Shown here in pieces: positions 1 through 64,000 of a stretch of DNA of 64,000 bases. The DNA is taken from positions 15,662,169 through 15,726,168 of the forward strand of contig NC_087072.1 of assembly GCF_026151205.1 (NCBI RefSeq). Reading direction: 5' to 3'. This DNA comes from Bolinopsis microptera (taxonomy: Eukaryota > Ctenophora > Tentaculata > Lobata > Bolinopsidae). A program made the position numbers and the translations under genes. Below the pieces are notes generated by a model. That model saw only the letters and a program-made list of their open reading frames with translations, was not told the origin of the DNA and searched no databases. How positions within the stretch are numbered: the first letter of the stretch is position 1; each line of letters begins with the position of its first letter.

Positions 1-1208
1 TTGTCTAGCACGCGCTAGCTGTGTCATTTTCTAGATATTGCCTATAGAGCCGAATGTTTATTAAAAAGTGGAGGCTTATCTTTTAACCTTTGCGGCTCAG
101 CTATCGGTGGCCCTTTTAGTAGTATCTCGAAGCTCAAGTGTAACGCGATTTATCCTTTAGCACACTCGATGTTTTAACCTTATCTAAAGGATTCATTACA
201 GCTTCTTAAATGACACGAGTGCATTAGTCTGAGGGTTGCGTCCCGAATTCGTCGTGATCATTATTCTCTTGGTCCTATGGTTACAATTCCATAGTATAAC
301 TTTAACCATAAATTCATGGTCATGATTGATGGCCAATGCTCTAACCATGTCTGCGGAACAGCCATTTGTTATGGTTATCAACCTCACTAATTTTAGGCTG
401 AGTTTAAATTAATCATAATATACAGAATTGAAAACGAAATAAAAACTGTGTAATTTGAGCTCTCGAATGCTAATATGTTTAACAGAGAGAATTGTTTTTG
501 GCTATTACCGTAGATGGACGAAAGAAGTAATTTTCTCAAAGTTGGTACAAGAAAATCTTCATGTTTCCAAAACTGGAAATATTCTTAATTCAAATAAAGT
601 TAAAAGCATAACTAAGACTCAAAACTGTAAATTTTTTCATTTAAAATTATGAAAATAAGTAATCAATCAATCAATTGAAGATGTAATTATCTATATTACA
701 TCAGCAGAAAATTCAAACAACATGATATGACACTGTATTTTAGAGAATAGTATGCCATCTGCAAAGCAAAAACTCTCAAATATAAAACACGGCGGAGATA
801 TAAGACCCAACGTGTGCACACTGACTTTTGGCCCACCCTGTATATTCACCTCTCACCTCGGTATGTACAGAGTCACAATATGAATAAATGGTAGAACAGC
901 CAACATAACAGCAGCATTAACAGGACAACAACATTAACAGGACAACAATAAAACTGGACTGCAATTAAACTGAACAACAATAAAACTGGACAACAATAAA
1001 CTTGGGCATTGACCTTTATAATGTCTAATGGTGAGCTTCTCCCACTTGGTTACATAAGCTAACATAGATACATAAAGTCAGTGCCGAAATTTTATTCGTG
1101 ATTAAAAATGCCACATCTGAGCAATTGTTCCTGTTCAATGTTCATGGATTGAGATTTGAGAAGGATGAACATTTAAAATTCATACTAAAGTATCATCTTG
1201 AATCTCGA
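1..1208. other. Non-coding AT-rich stretch, no gene seen
   Basis: No reading frame here looks coding. Around 900-1000 there is a short run of repeats built on the phrase acaacaataaaactgga. Around 820-842 the sequence ends in gcccaccctgtata, which resembles the terminal sequence of mariner-type transposons next to a TA, but no partner inverted repeat was found within the window. It may be downstream sequence of the receptor gene at 1209-2504 or an intron of HEATR1. Confidence 0.4.
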
Positions 1209-2504
1209 TCAAGCTGTCTCGTTAAAAGTAACTTTTGACATCTTTTTGTCCAAAGTAGGTGGTGCCTCCCTCACATCTCTATTGTTCAAACTTGTCTCAA
1301 CTCTTGACAATCTTCCATTCAGTACGCTGAGTTCTAGTCTTGAGTCTCTCTTGGGGACGACAGCACTCCCATTCGCGTCGGTTACAACAGAGTTCATATT
1401 CATTAATACAGTCCCACCTCCCTGGGAGGTCCTCGATGGCCTGCCCATACCAACTGAAGTGAATTCGGTAATTCTTCTCGACTTGTTCCTGATGGCTGCC
1501 TTGAGGGCTTTTCCTCTGACAATGAGGATGAGGGGATTAAAGGCAGCATTGACGAAGGGAGCAACAACACCCGTCAGAAACCTCCACATGTACTTCTTTT
1601 TCTCTTTGTCATAGAACGTTTCTGTATCGAAACCCTTCTCTTGGAAGATTTCACTACAGTGAGTAATAGGGTAGACCACGTAGACCGTGTTACATACGAA
1701 GAATAGCACTGTCATCATAAAAATTGTGATGGTGATGTCCCTCTGTACGTCCGTGTTGGTAGATTTCTCGGGCTGCATTTTCAGTAGTGTGTGTGACTGG
1801 ACCACCATACAGACAACCACTACGATAGAGGGAAAGAGATAGGGCAGACCGATAAACAGGGACACGTTCCTACATTCATTTTTCCGATGACCGGCACTTT
1901 CAGCTATTTGATACTGTCCTGGGCTGTAGAGGTATGCTTCATAGACGCTTCTATGCTGAGGTGCCTCTTCCAAGGAGATCTGGACCACTGTAAAGATAAT
2001 CCATCCCAGAATATAAACCGCGACAGCGATGACCCAGGCCCTGTTATTGATCCTGTAGAATGGTTGGATGATGTTGATGGTCCTGGCAGAAGCCACGGTC
2101 AGGTTAAGAAACACTGAGACCTTGAAAGTGACCGAGAATATGGCATAGGCCGGCAAAACAAGAGCTATGGAGGCCTCAGTGGAGTGTTTCTGTAGAAAGA
2201 GGGCCAGAGAGACAAGGAGAGCAGATATCGCTGTCAGCAGGTCAGTACTCGACACAAACAGGTACATCAAGGGCACAGTGTCTTTTCTCTTCTTGAAGTA
2301 GAAACTGATCACGAAGATGTTCAGAAGCAGAGCTTGAATTCCCAGACAGAGGTTAACTGTTGCCATCGTGTAAGTGAACCCGTCACCCAGATACCGTTTA
2401 GTGTCTGAAAAATCTGTGACTGGTGGAATCCATTCTGTTTGTGGATCTGGACTACCAGTGCCCAATGGACTAGTCACGGCAGGATTAGTTATATCCGTTA
2501 CCAT
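1209..2504 (-). CDS. Intronless seven-transmembrane (rhodopsin-like) receptor, paralogue 1
   Basis: Predicted plasma-membrane receptor of 431 residues from an ATG at 2504, with no intron. Seven hydrophobic segments lie near residues 46-70, 77-104, 113-138, 156-178, 214-238, 256-280 and 308-330, with a short extracellular N-terminus and a cytoplasmic tail of about 100 residues rich in Ser, Thr and Arg. TM7 carries NAAFNPLIL, a variant of the class A NPxxY motif lacking the Tyr. The DRY motif after TM3 is absent (SARTINIIQPFY instead), and TM6 has FFVCN rather than CWxP. The ligand is unknown. The gene at 8202-9254 encodes a clear relative: both share PFY after TM3, FPSI with VCMV in TM5 and CN in TM6. 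It may lie antisense inside a 5' intron of HEATR1, whose upstream exons were not found. The receptor class is a confident call; the subfamily is not recognised. Confidence 0.85.
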   Translation of the reverse strand: MVTDITNPAVTSPLGTGSPDPQTEWIPPVTDFSDTKRYLGDGFTYTMATVNLCLGIQALLLNIFVISFYFKKRKDTVPLMYLFVSSTDLLTAISALLVSLALFLQKHSTEASIALVLPAYAIFSVTFKVSVFLNLTVASARTINIIQPFYRINNRAWVIAVAVYILGWIIFTVVQISLEEAPQHRSVYEAYLYSPGQYQIAESAGHRKNECRNVSLFIGLPYLFPSIVVVVCMVVQSHTLLKMQPEKSTNTDVQRDITITIFMMTVLFFVCNTVYVVYPITHCSEIFQEKGFDTETFYDKEKKKYMWRFLTGVVAPFVNAAFNPLILIVRGKALKAAIRNKSRRITEFTSVGMGRPSRTSQGGGTVLMNMNSVVTDANGSAVVPKRDSRLELSVLNGRLSRVETSLNNRDVREAPPTLDKKMSKVTFNETA

Positions 2505-3624
2505 TTTCCTTTCCTGGGTAGAATAATTGTCAGATTAAAAGTCATATTACTCCAAGTGTTATCATTGCTAGTCAAACATCTAAAATTTCAAAATATACGA
2601 ACTCCGCAGTTGAGGTTGATTTGAGGGAACATTGTGTGCATGATACTATTTATCGTCCACGGTTTCAAGATTTGAAACGGTCGATTAGTAAGCGGTGATA
2701 CTATTGGCGACATTTTAATAAGTAATAAGTTTCGACTATATTGTAAATAAATATTGCATTAAAATCACAAACGGTCACGTCCGGTCACTAAGAAGTACAG
2801 TACTAATAATAATGCACTCCTTATTGAAATATTGTAATAAGTAATACGTTTTATCTATCTAAATTCAATATTGGATTTAAGTCACAAAAGAAAAAGCGCA
2901 GTGCAATTAGTGACTTTTAGATAAGTAATAAGTTTCAAATATCTTAATACAGTATTGCATTAAAATAACAAAAGGTCGCTAATAAGAAGTGCAGTTCAGG
3001 AAAATAATTCGATGACTTAATCTAGAACATAATCGTTAAATACATCATCGTATGTATGTTAAGGATGTTCATTCCAATTACATATTTTATGCTACGAAGA
3101 TCATCAGTCTCTGGAGAGTGAATACCGTTCATATTTTTAGCAACTCAGTATTGTTTTCAATCAAAAAAGGTAGGCGTGCGCGTTGTTGTTATTGTTGTTG
3201 TTGCTGTGACAACCACCAACCAGGATACACGATATTTAATCGAATACTTCCTGGTATAACTATGAGTTCACGCGGTAAGAAATGATCATTGGCTTGTGTA
3301 AAGACGAGAGGAAAATTAACAACTAGAACTTTAGAACTAGTAATTGCCCGACCTTCTTTTACTTTAGCGAAGGACCTTCACTACTGAACATGTAATGATG
3401 TACTGTTCTTAAGAAAATTATGCATAATTTTAATCACGAAAGGAAAATAAATACATAAAATTAAAAATACCCAGCCTTTCTATGGAAGCTCAATGTCCAT
3501 CAAGAATCACTACATTTTGTACCCATCTGCAACCTAAATCACAGAGAATCGTCACAGTCATTAGTCAAGTTATCAAATCTGGAAGTTATACTTATACTTA
3601 ACATACCAAGAGTAGGACTTTTGC
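2505..3624. other. Upstream region of receptor 1, no gene seen
   Basis: AT-rich sequence with partly repeated phrases (ataagtaataagttt and related forms near 2720, 2840 and 2930), suggesting an old degenerate tandem duplication, and a GTT-rich microsatellite near 3181-3210. It should contain the promoter of the receptor gene at 1209-2504, but no core element can be named with confidence. Confidence 0.35.
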
Positions 3625-4418
3625 CAGAGTTGAAAAATAGGTATTTAACGTATTTTATAAAATATCAAAAAAACTTTAAATACGGCGTATTTTATTTTCG
3701 CTGAATAAAATTCGTTAAAATACGTTACAAGTGATTTTGTAGCATTAAGAGCTCCAATGAAATAATAAGTACTATTTCTAATTATACAAGTTAAAAGTTT
3801 GATTAAAACTCGCGTATCTCTGTAGTTGATCACCTCGCGTATGATTTAAGGGAACTGTGCACGTGCTAAAGCGTACCAAAGCGTGCAAATACGAATTATT
3901 GCGCGCTAAAATTCTGAGCCTCGTCTGTAGTGCTTCTGCCTGTGAAACTAACTGGTCCTCTTGGGAATATATTGTTGATAAACGCAGAAATAGACTAGCA
4001 ACGGATAAGGCCATAAAGCTAGTAGGCATTAATGCCAACCTTCGACTTATCCAAAACATGGAGAAATGTGATTTCAATGATGATTACGATTCATCTGAGT
4101 AATTGTGTTCTTAATTGTGTATTTATTGAAACTTTTTTACGGACGATTTTCTACACAAATATGAATATTTTTCTGCGTTCAATTCCAAAAGTAAATTCCA
4201 ATCCCGTTCAAGGGAACAAAATAAATGAAATTGAATCGTAATGACGATGTGTCTGAAAAAATTGCGAACGAAAGACATAACTTATTAAGTTTTTGAATGC
4301 AATTACGAAAAAAATAGGCAAACGTATTTTAACGTATTTTTGACGTATTTTATTTCTAAGCAAAAAAACGTTAAATACGGCGTATTTAAAAAATTATCTC
4401 ACGTATTTTTCAACTCTG
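3625..4418 (+). mobile_element. Decayed hAT-family DNA transposon with transposase C-terminal remnant
   Basis: The ends are inverted repeats starting CAGAGTTGAAAAAT on the left and ending in its complement on the right, followed by AT-rich subterminal repeats built on aaatacggcgtattt. Flanks are acttttgc on the left and, two bases beyond the right end, tcttttgc, which may be an eroded 8-bp target duplication as expected of hAT elements. Inside, an 81-codon open frame (3857-4102) reads ACETNWSSWEYIVDKRRNRL followed by KLVGINANLRL. That matches the C-terminal dimerisation region of hAT transposases, with the usual Ser-rich stretch, the ERxWS-like motif, the KxRNRL motif and a terminal NLRL. The rest of the transposase is missing, so this is a non-autonomous deletion derivative. 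Confidence 0.7.
3857..4102 (+). pseudogene. hAT transposase C-terminal fragment
   Basis: Remnant of a transposase inside the element at 3625-4418. Residues about 27-65 of the open frame match the hAT dimerisation domain (WS motif, KRRNRL, NLRL). The first 25 residues are not convincingly conserved. There is no catalytic domain, so the product could not transpose DNA. Identification is from pattern recognition of the family and was not aligned. Confidence 0.6.
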
Positions 4419-6342
4419 AGTCTTTTGCCCTACGATAAAAACCACCATCTTATGGCTACGCTTAATTCAACGTGTAATATACACTGCAGAACATGTCCAT
4501 TGTCCTGTCCTCTGTCAACTTTGAGTTGTAAGCTTGACACAATGGTGCTGGGAACTGGTACACCAGCAGGGCGGGGGAGGAGCACCAGTTGCCAATTATA
4601 GAGTTATAGCTAAAGACTAGTCAGCTCCTCTTGAATAACAATGCAATTTGACTGGAGAAGTACTGGCATTTTAGGAACATAGACTTCGGTTCAATATCAA
4701 ATGGTGGATATATTATTATTAAACGTTAAGAATTTAAGATACAGGAAAATATTTATTCAACAGCGGCTGGATCTTCAGCCGGAGTGACTCCAAACTGAAG
4801 ATGCACAAAGTTAAGTTGTGCATTAATTATGCCACTCATTGCCATTATTGACCCTAACGACTGTTAAATTGATACCTCTTAGTTAACAAGAATACGAAGC
4901 ATCTGGTCACAGTATCATCTAATCGCCTTCTGGCTACAGAAACAAAATGCTCAATATACACTAAAATGAAAATGTTAAGTTGTGCATTAATTATGCCACT
5001 CATTGCCATTATTGACCCTAACGACTGTTAAATTGATCCCACATAGTCAGCAAAAATACATCTGGTCACAGCATCATCTAAATCTAAACGCTTTCCGGCC
5101 ACAAACATTCAACCACTACAAAATGCACATTCTAAAATGAAAATGCTTGCAAAATGCATTATATTATATTCAAAGTATCAAGATTACTTCCGGATGATTA
5201 CGAAATATACCCAAACTTTTCCGGGCCCGCAATCACCATTATGTCATCATCATAACACAGTGACAAAACATATCGTTCAATGTAAAAATGCAGTAGAGCG
5301 GCTGTCAAATACCGGCTGTGACCAGGTGCAGGGTTGTCAACTGGGCACTAGTAGGCGGGCCAGCAAGAACCGGTAAGGAATAAGGAAACCAGTATAACAC
5401 CACCCGGCTGGATGCTGCGTTTAATGACAGGTAGTATGCCAATAAATAGCTTGTATATGTCTGGTGGAGAGTAATGATTATTACAAATTAGTGGCAACTT
5501 GGCCGGAGCCAAAGTAAACCTAGGTATTGGGCATTTTCAGGCACCGGACTAAAGCTCTTGTCAGGGTGTTTAGGTCGAGTGGTGACTGTTAAAATTTGAC
5601 GGCCTGCAACGTCATAATAGTTTCTATACCAACCTTAATTTTCTATTAAAGTTTAGTCCAGACGTTTAGCGATCACAAAGGATCTTACGTGGCTAAGGCA
5701 AAAAACGAGAGTGATCCATCACAACCCATTATCGTCTATTGACTAAACAATCCTTAGTCGCTTCACGCCCGCAAAGGCTCTGCCTGCTGCCTGCTAATGA
5801 TGAACTTGCCAAAAAAGATTCTATTATTAACCGTAAAAGATAGCTTAAAGCTTGATCGTGAACTATAAACTCAACAGCGCAACATATAGCTTGCAATTAA
5901 CCGTGCAAAGATATAAAACAACTCTAATTAAATCAAAGCTTTTAATTATGCCCCTACTCATTTTTTGTAATTTATTTGGTGACTCTGAGCTCTAACAACT
6001 GACAAAACATCTGTACGTGCTTAGTCTAAATAAGCGCCGTTAGTCCAAATAAAAGTTTACTCCTCGAAAATTATAATTTTCAAACTGTCTGATGACGCTT
6101 AAAAGCCTTTCAGCTAGTCAGAATATGAATGAAAGGGAGACCTGAAGAAGAGCACTATTCATAGTCCAGACTGCACCAGATGCTAATGAAAGGGCCATCT
6201 AGGAACAACTTGTTAAAAACTTTTTTTCGGGGAGACTGTTTTAGCTCCATTTCCTCCGCAGCTGACGTCCATTAAATGAGTTTGTAACATAACAATTTGT
6301 TAACTTGTCAAAAACACAATGACAAACCTACTCTACCCTCAG
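4419..6342. other. Non-coding region upstream of the first recognised HEATR1 exon
   Basis: Holds the 164-bp tandem duplication near 4795-5130 and otherwise AT-rich sequence. A splice-donor-like site follows an open stretch near 5371 (aaccg then gtaagg), but the encoded residues do not resemble HEATR1 and the exon is not called. If HEATR1 is intact its earlier exons lie here or beyond the left edge. None was recognised. Confidence 0.35.
4795..5135. repeat. 164-bp tandem duplication, two copies
   Basis: The phrase gttaagttgtgcattaatta and about 75 following bases occur at 4810 and again at 4974, exactly 164 bp apart. Later parts of each copy (catctggtcacag, catctaa, ctaaaatgaaaatg) also match with small indels. 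No coding potential. Confidence 0.75.
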
Positions 6343-9300
6343 GGAGCAGCGAATGACGAGTTAGCTACCACCCTGTTCGAAATACTGCCAACTCAAAAGG
6401 GCAGCGAGGAGGATATAGTGACCCTGTTAACAACCGTGTGCACTAAACTGGGAAATGAAACACCCCTCACACCCACCGCGCTCCGGGCTATCGTGGACGT
6501 GATCCGGGAAACTAACAAAGAAACACACCGACACGCACTCCACCACGGCTGTATCGTTCTGCTGTCCAAACTCGCTGCTCACTTTCCTGTCCTGGTCCTG
6601 GATCATGTGATCGCTATCTTTACATTTATGGGTGACAGCACGATGCGAATGGATGACAACTATTCTATACAGGTAGGAGACTGGCGGCCTGTCTTTGATA
6701 AGTTAGTTTTGATTGTTGCTGTGGTGTGTAATGAAGGTTTTAATTATATTATCTTCTCAGTGAAATGACATTTTAAACGATGCCTACTTTAAAATATATA
6801 GTTCATCAACTGGGATAATTGACAATTAGTTACGCCTTGTAACACAATTGTAATAATAATATATCATAGTTTATAGCTTTTAAGCAGTCGCTGTGATTAA
6901 ACCAGAGAACTGCGAACTCTCTTTTTATCATCGTGTTCGGTCCATCGTTACAGTACTTTAAAAGTACTGAGTACAACGATACACTATTCATATTATTTAT
7001 TTATCAATCACTGATACATCAACCCTGTCAGGTTCTGATTGAAGCTATCGGCACTATAGTTCCGGTTATCAAACAGAAAAAGGACATGATGAGCATTTTG
7101 AGGGTGTTCTGTGACACGCTACCCCACATTCCCTCCCACCGGGCAGATCCTATTTTTACTCTTCTGCTGGAAACATCTGGTCCTCAATATCTGTATCACG
7201 TGTTTGTTTTCGTGTTGGAACTATGCAGCAGGTCAGTAATGATCCGTCGGATCATGAGCATGTGTTTTATATGTGCAGCTCCTGTTTATAATATCAAAAG
7301 AAACTCATAATCTCATAATGAGTTCAATGTATGTTAGTTAACAACATCATACTAACTGGCTAGTGTTCTGAAAATAGTTCAAGGACAGAGCTACCATCAC
7401 AGTTTTCTAAAATCCCTTCAGAATCTTACTGAATCTTTTTCAGGGACCGAGAGCTAGCATCCCAGTTTTCCTACTTCCTTCAGAACCTCACTATCCATTT
7501 CGGCCTATCTGATCTTTTAGGAACCTCTGTTGGACTCATTAAAACACTAGCAGCATTGCCGGATAAACTGACGAAAATGGTTTGCTGCATAAAATAAAAA
7601 CGTTTTGAGAATTGAGTAATTTCTAATTTAAAAGAAAGGTAAATCAACATTTTACGTCTATTGGGTATGCTTATTGCTTAACCGTATCGGATATCGGGAT
7701 TCTGATTTATCTTGATTTTCAGACTGGTAAGACACACAAAGTTCGCTTGGACAGTGGAGTTGATCTTAGCTTCAACGATACGAAGCATTATCATTACTTC
7801 AAACTTGGTCTGGCAACGCAACTTTACTTGCTCACCACCAACAAGCACTTCACCGGTAATGATATTCATAAAGCTCCCGATAAAAACATTTTGGGACATG
7901 TCCTAACTCTTAAGTCGCACAAAAAAAATTAATTCAGCATACGGTTAACCATTTATTAATAAATAATGATTTGTGAAAGCACTCGACGTATCACCGATTA
8001 GTAAAAAAGAAAGCTTATAATATAACAATACAAAAATGGTTTTTCATCAACGACGTTTATGAAGGAGCACTTAGCTAAAAAACACCTGTTACGTACAGTA
8101 GACCAATTGAACAAATCTTGAGTCCTTTAACTAGACATATTTCCAAATCATATGTCACACATTTACGTCGAACCATTTAATTGACATTTTAAATACTGGT
8201 GATGAACTCGACGGAGAGTAATGGAACTGAGATCTTGACTCCTGATGAGCCTGAAAAAATGATGGAGAGTCTATTCATGTACATTGCACCATTCAATCTA
8301 GTCTTGGCTGTCATTGTCCTCTTCCTTAACTCTACAATCCAAAGAGACTACTTTAGAGACAGAAAACTGCCTGCCACCTTTTTGTTCATGATCATAGCGG
8401 CTGCAGACATATTATTTGCCACTGCAGACATATACAGGAGCTCGACCGCATTAGTCTGCACGCAGCGTCATGATGCTTCGTTTCCAGCTTGGTTTACAAT
8501 GTCTTACGTCACTATAGGCTTCTGGGGTTACAACCTTTCAATATTTGCCAATGTAGTGCTTGTGGTTGTCAAGTCAGTAAATTTGTCAGCACCATTTTAT
8601 CAGCTGGAACAATGGACGATTGCCGTAGCTGTTGTAGTCGGCGGAATATTTTGGGCTTGTCTAAGCGTTACAGATGCAATATTTTTCGCAGGAAACAACA
8701 ATTTCACTTCCTTCGGCTGTAAGGAGCAATGGGAAATTTTGGAACACTACGATTTCGTTGGTACTGGAATAGCATCCGAATTTGACCCAGTTAATTCTCT
8801 CTTCATATCGAAAACGCTGGCTGTGGCTGAATATGTTTTTCCGAGTATCATAGTTTTAGTCTGCATGGTGATACAAATGGCTGCTATTAGGAAAACTCTG
8901 GGGTCCACGAGCAAGGAAATTGCCAATGAAGTTAATCTGACGGTGTTCTTAGTATCCGCTGTGTACTTCATATGCAACAGTGCTTACGGCATATTCTTCC
9001 TGACAGAGTACACCCTTCAAAGGAAAAACACATTGAGTATTGAATTCTTGATGAAACACACTCTACCCCTGTTAAACGCAGCTCTATTTCCAATCATTTT
9101 GATTTGTAGAAAAAAATCTCTGAGAACCCAGTATCTTGGTTATTGGGCTGCTGCCCTCGGCCTTCCAAAAAAGCTTCGCCGTGGAGCAGTGAAAAGGAGC
9201 AAAGATGGTCAGCAATACGATGCTGTGGCAAAGGTTGAGTCTGACTCTGATTAGGAAGACGTACCTAGCGACTGTAATATAGATTATAGAGCGTTTGACC

Positions 9301-12300
9301 AACGTATTTTATGGACTGAATGTATTTTAAAACATGCGAACAGTTGATTTTGATTCTGATTTAATGCGTATACAATCTGGATTTTATACGCCACTTTTAC
9401 TTTTAAGCTTGAAACTACATAATTTGTCATAAATCACTTAAATGTATTAATCAGGTCGATTTTAAATTCTTTTAGCTAAATTAGATCTTTTTCATTTGCC
9501 TTTATCTGTTTCTTACGTCATCGCAGTCTTACAAAGCTGTAATAAAAATAAATAATAATGTTTCTCATCGTCGTGGATAGAATGAGGCATAGTTTTAAGT
9601 TTATTTCCCCGCAAACTGACATTATATTACATGCAGCCATCTTAAATTCGGGAATTCCAAAAAATAAAGATATTAGATATTACAAAATCAGAAAATTCGA
9701 ATGGATTCTGTAATCCGTGCCAATCAAATCTTTTAGTTGAAAACTCTTCCCATCTCTAATTTAACCGACTGATAACTAAAACTTTTTGCATTTTTTAAGA
9801 AAGACAATTTTTATTTTCTCTGATGATTGCTCCAAAAGAAAATTTTGTGAGTACCTTGATGGCAGATATCAAAATATTGTAGAGAAAACTATAATCTACA
9901 TAATCTCTTCAGGATTGTTATCTGATTTCGAGAAAGATAAGGGTGACGAACAGAAGCTAGCGGAACTGATAGAACTGTCTCTTTCCATCATGATACATTA
10001 CCAAGATTCTCATGGGGACAAGTTTGTTGATATGCTCAACAAACGGTTAACTGGTAAGAAAAGTTTCGTTGTTTCTTGACACCAATGGCGTATAATCCGA
10101 TACATCACTCGCGAAGCTCTACAGCAATGCTCGTAAAACTCATATTATATTATGGGTATATTATGTAATGATTTGACCAATGGCTGAAATGGTTTAGACT
10201 TTATGGAGAAGATCTAGGCATAAGACTACTGAAAAAAAATAATGCACTATCAGCAGAAAACGGCACTGAAGCATTAACCAAAAACATAATCAAAGGTTAG
10301 CGAACCCCAAATGTGAACAGTAAAACGTAACTACTCCCTATTACTAGTGAGCTGAGTTTTGATTTACTATTTGTCGAAAGCAATGATCTGTGATTAGTTT
10401 AATAAATAGACAAAATACCCCCATTCCATGGAGCACCCACTGTGCCATGATACATTAGCTCAGACTTACTCCACTGACAATATCTAAATATGGACAAAAT
10501 TAAACGGTACCGAACTAAAATACGAAAATAGGGAGCACAAGGTTCCGGTCATATGAAATTAAAATGAAATTATGTAGACTGAGAACTCAGAACAGATATA
10601 CTGCAACTGGTTACTGTTTATACTTTTATATAAACAAACTTAATGATACCGTCGCTGCCCCTACAGCCAGAATTGCACATAATTTCGAAGCAATGATGTT
10701 ATCGCCAGATCATGAGGACTTAATCTTCCGCCCAGTTATTGCGACAACAGCCGATCGATTAAACCCTAAATGACGTCCTAGCAGGATTTAACATGTACGA
10801 ACCAATTTTGGAAGACTGTAATTTCTTGTCAGATAGCGTCATGCTGTGCGTTAGGTATTATGTCGCCCAAATCATTCGCAATAATCTGACAAATATGTGC
10901 TACCCCGGCCCGGTGTACTCATCATTTCTATCCTGTAATTTGCACCAACTGAGCAACTCAAGGCGAACTAATGAGATGAACTGTTGTAAATCTTGAATTT
11001 TCCTTGAGGCAGTCAGCCGAAAAAACAATGTTGGTTAAATTGATTAAAAGATATTAGATCATGGGGTTCATAGTACTTTCAGAATGCATCCTAAATGAAC
11101 CTGGAAATAGAAAAATGATGACTTGATGAAAACTATATTCCCTAAACTCATTTAAAGGACCCGATTTCAAAAAGTTGCCGTTATTTTACTCTAATTGTTT
11201 CCAGTATTTAAGAAGTGGTCTCTCATGCCCTGGGTGCTGGGAATGGATAATTTAATTTTGTGTTATCATAGAAAGTTATGTTTTATAACCAGATTAATTA
11301 AAGTTTTGTGATCTTGCAGGAGTGACAACAAGTGTCACAGCTGGACTACCTTCGTCTCTCTTCATCTCCGTTGTGAGAGCTCTCCTCTCCACCGACACCT
11401 CCCTCCTACACGACAAGTCCCTCAACATGCTTCTAAACAGGGTCAAAGGTTTGTGCTGCCGAACATTGTGCTGCCATGTTAGAAAACCGCGAGACAGAAA
11501 AAACACTATAAGTGTGAGGCTCAGACTTAGTGAAATATTTAGGACTTGGACAAAATATGGATAAATGTTAATTGAAACAGGTTAACTAAATATATGGGAA
11601 ACAAAGTGAATAATTATTGTACAAACGGATCCTAACCAAGAATAACTTCAGGCGAGAGTGGTTGGACGGTGGAGCTGGAGGAGAACACAGTGTCCTTACT
11701 GGACACTCTCCTTAAACTAGCTCAATCTCACAGCTTAACATGGAAAGTTCTAGACCTGCTCGTCAAGAAAATAGGTAAGTTAACATATTCGATCATGTAT
11801 CATCGCGGGCTCCTCCAGTTTAACTTTAAACTGATTGAGTGATTAACTTTTAACTGATATCAGCCCGACAAAATGCCGCTCAAAACCGAATATAGATGAA
11901 TCGTCCTTGAAAAAGCAGAGACTTAAATACTGTCTTAAAATATTCCCCGCAAGTGGGGGGTGGGGGTGACCCTTAGACCTGACGGGATTAAGTTTCGGGA
12001 CTAAGATTTCGCCGGATCGATAATTTCCAACCAGATTGAACCGGAACGGAGGAGAAATAAAATATGTCTCTAATTTGTAGCTAGGTGATAATATGTAGCT
12101 TTAAATGATTTAACACAACGTAGTAACTAACCTATAAGAACAGCCAAATTCCCTCTCAGGCTAACTAACTTAAACGCCATAAATGTAACAATTAGCACAA
12201 CCAGGCCAACACAGATTATACGGCAGTGTTTCACAAAGTGGATCCATATCTCTGATATCACAGGTTCGGAAGACATCCAATTCAAAGTAATTCAGACAAT

Positions 12301-15300
12301 CAGACGCGATGCTACTTTGAGTAGTACTCAGATGGTAGTTTACAATTAAGAGCAATGGATGCGAGTGAAACTTATTTACTAGTCTAGTCAAGTAGTCATG
12401 ATTTCCCGTGGCTCCTACCCTCAGAATAACAAATGTGTGGGACCGGGAAACTTTGGGTGCTTAGTCGACGTTCACCGGTCCCTGGTGGTCACAACAATGT
12501 AAGAAAAGCACCTGATTGTGTGACGAGGTCGAACGCATTAAAAACCGTCCCCTCTGCAGAGTAGGTAATTACTGATAAATACTGACCACCTGCGAAAAGA
12601 AGATCCAAATAAACGACTTATATAAACTTTTACCTATTTTGTAAAATGCAGATCCTAGTCGAGACAGGACCCGGATTCTAAGACATTAACCAAGTAAAAC
12701 GGCCAGCTGCAGTTGTCACATGTCAGCGTACGGTGCCAGCCGACGCTTCACGGCACAATTTAATAATCGCATACTCTAACGGTTCGAACGTGCATGCTTA
12801 CCCGGTCCTAATCTCTATGATCTCTATAATCTCTATTTGATAATTTAAGCAAAAATTACTGTTAATGATTTTATCTTATTGGAATTCATGGAGTGCTGCC
12901 AGCTGCTCAATCTGATTCGTGATTAGGCTGTAATTCTACAAGAGCGTCCATCAATATGAAGTCATCGATCTTTATTAAGGTCGTGGGTAGAACATGACAC
13001 ATGGCTGTTGAGATCGTTAAGAAATCGGGTAAAATTGCACGATCAAACACATTTTATTTCAAATGAAACCGCGATTATCCGCTTATTGTCTATTGATTCG
13101 TGTAGAAAAAACAAAACCCAATTCAAATTATGTTAAATGCGAACTGATTTAGATTCTAGCGAGTCGGAAATTTGGTTGGGATGATTACCGTGCTCCTGGT
13201 AACGTTTACAGATGCACATGGTAGATAGTCGGTATATGCATATGGTCGGTTAACTTTTGAAGGTCGACTTACTCACGTGCGGCTTGAAAATTCACATTTT
13301 AATAGACTAATATGTCACGTAGAGACCCAAAAATGTCATCCAAAAGAATTTATCAACTGAAACCAACTGAAGTATCCTTACAGGTTCCAAGTACCCTGAA
13401 GAGTTTGTTAAAGTGCTCGGCGCAGCTGCGACTCATCTTGGCAACAACCCAAGTGATGAGCTCCGGAAATGTATTTGCACGTGTTTGGAAGTGCTGAGTG
13501 TCCGGTGTGTCGCGCATTTGCCGGATCTTGTGAAGATCTCTATTGGGAATCTACAGGATAACAGTGCGGTTTTGTCGGCCGTCATTTCAACTGTTCCTCA
13601 GTTCACCTCTGCTTACATATCCGACATTCTTGTCGCTATGTCCAAGGTGAGTTTATCGTAAATATTACTCGGACAGTGTTCCAGCTTTGGTTGTTTATAT
13701 GTTTGAAACAATGATGTTCGCGAATTTTGGGATTTGATTTTTGCCTGAATTTTTAAAGTCACTGTTTATTATTTCAGGTTTACAGTGATAATTTATCAAA
13801 ACTGAGTGCTGAAATTGGGGGTGGAATTAAGTTAAGGGTCCTTCTTCCTGCTGTGATAAACGCAATCGACACACTACTCGACTCATCTGCTCATGGTGAA
13901 TATATTATGTTGAAATGATAAAACAATCCCAACAATATATGAAATATTTATCATTATATTATTATCAAAAGAGAAAAATATTATCATTCGAGAAGGATAC
14001 AAAACCTTGTTATATTCATTACTATTAGTTTATAGCTATACTAGGCCAGCGAATTAGCATAGACTGTTTAAATGGTTAATTATTAATTAATTATCATCAA
14101 TAATGATATTTGTTGGCTCTCCACCCATTTGGGCCTTGTCATGGCAAAAAAGGCGGGCTTTAATAATTTGATTGCCCATTTATCTCCTACATCCACGTAA
14201 TATAACTGTGGAATTGGATTAAACATAAGTATGAAGCTTATAAACATAGCCTATAAGCATAGTGGATGTCAAAACTAATTGTATAGGTTACCAGATTAGG
14301 CTACTCAATGCTTATCGAAATTGAAACGCCAAAAGAAATTATCAATTACTACGTATGATCAAAGGGGCGCACTAAAACATATTTAATTTTAATTGTCTGT
14401 AACATCAACTTCAGACCTGCGCGCAGTAACGGACACGCTGAGGAAGTGTATTGAGCAGAACGTGACTCATGACATCAAGAACCAAGTTACTGATATCAAC
14501 ACCATCTTCGTGAAGTTACTATCCTACAGGGATACAACCACCAGGTCAGTTAGGGGGAGTGAGAGTAGTTACTATCCTACAGGGATACAACCACCAGGTC
14601 AGTTAGGGGGAGTGAGAGTAGTTACTATCCTACAGAGATACAACCACCAGGTTAGTTAGGGGGAGTGAGAGTAGTTACTGTCCTACAGAGATACAACCAC
14701 CAGGTCAGTAAGGGGGAGTGAGAGTAGTTACTATCCTACAGAGATACAACCACCAGGTTAGTTAGGGGGAGTGAGAGTAGTTGCTATCCTACAGAGATAC
14801 AACCACCAGGTCAGTTAGGGTGAGTGAGAGTAGTTACTATCCTACAGGGATACAACCACCAGGTTAGTTAGGGGGAGTGAGAGTAGTTGCTATCCTACAG
14901 GGATACAACCACCAGGTCAGTAAGGGGGAGTGAGAGTAGTTACTATCCTACAGAGATACAACCACCAGGTTAGTTAGGGGGAGTGAGAGTAGTTGCTATC
15001 CTACAGGGATACAACCACCAGGTTAGTTAGGGGGAGTGAGAGTAGTTGCTATCCTACAGGGATACAACCACCAGGTTAGTTAGGGGGAGTGAGAGTAGTT
15101 ACTATCCTACAGAGATACAACCACCAGGTTAGTTAGGGGGAGTGAGAGTAGTTGCTATCCTACAGGGATACAACCACCAGGTCAGTTAGGGTGAGTGAGA
15201 GTAGTTACTATCCTACAGAGATACAACCACCAGGTCAGTTAGGGTGAGTGAGAGTAGTTACTATCCTACAGGGATACAACCACCAGGTTAGTTAGGGGGA

Positions 15301-18300
15301 TTGAGAGTAGTTACTATCCTACAGGGATACAACCACCAGGTCAGTAAGGGGGAGTGAGAGTAGTTACTATCCTACAGAGATACAACCACCAGGTTAGTTA
15401 GGGGGAGTGAGAGTAGTTGCTATCCTACAGGGATACAACCACCAGGTTAGTTAGGGTGAGTGAGAGTAGCTACTATCCTACAGGGATACAACCACCAGGT
15501 TAGTTAGGGGGAGTGAGAGTAGTTGCTATCCTACAGAGATACAACCACCAGGTCAGTTAGGGGGAGTAAGAGTAGTTGCTATCCTACAGGGATACAACCA
15601 CCAGGTCAGTAAGGGGGAGTGAGAGTAGTTACTATCCTACAGAGATACAACCACCAGGTTAGTTAGGGGGAGTGAGAGTAGTTGCTATCCTACAGAGATA
15701 CAACCACCAGGTTAGTTAGGGGGAGTGAGAGTAGTTACTATCCTACAGAGATACAACCACCAGGTCAGTAAGGGGGAGTGAGAGTAGTTACTATCCTACA
15801 GAGATACAACCACCAGGTTAGTTAGGGGGAGTGAGAGTAGTTGCTATCCTACAGGGATACAACCACCAGGTTAGTTAGGGTGAGTGAGAGTAGCTACTAT
15901 CCTACAGGGATACAACCACCAGGTTAGTTAGGGGGAGTGAGAGTAGTTGCTATCCTACAGAGATACAACCACCAGGTCAGTTAGGGGGAGTGAGAGTAGT
16001 TGCTATCCTACAGAGATACAACCACCAGGTCAGTAAGGGGGAGTGAGAGTAGTTACTATCCTACAGAGATACAACCACCAGGTTAGTTAGGGGGAGTGAG
16101 AGTAGTTACTATCCTACAGGGATACAACCACCAGGTCAGTAAGGGGGAGTGAGAGTAGTTACTATCCTACAGAGATACAACCACCAGGTTAGTTAGGGGG
16201 AGTGAGAGTAGTTGCTATCCTACAGAGATACAACCACCAGGTTAGTTAGGGGGAGTGAGAGTAGTTACTATCCTACAGAGATACAACCACCAGGTCAGTA
16301 AGGGGGAGTGAGAGTAGTTACTATCCTACAGAGATACAACCACCAGGTTAGTTAGGGGGAGTGAGAGTAGTTGCTATCCTACAGGGATACAACCACCAGG
16401 TTAGTTAGGGTGAGTGAGAGTAGCTACTATCCTACAGGGATACAACCACCAGGTTAGTTAGGGGGAGTGAGAGTAGTTGCTATCCTACAGAGATACAACC
16501 ACCAGGTCAGTTAGGGGGAGTGAGAGTAGTTGCTATCCTACAGAGATACAACCACCAGGTCAGTAAGGGGGAGTGAGAGTAGTTACTATCCTACAGAGAT
16601 ACAACCACCAGGTTAGTTAGGGGGAGTGAGAGTAGTTACTATCCTACAGGGATACAACCACCAGGTCAGTAAGGGGGAGTGAGAGTAGTTACTATCCTAC
16701 AGAGATACAACCACCAGGTTAGTTAGGGGGAGTGAGAGTAGTTGCTATCCTACAGGGATACAACCACCAGGTTAGTTAGGGTGAGTGAGAGTAGCTACTA
16801 TCCTACAGGGATACAACCACCAGGTTAGTTAGGGGGAGTGAGAGTAGTTGCTATCCTACAGAGATACAACCACCAGGTCAGTTAGGGGGAGTGAGAGTAG
16901 TTGCTATCCTACAGGGATACAACCACCAGGTCAGTAAGGGGGAGTGAGAGTAGTTACTATCCTACAGAGATACAACCACCAGGTTAGTTAGGGGGAGTGA
17001 GAGTAGTTGCTATCCTACAGAGATACAACCACCAGGTTAGTTAGGGGGAGTGAGAGTAGTTACTATCCTACAGAGATACTACCACCAGGTCAGTAAGGGG
17101 GAGTGAGAGTAGTTACTATCCTACAGAGATACAACCACCAGGTTAGTTAGGGGGAGTGAGAGTAGTTACTATCCTACAGAGATACAACCACCAGGTCAGT
17201 AAGGGGGAGTGAGAGTAGTTACTATCCTACAGAGATACAACCACCAGGTTAGTTAGGGGGAGTGAGAGTAGTTGCTATCCTACAGGGATACAACCACCAG
17301 GTTAGTTAGGGGGAGTGAGAGTAGTTACTATCCTACAGGGATACAACCACCAGGTCAGTTAGGGGGAGTGAGAGTAGTTACTATCCTACAGAGATACAAC
17401 CACCAGGTCAGTTAGGGGGAGTGAGAGTAGTTGTTAAAACACACCCCCTTCTTAAACATGATCAAACATTTTACCGAAAAAAATATTCATAATCGTTTTT
17501 TAAAAAGATGTATATCTTTAATGACGCCCCCCTTTCAGCTTCACTCAAGAAACGGAGGACGAGGTAATATCATGTTTTGTTGGGCTGGTGTACAAGCTAA
17601 CTGAGAAGGAGTTCCTTCCTCTGCTAGTGAGATTACTCGAGTGGTCTAACGGGTCTCTGGAGAGGAGCATTACTTTCTACAACCTTTCTGCTCATCTCTC
17701 AGATAAACTTCAGGTCGGTCAACTCTCCTCCATTACACCGTACACTATTAAATTGCTGTTATCCCGGGAATTTGTCTTAACTATCTTTCGACTTCTTAAT
17801 ATGACAGGCATTTTTTCGTAATACTTTGAATGTATGGAATCCTTGTGTTATTATAATACATGATAGGACGAGGAATGAGGATTCATACCTTTTTGACCTA
17901 CTGTATAGTAATAACATAGTAATACTGCATGTACTTTAATAACGTATTATTGACAGGGACTGTTTTTATTGTTTAGTGGTTCGATCTACCTCAATCTTGT
18001 GGAAAAGCTTCAACAATGCAAACCTCCTGTTCAAACCGAAGGTAAGATTAAGCATTTGAACATTCTCTGCATTTTTCGTTAATAATACAATTACGAAATC
18101 TTTGCTTATTGCTACTAAAACTAAAATAATAATTTATGAAGTCTAACATGAAAATAATCCCATCAATAACAATTATCACCTGTAGCTCAACACTCAACAG
18201 CAATAAATCAACAGCTACTACAAATTATAACATCACTATAAATTATATTAATATTAACTAAACTTGATTATCTTAATATTATTCTCCACTTGGGCCAAAG

Positions 18301-21300
18301 TTATTCTCATCCAACTCAAAATTTCCTATCAAGGGATCGGCAATTTCATTATTTTGCAACGACTGCCCTCTGTCAACTCTCACCTCATCGATAGGCCGAC
18401 CGTTTTTCAGCTGACTAGACTGTCTTATAAATGTCTCTGATGCCCTTCTCATTAACCGTATCATGTCCACCTCTGACCTGGTATTTTGCTTCATAATCTT
18501 ACAAGTATCCTCCACCAGCTGCTTGGACACTAAGTTAGCATAGTAGTTCCTCAACCCCATCAGCTCATCATGTGTACCTCTCTCCTTTACCTCCCCATCC
18601 TTTAAACAGATAATCTCATCTGCGTGCCGTATTGTGCTCAGTCTGTGGGCTATCACTATGGTTGTTTTCCCTGCCATTAACTTATCCAGTGCTTCCTGGA
18701 CATCTCTCTCGTTCTGTGCATCCAGGGCTGAGGTTGCCTCGTCCAATATCAAGATCTCTGGATCTCTCATCGCTGCTCTGGCTATGGCTATCCTCTGTTT
18801 TTGTCCTCCTGAAAGCTGTAAACCACGTGCTCCTGCAAACGTCTCCATTCCACTACGAAACTTGTTAATAAAATCACAATTTGCTAACTCAGCCGCGTTT
18901 TTAATTCTGCTATTGGTGACTTGATCTGGAAATACTGCACCGTAGGAGATGTTATCCATTAGGGTGGTGCTCATAAGGTTGGGGTTCTGACTCACAATCG
19001 CCATCTTCCCATGCAGCTCTGCCAAATTAAAGTTCCTGATATCCTTGCCACCAATAGTTACCTTGCCTTGTTGTGGGTCGTATAGTCTCATTAATAGCTT
19101 GGCAATCGTTGTCTTACCACTGCCAGAATCACCCACGATTGCTGTCATCTTCTTGCGCTGGATTTTCAGGTTTAACCCTGAAAAAACTTTCTCACCGATC
19201 CGGGTGGGGTACCCAAAGTTAACATTTTCAAACTGTATATCCTCCTCCAGTGAACCTACTGTATCTTTGCCGGAAACCACCTCAGAAGGTGTTGACATGA
19301 ACTCCACATAATTTTCTACCTTTGATAAGTCTTCTTCAAAAAGCTCTATTTGAGAGTTTAGACACGTAAACTGATGTTGAAACCTATCAAACAAGATGTA
19401 AAATATCATGAACTCTCCGGGCCTAAAAACAGATTCCACGGCTGTTGCTTCGTAAGCAATCATTAAAGCTAACAAAAGATATTTAAAAGCATGTTCAACA
19501 AATTCATTCTGGATTCTATTGAGCACAAGCTTCAGTTCACATGAAATCCAGCTACTTTCTGCCACTTTCTGTTCCTTGATGTGAAGTTTCTCTTGGGAGA
19601 ATTGCTTTACAGTCGATACCATGTCCAGAGCCTCGTTAATAAGATCCTCTGCAGAAGAAGCTAGTTTAGTCCGACAACGCTGTAACCTCATCGCCTCCCT
19701 CTTTCCTGGCATAAGATAGAGAATGTTAAAAAGTATTGTGAATAAAACTACAGCTCCTCCGATTTGAAGGTTCTTTTTCACCATGTAGACTCCACTCGCA
19801 AATATTCCCAGAAGATGGGCCAAAGCGTAGGGGAAATTCCAACTTATCAAACGGGAGACAGAATGAATGTTGCTATTATTATTCAGATCAGCTAGAGTGT
19901 GAGAGTCATGATATCCTTGGTGCAAGAACAGCGCTTTCTCCAGAGATTTCGTCCTCAAAGCTCCCATAATTCCGTACAGTCCGCGAATGTGAATATAAAC
20001 ATTTCCAAGGTACACTAACCGCTCTAACAGTACCATCAACACAAAACTAACCAACATTGACTTGATATAATCGAACCTGCTGTCCTGATTACACTCCAAA
20101 AAGGTTCGACAGAGAGTGTTAGCATAGATATTCTGGTTGATAACTGTAGTGTTGTCGGACAAAGTTGAGATGATATTCCCAGTTAAGTTTAAAATCTCTA
20201 ATTCCAGAACTTTGCTGCATATGACCATCACGGTTACAACAATCATTCTAATCGTGTCTCGTTTGGTTAGGAGAGCTTTAGAGACTGCTGAGAGGACAGC
20301 TGGTATTGATAGTTTGGTAGTGTGCTCCTTCATGTTGAGGTATATCCCCCTTTCCTCGGCTACTGAGATCAGGTGGGCTGTCATATTAGCAGATCCGGTC
20401 TTGTTAAGGATAACGTTCTGTTTGGTATCAAGATACAGCGCCCCGCGCCCTGCCTTCATACTACACCTGGCAATGATCTCCTTCCACCAGTTTGCTGCTT
20501 CTTGTCGGTCCGAGAACTCTTTAATTTCCACATCCTCCTCCTTAGTACCCAGATAGATCACATTAAACCAATCTTTATCAGCCGTACTCTCCTCACCACA
20601 AGGCTGCTGCTCAAACCCGATTAACTTGCCAGACTTTATCTTCAACGAAAGTATCTCCATCCCATCATCAGCTGTTATTGTGGTCCGTTTGTGTTTGGGT
20701 GTTCTCGAGCACACAGGCTCGAAGGAGAAGGTCCTGCCTCGGCTGGTCTCCAGTTCTAGTGCTGCTCCTGCCCATCTCCTGTTCTCCAGTGTTTCGTGTG
20801 TTACTCGTGCCTGATTTGGATGTAGTTCTGTTTTAGAAAGTGTCCGCAACACATCAAATTAAGTTGCTCAATACTGTCGAATACTATGTGTTGCTAGCGG
20901 AAAATTTCAATAGGTCAATCAGAAATTATATTCTGTATTCTTTAACCGGAATATTAATTATGAGAGCCCATAGAAATAAAACAGTAAAATAAAATTTGCA
21001 TACCAAATATTCATTTTCGGAGAAAACGATTGTCTTTCCGCGAGATTTCCCCCCTCCTAGACCATAGGACCACACGCTGTCATCATCGTATGTAATTATG
21101 ATACTGTCAATTACTTTTACACCTGCACATATTTATGCGTTATGATCATCCCGTACGCGTAAATCATTTTCTCGGCAATTTGGAAAAATGGAAATCTAAC
21201 AAACAATGAATTTAATGAATTGACAAGCAAGCATTTAACGTAACACACAGAGTGCAAACCTTGAACTTCTATTTTTCTGATCCGATACTCCGCTTTAATT

Positions 21301-24300
21301 TTGGTGACTTTGTTCTCCATGATTGATATAAGCTATGACCTCTGTACTGATTCATGAACTTCGACGAACTTGCTCGATGCAAACAACATAAAGGATATGA
21401 ACCCCCTTCTGAACTTTGAAGATATATAAGTGAATATTGATCAAAGTGAGATATTAATCTCGGATTATATTTCAAAGGCACGTAGTAACATACGTGAGAT
21501 CACGTAAAATAAACGATTTCTAATCCAATCATGGAATTATATCTGGGAAATAAATTGAATTGCAGCTAATCTTGAGTACAGAGACCATTAAGACGATTGG
21601 AATATTTGTGGAATGTGGACCCCCTTCCTAAAAATGTATACATTTGACAGGCCCTGATTTCAACACCTAGCCACTTTTACCGACCCGCATCTCAGGGTGT
21701 ATTTTATGGACGGCCACAAGAATACATGAAAGTGACGACAAAACAATTGGACACGTATCAGCAGAGAACCGAGATTAGTCAGGCTATGTTCTAAGTGATT
21801 CCAGATAATCGCGATGATATCATTACGTAAGGATTCTGCTGGCATAAACAGTAATATTGTAACTCAATTGTCAGTTTCACACTAAGTAAGGGTGTAAAGC
21901 ACATATCAAATATCCAGACAGATGTACAGGGAAGGTAAATGGTAATGATAATAATTACTTAATTATCATGTACCCTAACACCTAATTCTAAAACTTGTGT
22001 ACTATTGCATGTACTGTACATATTGCACCGATTAGGGATAAACGTGTCATCAAAGCCCGTGCCTATTTACTGTCCACGTTAAATTTTAAAAAGCCGAATT
22101 TCCTAGATTTTCATTAAAAAGTTGTTGTTCTATTAATACTGGTCTAAAAAGGAGCTGAAAGACTCCACATAGCTACACCCAAGGGCTCAATATATACACT
22201 CAAAATATATACACTTATACAATGCAAACACTAAAAATAGGAGAGAAGTACAACAGACCTCCGGAGTCCCTAAGTTTAACAGGGTATCGAAACTGCCAGA
22301 TTTCGCACAAGCTCATTACTGCAGTCATTTCATGCGGTGTATACATACGATTCTTTATTTATATCAAGTGTCTCTTTATTTATATCAAGTGTCTCGTAAT
22401 TTACCTATATCAAGTGTCTCTAATTTTATATCAAGTGCACAACAAATTGGATTTTCCCGTACTTTATCCCCCTTCATCATTTAGAGTTGAATTTAACGAG
22501 CGAGCTACCAATTTACTATAGCTACTACTATATTTTCGTAATTGTATCACCTTTTTTCCCGCAGAGTTTACAAGCAAGAAAGTCAAGTTATCCTCTGGAT
22601 CTGATCTGGCTATGTACACACTAAAAACCCTTTACAACATGCTGAGATATGACACTGCTCATGGCTTCATAACTGCTGACAGGTGAACTTGTTTGGACCA
22701 CTTACTGCTTACACCACTAACACTGTTCTTTACACTTATTATAGAACAATAGAAATACGTGCATTATACGATGAAGACACGCACATTGCGCGGCTTTTAA
22801 TTGATATGCTAATTGCATTGCAATGTTAATTGCATGGTCATGTTAATTGTTAATAGTGTTGTAACGATGTTCATAGCTAGGTGTTGGGGTCGATTACCAA
22901 TTTATTGGTTATCCTGATATTTTATATTATGGCCTGGGTTTTTTATCATAGTAATGAGAACGTCCATGAATCAGACGTGGGCGCCGCCGAAAATGCTGCA
23001 GCGGCGGCGTGAGGCCGTATTTCACTCGGCGGCGGCGGCGTATCGGCGGCTGGAACCAATTTTTTGGCAACATAGTCATTGTACCACTGACTGACATCTT
23101 ATAAGCTAATGTACACTTTGTATGCTAAGGTTCATTTCAAAATTGAATGACGATTTGAAAGAGCAACTATTTATACTCTGTTCAGCAACAAGCAAATATT
23201 TGGCTACGATAACGGCACAACTGATGTTACGAAATGTAGTTTCAAATTCTTTCGCGTCGCGTGTCATTCATTTTTTTAACTGTTTAGGCAAAAATTTGAC
23301 ATTCGGCGCGCCGATCGAAATTTATCAGCGGCGGCGGCGTGTCGAATTTATCGGCGGCGGCGGCGTACCGGCGGCGGCGCCCACGTCTGCCATGAATGTA
23401 ATTTCTTTAAAAATGCGCATATAATACGCCAACAACCATCGTATTCAAAATACGTGAAAAATACGGCAAAAACGGCTAGCACAAGAAGTATAACGTCAGT
23501 ACATTATGAGCTGTTATCGTTAATATCAAAACTTTATGTTTTCACCCTCTATATTATATCAATATTATTACATGCACGTGCAGTGCATAATAGGAATTGT
23601 GATCGTAACTTCCAGTACGTTCATAAGCAATTAGCATTTTCACTTTAATCGGCTTATATCCGTCATTACTTTCTCAAACTATTTTACGTAAAATACGCCC
23701 CCACTTTTAAAAGTACGTTAAAATACCTATCCTTTCTCCCGGAACATTACAGATACTGTGGTTATTGTATTGAGCCCACTACATTTCGTCCCGCTTTGAC
23801 ACTAACACACTGATAATGTTAACAATGTACCGCAGGTTTGACACTCTGTTACCAGTCCTGCTCGATCTGATCACCCTGCCAGATATCACCCACCTCACAC
23901 CCGCACTAGCTCACCTCCCCATCGCTGCTAACTCTGATAGGCTCTGGAAACAGTTCAACTTTCAAATACTCAACCAGTCCAAGTCTCTGCTGCCAACGGT
24001 ATGTGTTTTGTGTTTTAGACATTTTAATTGGCTGTAACAATAAGTTTTGTACGTGTGCATTGTTCTTTGAATTTAGCTTGATTTGCACTGAAGATTCTGA
24101 AGAATTCGGGAGATGAACAGAAGACATTCCAAATAATTGATTTTAACTTTAAGGTACGACAAAATGTTGTTTCAATCTACAAAGAGTTCATCATAAAGCT
24201 GGGACAGGACTACGGTGTCCTTCTGCCAGACTCGCTGCCCTTCATCGCCGAACTTCTGGAAGATTCTGATCCGACAGTCGAGGAGATAACTCACCAGATA

Positions 24301-24351
24301 GTGAAGACAATAGAAGATATAACTGGAGAATCTATGGATCAGTACTTGTAG
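6343..24351 (+). CDS. HEATR1: HEATR1 / UTP10 homologue, 3' part (15 exons, N-terminus not seen)
   Basis: Large HEAT-repeat protein of the t-UTP subcomplex of the small-subunit processome, required in the nucleolus for rRNA transcription and early pre-18S processing. Exons by splice site and phase: 6343-6672, 7032-7231, 7444-7579, 7723-7855, about 9839-10053, 11320-11448, 11652-11774, 13384-13646, 13778-13895, 14415-14544, 17539-17713, 17957-18041, 22565-22682, 23836-23998, 24154-24351, about 838 codons. The first exon encodes DHVIAIFTFMGDSTMRMDDN, matching the conserved HV-IFTFMG block of HEATR1. The last two encode SDRLWKQFNFQILNQSK and LLPDSLPFIAELLEDSD, the BP28CT-type end. Human HEATR1 is about 2,144 residues, so roughly the first 1,300 are missing here. 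Phases agree at every junction except into the fifth exon, whose acceptor is uncertain. The donor after 7579 (gtttgc) is weak. Introns contain a receptor gene, an ABC transporter gene, a MITE and a minisatellite. Confidence 0.9.
8202..9254 (+). CDS. Intronless seven-transmembrane (rhodopsin-like) receptor, paralogue 2, nested in HEATR1
   Basis: Predicted plasma-membrane receptor of 350 residues; the first ATG in frame is at 8202. Two N-glycosylation sequons (NST, NGT) lie in the first ten residues. Hydrophobic segments lie near residues 26-44, 57-78, 97-124, 138-160, 206-228, 243-268 and 283-303. There is no DRY after TM3 (VVVKSVNLSAPFY) and the TM7 motif is LNAALFPIIL, so even the NP of NPxxY is changed to FP. 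Shared blocks with the receptor at 1209-2504 (YxFPSI, VCMVxQ, CNxxY, NAAxxPxIL) show common descent, although the tails differ. It lies on the same strand as HEATR1, wholly inside the intron between 7855 and about 9839. A single exon in an intron suggests origin by retroposition or expansion of an intronless family. Ligand and G-protein coupling cannot be read from the sequence. Confidence 0.85.
   Translation: MNSTESNGTEILTPDEPEKMMESLFMYIAPFNLVLAVIVLFLNSTIQRDYFRDRKLPATFLFMIIAAADILFATADIYRSSTALVCTQRHDASFPAWFTMSYVTIGFWGYNLSIFANVVLVVVKSVNLSAPFYQLEQWTIAVAVVVGGIFWACLSVTDAIFFAGNNNFTSFGCKEQWEILEHYDFVGTGIASEFDPVNSLFISKTLAVAEYVFPSIIVLVCMVIQMAAIRKTLGSTSKEIANEVNLTVFLVSAVYFICNSAYGIFFLTEYTLQRKNTLSIEFLMKHTLPLLNAALFPIILICRKKSLRTQYLGYWAAALGLPKKLRRGAVKRSKDGQQYDAVAKVESDSD
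10054..11319. other. HEATR1 intron, no second gene supported
   Basis: An open frame at 10564-10773 has a coding-like tail (RIAHNFEAMMLSPDHEDLIF) but no splice context and no family resemblance, so it is left uncalled. The rest is AT-rich intron. Confidence 0.35.
11775..13383. other. HEATR1 intron of 1.6 kb
   Basis: Starts with gtaagt after phase 1 and ends with ccttacag before the exon encoding KYPEEFVKVLGAAATHLG. I saw no exon, repeat array or inverted repeat of note inside it. Confidence 0.5.
14514..17433. repeat. 53-bp minisatellite (about 55 units) amplifying a HEATR1 exon-intron junction
   Basis: The first unit is the real 3' end of the exon 14415-14544 with its donor (ccaccag then gtcagt). 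That segment is then repeated without length change: the donor gt lies at 14545 and again at 17407, a distance of 2,862 bp, exactly 54 periods of 53 bp. Each unit holds a pyrimidine-containing acceptor-like ctatcctacag, the 15 bases G/A-GATACAACCACCAG, and a donor gttagt or gtcagt/gtcagta. Variants occur at a few fixed positions (tta/ttg before ctatcc, g/a after ctacag, tcag/ttag, gggg/ggtg). The downstream exon at 17539 restores the frame. Confidence 0.97.
15611..16670. repeat. 530-bp higher-order duplication inside the minisatellite
   Basis: The ten-unit block 15611-16140 is followed by 16141-16670, with the same order of unit variants by line-by-line comparison. A third, diverged block begins at 16671. 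The array therefore grew partly by block duplication and not only by single-unit slippage. Confidence 0.8.
18279..21320 (-). CDS. ABC half-transporter of the ABCB (TAP/ABCB9-like) type, two exons
   Basis: Predicted membrane exporter subunit that would dimerise and use ATP to move a substrate, perhaps a peptide. Exon 1 is 21320-21260 (ATG, 20 codons plus one base). Exon 2 starts at 20827 after aaaacag in matching phase and ends at the stop at 18279, giving 869 residues. The open frame before 20827 begins with a stop and no ATG, which supports splicing. About 200 N-terminal residues precede the membrane region. Hydrophobic segments lie near 213-232, 277-295, 353-371, 376-393, 468-484 and 493-505. 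The nucleotide-binding domain is complete: Walker A GDSGSGKTT (586-594), Q-loop Gln 634, signature LSGGQ (692-696), Walker B ILILDEATSALD (712-723), H-loop His 748. It lies antisense in the HEATR1 intron 18042-22564. The family is certain; the assignment near TAP/ABCB9 is inference. Confidence 0.85.
22356..22438 (+). repeat. Four copies of tatatcaagtgtctc in a HEATR1 intron
   Basis: The phrase tatatcaagtgtctc occurs three times, with a truncated fourth (tatatcaagtg), at spacings of about 20-25 bp. It lies 130 bp before the acceptor of the exon at 22565. It may be a small tandem repeat or a cluster of binding sites. Confidence 0.6.
22972..23389. mobile_element. Non-autonomous hAT-type MITE, 418 bp, GC-rich
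   Basis: Perfect 18-bp terminal inverted repeats (CAGACGTGGGCGCCGCCG) are flanked on both sides by the same 8 bases, ccatgaat (22964-22971 and 23390-23397). CAG/CTG ends and an 8-bp target duplication are the hallmarks of the hAT superfamily. The interior is rich in cggcgg repeats next to AT-rich sequence and has no transposase. It sits in the HEATR1 intron 22683-23835. Confidence 0.88.
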
Positions 24352-24473
24352 AGAAAGATCTGGTGAATTGAAGCATTCTGGTAATCTTGCAAGAAGATCG
24401 AAGGTTGCTCCTTAATTTATAATCTAACTTATTTCTTTTAAAATTGTTTGTCATTAATCGTGTTCGGTTTTGA

Positions 24474-24479
24474 AATAAA
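24474..24479 (+). terminator. Poly(A) signal of HEATR1
   Basis: AATAAA lies 123 bp after the HEATR1 stop codon at 24351. It is the only canonical signal close to the stop on this strand. Confidence 0.65.
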
Positions 24480-25265
24480 ACAGTTTATTAGCTGCCATAC
24501 ATTTTTGACTCTACAAATTACAAATTGCAAGATCACCATGTCCTTTATATCTGAATAAAATTCAATATCAATTGATATTCTCAAAACTCATGCAATTTTA
24601 AATATAAAACGAGGCAAATTTTAAAGAAATCAATAACAAAAAAAGTGGTAATAGTTAGTATTTGGCAATTTCTACAGTAAAATTTTCGGCAAACTTGATA
24701 ACGTCAAGAACAAAACTAACCTTGCAGATACTTTAAAAAGTGCATCTTGACACGCCAATAAATATGTTATTCAAATATCTGCTCTGTTTTAAATATCTTA
24801 AAATGTTCTATTCAACAGCTTAACATGTCTTTCAAAGCATCGGCTGCTTGAAAATTACCAAAAAATCGAGTAATAAAATATTGCATTTTTTTTCAACGAC
24901 CCATTTTTCTAAAATGCAGTGAGCAGTTTGGCCATCTCCTTGTCGCCTTTAGATCATCCTATTCCTTCATCTTATCTTTCAGATTAAAATCTAATTTAAT
25001 TGATTAATTGGTCAATTACAGTCATGAGCCCAAATCTTGCGAATCCGCAGTGGTTAATGTGACAAGAACAGTAAAAACAAGACAATTCCATAGCACTATG
25101 TTCAGTAACACTTCAAGTTCACTCCAATAATACTTCAAGTTCACTTCAATTCCTTCAAGTTTACGTCGACACTAGAGTGATTCGCTTTTAGTTCGTTAGT
25201 TTGTTAGGTCTATCCGGGCTACCCCATCTGTAAATATGGCTGGTGGTCTTCAGTGTTTTGTTCCA
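24480..25265. other. Convergent intergenic spacer between HEATR1 and ankyrin gene A
   Basis: AT-rich spacer between two genes that end toward each other. Near 25100-25165 the phrase cacttcaagttcactccaat and shorter variants repeat imperfectly. No gene is seen. The 3' untranslated region of the minus-strand ankyrin gene should lie here. Confidence 0.45.
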
Positions 25266-28200
25266 TCATTTCAGACACCTGCTGTCCGTGGAGAGTAAGT
25301 GTTGGATGTCTGCATTGGGATGTTGGTCCAGCATCTGGAGGGCTGTGTGCTTGTTCTTGTTCTCTGCCTCCAGCTTCAGGTTCTTCTGTTTCAGCAGCAG
25401 CTTTACCATGTTAACGTTGTTCTTGGCTACTGCTATGTGCAGTGGACTGAACCCTGGTTGGAATATGGTCATTAGGAAGTTGCTTCTAATTCCAGGGGTT
25501 TAGTGTGCACACTCTAACTCTATGTGCATTCTAACTTTATGTGCATTCTTAACGATTCTGTAGAATTTGGAACGAGAACAGATTAGATTTGCATATATTT
25601 ACCTGATGCACTCTGCATGTTCGTGTCAGCCCCTTTGTTAAGCAGCATCTCAGCTGCATTAAGACAACCATACGTCACTGCCTGGAAGTGGAGTTAGAGT
25701 ATGAATTGTAGCCTTAAAGTATATGGGAGGGAAGCGTTCCATCATAATTTCATGCAATACACAATTACATAAAGACTCCATTTAATTATATAATGGGGCA
25801 TATGGAACTCTGCCAACATGTGACACATTCTTGAGTTCTTCAGAAATATATGTAGAAATACAGTGTTACAGTGAATAGTTACGCGGCCTCTTTGAGTTTA
25901 AGACTATACACTAAATAGTTTTCATGTACTTGTTAACGGGTCCTTCTCTTGTAGTTTTGGGAACAACGGAAAACAACAGTTTAGGAGAAGTGGTTTAAAA
26001 TAAAAACTAAAAACTAACTTTTACAACACAAAACATATGTATTTATATTACCTACCTTGCAGGTCTTATTAACTATTTTAACGTCACACTAAAGTTAGTG
26101 CTCGAGCTGACCGGGGTTAAATGAGGCTTAGTCCACCTGCTATGGTCATGTGGCCTAGGTCACATGACTTACAACCAATGGACGGCTGCCCCACCTATTG
26201 TTGGACCAATCGTAAAATTCTCGAATATTCTGCACCCATATTTTAGAACGGCAATGTTTACAGGTCACGATTGACCGGTCACAATTGATGAACCACCTGT
26301 TCCCATGTTACTATCATCTAATCCTATAACCTAACATACCTCCCTTTTTTAAGATAATTTTATTTATGTTTTGGATGTTTCGTGCTTGAAGAATAAAATT
26401 ATCAAATGAATCGTTACAACATGTATTTTACAATGCAATAAAAATTTAGTCTTAACACATTTTTTCTATTTATGAAAACATATCTCTAGAGCTCATAGTC
26501 AAAGATTATTTTTTAAATTTAAGTTTCTAGTAAACATAAATAATTGGCTGTACTTCCTTTTCGAACTTTTCTTTCTTTTAATATTGACAATCTGGAAATT
26601 GGTAAATGTGTACAGTCAACCATTTTAAAAATATATCAACTATTAATATATCAACATTAATATATCAACAATAATAAAACTCATCTAAAATTCTACTCTC
26701 AGTCTCTTTTTGTCCATGAATTGTCCATCATTCTCCTCCCTCCTCAAAACATTAACAATCATTTAAATCAAAGAACTAATTCTGAGAGTAAGTTAACATA
26801 ATATCAGTTTAGCTAACATTTTTTTATTATTTCTGTATATAAAATCTTTTTTTCTAATTTTCTTAGTTTTCTTTTGATCATAACTGCATTCGCGATTAAA
26901 GCTATTTAGTGTTAAACGAAATTTGCGTTATTAGAATTTCACATATTTCAACAATAAAAAATCATATTATCAGAACTGCTGGCCATTAGTTTCCTATTGA
27001 TGCCAGTGCATCGATAGAAATCTAACTGCAGGCCCAGGGATGGCCGGCACAAAACACGTGTGGTAATCACTTTGCTGTTTTACGGCTTCTGATTACCACA
27101 ACTTGCTAACCCTTGAACCTGTACATATTTAAATCTAAAATTAATCTTGATTCTGAAATTTTTCTCTTAGGTACAGCTACCACTAAACGGGTAATCTGAT
27201 CAATATTATATCTCATTATTTAGGCAGGCTGCTTTAGCTTTATTTTCATCGGCAGCTTTTGCCGATGTCAATTTTTGGCATCAGTGGAAATAACAATTTG
27301 AATAACCAAGTTAGGCCAACACAAAATTTTCAAAATGTACAGCCAGCTTCGTTACACAATGAAGTTGACATGATGCAAAATAATTCGCAACATAACTACT
27401 TATTTGCTTAAAAATTACTTAAATTTCAATAACAATATATATGTTCTCCTGTGCCACCTTCTAATCATACGTTGAACGTTGCATCTAGTTTAACCACGCA
27501 AGACAATCGACAAAGTCAAACATGCTCACACTGTTTCGAGTCAACTAATTTTCAACTGCGAGTTCCACTGACAAATCAGCATTTTTTTAAAACATCAAAC
27601 GAACTCTGATATCGATCAGACATTTTCAAATGCGCTGATGCCGACGACAGTCGGGGGCAAGTCAGAGGCTTAACGACAGAGGTCTGAGGCCTCCGAACCT
27701 GTCAGAAGTGCTTATTATAAAATTATAATACAGTCATCATTTATATCGTATTCTTTGTATTATAATGGGTCTTAATAAGTGGTCTCGACTGCCTAGGCGT
27801 CAAACCTTGGCATTCGGTAGTTTTCCTCTGGCCCGGGATCAGCTGACCCTAGGGACCAGATGATAAAGGTGTAGAAACTATGTGTATCTACAAATCTTTC
27901 AAGGTTGTATTTACAAGAGTTGTATTTATAAGAGACAGGGCTTGTTGTGCAAGGGAAGAAAAGCGGGAGAAACCATTGCAAATTATACAATTAAATATTA
28001 TAAACCTAGCAAAAAGAATTTCCAATAATCTTACTCTATTACCAATGTTTATTACATTCTACAATACGATACACGATAATTATATGCCGTATTAAACAAG
28101 AAACAGGGCTTGCAGAGCAAGAGAAGGAAAACAAGAGAAAACTAACAACAACTGCAACAATTGTATATCACAAAGTCTTTATTATTATTATTATTTATAA

Positions 28201-31200
28201 TTTAATTATCCTTATTAAGGAAGTTGTACTAGTATTGCCTCCCGGGCAGAAATAGAAGAGAAAAGCACGTTTCTCGTCACTGTTTCGAAAAGATGATTCG
28301 TGTGTTTTCCTGGACGAAAACAACCAAAAGAAACTGCCAAGAATGGACAGAAGAAGAAATGTCAGCGAGGGACAAAGATGTCTTCAATAACTACCAATTT
28401 TGGGGATATTCTTGTTATCAATAAAGCAGATATGTGTTCAGAGACGAGCACAATAGATACCACAGAGCGGATATGTATAGAGAGTGAGTTAAAACTCAAC
28501 ATACAAGATTGATTACGTATTGTTTGATAATAAAGCATCTCATGAGATTGATAAAGTAATTCAAGACATTCGAAGAAGTGGGACTCAGAGTGGGACTTGG
28601 AGCCACCAACGGGCTTCTGCAAGTTCTTATTAAGAACTTTTTAAATTGTAAGATAATAACTATCTTTATATATTTATTTTCATTTTAAAGCTTACGATTT
28701 ATTATAATTAAATTATTATAATTACGAACAATTAAAATCCTGAAAAGCTTAATGGTAATTATACCGATTTGTAATTGTACGTTCAGTATTAACGACTAAC
28801 GTGTCGTAAAGTAGAGCATGCACTACTGTATAAATCCTTACTACTCAGAAGCCTTGGCCTTGGCCTACGAGTGCAATTCCAGATTTAACGGCTCTGCTCT
28901 AACTTGCTGTCAATACCTACCGATAAGTTTCACATTATTTCAAAAATATATTCTTAGTTAAAGGTTAACAAAATATTCTGAATGATACTAGAGGAAAAAA
29001 TTGGTTATAACTTGCTCTTAAACTTAATATTACATTCAATTACGTTCACATTGAGTTTACAGTGTAAAGTCACTTTACACGTCTATTCCTAATTTCGAAT
29101 TAGGAAAATATTCCGATGAATTTTTAAAACTTAATTTCTGATAGATAACTCGGAATCATATCAATAACGTATTCTAATCCTGGTACACTCACACTCACTT
29201 GCACAGTCACATGTTCATGAGGTAAAACTTACAACACTCTATGGTGTTACATTTAAAAATAAACTCTCAATCTCTAAACTTAAAGGTATGAAGTTCTCAA
29301 CCATGAACCACCTGTTCCCATGTTACTATCATCTAATCCTATAACCTAACATACTTTTAACTGGAAATGTTTCGAGGCCCTCTTTGACGAATGATTTCCG
29401 TTTATTAGTATAGAACGGTTCAAGAGAGTCATTCATCGATGACAGTTAGTACATACTCTAGACTGAAGGGTTCAACCGCTAGAGGCCGTGAAAACAACGT
29501 GAAAACAACGTTGTATCAAATATCAAGAATTCCAATTTAAAATATACTCTTTCTGACTCTGACTGCTTTTTGTATGTAAATATTATGCTCAAGAAAGAAG
29601 GAGTAAACATGCTGATAACCAAGAAACTTACCTTGATTAACGGTGTCTCTCCATGACCATCCAAACCGTTTATTTCGGCCTTCTCTTTTATGAGAACTTT
29701 CACTATATCCGTCTTGCCAGTCATGGCGGCATAACCTGGAAACATTACACTTATTATCATGGTGACTGTAATAGCAATCACTAGATAGTAACTATTTTGA
29801 GTTATCTGAGTAAATATAAATTTAATGTTCTCATTTGACTCTTGGGATCACGTGATATAGAGTTGTTCAAGGGCCGGTATCCGGATAATGAGAGCGGTGG
29901 TAGTTTTGAGAAGTGGAAACACTCACTGAGGGGTGTGTGGCCACTCCGGGCCTTCTCGTTGATTTTCAGTTGTTTGTGTTCCAGCAGCAACTTGGTGATG
30001 TCCTTGTACCCACAGTCAATTGCTATCATTATTGGGGGGTCTGATTTGTAGTCTGCCGTCTTCACACTGAGGGTATGCATAGTAAAGAAAAATCTCTCTG
30101 GCAGCGTTTGGATCCAAAATTGTTTGATATCATCGCCTATAACTATCATTGACAGAGGTCTGAGGTGGACAATTTCTTCAAGTGCTATAAAGGAACTAAA
30201 ATAATCAGTACATTATAAGATCCCAGTGCAAGACAAAATATAAAATTATGAACAATATAATTTATAAATACCTGGCTCCATAAGCGATAGACTTCTCAAT
30301 GCCCCTCATATCTCTATTCTTGATGTGTTCTATAAGTTTCTGTTCTGTCTTGCTGTTGTTATTGAATCGGCCGCCAGAGTTTGAGTTAAAAACCGCTGGG
30401 GCATCACCAGCTGAAACATAATGTAGTTAGACTTCACACCAAATATTTTTGTTTCATTTTACAACCGTGCTGTACCCAGAATATAATTGGCAATTTACCT
30501 GTTACCGCTTACCAGTTACCACCTTAAATTTTACCCCAAGTTGAATTTTCCATGTCGGGCAAAACTTTCCAAAGTTAAAACTTGTGGTCAAACTCCTGCA
30601 GTATTGCTTGCCAGCATTTTAACATGACAACATTTGAACTCGTTAAAGAGTCCGATGTCACCCATAAGAACTTAGAACATTTTTGACGTTTTACAACAGC
30701 AATTTTTACAGCCTTATTCAAATTGTTATTAAAATCAATTAGTGAATTTACAACACCTTTTTCATGTCTATCATGAACAAAGATAAAGTATTAAGTAATG
30801 TGATAATATCATCTCAGTTGACATTGACAATTACAATAATTAAAGTTAATTTTATACCCAAGCACTTCTAAAACACATCACGTAAACAGTTCTAAAATAT
30901 TCTTGCACGGAACAGCATGTTCCTCTCAGTCAGCAGATATAGCAGCAATTTATGTTAATCCTTCATTCAATTGTGTTTTTCAAATATCTCATTGAATCAG
31001 CACCATATGTTTGGCAAAATGCCATATCTGAGAGGCAAATCTTGCAGCGACAGGTTTCTGGAAAGGATTTGCTGATAGCATTATAGCCGTTGTGGTAGCC
31101 GTTGTTACACTTACAGTGACCAGAGGCAGTTGTAACAAATACTCGAGGTGTTTCAATGTTTGGACACGCAGCTGCAATGGTTTACCGTCAGCTTTAACAA

Positions 31201-31656
31201 CTCACGTTTATACCACGTGAAAGGCCGGATTTTAAGTAATCCTGACCGTTTCAAACGCAATATGTGAAGGGCTTTGGTTACATGTAAACATAAACCATAA
31301 AATTAAGTAGAAAAATCAGTTGATTTTAAATTTGTAACGATCTATTTTATGATCAAAGAATTGTGATTATATTGGGTTAAACTGAAGATCAGCTAATAAT
31401 AATTTGATGATAAATAAGATTAAACAGACTCAATGACCAGCCCAGCGAGCCAGTTCATCTCTTTAGCCGCCCGATTGAAACTCCTTTCTACTTTTCGAAT
31501 CAAAATTTGCAGCTCGAAAATCTCAAAATATTTGCAGCTTTAATTATGCAGGCACTGCTAGTTTTTGCCTTTACCTCCGACATTACCACTGGCTTCGTTT
31601 TGGTAAAAGTTAGACAGGGCGGGTGATGCAGAAGCTTTATATGGGTTGTCAGCCAT
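25266..31656 (-). CDS. Ankyrin-repeat protein, gene A (six exons)
   Basis: Predicted 243-residue protein made almost wholly of ankyrin repeats, so a protein-binding scaffold; cellular role unknown. Exons in order: 31656-31575 (ATG), 30410-30272, 30066-29927, 29735-29632, 25681-25603, 25453-25266 (stop). All junctions are GT-AG and all phases match. Exon 1 encodes a Ser/Asn-rich N-terminus with no repeat. Repeats run from about residue 49 to the end; typical cores are PPIMIAIDCGYKDITKLLLE, YAAMTGKTDIVKVLI and SPLHIAVAKNNVNMVKLLL, five clear repeats and a partial sixth. No membrane segment, signal peptide or other domain is visible. Intron 4 is 3.95 kb; the others are 0.2-1.2 kb. The third exon could begin earlier (an acceptor in frame near 30197), which would insert about 43 residues, but gene B supports the shorter form. 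Nearest relative in the window: gene B. Confidence 0.8.
26288..26339 (+). repeat. 52-bp direct repeat, copy 1
   Basis: Identical by eye to 29303-29354, 3,015 bp away, beginning atgaaccacctgttcccatg and ending taacctaacatac. The flanks differ, so the shared sequence is sharply bounded. Confidence 0.8.
29303..29354 (+). repeat. 52-bp direct repeat, copy 2
   Basis: Second copy of the sequence at 26288-26339, same orientation, in the same intron. Confidence 0.8.
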
Positions 31657-34600
31657 TTTTCTATTTTTCCAATCAGGTTTTCTTGCCAAGAAGGTAATCA
31701 CATTATTTGCGATATCAAACTTTTGGCTTGATAATTAAATGGATATATAGCCTCACCGAGATAGAATTAACGTATCATCACAAATAGGAGTTAGCTTTAT
31801 CATTGACGTGAACACAAATGTGAATGATTGACAATGATCGTCAACTTAACCAGCATATAAAAATGCAATCAGTAAAATTCATGAAAAACAAAGTGAATAC
31901 AACCCTTAATTGGGTGGTCAATTTTTTATAGTAAATACTATTATTGTGTTTTAAAGTTTGCATGCGATGCTGGGATCTACAATCCCCTTGGCAGTTTCAT
32001 TGTGGTTTTCTTGTTTCTTGGTAAGATCAGGTTTAATATATTAATTTGATTCGCTCTAACTCCCAAAAACCAAGGTTCAAGACCCACACGCACCTAATTC
32101 GTAAGAAATTCACGAAACGTACAGCTTTAGATTTCAAGTGATTGCATCTGAACAATCTGGTGGTCATTCACAATTTATGCAACGCATAATCTCGAGTATA
32201 ATACATAGATATGGGTAGAGATGATCTATATATACAGATAAAGATAAATGATGGGCTTAATAAGACATTGGTCAACATTTCTGGCTGAAGGTTATAATGC
32301 CCAGAACACACACTACACCAAATATAGAACAGCATAATACACATAATTGAAGTACAAGCAGAAGTACAATTAGAAAAGCTACTGGGAAGCCCAAAAATAA
32401 ACCCTCATAATAAACCACTGTTGCCCCAATTGCCTATTAACTTTATTTAAAACCGTAGGGAGCACAGTCAGCAAAAAGTCTAAATAGAGTGTTATTTTTG
32501 GGCTGCACCCACTAGCGTTTAAATGCATGATGAGGGAACACTAGCGGTTAAATGCATGCGGAGTGAACGTACATGTGACATGTATTTGTTCCCCTTCTGC
32601 TGTTGTCATAAGATTCTTGCTCGAGGGCCGAGGCTTCAGAGAATCTAGTACCACGTTAGACATGATGACTTCTCTTTATTTAGGAACGATCTCGAGCTTT
32701 CACTAAAAACTAAGTAAGCGTATATAAATAAGAAAATGTTAACTCGGTTACGTTTGGTTAATCAAACCAGTGATCTACGCAGCTTGACTGAGACCATGCT
32801 GTATTGGATTGGATTGGATTCTATCGCATAATATTGGCAAAATCGAATTAGTGAGTTATAAGCTCGTTACGTTATGGTATAATGCTACTAACAAGCGTCC
32901 AACTACACTGGAAGAGATGTGACTAACACAACTCATTGTCAGTTTCACTTCTGACAGGAACACCTGACGTGTCTTGGAACGAGGATTAGTACGCAGAAAT
33001 ACCATTAATAAGTCTTGTGCGTTAGACGCTAGCACTAGAGCTTAAACTGACCGTCGTTTTCTTAAAGATATACGATAATTATGGAATTTTTTAAAGAACA
33101 CGAAACGAAATATACTGGCCGCATAATATTATATTATTTTGATATCACAGTAACTCTATGTATTATTATTGTTCTTAAATTGAATAATTAGATGTTAGGA
33201 TATAATATTTTAAGAATTGCCATGTAAAATATTATAAGAAAACTTGGAAAAATCGCAAACATGCAAATAACTTAGTAAGAACAAATTTATAAAAGGAATA
33301 AACTTGTTAAAGAAAAACTTGTGAATGGAATGTTGTGAGATCAATCGAGATCAAATTTTATTGTTTCTCAGCACATTATATTTGCTGCTCTATCACATAA
33401 GGCAGACTCCTCCGTTAGAGCAATTTGTGGATTAGAGGCTCCCAACCGAACCTAACGCCTCTATATAATTAGCTTGTCTATTATAACGCCTCCGTATAAC
33501 TTGCTTGTATACAACACGGTTTGTTTCATTTCCTCACGCATCTTATTGTGGCCGTGAAATTCCGTTACGTATAAATTCTTGATTATATATGGACATGATC
33601 AAGAGTTTAGAATTACTACGTCTGCTTGTCTTTCCGAAGCTAACTATTATATTAAAATCTTTTCTGAAAGTCAAACCAGATTCGAGCTTATATGTTGTAG
33701 TCCGCTGAAGACGATACAAGTATCAGGAGTATTTATTCTTCATGGAATTGAAGAAAGCAATTATATAGAAAATAAAAGAATCATAACGATTATCTTTGGT
33801 TTTCACTGGGAAGTATGAATAGGTTTTTAAATTATGATTTATTTGATAACATGTAAAATTAATGAAATTGTATAAATTATCAAATTTTCTGTTGGAGGGG
33901 AAGTACTAGTGTAATAATACTTTGTAGAGATAAGATTTGTAATGATGTGATGTCATAGATTTACTTTACTTTACTTAACTTAAAATACAAGTTGCGGAAG
34001 ATAGCACAGATCGACAGGTAATGGTTATAGTCAGACTGTCTAAGCAATGACCAAAACCTAGCACAGGAAACCGACATTGATTTTATCCTAGGCCGCCTTG
34101 TAGTTTAATCTATAAATAAATATTATATAAAATTTACTTCTATTTATAAAATTTTATAAATATAAGTCGTCTAGTCGTCTGGAGCCTTCACTGTGCAGAT
34201 TACTCTAAAACGCAGATTCTTTTTATGCTAATTTATTATTGTAAATTATAAAATCAGCCTAAATAATATTTAGGCTTATGTAAACAATTCAGATGCTGTA
34301 GTGGAAACCGATTACCGCAGACAAACTGCAATTTGTTAGTTAATGCTTAATTAGGCGGTTATTTTAATTGGTAATCAGAGAGCTAAACAGAATGCTAGGT
34401 GTGATTATGACAGGAAGTTATAAAAACTTAGCATGCCAAGTGTGCGAATGCCAAGTTTACAATAGTGGTCTCTACTAATAAAGTTGTACTAGTAAAGTTC
34501 GGTACAATAATTTATGTCAAAACAAATTAGCAATTAAAAACTAATTTATACGAATAATACGGGAGGCTAAAACCCATGAAAGTTAACCCAGCAGGAGTCT

Positions 34601-34990
34601 ACCGCACAAAGCTCCATACAACCTCTCACCACTTTAACAACACGACGTGACACCCTGGCCATTCAAACTAGCTACAATTCCTCTAAATACCACCAAATGG
34701 CCCTCTCCCTTCCAACAAAGAGTCCTGGACAGGGTTCTGGTTCACAACAGAGCTGCTGAGAGCACCATGTAATAGTGGAGAACAAAACGCCAGGGCCCAC
34801 AACAATACAGAATGGCTCTCCCTCCCTAGTGAGAATAATACATGTTGCTTAGAACCTGTGAGCTCCCCAGGCTGCACACACTAGGATCGATTACCGGCCT
34901 ATAAAACGAGAAAGGCGAAGTGTTTTTCCTGCAGGCAGATGTGGCAGGTTAATAGATGTGTACGTATAGACGGAGATGAGAGTCCCGAGG

Positions 34991-35019
<29 letters not shown>

Positions 35020-35021
<2 letters not shown>

Positions 35022-35366
35022 GGAGGGAGGGAGGGAGGGAGGGAGGGAGGGAGGGAGGGAGGGAGGGAGGGAGGGAGGGAGGGAGGGAGGGAGGGAGGGA
35101 GGGAGGGAGGGAGGGAGGGAGGGAGGGAGGGAGGGAGGGAGGGAGGGAGGGAGGGAGGGAGGGAGGGAGGGAGGGAGGGAGGGAGGGAGGGAGGGAGGGA
35201 GGGAGGGAGGGAGGGAGGGAGGGAGGGAGGGAGGGAGGGAGGGAGGGAGGGAGGGAGGGAGGGAGGGAGGGAGGGAGGGAGGGAGGGAGGGAGGGAGGGA
35301 GGGAGGGAGGGAGGGAGGGAGGGAGGGAGGGAGGGAGGGAGGGAGGGAGGGAGGGAGGGAGGGAGG

Positions 35367-35463
<97 letters not shown>
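35020..35463 (+). repeat. Long (GGGA)n tract followed by (GA)n
   Basis: About 88 uninterrupted gggagggagg units (35020-35371) followed by about 46 GA units (35371-35463), with a short GA run before them (about 34990-35020). The tract is pure purine on the plus strand. Open frames across it on both strands are an artefact of the 4-bp and 2-bp periodicity. Confidence 0.98.
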
Positions 35464-35465
<2 letters not shown>

Positions 35466-38400
35466 GCAGTATTTATATTAGTTGTTAACTTCAATGTAGT
35501 CCAATTCAATTGTGTGAGATATAATGTGGGAACTGCATTTAATGGGTTGAGATAAGTATGTAGGTTCTATTATTTTACATGTGCTAACTGGTACCTATAT
35601 ACTAGACACTGTAAGGTCTACGAAAGCTGGTATCCTCAATATCTGGGATCAGCAAACAAAGCGTCGGTAAGATAACCACTGATAACCACAAAGACTGGTA
35701 TGTCTAGATGAGTAGTGAGTAAAACCGGTAATTGAGGATAGCAATTAGCAATACTGCTAGGATTTCCTAGTAGATTTCCTGGTTTGAGTGCTTATTAAGC
35801 AATGGTTCTGTAGACTGCAGAGGAACCAGCTTTCAAAAGGAGACGCGCCAATAAATGTGGTGATTATTTAATCCACCTGCAGGTGCCTCGTTTATCATGG
35901 TAATCAGGAGACATGTGCTACAATGTAATTGTGCCACAAATTACGATAATCATAATTATAACATCACCTGACAATAATTACACCCTCAAAGATAACACAA
36001 CTTAAAGTTAAAGGCCTGGTTGCATATTCTAATGAACTACAAGTACACACGCTAAATCGAGTAAATCCCCAACTTCTGAGCGAATGACCTGGAGAGAGGA
36101 GAATCATAACTCCTGAACTGCGGGTTAACAATAACTATCAACAATGTAGCAGCAGTGAAGCAGGCCGGTCGTAAGCCTCGTATCCAGCATGTTAAGTGAT
36201 GTACCGGAACATACTGCACACTCGCTATACTACCTGGTATGTGGAGGTTATTGAGGCGGCTCTATACTAGTTAATTAGTTGCACGTTCGGGTGGTATATA
36301 ACCGAGATCATCGATAGCTATCATCGGAGTATTATCAAATTTATATTGTCTGGCAAGTGAAGATGCACGGCAGCTGATGCAGCGGCGGCCACTGCACATG
36401 CGGCCCAGCTAAATCGGTCTCGTGTATTTTACTGCTCACCATCTGTGCAGGGTCAATATCGGGACCTTCTCATTTGTGATTAACTTATTGGTCGCATTAG
36501 TGTTTGGGCAAAACAGAGAATATATAATATGTGCGAATTGTAGTAGCCTGTCCCTGATAGTATTAGTACCGTTTACCTCAACTCTTTGGTTTTGGGGGTT
36601 ATTAGCAGTCTAACCTAAAACAAGCAAAAATTAAATTGCATAGACAAGTCTAAATTATTCCACCAAGGATCTGCTTATAATTATACCCATATTACCCTCT
36701 TTGACAATAGAATAGTCGGCATATTGATCCGGGAGTTTAGAGTTACGATATGATAAATGCTGAGCCCCTATCTTCCCTATAAACCTGCCATTCACAGACC
36801 ACTCTCAATCCATACACTATTCATAGAGATTCTTGTTTCTATGCAGCAGTGCACAATGTGCAGTGCACAATGTGCAGTGCACAATGTGTCTTGGATCATT
36901 GTTCTGATCTTCGTGTCCCTGTCGCATGTCCATGTGCTTGGTAATTACTTCATCAAACCTTTGTTATTAAAATCACAAGGCCCTCTTTATTCAAACACCA
37001 TTTCACGTTTGACGTTTATTTATGTGCACTAATGTTTTATTACGCTGGTTTGTTTTATATAGTGCTATAATTATACATAATTATACATAATTATACATAA
37101 TTATACATAATGTATAAAGGTGGCGTTCATACGTTACAATATCAGTGAGGGGAAGGGGTTCTAAAATGGCAAAAAGTGATTTAGTAATATTAAATGATCT
37201 GTCCGTTTAAAAATTTGAAATTTAATAAAATTTTATTTTAAATGCCCTAGATCATGATCAGACACAGATTACGACACCATGAAAAATGTTTTATGATTTA
37301 AAATTTGGTCTTTGTAATTTGTAGCATCAAACTCTAAATTTTACATTGATAGTATACGGTTTAGAAAATTCTTACCAAAATTTGATCTCGTGTTCTGACG
37401 AAAATATGTATGGAAATTACGATTGATAGCGATGAGTTAGTACTAATTATTTTAATCTTTAAAGCTATGGAATATGAACACACTATGGATGCGTTAACAG
37501 TAACCCTCAAGACGATGAAGCGAGGTCGATGAGTGGAGACTGTGAAGGGTAAATGGACGTACTATAACTTATTGCAAGGTAAGCAAACCACTGAAATATT
37601 TGTACTCGAATGTCAAGGAACAAAAGGTCGATGTAAGACGGAGTTTCTATTTTACATCGAGGATTTTAGTGAGTGACACGCAGTCGCCAGTGTGGCCGAA
37701 CTTTCCCTCAACCCAGCTTTGCCATCCACTTATCTGGCGGCGGTATTTTTCCTTTTGTATATTACCCAGCTATTTCATTTGCTAGCATTGGCTGCAGGTT
37801 TACAAGCTTTAGCATAGAAATAGCCATAAAGCATATTTTAAATAGCTTATTTTACCTAAATTGTCATTTTAACCATAGTACATAAATTACGTATTACTAT
37901 ATAAGCTCTATCAAAGTATGAACTATTGAACTTGAAGGCCACCGCCAATCTCCGGATAATTAGAATCCTGCTGGATGCCTGGTTGCAATCCAGTATACAG
38001 TATTCAAATTGTTCCTGGTACAATTTCAATATAATTGGAATTTTAGACTGTTCCAGATTTGGAAGTTTCAATGAATTAGACTCACAGCTATTGTTGGGTA
38101 ATCCTGGGCTGCAGGGAGATGATGGGCTGGAACCGGTGCCGGCTTTTCCACCCCCAACCAGGAAAAATGCGGGACTTGCCGAAAATGACATGATTCACAC
38201 CACCAAACCTGTTTTCAAAATCGTGAAGTTTATTCAAAGATATTTTGTATTTGAGAGATTACTTGCTAAGATAATTCGCGAACGGACAACAACAAACACA
38301 ATCTGGATAACCTTGCCAACACAAAGAGGCAAGCTTGGCAATGTCCTGAACAACACATGCCTTAATTAAGAAAATTGCATTGTTAAGATTCGGCAGATCG

Positions 38401-39810
38401 CAAACACAGCGAAACGTTACTCGTAATTTCATTGGCAGCTCATTATAATGGCATTAGGGATGAAGGGCGCGCTCACATCACACTTCACAGGTCTATTGTA
38501 GTAGGAAATGAAGAAACTATGCTTGCACCAGATTGTGGTGCAATTAGCATACAGAAATATTGTATGATGCGTTTCGGAGAGGAAGTTTAACGTAGTCATC
38601 GCCACGTAATGTGCTGCACAATAGTCTAATCGGCATGGCCATGTTGGATATAGGTACTGAGTTATAAATATATATATAAACACTTTTAGAATGAAATTGT
38701 ATTGGACTCTTTTTAAAAACTATGAATTTGTTAGGTATAGATCGTGACAGTTATTTCATGCACGTGCAATACCTTATACCTAATATCAATCGACACCCCA
38801 AATGCCAAATACATACCAGTAACATCCACCTGATTCACAACAAATCTCGTATAACTAAGAACCGTGCTACTAGGATTTAAAAGATTTATAAAACATAAAG
38901 TTAGGTAGTGTGGTACGTTCGGAAACGCATCATATTTTATTTCTTGTGACGTAAAAGAACAAACTTTTGATTTTGGGCGAGCTCTGATTTGCTCATTTTG
39001 GAGTAACTGCAATATATCCTAGGTCTTGGGAATTCTCAATTCTGTATGGACGTCGGGAATATTGAAGTTGACTAAGAAAAGGTTGCATTACACCCTCTAT
39101 ATCCAGGCCGAGATGAGAAATTGTTTCAATGGTCTACAGAAGTTCATTTCCGCTGCTCTTCGTGAAATAATTACCTTGTGTATCAAAACATCATGAACTC
39201 AAGTCAATTACAGGCTTACAGGACTTAGGACACAGATGCAGAAAATGCAAAACAGTTTAATAAACATGGATTAATAAAACCAGGTTACCAGTAATTACGT
39301 TAAAACTGATACTCCTTTAAAGCAGGTTTTATGGCACCTAGCTGTGAAATGTGTCATCGGATAAACATTAAACATTAAACATTGAACGGAGTTTAAATGC
39401 CAACCATTCGTCTAATTTTACGAGAAAATTATAATACGAATTTCATAAATCAAGACTAAATAGACGGCCATTAAAAATCTTATATAAGCTAAGTTTACTG
39501 AATTACATAATGACGTCAAGCCGCTTACTGGCACTCTGGCCCAGCCTGTTTTCTGGCGTGGTCATAATGACACACAGATTTGTACGTTATTTTCATTGTG
39601 ACAATCGATTACCCTACATCGGAGTATACCGACAATCAATGTCTGGCTCATTTAGGCGACTAGTAGGCTAAAAAGGGGTTCATTAAAGATAAGAAGTTTC
39701 TATAAGGTATGCCAAGTAGTTTGTATGATTAATAAAGCCAATGTTGATATTATTATGATTAGCTTTGTTCGTTCAGGGTGCCTCAAAATGATTGGCCCCT
39801 AATACTCTAA

Positions 39811-39918
39811 TACAGAGAGAGACCCATAAAATCTTTATCTATGTTTTATCTTATGTTATATTTATCTATGTTTTCGGGGCGAAATTAATTATTTTGTTAT
39901 GCTGGGTCTCCCTGTATC
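39811..39918. mobile_element. Possible very short TA-flanked MITE
   Basis: cagagagagaccca on the left and tgggtctccctg on the right form imperfect inverted ends about 107 bp apart, each bordered by TA as in Tc1/mariner insertions. The interior has repeated tatttatctatgtttt. Evidence is thin because the arms are short. Confidence 0.3.
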
Positions 39919-40501
39919 ACGAAAGGCCGGTACCAACATGGTCAAATTAAGCTTTGCTTGTTCAACAACGGGTTACACAACTGATGTTTTTTTCTAACAT
40001 AAAAGAAGTCATCAAGAATAAAAATTGAACTTGTGACTGTTGAGCTTTTTGTGACCGTTTTTATGCAGTCCATAATGGTAGTATATGTCTGCTACTACAT
40101 TTATTCCATTATTAGTTGCCTTTAATTGTATAAGTTAATGATTGTGCTTTGACAATCGCATGTAAGTTATCCATTACTTTATGATTTAAATAATTGCTTA
40201 TCAGCTTATTGCTTACCTTACGGCTTACTTTGAAGACAACGGAGTTGCCGACAATTTAGGCATTTATAATGCTTACGATAATCATTTTTTCCCGTTATAT
40301 CAATGAACTAAGCAGAAAATCGTCATCATGCGTTCAAGATTCACTTTGAAGATCAATAGAATGATAGAATAGCTGGACAATGTTAAGGTTGGCCGCTTTC
40401 TGTTGTTGTGCTGGTCCGACCGAGCTGATCAATCAAGAAAAGAGACACACGGAAATCATGAGAAACGAGATTTATTTTTCTTTACAATAATAAAGTAACT
40501 T

Positions 40502-40920
40502 AAGCTGAATCTTCAGTAGTGCGTATCAAAAAGTGCACAAAGGAAAAGAGGAAGTGTCAAATGACCTAAATTAAATTAACCTATATTAACAACTAATCCT
40601 TTGTCAGTTCATCGGCAGCAAAAATGTGATTCGTGGATACATGAATTATAGTTATATTTATACGGTGAAGGACGTTTTTATGTCAATTATATAAGTATAT
40701 ATAACTTATATGACAAATATTAATTATAGTTGCATTATAGCGTGTAGAAATACAATGCACTTATTGTGAACTTGGCATGACGTTGATTCGGAAGTTGGGA
40801 GTAGTAATTACAATTGTTGAGAGGAACAATCACACGAATTAATCGGAAGAAATTAATGGCTATGTTTGAGTACTGACTTAGAAATTTCGGTTCTGATACG
40901 CACTACTAAAGATTCAGCTT
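40502..40920. mobile_element. MITE-like element with 27-bp inverted ends
   Basis: The left end aagctgaatcttcagtagtg plus cgtatca is repeated as its reverse complement at 40894-40920 with a single mismatch. The 419-bp element has no coding capacity. No convincing target duplication is visible, so the superfamily is undetermined. Confidence 0.6.
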
Positions 40921-42224
40921 GGTAAATTTGGTTTAGGAGATTGTTGTAGATACAAAATCTCTTTCCTTTATTAGGTATCATAACGACAAATCTTCGGACA
41001 AAGTCTTTAAAATCCAAATTCTGTTAACCTTAAATTATTACGATTTTTTGACTTTTTGTGAACTGGATCTTACATGATAATCATAATACCATGATTTACC
41101 TTGGCTATCGAGTGCTGCGCGCGCAATAGAAAAGGTAGGCATGCATCCTAAAATCCGAAGGTGATCACAGCCTTTGCAGAAGACTGTAAGGTGTTGATTT
41201 TCCTTTATTTAACGATACAGAACAATAACTTGTAAACCCCAAAATAGGTACACTTGGGATTGGCTGTAAACTTTTATAGAAATAAATGTCCTTCAATCCT
41301 CTATATACGACAAAGGAGTTATTTATGAATTCGGGGATATAAAGTCCTGAGAACATTATATAAACACGCAATATAATCTAACAAATTATCATCCCGGGGT
41401 CCTATTGATAAGCCAAAGGACACGATGGCTGCAGTTAACGAAAGTTGCAGTATTATTATAGTGGGTATAGTGAGGTGGGAGCTGACAGACTATTGATACA
41501 CCTTGTGTTATGGCCGACTGTAATTTGACAAATATGGCCTGATCTGTTTGCTAAGGCAAGGGTATGGTCTACTCTCTTTTGCCTGGATATAATAGATGAC
41601 GCACGCTTGATTAAAATTGCTTGAGCGGTCTTTTATTCTCCCTCTCCTGAACCATCATCAAATATCGATCAACTGCCCAGTGCCCATCAAGGGTACTAGG
41701 GTACGCCAACAAGCGGTAAAAATACGTAAGCAGCAACTTGTACAAACCCCTGCACAAATAAAAGGACAGTCAGCCAAACTGCTTGTAATTGGGCCAAGAA
41801 AAGTAATAGGCAACATTTACATCCTCTGCTTCCTCTGCAGAGATAGTAATTGCTCTAGCTGGACTGCCTAGTTACACAATTTTAGTCTGGCAACTGTTAA
41901 CCAATGAATTTGATAATATCTACCTAATCGCTGATCCACTGATGCTGATCCTACGCTGCTATTTAATATGAAATTATCGATCCCTAATGGCAGTTTATTT
42001 GCCAATTTCCTTGCCATGTCATTTATGTCAGTTAGTCCGATTAAGAATCAATACAAGCTGTAAGAAGCGATAAATTCTAAAATACTCCTCACCAACTATT
42101 AGAACATTCGTTCGTATCAGGGTATCACAGCACTTTTTATTTAGAATTATATCTGTAGCAAATGTCGTGGAAACGTGGCATTTTATAATGACAATGAATC
42201 TATCTTACTATATATAAAGCGAGA

Positions 42225-42225
<1 letters not shown>

Positions 42226-42268
<43 letters not shown>
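42226..42268. repeat. (AT)n microsatellite
   Basis: About 21 uninterrupted AT units. Confidence 0.95.
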
Positions 42269-42270
<2 letters not shown>

Positions 42271-42813
42271 GTGCCATTTTACTGACACCACGGCATCAAC
42301 TTTAACGCGACTTTGCGCAAAAACCGTAAAAGATATACAACTGGAACTTTTTTGGCTGGTCAAATGCTTTAATGGCCTTCAAATCAGCATGAAAAAATAA
42401 AAAATTGGCCAAGGAATAATGATTTTAGAGCCTAAAATTTGGACCCCCAAGTGGTGTCAAAAACGCCAATTAAATAGGTAATAATTATTTTAGTATTTTG
42501 AGTCTTGACACCGTTTAGGGTTATATTATACGGGTTCCTGCTAGTAATTACCAACATATTGGACAAGCTCCTGCATTAGTGTGGGAATTTAAACGAATGA
42601 TTGTAGCGGTTGTCTTGGGAACAGTTGTGTTTTAATCATCAGTAAACATGCACTATAAATCTATAATATCATGATATAAACATTTGTTTTGATGAATGAA
42701 GTTTTAACATGAACTACTGAATCATTTAATTTGTCCCTTCGGAACCTGAGTCCGGTTAGTCCCAATCCTATTAAAATGTTTGCAATGAGAAGACGGGCAC
42801 GACTGGTACTTAC

Positions 42814-42910
42814 ACATGATGAGCCATGGAGTGGTTTCCTGGTGTTTCTCGAAATAGTCAGCTAGATACGCGAACACTAAGTTGGGTTGGGCTCGAGTCT
42901 GAAAGTCCAT
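42814..42910 (-). CDS. Candidate alternative first exon of the ankyrin locus
   Basis: ATG at 42910 followed by 32 codons and one base, then the donor gtaagt (exon ends at 42814, phase 1). It encodes QPNLVFAYLADYFEKHQ, which matches QPNLVLSAMADYLAQGHFQ in the first exon of gene B, including the identical DNA caacccaacttagtg. No ankyrin exon follows before gene A exon 2 at 30410, which starts in the required phase. Joining them would give a 248-residue protein. It could instead be the first exon of a lost third paralogue. Confidence 0.5.
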
Positions 42911-45900
42911 CACCGGGGTCGGGTGTCATCAGTATCTGGTTAGAGTAACGCTCAGTCTACTTATGGAAAAAGAAAACAAACTTAAATCTACACAGATGTA
43001 ACAGGTTGTAACGAAGATTGAGAGCAATGCAACCCAAGACACGACGTGCTAACAAAAGTGTATTGGCAAATCCGACTGTTAATAAATGGTTAGTAAATTG
43101 TCACTAAATGGCACCGATCGGAATCAATGTAGACAATAGTATGTAAAATAATGTAGACAATGAAAATATGACTGTGATGTCGCAGAATTGGTATTAATTA
43201 ATAAGATCTATAAGCCAACTAATGGACATAATGGATCTAATTGACATAATCAGACCTAAAATGGTCATGAGGCGAAATTAATATATTCCACATTTATTTG
43301 TCAATCAATTTATCGTTTATCAACGAACGTGACAACAGGTCAAATATGTTACAGTTCGCATTGGCTTAATAAGACAAAGTGTCAAATAATAAGTGTCAAT
43401 TAATAAGACAAATAAGTAAAATTGATAGTTTTTCGGGACCATCCTCATATTGAGCTAAAAATAACTTCGATAATAATCTCTCAATAAATGTTCGTTACGA
43501 CTTAACTTAGCTTGTCAGCGGCGTAAATTTTATGAAACAAGAAGCTAGCCTCCACCTCCAACACGAAGGTAGCCAAGTCCCGAGAATGAATTAAAAGCCG
43601 GATACGCATAATAATTCAATATAATCGTCAAAATTCTTTAGAACAGAAATTATAGTTCGTGGCTAAGCTCAGAGGGTGTCCAAATAAGAATGCCTAGATT
43701 TTTCTCAGCAATTATCAGATGTGAGTAAGAGTATCACGCCCTATGATTAGGGAAGGCCATCTTGTGACACAGTGAATCTGTTTGTTTGACAACCTATCTG
43801 ACAGTGGGGAGTGCAACAAATTAACACCCGCCTTTTGGACCGCAAAACCTTTTCACAATTATAATACCTTCCGGGAATTATATCCACTAAAAGTCTCCGA
43901 CACTGAGAGCTGATAATTTGCCGATATATCCCGCAAGGGAAGCCAAGGTATTATCAGCATAGACCTCAGACTGGCTGGCGGCAAGTTGTAAAACAAATAA
44001 CACTGGCGTTCTATATATTAGACACTATATTGTATCATGCGCACGTATCGGATTACACCCCTTCCAATTCGGAACCGGAAAATATTATAATACATAATAC
44101 CTCCGGTTCTTCGGGCCGCAAATTCCCTCCAGCAAGCTGTCGGGAATTATCAAGCGGAGCCCGAAGAGCCGAAGGCATTATTATATTATAACTGCGGCGG
44201 AAAAATCAATTAACGTTTTGTTAATTTCCAATATTGAATCGTCGGTGGGATTCGTGGAATTGCTAATTCCTTATGAGTAATGCCTAATTCAAATAGAAAA
44301 GTCTGGCTAAGCTACAGTAAAATGAAATGCTGAATACCACTGCGATTATTCTCTTTTTTCTACTTTAAATCGATCATCAGTATTGGTAGGAATACTCAAT
44401 ATACATGCCAGTAATAAATATTAGCTGCATGACATTATCAACGTCATACAATAATACTATTCAACTATGCACACTAAAATTCAAAAGTATTATAAATGTA
44501 TAACAAGGATAAAATTGCCGTACGGTGTGGTTTCTATGTAATTTCTGACGCCACGATTGCCGCTGTAAACATGAAACTAGCAATAGAAAGAAACGTCAGC
44601 TAATGTCCTGTGGTGTCGTCCCTAGTGAACTGCCCGCTGTATTATTACTCCTGCTGGCTTAGGTGTTGAGGTAGTGAGAACATAGTCTTAGCACTTATAA
44701 AATCACTTAGCACTTATAAAATCACTGCGATATAATTATAAACGGAACACCTTTTCAATTTGTATGGCCGGATTTCTTGGTCTTCCTGATGGATTTCATG
44801 CCTTGTAATATTTTCATATCAATTTTGCTGGGAAACGCTTGTTCCATTTTAAATCCGGAAGCGGAAGTATAGGTGATATTTTTCAAAAACAGCTGACAAC
44901 CTGCCAATGGATTTGCCCTGCAATTTTATACTTGAATTGCTGCAAAATCGTTATGGGAAACAACTTAGTTTTTTAGACCGAACTATTCGATCATATCGTC
45001 TGTGACACCACAAAAGCAATAAAGCATCTGCATAATATGGTCATTCGAATAAGCAGGAAATACAAATAAGCAGAAACAATCAATCCACTTTGTCCAACCG
45101 ATCGGTAAATTTCGATAGTTTTACTTTTATTCAGGAATCTTGATCCATAATAAGTGAAAATAAAGGATATGCTGACACATAATTCATCAACTACTATCGC
45201 AAAGCAAGCGTTACTGCACGTATTAGCCTTACGTATTGGCTTTACGTTGTTGGTTCGAGAATGTTGGTGACTAATTAAAGTTACCATTGCTTTCATGATG
45301 AAATGGTGTTACTCTCAGTCATCTGAGTACCTTCACTGAACAATTTATCTGTCTGTAATTTTAAGATAATGATAGGCGGTTGCTGACATTATGAATTTGA
45401 AGAAGACATCCTGCTTAGTCAATTGTGTATAAATGGGAAGCTTTGAGGACGTAAACATTTGGTAATGATCAAAAACTGTCTGATTACGGATACCCTTTGC
45501 TTATTTACCCCTAAAAACACCCTCTTAAAGAAGCTGCTGTCATGTATAACCCATCTATCTTCCTGCACTTCTATCATTCATATTATGCTCTTATTGCATC
45601 AAATTAATCAACAGAAGGAACGTTAGGTACATTTAACTATAGTTGTTCTGGAATTTGGATGAATTGTATAGAAAAAATGCATCAAAACCCTAAACCAACA
45701 CTAACCAAACTCGCTGAAACTATGTACGATTGAATGAAAATTAAAATAAGTAATATACAGACACAGTATACAGCTTGTACTGCGTAGTATAGTCATGGGA
45801 ACCCTGAGCTTTATTGAGCATGCAATTACTGTTAGTTCGGTGGAACCGCCTATTACACGTCTTCATGACTGCATAGTGTAAGATCGTTTTAAATTCGTGC

Positions 45901-47108
45901 CAGGAAATTACGGAATCGTAGCATTAGCTTCATAATTATGAGAGTCCACTTTAAGTCTACTGGGAATTAACAGAGTCTTGTCAGCGGTCAATTTTGGACG
46001 GCGAAATGCCGCCAATCGAGGTTGGGAGAACACGATACTAAACATCTGACTAGTTGCGTGTCAGATGTTTTAACACGATATGCTCTGTACAATATCACTA
46101 TAGCAATTTAGCAGCAAAACAATAGCATGGCTGCCTTGAGTGGAACAAAAAGACGGAAAATATATCATGCCGTACATTGATATGTTCATGTAGATAATGC
46201 GTCACATATAAACAGATATGAGCACATGATAAGATCGTTGCATTGTACTAAGAATTAAGTGCTCGGTAAACTGGAAAGATATACGCAGTGTGGACTGTGG
46301 CGTGGCTGCCCGAAGCTTAGTGTTGTAGCATGTAAGAAGCCTTATACTTTAATATTTAAATGTATATAACAAAGAACTATTACCTCAGCTTGGATATTAT
46401 CCAGACTGCGTCGTACTTTTAAGTTTAATGTGTCATCAAACTTCTTAAATTGGTGGCTATTAAGATGGGCAGTTTCTCAACTTTTACTCATGACCGTGGT
46501 CTATTTAAATGAGATGAGGTAATTTTCTCACTATTTAGAAAAAAGAACTTAAAGCAGAGTAAAGCGCATGACGACCCTTCCCGACAGTGTTAATTTGTTT
46601 GGCACAGTTCATCCGGTGACACCACCACTCACACCAGTCTATCTTGAACAGGTTGACTGTAGTCTGTACATGCTGTTTTACTCACCGTATAAACCTTTAA
46701 ACTCATTGTATGTGTTTTTTTGAAGCTGGATGATATAGACAATTAGCAAAGGTATGGATAGAAAATAAAATACAATATCTATACTATAATTTAAAATTGA
46801 CGAAATTTCCCCGGCAACGGGGACATAGAAGAAAAAACACCGAAAATCGACCTCAAAATGACCCTCTGGTGATGCCAAACCCAGCTCGCAAATGGAGTTG
46901 AAACCTCGCCATTTTTAGCAGGGTTGTAGAAAAAGGATAGGAATAGGCTATAGCATTCTTAGAATTTTGATTTAGGCTTTAGATTTTTTATAATTAACGT
47001 CGGAAGTGAGGTTAAATAATCGTTAGAATAATGGCGTTATTTAAGCAAAGGTTTACTGCGCTGTTGCGTAGCAACGATAAAAATGCACGTGCGCGAGCAA
47101 CCACAGAT

Positions 47109-47126
47109 TAACAACGCGCGTTGTTA
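47109..47126. repeat. Perfect 18-bp palindrome
   Basis: taacaacgcgcgttgtta is its own reverse complement. It lies in a GC-richer patch just before the repeated block at 47145. Confidence 0.85.
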
Positions 47127-47144
47127 TGCTGTATGATACGTCAT

Positions 47145-47515
47145 AATTTCAAAACTAGCTCACATTTACGCTCACGCTATGACTTCTTATAACTTTGTTT
47201 GTGATTGCAATATTTTGATGCAGTAAAAAGTATCGATACTTTTTTTTCGATACTAAATTCGCTAGAGCTACACACAATGCTGACATGACGCCGCGCACAC
47301 ACAATCAACAAAAATATTGTTGTTTTCTAATTACGCAAATAACTTTGCGCAGTTAAACATTTTAATTGCCTGGCAATAATTCAATTGACTGTCATTCTCG
47401 ATTGAAATATCAGAATTTCACAACTAGCTCACATTTACCCTCATGACGCTATATACCTATATATATTTATAACTTTGGTTGTGATTGAAATTTTTTGATG
47501 CGGTAAAAAGTATCG
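47145..47515. repeat. Two copies of a diverged ~95-bp block, 268 bp apart
   Basis: Copy 1 (about 47145-47234) and copy 2 (about 47413-47515) share aatttc, aactagctcacattta, tataacttt, gtgattg, ttttgatgc and gtaaaaagtatcg in the same order. This is non-coding and probably a degenerate tandem duplication. Confidence 0.7.
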
Positions 47516-48131
47516 TTTTGGGGCTATATGATGAAGAGAAATTAAAACATAACTGATGCTTAAAATTTCCTCGAACAAAGCTTTCGACTAGCGGCGGGTT
47601 TCTAGTACATTATATTCGGAAATATATTAATGTTGCCATGAGCATGAAAGGTTGAAAGCACAAAAATACGTCATGTCAGAATGACTGAATGACGTGAATT
47701 TCCAAAGGAATTAAGGATGATCGTTTCGTGGAAAGTTGAGATAACTTTTTTCTCTATTGAACAGGATGTTTCATTAAAATCCTCTTTGTTAGCAAATTTA
47801 AACATTTATCTTTTGTAATATGACCAGTCATTTATGAGAACAATTTCGCCACAAGATGTTTTACAGTGCCTATATTTCCCTATTTGATTACGATGGCCTG
47901 CATTTATTGCATGCCCACGTACAACTTGTTTACTTGTATGTAGACACTAGACAGTCTGTCTACAAGCAAAGATCTCATTTTTAAATGATTAAGTGAGTTC
48001 CAGGCTTTGCCTTAAACAGTATTTCCGGCTGGAGATGGATCAAGGATGCCATAGCATACTGCATAGAATCCCGCCAAAAAGTTAGAAGTTGTTAAACTAC
48101 GTACCTGCTGACTCAATTCAGATATATTTAC

Positions 48132-48213
48132 CATAATTCGCAGAGGTCGTTGATGCAGCATTCTCTGATTCTGATTCATCCTGGCCAGCCTTAAAGACGA
48201 AATAGCTAAACAT
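48132..48213 (-). CDS. Candidate alternative first exon of the ankyrin locus
   Basis: ATG at 48213, then 27 codons and one base before the donor gtaaat (exon ends at 48132, phase 1). This is exactly the length and phase of gene A exon 1 (82 nt). It encodes an acidic, Ser/Asn-rich peptide (AGQDESESENAASTTSANYG). An acceptor-like tcgtctttaag in the same exon means it could also be an internal exon starting at about 48189. The next ankyrin exon in the right phase on this strand is gene A exon 2 at 30410. Confidence 0.35.
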
Positions 48214-49514
48214 TACAACAAAATACAGCAATGGTCAAAGCATATCATTTCATTCTTTTTTTGTATACCAAATGGTAGATCATTAATAACTCAATAAGAT
48301 TGGATAATTGATTCAATTGTGAAAAGCTGTAAAGTATGCAGAAAGCAGCAAATGATCTGTTTGAAGTGATCAATATTCATTGGAAGGCTAATTTTACTAT
48401 TCTATCACGTGATGATTTAATTTGTATTGTGTCTATGGTCTAGTGGATGAAAGTTTAAATTTAGAATAAATTAGATCGAGACAGCATTAAATGTGCTACA
48501 GGTTTTCTTTCATATTAGCAGAAGGGTATTTTGTGGATTTGTTGTGTCCAAAGATATTAGGAAACAGCTATCGTGCTGTTGCACGATATCGTGCTGTTGC
48601 AGCTATCGTGCTGTTGCAGCTTCTAGTTCTTTATACTTATAGATGATATCTTGGTAAATAAAGAGTGGAGTTGATCTTCTCTGAACTTAAGTCCAACAAA
48701 GTAGAGGACGATACATCATACAAGGCGGCACATATCAAATTTTACTCCCGGTACCTCCAAATTTACCAGACAACTGTAACTGGTAACAGTGAAGACAGGT
48801 TCTGGAACTGGTCCAGGAAACTCAATAATAAGCAGCGTACTGGGACTTTGACAGTGCCTGCATTCTGCAAGTTCGGTACTTGCCAAGCAGATCTGTAAGT
48901 CGTGCGTAAAGTTGGAGGACGGAGGTCACGTGATACTTTTGACAAATGTACGTCGTAGTAGTATGTCATGTGATGCGCGGCCAATAGTTTCTCGTGAGAA
49001 ATGAATAATGGGCGGTATTATTAAAACTGTGCAGGGATTATTAACTAACAGGGGAAAACAGCGGGATGGATTAAAATATAACCCCTTATTTTCTATCCCG
49101 TCCCTTGGGGGTATCCCGGAGGTCAACTTCCAGAACCTTTTTCACAGCCACATTATAGTCGCCAGCTTCGAGGAAATATAGTTTTGTATTTTGTGTATTG
49201 ACTTCAAATAATTGGAGACATGGTATTACTTATAATTGAATGTTAATTATAATATGCAGTATGCACATTGTACATTGCACTTCAAACCTATGCTGGTAAC
49301 GCTGCTATTTTACTGTGGCCGATCCGTCGCATTATATCGCTCTCATTTTATTCGAATAAAAATATTGCTGCAATATTGTCACACCTTTGCAGGAGCAGGA
49401 GATATTTTCACTGATAAATAAATTCAAAACCGAGACCTTTTAGATTAAGCTCCAAGAGCGACTGACAAGACTCGTTTTATCACGAACTGTGTTCAAAAAC
49501 ATGACGTATATATA

Positions 49515-49722
49515 TTTTTTAAGGGCCCATGCTTGTGCAGGAGCTGCATTTGCACTCAATATCTGTGTTTTGGTGACCCTCAGGTCCTTTGGTTACATAC
49601 ATTTTGTCCGAGACAATTTCAACTTTGACAATCCATGCTTAGAGGACAATATTATATTTAACTAATTCATTGTGTAAACTTGTATGTAATTGACTGATTT
49701 GAAAGATTTCAATAAAAAAAAA
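49515..49722 (+). repeat. Dispersed repeat with conserved C-terminal reading frame, copy 1
   Basis: About 205 bp from ttaagggcccatgcttgtgc to a poly(A) signal and A-run (ttcaataaaaaaaaa). A frame reading LRAHACAGAAFALNICVLVT and ending FNFDNPCLEDNIIFN before a stop is shared with the inverted copy at 55963-56169. A conserved frame, a poly(A) signal and an A-rich end suggest the 3' end of a retrotransposed sequence. Confidence 0.7.
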
Positions 49723-49767
49723 GGTATTACAATATAATACGTCTGCTTTCAAAAAAGCAAGCTATTA

Positions 49768-50130
49768 TTTTTTTTTTTTTTTAATCTAGACACTTATTTT
49801 ACTTCGGTGTATTCCAACAGCCACAATGTTACACAAGTGCAACCAGCCAATTACAGGAAGCCGAAGGATCTTTTTGGCCAGTGACGGTTAAGGTAGTGTG
49901 TACCATACTTTCTTCGTCCGAGACTTTGCTGCAATGTGCAGCTCCTCATTTAACCCTCACACCCGATTTCTCGAGTATTCGGCTGAGTAGACCGGGGGGC
50001 TGCATAGACCACTCATGATCCTTAGCTGAACGTCGACGACGCTCACCCCACGACCAGGCAGTCAGTGGGTTTCGAACTCGCAACCTAACGATTGTAAGAC
50101 AGGCGTTCTAACCAACTGCGCTACCTGGCC
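49768..50130 (-). mobile_element. tRNA-derived SINE, about 363 bp, with poly(A) tail
   Basis: Read on the minus strand, the element starts ggccaggtagcgcagttggt, which contains an RNA polymerase III A box (tagcgcagttgg). The B box is gagttcgaaacc about 50 bases later. The anticodon position would read TAC (valine-like), but the anticodon stem does not pair, so it is not a functional tRNA. A body of about 270 bp follows, and the end is a run of 15 A (T15 at 49768-49782 on the plus strand). No clear target duplication was found. Confidence 0.8.
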
Positions 50131-51487
50131 GACGTAAACTTCCACATGTCTATAACATAGATATACAAAATGGTAGAGGAGTCATTTGCACCAAGACAAC
50201 GCTCAGTCTCCCAGCTGTTAGTTTTAACATTCTGTGAAGGGTGATAATTTTTCTTCTCTCTTGTATTGTTACTAACCTGAAGCGTCGAACGAGGCGAAAC
50301 TGTGATTCCAGGAGAGGAGCATCCTTTGGGTATAAACAAGTTAAAATCGAAAATGACGCCGCTTGGTATCTTTTTTAGCTTTAAGCTTAAAAGCTTAACA
50401 CAGTATAGAAATACGGTCCAAACTTCAACAACAAGTTTTTAGCAAAATCAAGAATTTGCTATTGGCACGGCTTTTGATCACATGCTTTTTATGGCTGCCA
50501 AAAAGTTTTGCGTGGTAAATAATTGAATCCTTGAAAATAGGTCGAATATTGATAAGTCGCTAGTTACGGTCCAAATCTATGACTATGTAATATGTATGTA
50601 CGTTTCGTAAACAAGATTTTTTTCAAGAATGGGACTCTACGACTTAACTTAACTTCATCATATACGATATAAATGTAGGGCAACTGTGAGTTTCAGCAAA
50701 TAAATAAACATTCTGCGCGATAACACATGCCATTTTGACTTCAAAAAAACTGAGAATAAAATCACAAACTGAATGCCACTCTTTTCACAACAGTCCTTCA
50801 AATTTAAACATTTTTAAAAATCAAAGAACTCAAAAGAACGTGATGAAAGGTTTTAGAGTAACTGCATGTTACGTATAAAATACGTCACCTAAGCTCAATT
50901 ATAGGCGTAATTATTTGTCACAGCAAACATACAAAAAATTTAATTTTCTTCGTTAAAAGTGCTGGTATAGTTCCAAAGTTATTACAGAATCACGACGTTT
51001 GCTGTCTATTGTTTTTTGATAATGGTTTCACCCTGCAATTTGCGGTTGCTTTCTAATTTAATTGTGACCTACGTTTTCGATTATCATCCTCTGAAGTGGC
51101 ATGTTTTATTTTGACACGCTTAGAACATAAGCTATATCAGTGTAAGTAACTTTTATTCATTTATAATAATAATGTAAATTAATAATTGAAAGGAATAGGG
51201 CTGTACAAGGCGTATTCTCAGCTTGTTTGGAGACATTATAACAGCATTTTTATTGGCAATTTATTGAAATGTATTCATGGACACTGAATACGTCATAACA
51301 TGATGCAAATTCACAAACCATGCCATGAGAAAACCAAAACCAATGCCATTTCAGTTAGGCTAGTCCCCCGGACTTTGTATCTGTCATCGCTAAGTTTAGT
51401 AATCACTTTAGTAATTAGACTAGTTTTTATAAATCCAGGTAGACTTTAGGAAATTACAAAATTGGTCAAGATAAGTTACCATTAATG

Positions 51488-51576
51488 GTCATACATCCGG
51501 ATCCCGAGAGTGCCGCCACAGTGCCTGAGTGCCACGAGAGTGCCGCCACAGTGCCATCGGGATCCGGATGTATGAC
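51488..51576. repeat. Short palindromic element with an internal direct repeat
   Basis: Perfect 18-bp inverted arms (gtcatacatccggatccc at 51488-51505 and its complement at 51559-51576) enclose two direct copies of cgagagtgccgccacagtgc. The block is GC-rich in an AT-rich neighbourhood. Confidence 0.85.
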
Positions 51577-52705
51577 TCTTTAAATTAGCTTTTAATTTCA
51601 GAAATGTTCTCTTTTGACTGGAGCTCAGTCCTTACGAAGGTAAAGAATGAGTTAAGGGCATGGGTCAATGGTACAAATCTAAGACTAAAGAACACGACTG
51701 AACATAGGAGGGATATTGACGGAACGACTTAGTCTCCTTTTAGCGTTTATTCATTGAAAATATTCATATGGAATCAGCAGTATTGTAACTTATGTTTTGG
51801 CTCATGAATTGTTGAAACATAATGAAAATGTAGGTTAGCCAACGGTGAGAATAAAGCAAATGTGTTCATACAATGTAATAACTGGTAACCATAATTATAT
51901 TTTCCGTATTGGAAGCTTAAACCCAATCACCGATACGAGGTTAACTAGGACAATCACATAACCGCACAACTGTTTAACCGTCAGAAGACAGTTCTTCAGT
52001 GATCTTTATTGGCTGATAAGTCATCAGAAGACAGTTCTTTTCCTCGGCATTTATCATTACTCCCTTGCCAATACCTCAATACGGTGTACTAATGCAGGCA
52101 ATATGTATTATGTATCTACTATTTGTAAATATCCTAGAGACAGTTATTGATGGGTTCTCTTGTCATGGAAGAGTTATGTTAACTGCATTATATATTTATT
52201 TAACTAACTTTATCACCGACCCTTTAATAAATAATAATAATTAATCAAAAAAACAAACATCAAAATTCATATAGAACAGTGGTGAGTGGGGTGTGTTACC
52301 AAAATCGATATGTAAAGATGTAATTGTAAACAAACAGAAAAGCAGAAACACGTATTTCTTTACTGAATACAAATCATATATCAATATACATTTTACAGTA
52401 TCAAAACACATGTAATTATTTATTATGTCGAACATTCCTGACATCTCGGTTAACGAAAATATCCGATAACGAAACTCAATAAGAAATACATTTTGATCAA
52501 AAACTAAACTTTTCAAATTAACGTCCAAATACATGTCTCATCCTCAAGGTTCGTGTAAAAAAGAAAGTTTTTTAGTTGTGGTTAGTTCTGTTTATAATTA
52601 TACATTGGTTCAGAAGTTCACAATTATTAAGTTATTACACTTCTGACAATAATTGGGGTAGTTGTTATCTTATCACGGATGTTTCACTCTCAGCTGGTCT
52701 GTGCT

Positions 52706-53529
52706 TTAGTCGTTAGCTCCCAAGACATAAAGTAACTGTACGATATCCTCTTCGCCACACATCTTCGCGTAACCTTGTAGATTGTATAAAAATAAAGTTT
52801 ATTAATTCGTATGAAGATTGACGGGTGAGCGTGTGATTAATCTCCAGAGTATTATTTTATACTTACTGAGGGGTGTGTGGCCATTCCGTGCTTTCTCGTT
52901 GATATCCAGTTGTTTGTGTTCCAGCAGCAACTTGGTGATGTCCTTGTACCCACAGTCAATTGCTATCATTATCGGGGGGTATGAATAGTAGTCTGAAGTC
53001 TTCACACTGGGGATTGTTTATAATTTGTTCCCAAATCGAAAGATGTTAACTTGACAACATGAACATCCTCAACTCTCAAGGAATCATACTGTAATCAAGG
53101 AAAATATCTTTTTACTGAGATATACTACTATAATAATACTAGGCATCTGGTAGTGCTACTTCCACATCAAACCTGGCGCCATGTGCGATGCATTTCTCAA
53201 TTCCTCTACCACTTCTGTTTCTGATCTGCTCTATGAGCTTCTGATATAACTTTTCCTTGTTGTTAAATCTGCCTCCACAGTTAGGGCCGGGCAAGTTAAC
53301 AGGAGCTGAAAACAGATAATCACCCTGACTTAACGCATGTTAATTAACAGCATTGAGGAGCATTGATTTACAGCATGGGGAGTTGAATACTCCGATACTC
53401 CAAAAATAAACCGGTATTCAAAACAAAAACCAAAGGATACGTACCGGCCTGGAAGTGTCCTTGTGCAAGGTAATCCGCCATAGCTGACAGCACTAAGTTG
53501 GGTTGTAAGCTTGTCCGACGTCCCGCCAT
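52706..53529 (-). CDS. Short ankyrin-repeat protein, gene B (four exons)
   Basis: Predicted 141-residue protein. Exons: 53529-53445 (ATG), 53305-53173, 53006-52867, 52773-52706 (stop); GT-AG throughout and all phases match. It is a paralogue of gene A with the same phases; exon 3 has the same length (140 nt) and about 92 per cent identity by count. Exon 1 encodes MAGRRTSLQPNLVLSAMADY. Exon 2 opens the first ankyrin repeat (GGRFNN, then KLIEQIRNRSGRGIEKCIAH). Exon 3 gives PPIMIAIDCGYKDITKLLLE, and exon 4 a shortened last repeat (YAKMCGEEDIVQLLYVLGAN) ending in a stop. It lacks the counterparts of gene A exons 5 and 6, so it has about two and a half repeats. The exon 4 acceptor (aatctacaag) has a modest pyrimidine tract. 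An upstream candidate first exon lies at 56668-56509. Confidence 0.8.
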
Positions 53530-54259
53530 TGTTTTCAACTAACAATCACAATGTTTTATAATATGTTAGTTAAGGACAGAAGGGGGAGGGGGGTGGAGGG
53601 TAAACATCATTTCTCTAGTTTTAACATAATATATGATATGGCTGTGGGAGATGAACAAGTAGGGAAAAAACCACATCAAAATCTGACCTTGCATTGCTGA
53701 GATATTGTGTAATTGTGCGCCGAAGTTTGAGGTTTAACTGTAATCACATATAAAACTTAAATTTAAAAAAGGTGAACCTACACTTTTGGAAAAGGCTGGC
53801 CACACCTAGGACCTGAGACTTGGCACAGGTGTTCTTTGGGCTATTACCCAAAATATTTATGTACATAATCTTAATATTTGCTGTTGTTCTTGAAATATAA
53901 GGTTAACGTTGCACCAAATTATGCATTTTAATGGCCTAAACATTAGTCACTATTGCAAGGACAGATTTAGGTACTGGTCATTTCCTAATAGGAAATATCA
54001 AATACCGACATCGCTTGAAAGGGCCCACTGGCACGATAATTTCAGTGAATCCCCTAGGAGAGAGGAGTCAGGGGTAAAAACACTGTTTTGGTCTATTGAC
54101 AAGCTAATCGAGTTGTTTTCAGTTAATGTTGTGCAGTTAGGGTTATTGTATGACCTTTTCGTTCGAGTTTGGCTTGGAAGACAGTAAATACCAAAGTCAT
54201 TTCACAATTTTTGGGAGAGCGGATTAACAAAAGCCAACAAACTACAAAGATTCATTACA

Positions 54260-54502
54260 ATGCAGCAAATGACAAGGTGTATTGAGAAGATCGAAAAAAA
54301 GTATTTATACGAAATATCTCGGACAGAATCGGCCGTACGTAATACGTATGCCCATTATATTTACATAAAGCAACGAGAATTGGCAAAGAACGAGCAAATA
54401 TTGAAACAAAGAGTCAAAACACAGAACAATGTTACCACGTGCCTCAACACCGTGGCCCAGGGTAGAACAACATCACCGAAAACATGGGTTACGAAACGGT
54501 AG
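54260..54502 (+). CDS. Possible small coiled-coil protein (single exon)
   Basis: An 80-codon frame from ATG to TAG rich in Glu, Lys, Gln and Arg. Residues about 5-55 look helical and charged (KIEKKYLYEISRTESAVRNT, then KQRELAKNEQILKQRVK), as in a short coiled coil. There is no relative I can name. It lies on the plus strand between gene B and the exon at 56668, so it may be nested in an intron. It could be an exon of a larger gene, a retroposed fragment or chance. Confidence 0.25.
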   Translation: MQQMTRCIEKIEKKYLYEISRTESAVRNTYAHYIYIKQRELAKNEQILKQRVKTQNNVTTCLNTVAQGRTTSPKTWVTKR

Positions 54503-55962
54503 GAGACCAGCCAAACTGGCATAATGGACAGATCAGCTGTTTGTTGAGGCCGGCAATCAATCACTGTCGAACCGAGCATTGGCCAAGTTATTAATAATAA
54601 TACATATATATCCTCATGTGACAGGAAATATTTCAACTGGTATTTGTCAGTTCGCGGAGGTGTAAAGATTGATCGCGTCAACCGGTAACGCTACTATTAA
54701 TAGGCAATTAGTAAATGTTTTTAATTAGATAATAAATTGCGCATATTAATGACAAGTGCAAGTTTCACGTCGGCTTGACACACAGGTAACATGTTACATG
54801 GGAATTAATAGTGCTAACAAGAATTAACGTGACGTGTGATCCGCTGCACGGCCGATAAAAGGAATAAAAATATTTACACTGTAATGTACAAAAAGAACGC
54901 TGTAGATTTTAGGATTACGTAGCTGTGAACCTTGTTCGGCTAACTTCATTTTGATTTTGAAATCAGCGTAACTGTCAAAGTTTCAGTTGCTTGGCACGGG
55001 ATACCAAATGTCATTCACAAAAAAGAGTAATGCCTTTCCTCAGAAATCCAATTCCAACGTGACTAATAAGTAATACTATACTGACAGACTACAGTTTGTT
55101 ATACTGTCATAGCTTTTAGGCTGTCATTGTTCAAGAACCAAGGCATCAACTCTGCCACGTTCTCAACTCGTGTCTCAGCCCAACCTACGGGAAGTGGCAC
55201 AACCAGCCCTAGATGGGCATGGAAAAACCCAATACCGAGCATTATGTTGCACTAGGGAGTTTAGTGCTTATAAGATACATAAAATACGTTTATAAATAGC
55301 GAGTACATTAGCGATCACACGCGCCAAATGATCAGCCGTCATCTGTATGAAGTTTTACCACGCGATGTAATTAAAATACATGTCTGAATGAAAATTTGAA
55401 ACATTTTTCAGTACATTTGTAGACTATTTGTAAGGTAACACGTACCTTCGTAAGGTAACACGTACTTGATAACAATTTGCACACGACATACTTTGTACTG
55501 GGTACGTAATACCTGATCACACCTGATGTGCTATCATATTGAACGAAAAACGACTTATACTGGATTTCAACATCTTACATCTCTGGATGCTGACTCAAGC
55601 AAATCTAAAAACGTAGAATCTCCTAGCAAAAATTTTAATCTTCGAACACCGAATATCAAGCTCTTGTCAATTAAATGGTAACCTAGACATTAAGATCTTG
55701 AGGCTACCCTACACAATTCCTAAAATGCATCAATTGAATTGAGTCCTTTTCTGTATATGTGTAATGTGTATTATTGTTAAATCACATTAAGTGATCGTCA
55801 ATTTCATTGGTCCTTATAATTATATATTGATGTATATTGTATATATATATAATATATATATATATAGTTTATGTATAATATGGTCATATGAGCCACTTTA
55901 AATTTGTTACTGTACAGTGGGCACTATGTAGTATGTATACATAGTACAAATAACGTATTTTT

Positions 55963-56169
55963 TTAATTTATTGAAATCTTTCAAATCAGTCAATTACATA
56001 CAAGTTTACACAATGAATTAGTTAAATATAATATTGTCCTCTAAGCATGGATTGTCAAAGTTGAAATTGTCTCGGACAAAATGTATGTAACCAAAGGACC
56101 TGAGGGTCACCAAAACACAGATATTGAGTGCAAATGCAGCTCCTGCACAAGCATGGGCCCTTAAAAAAT
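55963..56169 (-). repeat. Dispersed repeat with conserved C-terminal reading frame, copy 2 (inverted)
   Basis: Reverse-orientation copy of 49515-49722, 6.4 kb away, very similar throughout, including the stop codon, the AATAAA and an A-rich end. In this copy an upstream in-frame ATG gives a 64-codon frame, but the upstream part is not shared with copy 1. Confidence 0.7.
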
Positions 56170-56508
56170 TTAAATTTGTTATCAATTTAAAGTAATTTAT
56201 CTTGAGGTTCATTTAATTTTACTAACTTTTAAAATTTAACTTTGATAGTTGAGACTAATGTTGAGACCATCTGTTGCGATAGAGCCGGGTAAATTATAAA
56301 TTTATGACGTTTCCTCTGCAGTGAATATTACACCGTTTGCCGCCCCCATTATTGGTAATATTCTATATTGAAGTGCAAAGATGTAGTTAATAGTGTCAGA
56401 ACATGATACAGCTACAATAACGGACTCTATCTGCCAATCAAGAAAAAAAGTCTAACAAAAAATAAAGAATAACAAGCAGCATGCTAAATTAATAACAAAT
56501 AAACTTAC

Positions 56509-56668
56509 TCCAAGTCCAAGAGTCCTGGCGAGCATATTTAGGGTCGACTTGGGGGATGTTGGGATTGGATTGTTGGAAATGTAAACCTGCGAAAGCTGGT
56601 GATACGTTATATGATGGATGTGCGTATCCGTCCGAGGATTCAGCTGGTTCGAAAGCCTGTAACATCAT
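56509..56668 (-). CDS. Candidate alternative first exon upstream of ankyrin gene B
   Basis: Tandem ATGs at 56668 and 56665 start a 53-codon frame that ends in phase 1 at a good donor (tgga then gtaagt). It encodes a polar N-terminus (AFEPAESSDGYAHPSYNVSP and an Asn/Gln/Pro-rich stretch) with unusually coding-like composition for this region. Spliced to gene B exon 2 at 53305 it would give a 166-residue protein in frame. It might instead be an internal exon, because a 3' splice site (gttacag) precedes codon 5. Confidence 0.5.
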
Positions 56669-58028
56669 CCTGTAATCATTTACTGGTCACTTGGAATAAA
56701 TGATATTTGCAAAAAAATTTCCGTGCATATTCAGAAGTCATTTTTAACGTAATTATGTGCAATATTGAACATTACCAGTCTACTGCCAGTATCAACAACA
56801 ATAAAAAGCGAACAGAGATCAAACTCTAGGAATTACAAAGAGGCTTTAACAAAAAGGAGTTCAAAAGGCAAAGGTTGGACGGTTGTGTAATATTTTATGA
56901 TCATGCCTCAAGGTTACCCGGACATTTGCTCAACAGCAGATAATATCCGGTTGAAAGTTTGGTGGAACCTAAAAACCGGATTGTTTTTTAATAATATCCA
57001 ATTACATAACAGTGAGCAATTACTGCTGTAAACTTGGCATCAGTTGTTATGATTATCAGGTACAATTAACATATCGGACATGAAACACGCCCAAATTTAA
57101 TAATCAATAATTTAATAGAGATTTGAACCAATTTAGTTTCAAGTTTGACCAAACTATCAATCAGTCTTTGTCTATTGATGAGCAAATATCCAGGAAAAGA
57201 AACGAGCAAATTTCGTTCCGTTCGAATTCCATCTTGATTTCTGGTTCGGTTAAGGTTTGGCTACAGTTTTCCCGAAATTTTTTAGGGTGGCAAATGGTGG
57301 GAATCTCGCCAAAACCTCCCCCTTTCACTATCGACAATACTAATAATACAATAGTACACTACTTTCGTCATCTTAATATTTGATCAAATTCATCCTTAAA
57401 GTCGAATGGTGCTCAATTATTATGAATTATGAAATAACCAAGCCTATATTTAACGTACAATGAAGGTTTAAAAATTAAAAATACTGCTTGTACTTGGTTT
57501 GGCAAACAAAAACCGTGGTTATGTCGTATCCGGATAAAGTGGTTAACTTTATCACAAGCAAAATTAATTAATCTCTCGAAGACAACAACCAATTGGATTT
57601 GCTGTCTTGAAAAAGTCAGGTTACCCCATTCACCAAGAATAAAGAAAAAATAATCATAAAGATAAGACAACAGAACCTGCTAATTATGCCTCTTCAGCCG
57701 GTATCACGTGACCATCCTCATTATCCCGCGCTCTAAAACTCTATTGTTCGGACCTATTCACGTGCTCCTTTGCAACGCTTATATTTTGTTACCCACCATT
57801 TAGAATTCAAACCTATCAGTATCATGTCAGTTTTTTTTATAATCGAAAATAACCATATAAAGTTGTTCATGTTGTGAATGAATTTGTAACAAAGGTTTCT
57901 TTTTAAGAATGTGTTGTCCATAGTCCCAGAAACTGATGGGGGAAATTTCTAGAACACTTTTTCTCCAGGCGCCCATTCACCACAACCCTAAAAGTAATAA
58001 CTCAGTCTTGTAAGATTGTGAGACATTA
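56669..58028. other. Non-coding, no gene seen
   Basis: Open frames at 57123-57383 (plus) and 57413-57670 (minus) have no splice context, no family resemblance and AT-driven composition. The promoter of the exon at 56668 may lie at the left end. Confidence 0.4.
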
Positions 58029-58343
58029 GGGGCCATATACTTAGGACGTCCGGAAAATAGGGAGGAGGGTGGTTTTGGAATTTCGGACAAATCCGGACAG
58101 GGGGAGGGGGTGGTTTCTGAAAATCCGGACGTCCGTAAATTTTTGCAGAATTAACGAAAAATTCTCATTTATTTCAACTCTTTGACAATGAATTTGAGTT
58201 GGTTTTATTTGTACTCTTAAAAGTAGCTGGAAATTTGGACGTCCGGGGAGGGGGTGGTTTTGAAAATTCAGACACGCCCGGACAGGGGGAGGGGGTGGTC
58301 TGAAAATCTGCAATTTTGGCGGACGTCCTAAGAAGATGGCCCC
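58029..58343. mobile_element. PIF/Harbinger-like MITE, 315 bp, with TTA target duplication
   Basis: The ends ggggccatatacttaggacg (left) and the complement of cgtcctaagaagatggcccc (right) form a 23-bp inverted repeat with two mismatches. Both sides are flanked by tta (58026-58028 and 58344-58346), the TWA target site typical of PIF/Harbinger. Inside, gggggagggggtggt and gtccggac blocks recur. The proline-rich frame on the other strand is an artefact of these repeats. Confidence 0.8.
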
Positions 58344-58580
58344 TTAGTAACATAAAATTGGGGTTTTGGTGACCTGCTTTTCTTCTTAAATCAATTATTT
58401 TACTGCTATTGGACTAAACAACTGACCAAAATGCCGAGCTATATTAAATGAGAACTAAAGAGCGAGAAGACAGATTATGACAAGAACATGTCGGCCCGAT
58501 AGAGTCAATCTCTAGGATGATATGGAGAGACAGAATGTTGAGATAGATAAATCAAGCAAGAGAATTAATGTTGTCGCTTT

Positions 58581-58688
58581 CTAATCGTCCTGGTCAGCTG
58601 ATCCAGCCGGTGGATTAACATTCCCGAAAGAGAAAGGGCGAATATAACTTCTGTTGCTTACGAACAATCGCTGTTTTATCGTGGAGTC
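58581..58688 (-). CDS. Orphan candidate 3'-terminal exon
   Basis: After an acceptor-like catattttag, a 108-nt frame encodes DSTIKQRLFVSNRSYIRPFS, then FGNVNPPAGSADQDD and a stop. Its composition is more coding-like than its surroundings. No ATG precedes it in frame and no partner exon was recognised upstream (58.7-64 kb on this strand). It may belong to a gene whose other exons are beyond the window, or be a chance frame. Confidence 0.25.
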   Translation of the reverse strand, partial: DSTIKQRLFVSNRSYIRPFSFGNVNPPAGSADQDD

Positions 58689-59180
58689 CTAAAATATGTT
58701 ATTGACTGAATATAATATAACTGTCGGGAGAATCGATGGTCAAACAACAAGAACAGTCAGGACGAAGTTATGTAAAATATGCTGAGTAATAGTTTATCAT
58801 ATTAATTGGCTGATGTTTACTTCCTTATTGACCACTGCATACTTGGAGGAAGACATTAGACCTCCCCATGTTGCATTGATATAACGACTGATCCAGCCAT
58901 GTCCCATGAATAACTTATTCAATAAGACTTTTAAACTTAAGTGCGCATGTTCGGTTTGGTTACTTGAACCGCCCCCAATCTCAACAGCGAAATACATGTA
59001 TGCTCCTAAGATTAAAGAAACATACAATGTAATCACTCACGTGGTATCAACCACTAATCAAATATGGAGCTCATGAGTTTGCCTGATTTTGCTGTGACGA
59101 TTAGAATATAATATGATTTCATATACCATGACTTTTATACGCTAATCTAACTGCTTATAATGCGACTACGCTATTAATCG

Positions 59181-59244
59181 CACGAGGCGAAGCCGAGTTC
59201 GATTATTGCAGTTATTTCACGAGGCGCAGCCGAGTGAAATAACT
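59181..59244. repeat. Hairpin with repeated cacgaggcgaagccgag motif
   Basis: agttatttcac at 59210-59220 pairs perfectly with gtgaaataact at 59234-59244. Its loop gaggcgcagccga is a near copy of gaggcgaagccga 40 bp earlier, which itself sits between aatcg and cgatt. Two hairpins of one design lie side by side. Confidence 0.7.
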
Positions 59245-59755
59245 GGTGTAATCGTATTATACACGCAGTTCGATTCGCTTATAACTTCACGCTATTATCA
59301 ATTAGTTTACTGTTTACTGAATAACTCCTTTTTGCACTTAAAATGTTATAGGATTTCACAAGGGTTTTAGCGTTACCACTCAACTGCTTACTTTTAGTAC
59401 TGACCCAAATAGTTAACTAAGTCGATTGGTGGAATAATTCTATGCTATAAAAACATTTAACACTAAGCTAAGGATTGTTCACATATTATTGCAAAAGCCA
59501 TTTTTGGCCAATTAAATTTAGAACCGCTACTGTATACATAGCTAATAGTATTGCGAAGAAATTACACTAGCTTTTCAAAACGCTCTCGTCTGGCTTACTT
59601 AATATGTGAACAATCCCTTAATTCCAGCTATTTTAAGTTTTGATATTTCAACATTACCATATAACAAATAATTTGAGCTTACTATGTTAATGTAACAAGC
59701 TCAAAACTGGCTAGAGCATAATAATGTCCCCAGTATAGCAAACCTGTGTTTCAAT

Positions 59756-59913
59756 GAATTTTGTTTTAATATAAGTTGAAAATACGGACGACGGCAAATT
59801 TTTGGGAATGGGTTTTTCCTGATCATGCTTTTATAGGATTTCTTATAACATTTTTTAATGTTATAAGAAATTTGCCGTCGTCCGTATTTTCAACTTATAT
59901 TAAAACAAAATTC
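59756..59913. mobile_element. Foldback/MITE element with perfect 46-bp inverted arms
   Basis: The left arm (59756-59801, starting gaattttgttttaatataag) and the right arm (59868-59913) are perfect reverse complements. The 66-bp interior contains a second inverted pair (atttcttataacatt with aatgttataagaaat) that overlaps the right arm. No target duplication was established. Confidence 0.9.
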
Positions 59914-60438
59914 TGCCATAATTGATGATTAGTTTTGCGTGATTTCAGTTTTCCTGATTCATATGTTGTATTTACGTCTTCAGTTTACAAATCAGTGAAA
60001 CACACACATACTATGCGGGGGGACTACAGACCCCCTCAAAGTCCTTTACAACGTTACTGCCAGGTTACATAGCACTGAAAATCAATATCATCAGAAATTC
60101 AAATTCAAAGCAACGCCGTCATAGTATTACAAAGCCCCAAAACGCAACAATGCTTCAAACTCTATTATAACATGAGCATGCAAATAACATAAATCATCTA
60201 TAATTATCCATGCAAATTCTAGATGAGCATGACATACAAGAATTCCTGTCACATTTATACATGCTATAGTTTGATTCATCTGCAGTAGGAGCGTTCTGGA
60301 AACTGTTGTTATTCATGATCACTTGTGACAGAAAACAAGAAGAGAGACAAAATTGTAACGTTTTCATGTTACATATTATTAAATGTCACTTTATATCGAT
60401 ACTGCGTTTCACTAACACTCCGTCTCAAGTAGCATCAA

Positions 60439-60818
60439 ATGACTGAGGGCGACGAGAGGGAACCGAGTGAGAGACTGCCTGGGACGGAGCAAGAGCAACG
60501 TCCTGTGGAAGAGGTGCCGCCTCCTCCACCCTCCCCTCCCAATCTCACTGACAAGCTCAACAAGAAACTCCTCACTTCCTTCCTTGACAGACTCAATAAT
60601 GGACAGGTCGGTAACCTACGTATGTGACGCTCAAAATAAACGTTTGATTTGATGGAATCTGAACAATATTTATATATTTGGTGTGTATCAGTATGCGGTA
60701 TGCAGTATGGCATTGATTCAAAAACGCTAAATTTTCTTTTTCTCAGATACCAATGCTGGACAATCTACCCCAACCTGCTCAGACAGAAGAATTCGATAGT
60801 GACTCTGAGACCGAATAG
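60439..60818 (+). CDS. Small acidic, proline-rich protein of unknown function (two exons)
   Basis: Exon 1 is 60439-60606 (ATG, 56 codons, phase 0, donor gtcggt). Exon 2 is 60747-60818 after ttctttttctcag. Together they encode 79 residues. The N-terminus is Glu-rich, followed by a proline run (PPPPPSPP), a short amphipathic helix (LTDKLNKKLLTSFLDRLNNG) and an acidic tail (EEFDSDSETE) that resembles a casein kinase 2 site cluster. There is no signal peptide, membrane segment or domain I recognise. An AATAAA at 60949-60954 could serve as poly(A) signal. Agreement of splice sites, phase and stop makes a real gene likely. It could be the end of a longer transcript with a 5' exon further left. Confidence 0.55.
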
Positions 60819-61324
60819 CTAATTTTGATTTTTGTGATTTAATGTGATATATTTTCCGTTTTACTTTGTTAAACACTAATCAAAAATGAGGTAAGAATTA
60901 AAAATTCGAAATGGATTTTTGGGGGTATTATTTTCCAGGTTTTTGCTTAATAAATGATCAGACAGGTTTCCTTTAATGATCTATCAACAATTTGATCCCA
61001 GTACGTGGACACTGTGCGCTGCCAGTTGTACTTTTTGAGTAAACGTTGACTGTTGACGCCGCAACATATTTCATTTTAAAAAGCTTAAGATATCGATTTT
61101 TTGACTATTGTTGTATAACTACAATGTACAAGTATTATATAATTTATATTTCAACCATAATTTATCTTCATATTCAATGATTTTTGTGAATTATCTGTCA
61201 TCACTTTTCCAGGATTATTATCAAAACTCAATTTACTAAATAGTACCTTTAAGATATATTTGGCGTTTAATCATCAATCCTGAATACCCGCCTGCAGTTT
61301 TCCATTGTTAATAGACTGACTTTT

Positions 61325-61990
61325 TATTAACGGGTGATACTCGTAAAATATCTGTTCCATATATTGGACCGTCGACGAGTCCAACTCGGCGCGCGTCCTG
61401 GTAGGTTGTAAACCTACAAACTTTTTACTGTCAGTGTCACCAAGATGTAACTAGGTCGAACGGAGAAATTAGGTCTCACGCGCAGGAATTAGGTCTCCTG
61501 CAGGCGCGTGATATATATTAATATATAATATATATATAAATACACTTAAAAGCCGCGAATGCTTGAGACTTACTGGGCCGCGCTCAGCCTGTCATTCCGC
61601 CGAATCTCTATTATGTTTATGGACATAATAGCCTGAGGTCCCCAGGTAAGCTTGAGACCTGATTCCTGCGCGTGAGACCTAATTTTTCGTTCGACCTAGT
61701 TACATCTTGGTGACAGATAAGTTTACAACCTACCAAAACGCGCGCTGATTTGGACTCCTCGAATATTTGGAACAACTGCATTTTACTTGTAGGTTTACAA
61801 GTACTTGACATACGTTGCATGCCACTTTTCGCGCGCGCCGCCGAAGGCGGAATATATTATCTCTGATATTGGGATACGAAACATGTATCAAACAAGTACA
61901 ACCTACCAGGACGCGCGCCGAGTTGGACGTGGAACAGATATTTTAAGAGTATCACCCGTTAACATTTTACTAGTATCACCCGTTAAAAGT
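61325..61990. repeat. Nested inverted repeats (foldback element or elements)
   Basis: An outer pair, about 61328-61410 and 61897-61962, shares acgggtgatact, aaaatatctgttcca and ccaactcggcgcgcgtcctg. An inner pair, about 61391-61500 and 61653-61742, shares taggttgtaaac, accaagatgtaactaggtcg and aattaggtctcacgcgcagg. Both are imperfect. CG-rich cores with gcgcgcg recur in each arm. Confidence 0.75.
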
Positions 61991-62832
61991 TAAGACTGAA
62001 CCGGCGCTTTTTCTTTTTGATACATGTTGCATTTCCCTTTGCGCGAAAAAGAGTATGCAACTTGTATCAAACTTCTTTACCTAGCCATTACTAGTCTCTT
62101 GTCTGAGTTGTCCCACGTCGCGATCCTCATCGTTTCATTTCATTTAAGAAAATTAAAACAGCGCTGCGGGCTCACAGCGTGGGGCAAAGCTTTTCTCGAT
62201 CTCACAGCCACTGTTGTGTGTTGGGGAAGCTTGAAAAGAGCGCCGCGCACACAGTACACAGCACAGAGATTGGTGTACTATACCAGGCAAGATACCCCCA
62301 TTACATAATATTGTAGAGATATAGCGCACGTATTTGAGATATCGTTTCAAAGATCAACATTGGCATGATTGATGATGCGGAGAGCAATCGATGAAAATTG
62401 AGACAAGACACAGCTAGGGGAGTTATTTTGACGGATGTTACTCGTCTAAATTTCTTCGAAGTAGCGCGCGCCGCTTTCTTCTCGAAATGTTATGGCCCGA
62501 CGGCACGAGCTACGAAGTAGCGCGCGCCGGGCCAGATCATTAACAATGGTCAAGAGTTATTTTGACGGATGTTACTCATCTAAATTTCTTCGAAGTAGCG
62601 CGCGCCGCTTTCTTCTCGAAATGTCTCGAAATGTCTCGAAAATGCCCGACGGCACGAGCTACGAAGTAGCGCGCGCCGGGCCAGATCATTAACAATGGTC
62701 AAGGAGTTATTATGCAGAATTGAATTACACATATTCGTAGGCGAAGCTTGGCTTACATAATGTTACCTGGGGACCAGGCTATTATGTTCATAAAGATTCA
62801 CCGAAATGACAGGCTGAGCGCCGCCCAGTAAA
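61569..62832. repeat. Inverted pair of ~75-bp sequences 1.1 kb apart
   Basis: About 61569-61648 and 62763-62832 are reverse complements with several mismatches, sharing cgctcagcctgtcatt, gaatct, cataatagcctg and gtccccaggtaa. Together with the inverted repeats inside, they may mark the ends of a composite element. Confidence 0.7.
62420..62703. repeat. Tandem duplication of ~134-bp GC-rich unit
   Basis: Copy 1 is 62420-62553 and copy 2 is 62554-62703, both starting gagttattttgacggatgtt and containing gaagtagcgcgcgccg twice. The second copy is longer because tctcgaaatg is repeated. A third start (gagttatta) lies at 62704. Confidence 0.85.
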
Positions 62833-63017
62833 CATAATGCAGCGATTTCATCGGACGAGAGCAACTGTTGGCGACGTTTGACTACAAATGGCAGCATTTG
62901 ATCGAAAACCTGGTTATCTTGACACACGCTGCAACCCCTTTTGATCGCGCGCGAAGCTGGCCGGGGTGCACGCTTCGCGTGCACGAGAGGTATACAACGT
63001 GTAGCAATGGTTATCAG

Positions 63018-63034
63018 CCCCCCCCCCCCCCCCC
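63018..63034 (+). repeat. Poly(C) run of 17
   Basis: Uninterrupted C homopolymer; its length may be affected by sequencing error. Confidence 0.9.
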
Positions 63035-64000
63035 TGTGAAGAAAGTTGGATCTATATTGATATTCTATATCCAAATGCCAAAGTTGGATCTATAGAATTA
63101 GAAACAGTTCGGTATGTTTTTCTTAGCGATATCAGATACCTTACTCTGGATTATTACGACGGGTTTATTAACGACCGGTTAAAATATGGCTCGGGAAAAA
63201 TATGGCGAAATTGCTCAAAACCCACCACATTTTCCCGGTCGCCATTTTACCGGTGTCCAACCTTTCAATTTTAGATCCAAAAATGTTGTCTCAGATGTAA
63301 ATTTCCTTATTAGAGATAAGCAAGTTTAGTAATTTTTTTCTAAACTTGCTTATCTGCATTGCTAAAACTTGTGAAACAAGTCGAATTATCAATAATTAGG
63401 GGGTGCACGATAAAAATAAACTTGCTCGGATTTTTAAAAATTTTGTACCATTGTTTTCTATCTACTAGAGACTGTGAGAATTTTCACAATACCAAATTTT
63501 TCATACCTTTTTGGAAAGATCAGTGAGTTTCGCCTAGGTGCCATATTTGATGGTGCGCGGCTTTTGGAACAAAAGTAGCTGTAAAAGTCGCGTAATTTGA
63601 CCAAATTTGACCAAATTCGTTGATTTTTGTCGTATTAATTGGATATATCTTTGATCTTCGGTTCCTTGAATGAGATCATTCTGAAAATTGGCGACGACCT
63701 TCCAATAGGGCTTTCACAACTGTCCGAAAAATTTGGTGGATATCGGAGTTGATATAGTGATGAAAATGGGGCAAAATGCGCTGCTTTTAGCTGTAACATA
63801 ACGTCTGATGGTTGGATATGCTTTAAATTTTTCGGACACTTTCCTTGTAAGTCAATGAGTAAGCTAACCAATTTTTGTTGCAATCGGAGGTCGGGAAGTA
63901 TACTGATACTGAATATCTATTTGTTTGAAGAAAATTGTGCTGGCCGAAATTAGCGCTAAAAACCATCCTACAGTCGGCACGCGCGGCTTACTGTCGATGG
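63035..64000. other. Right end of window, no gene seen
   Basis: Contains a perfect 16-bp stem (agataagcaagtttag at 63314-63329 and its complement at 63340-63355) with a T-rich loop, and a twice-repeated aaagttggatctata near 63050-63095. The minus-strand frame at 63635-63883 has no further support. Confidence 0.4.

What the first reader, a model, noticed from the sequence alone, without database searches (positions are those of the whole stretch)
14514..17433. A splice donor and a possible 15-nt micro-exon are copied 55 times in a HEATR1 intron
Seen directly: the 53-bp unit spans the true end of the exon 14415-14544 and its donor, and the donor gt recurs at exactly 54 periods (14545 to 17407). 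Each unit also has ctatcctacag before the 15 bases GATACAACCACCAG with a leading G or A. If that AG is used as acceptor, each unit is a 15-nt exon that keeps frame (it enters and leaves in phase 2) and adds Arg-Asp-Thr-Thr-Thr. The common G/A variant keeps Arg (AGG or AGA). Inference: the cell must choose one donor among 55, or could include variable numbers of RDTTT repeats, a potential length switch in an essential ribosome-assembly protein. The constant unit length suggests recent or homogenised expansion.
Basis: partly seen in the sequence, partly recalled or inferred. Interest (0 to 1): 0.85.

Follow-up and report, generated by a model that had tools for sequence, protein, structure and literature searches.

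The report
Splice-donor minisatellite ("mirage") in ctenophore HEATR1
A comb-jelly ribosome-assembly gene carries 55 tandem copies of the end of one exon with its splice site, a kind of repeat known from amphioxus; similar arrays occur in several other genes of this animal, and most likely only the first copy is used.

Summary
55 head-to-tail copies of a 53-bp unit (14514-17428, plus 4 bases) carry the last 31 bases of a HEATR1/UTP10 exon and the first 22 of its intron. All 55 keep the donor GT, the CTACAG before the 15-base block, and RDTTT coding. The genome fits Bolinopsis microptera, a ctenophore. Splicing from donor 1 to 17539 gives the conserved protein; donors 2-55 all give a premature stop. 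All 54 possible 15-nt micro-exons keep frame and their acceptors score like those of gene models, so inclusion is possible but nothing shows it. The structure matches amphioxus "mirages", minisatellites spanning an exon-intron boundary, which reportedly do not disturb regular splicing. I found six more donor-spanning arrays in this genome, one of them weak. Tandem triples of GGTAAGT outnumber five scrambled motifs (6114 matches versus 66-1276), but in 200 kb sampled from C1 donor-spanning arrays were no commoner than random placement predicts (2 versus 1.06). All five variable exon-part sites are synonymous (P about 0.001, post hoc); this is unexplained. Best reading: a tolerated intronic minisatellite, a new member of a known kind.

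The parts
14415..14544 (+). HEATR1 exon (phase 2 at both ends), ending ..FVKLLSYRDTTT|S; its last 31 bases are unit 1 of the array
   Evidence: gene model; alignment to human HEATR1 across the junction; BP28CT
14514..17428 (+). 55 tandem copies of a 53-bp unit: 31 exon-derived plus 22 intron-derived bases; TRF extends it to 17432 by a 4-base AGTT
14545..14550 (+). donor 1 (GTCAGT), the only one of 55 whose use keeps HEATR1 open into the next exons
14598..17412 (+). 54 further donor copies, one every 53 bp (GT at 14598 to 17407), all GTYAGT
14583..17406 (+). 54 potential in-frame 15-nt micro-exons after CTACAG (first 14583-14597, last 17392-17406), each RDTTT; use not shown
14514..14517 (+). 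AGTT at the exon side of the unit; repeated as AGTT at 17429-17432 after the last unit: a 4-base microhomology, candidate site of the founding duplication
17433..17538 (+). unique 3' part of the intron with acceptor CCCCCCTTTCAG; one other AG in it, at 17506-17507
17539..17713 (+). next HEATR1 exon, FTQETEDEVISCFVGLVYKL.., BP28CT domain
   Evidence: (BP28CT 6.2e-14)
17957..18041 (+). following HEATR1 exon, GLFLLFSGSIYLNLVEKL..

Best explanation
It is an intronic minisatellite whose founding duplication happened to span an exon-intron boundary (a 'mirage'). A 53-bp stretch (31 exon + 22 intron bases), bounded by the 4-base direct repeat AGTT, was duplicated head to tail (inferred) and then expanded and homogenised in multi-unit blocks (shown by the 10-unit order repeat in part of the array). 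Each extra copy carries a donor and a coincidental acceptor-like CTACAG that is really HEATR1 coding sequence. Because the extra copies lie behind donor 1, the exon is still complete and still followed by its own donor. The spliceosome most likely joins donor 1 (14545) to the acceptor at 17539 and removes the array as intron (inferred). Transcripts using donors 2-55 would be frameshifted or stopped (shown by translation) and probably degraded. The array is largely neutral apart from splicing noise.
For: Only donor 1 of 55 keeps the frame. The donor 1-to-17539 protein aligns with human HEATR1 across the junction and passes BP28CT. Edge microhomology AGTT. Block homogenisation. The same anatomy at other donors of unrelated genes in this genome: activin-receptor-like L024, a Sushi gene, a dynein heavy chain, LMF1 and a membrane-protein-like exon, and a weaker 2.1-copy case in L023. 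In 200 kb fetched from C1, donor-spanning arrays are no commoner than random placement predicts (2 of 79 observed, 1.06 expected, 56 of 200 placements reach 2). Amphioxus mirages have the same anatomy and are reported not to interfere with regular splicing (PMC3087553 passages; PMC3902484 passage).
Against: No RNA was examined. Array acceptors score at the median of 14 gene-model acceptors (1.53 against 1.66), and only 179 of 3347 other AGs in the window score as well (generic matrix), so inclusion is not ruled out by sequence. All five variable exon-part sites are synonymous and all 55 donors are intact, which a purely neutral array need not show (P 0.0013 by mutation class, post hoc). The excess of GGTAAGT triples over scrambled motifs suggests that donor arrays may be more than random landings.
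Confidence: 0.76

Rival explanations
1. Some units are spliced in as 15-nt micro-exons, so HEATR1 transcripts carry a variable number of RDTTT repeats in a loop at the start of the C-terminal BP28CT region; occasional noise or a real isoform set.
For: 54 of 54 units keep frame and 55 of 55 read RDTTT. Acceptors and donors score within the range of gene-model sites. My simple gene finder, allowed introns of 45 nt or more, chose twenty-five 15-nt exons downstream of unit 1. The insertion point is a length-variable loop: human HEATR1 has 4 more residues there, and a version with three extra repeats scores BP28CT slightly higher (79.5 against 76.8 bits). Variable sites are all synonymous.
Against: A 15-nt exon is hard to define (general knowledge). 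Adjacent units would leave 38-nt introns, far below the 131-2994 nt of the seven introns of my gene model. Three of the five synonymous sites (unit positions 3, 5, 8) lie outside the micro-exon, so its coding use would not explain them. The gene-finder path entered the array in the wrong frame. Amphioxus counterparts are reported to be spliced normally.
Confidence: 0.16
2. The many donors matter as a sink: competing U1 sites or use of later donors lower the yield of productive HEATR1 mRNA, so array length tunes expression.
For: 55 near-identical donors, and no donor after the first leaves the frame open. In human IFI6 two downstream repeat units of a minisatellite are used as donors (PMC4526556 passage).
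Against: HEATR1 is essential in model organisms (recalled, not searched), so strong loss should be selected against, yet the array is long. No expression or population data were available.
Confidence: 0.05
3. The copy number is partly an assembly error (collapsed or expanded repeat).
For: Long homogeneous arrays are prone to this (general knowledge). The array was found at one place only in the genome (22 scored matches, all inside it).
Against: 20 unit types in an ordered pattern with clean unique flanks, and independent arrays of the same kind elsewhere in the assembly. Even if the number is off, the structure stands.
Confidence: 0.03

Closest known systems
Amphioxus 'mirages' (minisatellite-like duplications of exon-intron boundaries: Adh3, globins BflGb6 and BflGb9, PGBD5, troponin C)
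   Same: Tandem units span a true exon-intron boundary, many carry AG/GT signals, and units are homogenised inside the cluster (PMC3087553 and PMC3902484, passages only).
   Different: A ctenophore, not a cephalochordate. 55 copies here against 6 and 3 reported for the two BflGb6 haplotypes. The unit happens to hold an in-frame micro-exon with usable-looking sites. Splicing and polymorphism are untested here.
Human IFI6 (6-16) minisatellite giving multiple splice donors (Turri, Cuin and Porter 1995; seen only as a citation with a one-sentence description in PMC4526556)
   Same: A minisatellite at an exon end offers several donors.
   Different: In IFI6 two downstream repeat units are reported as used donors that give isoforms. 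Here use of any donor after the first breaks the reading frame, and only micro-exons would be coding.
Intron gain by tandem duplication of AGGT-containing exon segments (Rogers model; fission-yeast 24-bp repeats, ATP2A1, potato RdRp; PMC4974935 passages)
   Same: Tandem duplication multiplies splice signals taken from exon sequence.
   Different: No new intron need have been made; an intron boundary was duplicated inside what looks like an ordinary intron. Whether this intron is ancient was not tested.

Membership tests
Mirage (exon-intron-boundary minisatellite) | tandem unit spans a real exon-intron boundary | tested here: met
   31 exon + 22 intron bases; exon end supported by HEATR1 homology
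Mirage (exon-intron-boundary minisatellite) | copies carry splice signals | tested here: met
   donor GT 55 of 55, CTACAG 55 of 55
Mirage (exon-intron-boundary minisatellite) | minisatellite-size unit (10-160 bp reported in amphioxus) | tested here: met
   53 bp; range from a passage of PMC3087553
Mirage (exon-intron-boundary minisatellite) | concerted evolution inside the cluster, edges left out | tested here: inconclusive
   10-unit block repeats in the centre; the unit-1 type recurs only at units 2 and 54, near the two edges
Mirage (exon-intron-boundary minisatellite) | length polymorphism between haplotypes | not testable with these tools
   one assembly; the array was found at one place only
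Mirage (exon-intron-boundary minisatellite) | regular mRNA splicing not disturbed | not testable with these tools
   no RNA data; only the frame analysis
IFI6-type alternative-donor minisatellite | downstream repeat donors give coding isoforms | tested here: not met
   of 55 donors only donor 1 is open to 18041
Rogers-type intron gain | intron absent before the duplication | not tested
   no related ctenophore or annotated outgroup gene structure was compared

The most novel reading that the evidence does not exclude
This ctenophore turns splice donors into tandem arrays on a genome-wide scale. In HEATR1 the copies are not dead: some are spliced as true 15-nt micro-exons that extend a loop with RDTTT repeats, and coding use plus exchange with exon copy 1 explains why every exon-part variant is synonymous.
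Probability: 0.09. Interest if true: 0.85.

Novelty: new member of a known kind. Interest (0 to 1): 0.5.

Why it matters
Mirages were described as possibly a general cephalochordate phenomenon (PMC3087553 passage). Seven donor-spanning arrays (one weak) in a genome that fits a ctenophore show that the process is not confined to chordates. They also give a natural test of a splicing question: how does the spliceosome pick the first of many near-identical donors 28-67 bp apart? The synonymous-only variation in HEATR1 is a concrete, testable oddity. Such arrays are proposed raw material for new introns, and existing long-read cDNA for this species could settle the question.

Tried and rejected
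Free alternative donor use as a coding switch: rejected, only donor 1 keeps the frame. Larger internal exons from an acceptor in one unit to a donor in the same or a later unit (up to 11 units on): only same-unit pairs are open, 54 of 54. Array as coding in another frame: each of the six frames has 66-84 stops. Structured RNA: no Rfam family reached its gathering score in the window. 'Donors are hotspots' from the C1 sample: not supported (2 against 1.06 expected). Synonymous-only pattern as a general property of such arrays: not borne out. Judged by eye, in the activin-receptor-like array 1 of 4 substitution sites is synonymous and one copy has lost its donor (copies, frame). In the Sushi array 1 of 3 is synonymous among the rows listed, which do not cover every copy; one further A/G site and length changes in its G run were left out because their alignment to the exon is ambiguous. 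Fisher 5/5 against 2/7, p 0.027 (numbers entered by hand).

Not reached: the 1995 IFI6 paper, the 2002 Adh3 paper and PMC343271 are not in the library. None of the ten paper searches listed a mirage in a ctenophore; that is absence from the listings of one open-licence library, not proof. GGTGAGT and acceptor-type genome counts were asked for and not answered.
Full report
WHAT IS THERE. Tandem Repeats Finder reports 14514-17432, period 53, 55.1 copies, no indels. Read in register there are 55 full units, with 10 of 53 positions variable and 20 unit types. The unit holds the last 31 bases of an exon and the first 22 of its intron. Donor GT is present in 55 of 55 units, from 14545 to 17407; CTACAG precedes the 15-base block in 55 of 55; the block reads RDTTT in 55 of 55.

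THE GENE. Exons 14415-14544, 17539-17713 and 17957-18041, joined, match human HEATR1 (PDB 7mq8) with the alignment running across the junction. With a selection of predicted upstream exons the match is E 6.8e-36, followed by fungal UTP10 entries (that they are fungal is recalled). Pfam BP28CT is met at 2.1e-21. At the junction human HEATR1 has four more residues, so the site is a length-variable loop.

THE ORGANISM. The genome has 264,652,675 bases in 232 contigs. C1-C13 are 15.2-26.2 Mb and C14 is already below 0.2 Mb; C1 has 26,206,493 (which looked at C1-C20 and C25 only, C1 known). A published table gives Bolinopsis microptera as 265 Mb, 13 chromosomes, largest 26.2 Mb, GC 38.5% (PMC11797021, passages); the window's GC is close to that. 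The table's scaffold count, 346, differs from 232. I take the genome to be B. microptera by this match, not by sequence comparison.

SPLICING LOGIC. I translated the transcript for each of the 55 donors joined to 17539. Only donor 1 stays open to 18041; donors 2 and 3 shift the frame into a stop, and from donor 4 on a stop lies in the retained array. Exons from an acceptor in unit j to a donor in unit k (k up to j+11) are open only when j = k: 54 of 54. The micro-exon idea is therefore coherent in frame. Array donors score 3.4-3.6, inside the range of eight gene-model donors, 0.95-5.41. A simple gene finder, allowed 45-nt introns, even threaded twenty-five 15-nt exons through the array, but it entered in a wrong frame. 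Against inclusion: neighbouring units would leave a 38-nt intron, while the seven introns of my gene model are 131-2994 nt. No RNA evidence was available.

ORIGIN. AGTT stands at the exon end of the unit and again right after the last unit, a microhomology fitting a slippage or template-switch duplication (inference). An 11-unit string occurs at units 22 and 32, and unit types autocorrelate at lag 10 (2 of 5000 shuffles reach this), so growth went by blocks of units. The unit-1 type is found at units 1, 2 and 54, near the two edges.

IT IS NOT ALONE. In 20 pieces of 10 kb fetched from C1 (three beside the window, the others at round coordinates), I searched tandem arrays for a predicted exon that ends at a donor inside the first unit. 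Of 91 arrays in those pieces plus the window, the three best scores were L023 (67 bp, 2.1 copies), the HEATR1 array, and L024 (28/31 bp, 30 copies). L024 sits at an activin-receptor-like exon (Pfam Activin_recp 3.2e-4 for the joined protein). L023 is weaker: a good exon score but only a sub-threshold galectin hint, E 0.019. A genome search for three GGTAAGT spaced by 20-50 bases listed its first places only, 10 loci; I read the edges of 7. Three were donor-spanning. One is a Sushi gene: the exon alone scores Sushi at E 0.0026, below the cut-off; joined with the next exon E 5.6e-9, best stretch in the next exon. One is a dynein heavy chain: PDB match E 8.8e-9 across the junction, no Pfam hit. 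One is a membrane-protein-like exon on the strand opposite to the motif, with no Pfam hit. A fourth, at an LMF1 exon (E 3.2e-28), lay beside a listed array that is not itself donor-spanning. The other three loci were a dispersed 40-bp family (two loci) and a family in a zinc-finger-like gene (read by eye). In all I hold seven donor-spanning arrays, one of them weak.

ENRICHED OR NOT. Two results pull apart. In the 20 pieces, 2 of 79 arrays span a predicted donor and 0 an acceptor; random placement of the same arrays gives 1.06 and 1.51 on average, and 56 of 200 placements reach two donors. So the sample shows no excess. Genome-wide, GGTAAGT triples number 6114, against 66 for the reversed motif, 1276 and 845, and 794 and 788 (repeated) for other motifs of the same composition. 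Matches are not arrays: one array gives many. In the listed rows I count 6 families in the first 2.25 Mb of C1 for GGTAAGT, 4 in 21.4 Mb for GAGTATG, and about 10 over most of C1-C5 for TGGATAG, which one dispersed family dominates. The GGTAAGT rows all come from one chromosome end, the tool warns that repeat counts can be lower bounds, and only 2 of the 6 GGTAAGT families (Sushi, dynein) have the motif as the likely donor on that strand. I read this as suggestive of a real excess, not as proof.

THE ODD POINT. All five variable sites in the exon-derived 31 bases are synonymous in HEATR1: positions 3, 5 and 8 (Leu), 17 (Arg), 23 (Thr). Of all 93 single changes 23 are synonymous. Given the mutation classes seen, with unit 1 taken as ancestral, the chance of five of five is 0.0013. 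The test was chosen after looking. In the activin-receptor-like array 1 of 4 substitution sites is synonymous and one copy has lost its donor; in the Sushi array 1 of 3 among the listed rows, an ambiguous G-run site left out; 5/5 against 2/7 gives p 0.027. Micro-exon coding would not explain positions 3, 5 and 8, which lie upstream of the micro-exon. Exchange with exon copy 1, where selection acts, would explain shared variants but hardly the two singletons (positions 8 and 23). It may be chance.

COMPARISON WITH WHAT IS KNOWN. [quoted passage not shown] PMC3902484, passage). The human IFI6 minisatellite supplies extra donors that are used (PMC4526556, passage; the original paper was not held). 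Fission-yeast genes with multiple 24-bp AGGT duplicates have introns across them (PMC4974935, passage). The HEATR1 array meets the three sequence features of a mirage that I could test conclusively; the edge pattern is inconclusive, and splicing and polymorphism remain untested.

VERDICT. A real, striking but probably tolerated intronic minisatellite; a new member of a known kind, outside chordates, and one of several in its genome. Normal splicing from donor 1 is the best bet. The micro-exon reading is alive but unproven, and public long-read cDNA can decide it.

Noticed in passing
L024:8101-8987 (G000:C1:13008101-13008987): Donor-spanning array of about 30 copies of a 28/31-bp unit at the end of an activin-receptor-like ectodomain exon; most copies keep GTAAGT, one has lost the donor.
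   Followed up: yes
L049/L050 (C1:428575-430927), L053/L054 (C1:885212), L052 (C1:36576), L056 (C1:1290200-1291500): Further donor-spanning arrays in a Sushi gene, a dynein heavy chain, a membrane-protein-like exon and LMF1; LMF1 also has a 14-bp array in the intron just before the same exon's acceptor.
   Followed up: partly
window 8193-9254 (+): Intronless 353-aa GPCR-like open frame nested inside a HEATR1 intron of my gene model, same strand; no Pfam hit, resemblance by eye only.
   Followed up: no
window 1209-2534 (-): Intronless 441-aa rhodopsin-family receptor frame (7tm_1, E 3.1e-10).
   Followed up: no
window 18279-20858 (-): Intronless 859-aa ABC transporter frame just downstream of the HEATR1 exons on the other strand (ABC_tran E 2.7e-31).
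   Followed up: no
window 34987-35461: GAGG tetranucleotide array, about 119 copies, 98% matches.
   Followed up: no
L012:7200-9999 (C1:1007200 onward): 51-bp array of about 55 copies reaching the end of the fetched piece; the unit is a multiple of three and might be coding.
   Followed up: no
G000, many loci: A dispersed element with TGGATAGCGACAATTATCGAACATATATATTTTGCGCTGG, often in inverted pairs about 0.3-6 kb apart, like the ends of a DNA transposon.
   Followed up: no
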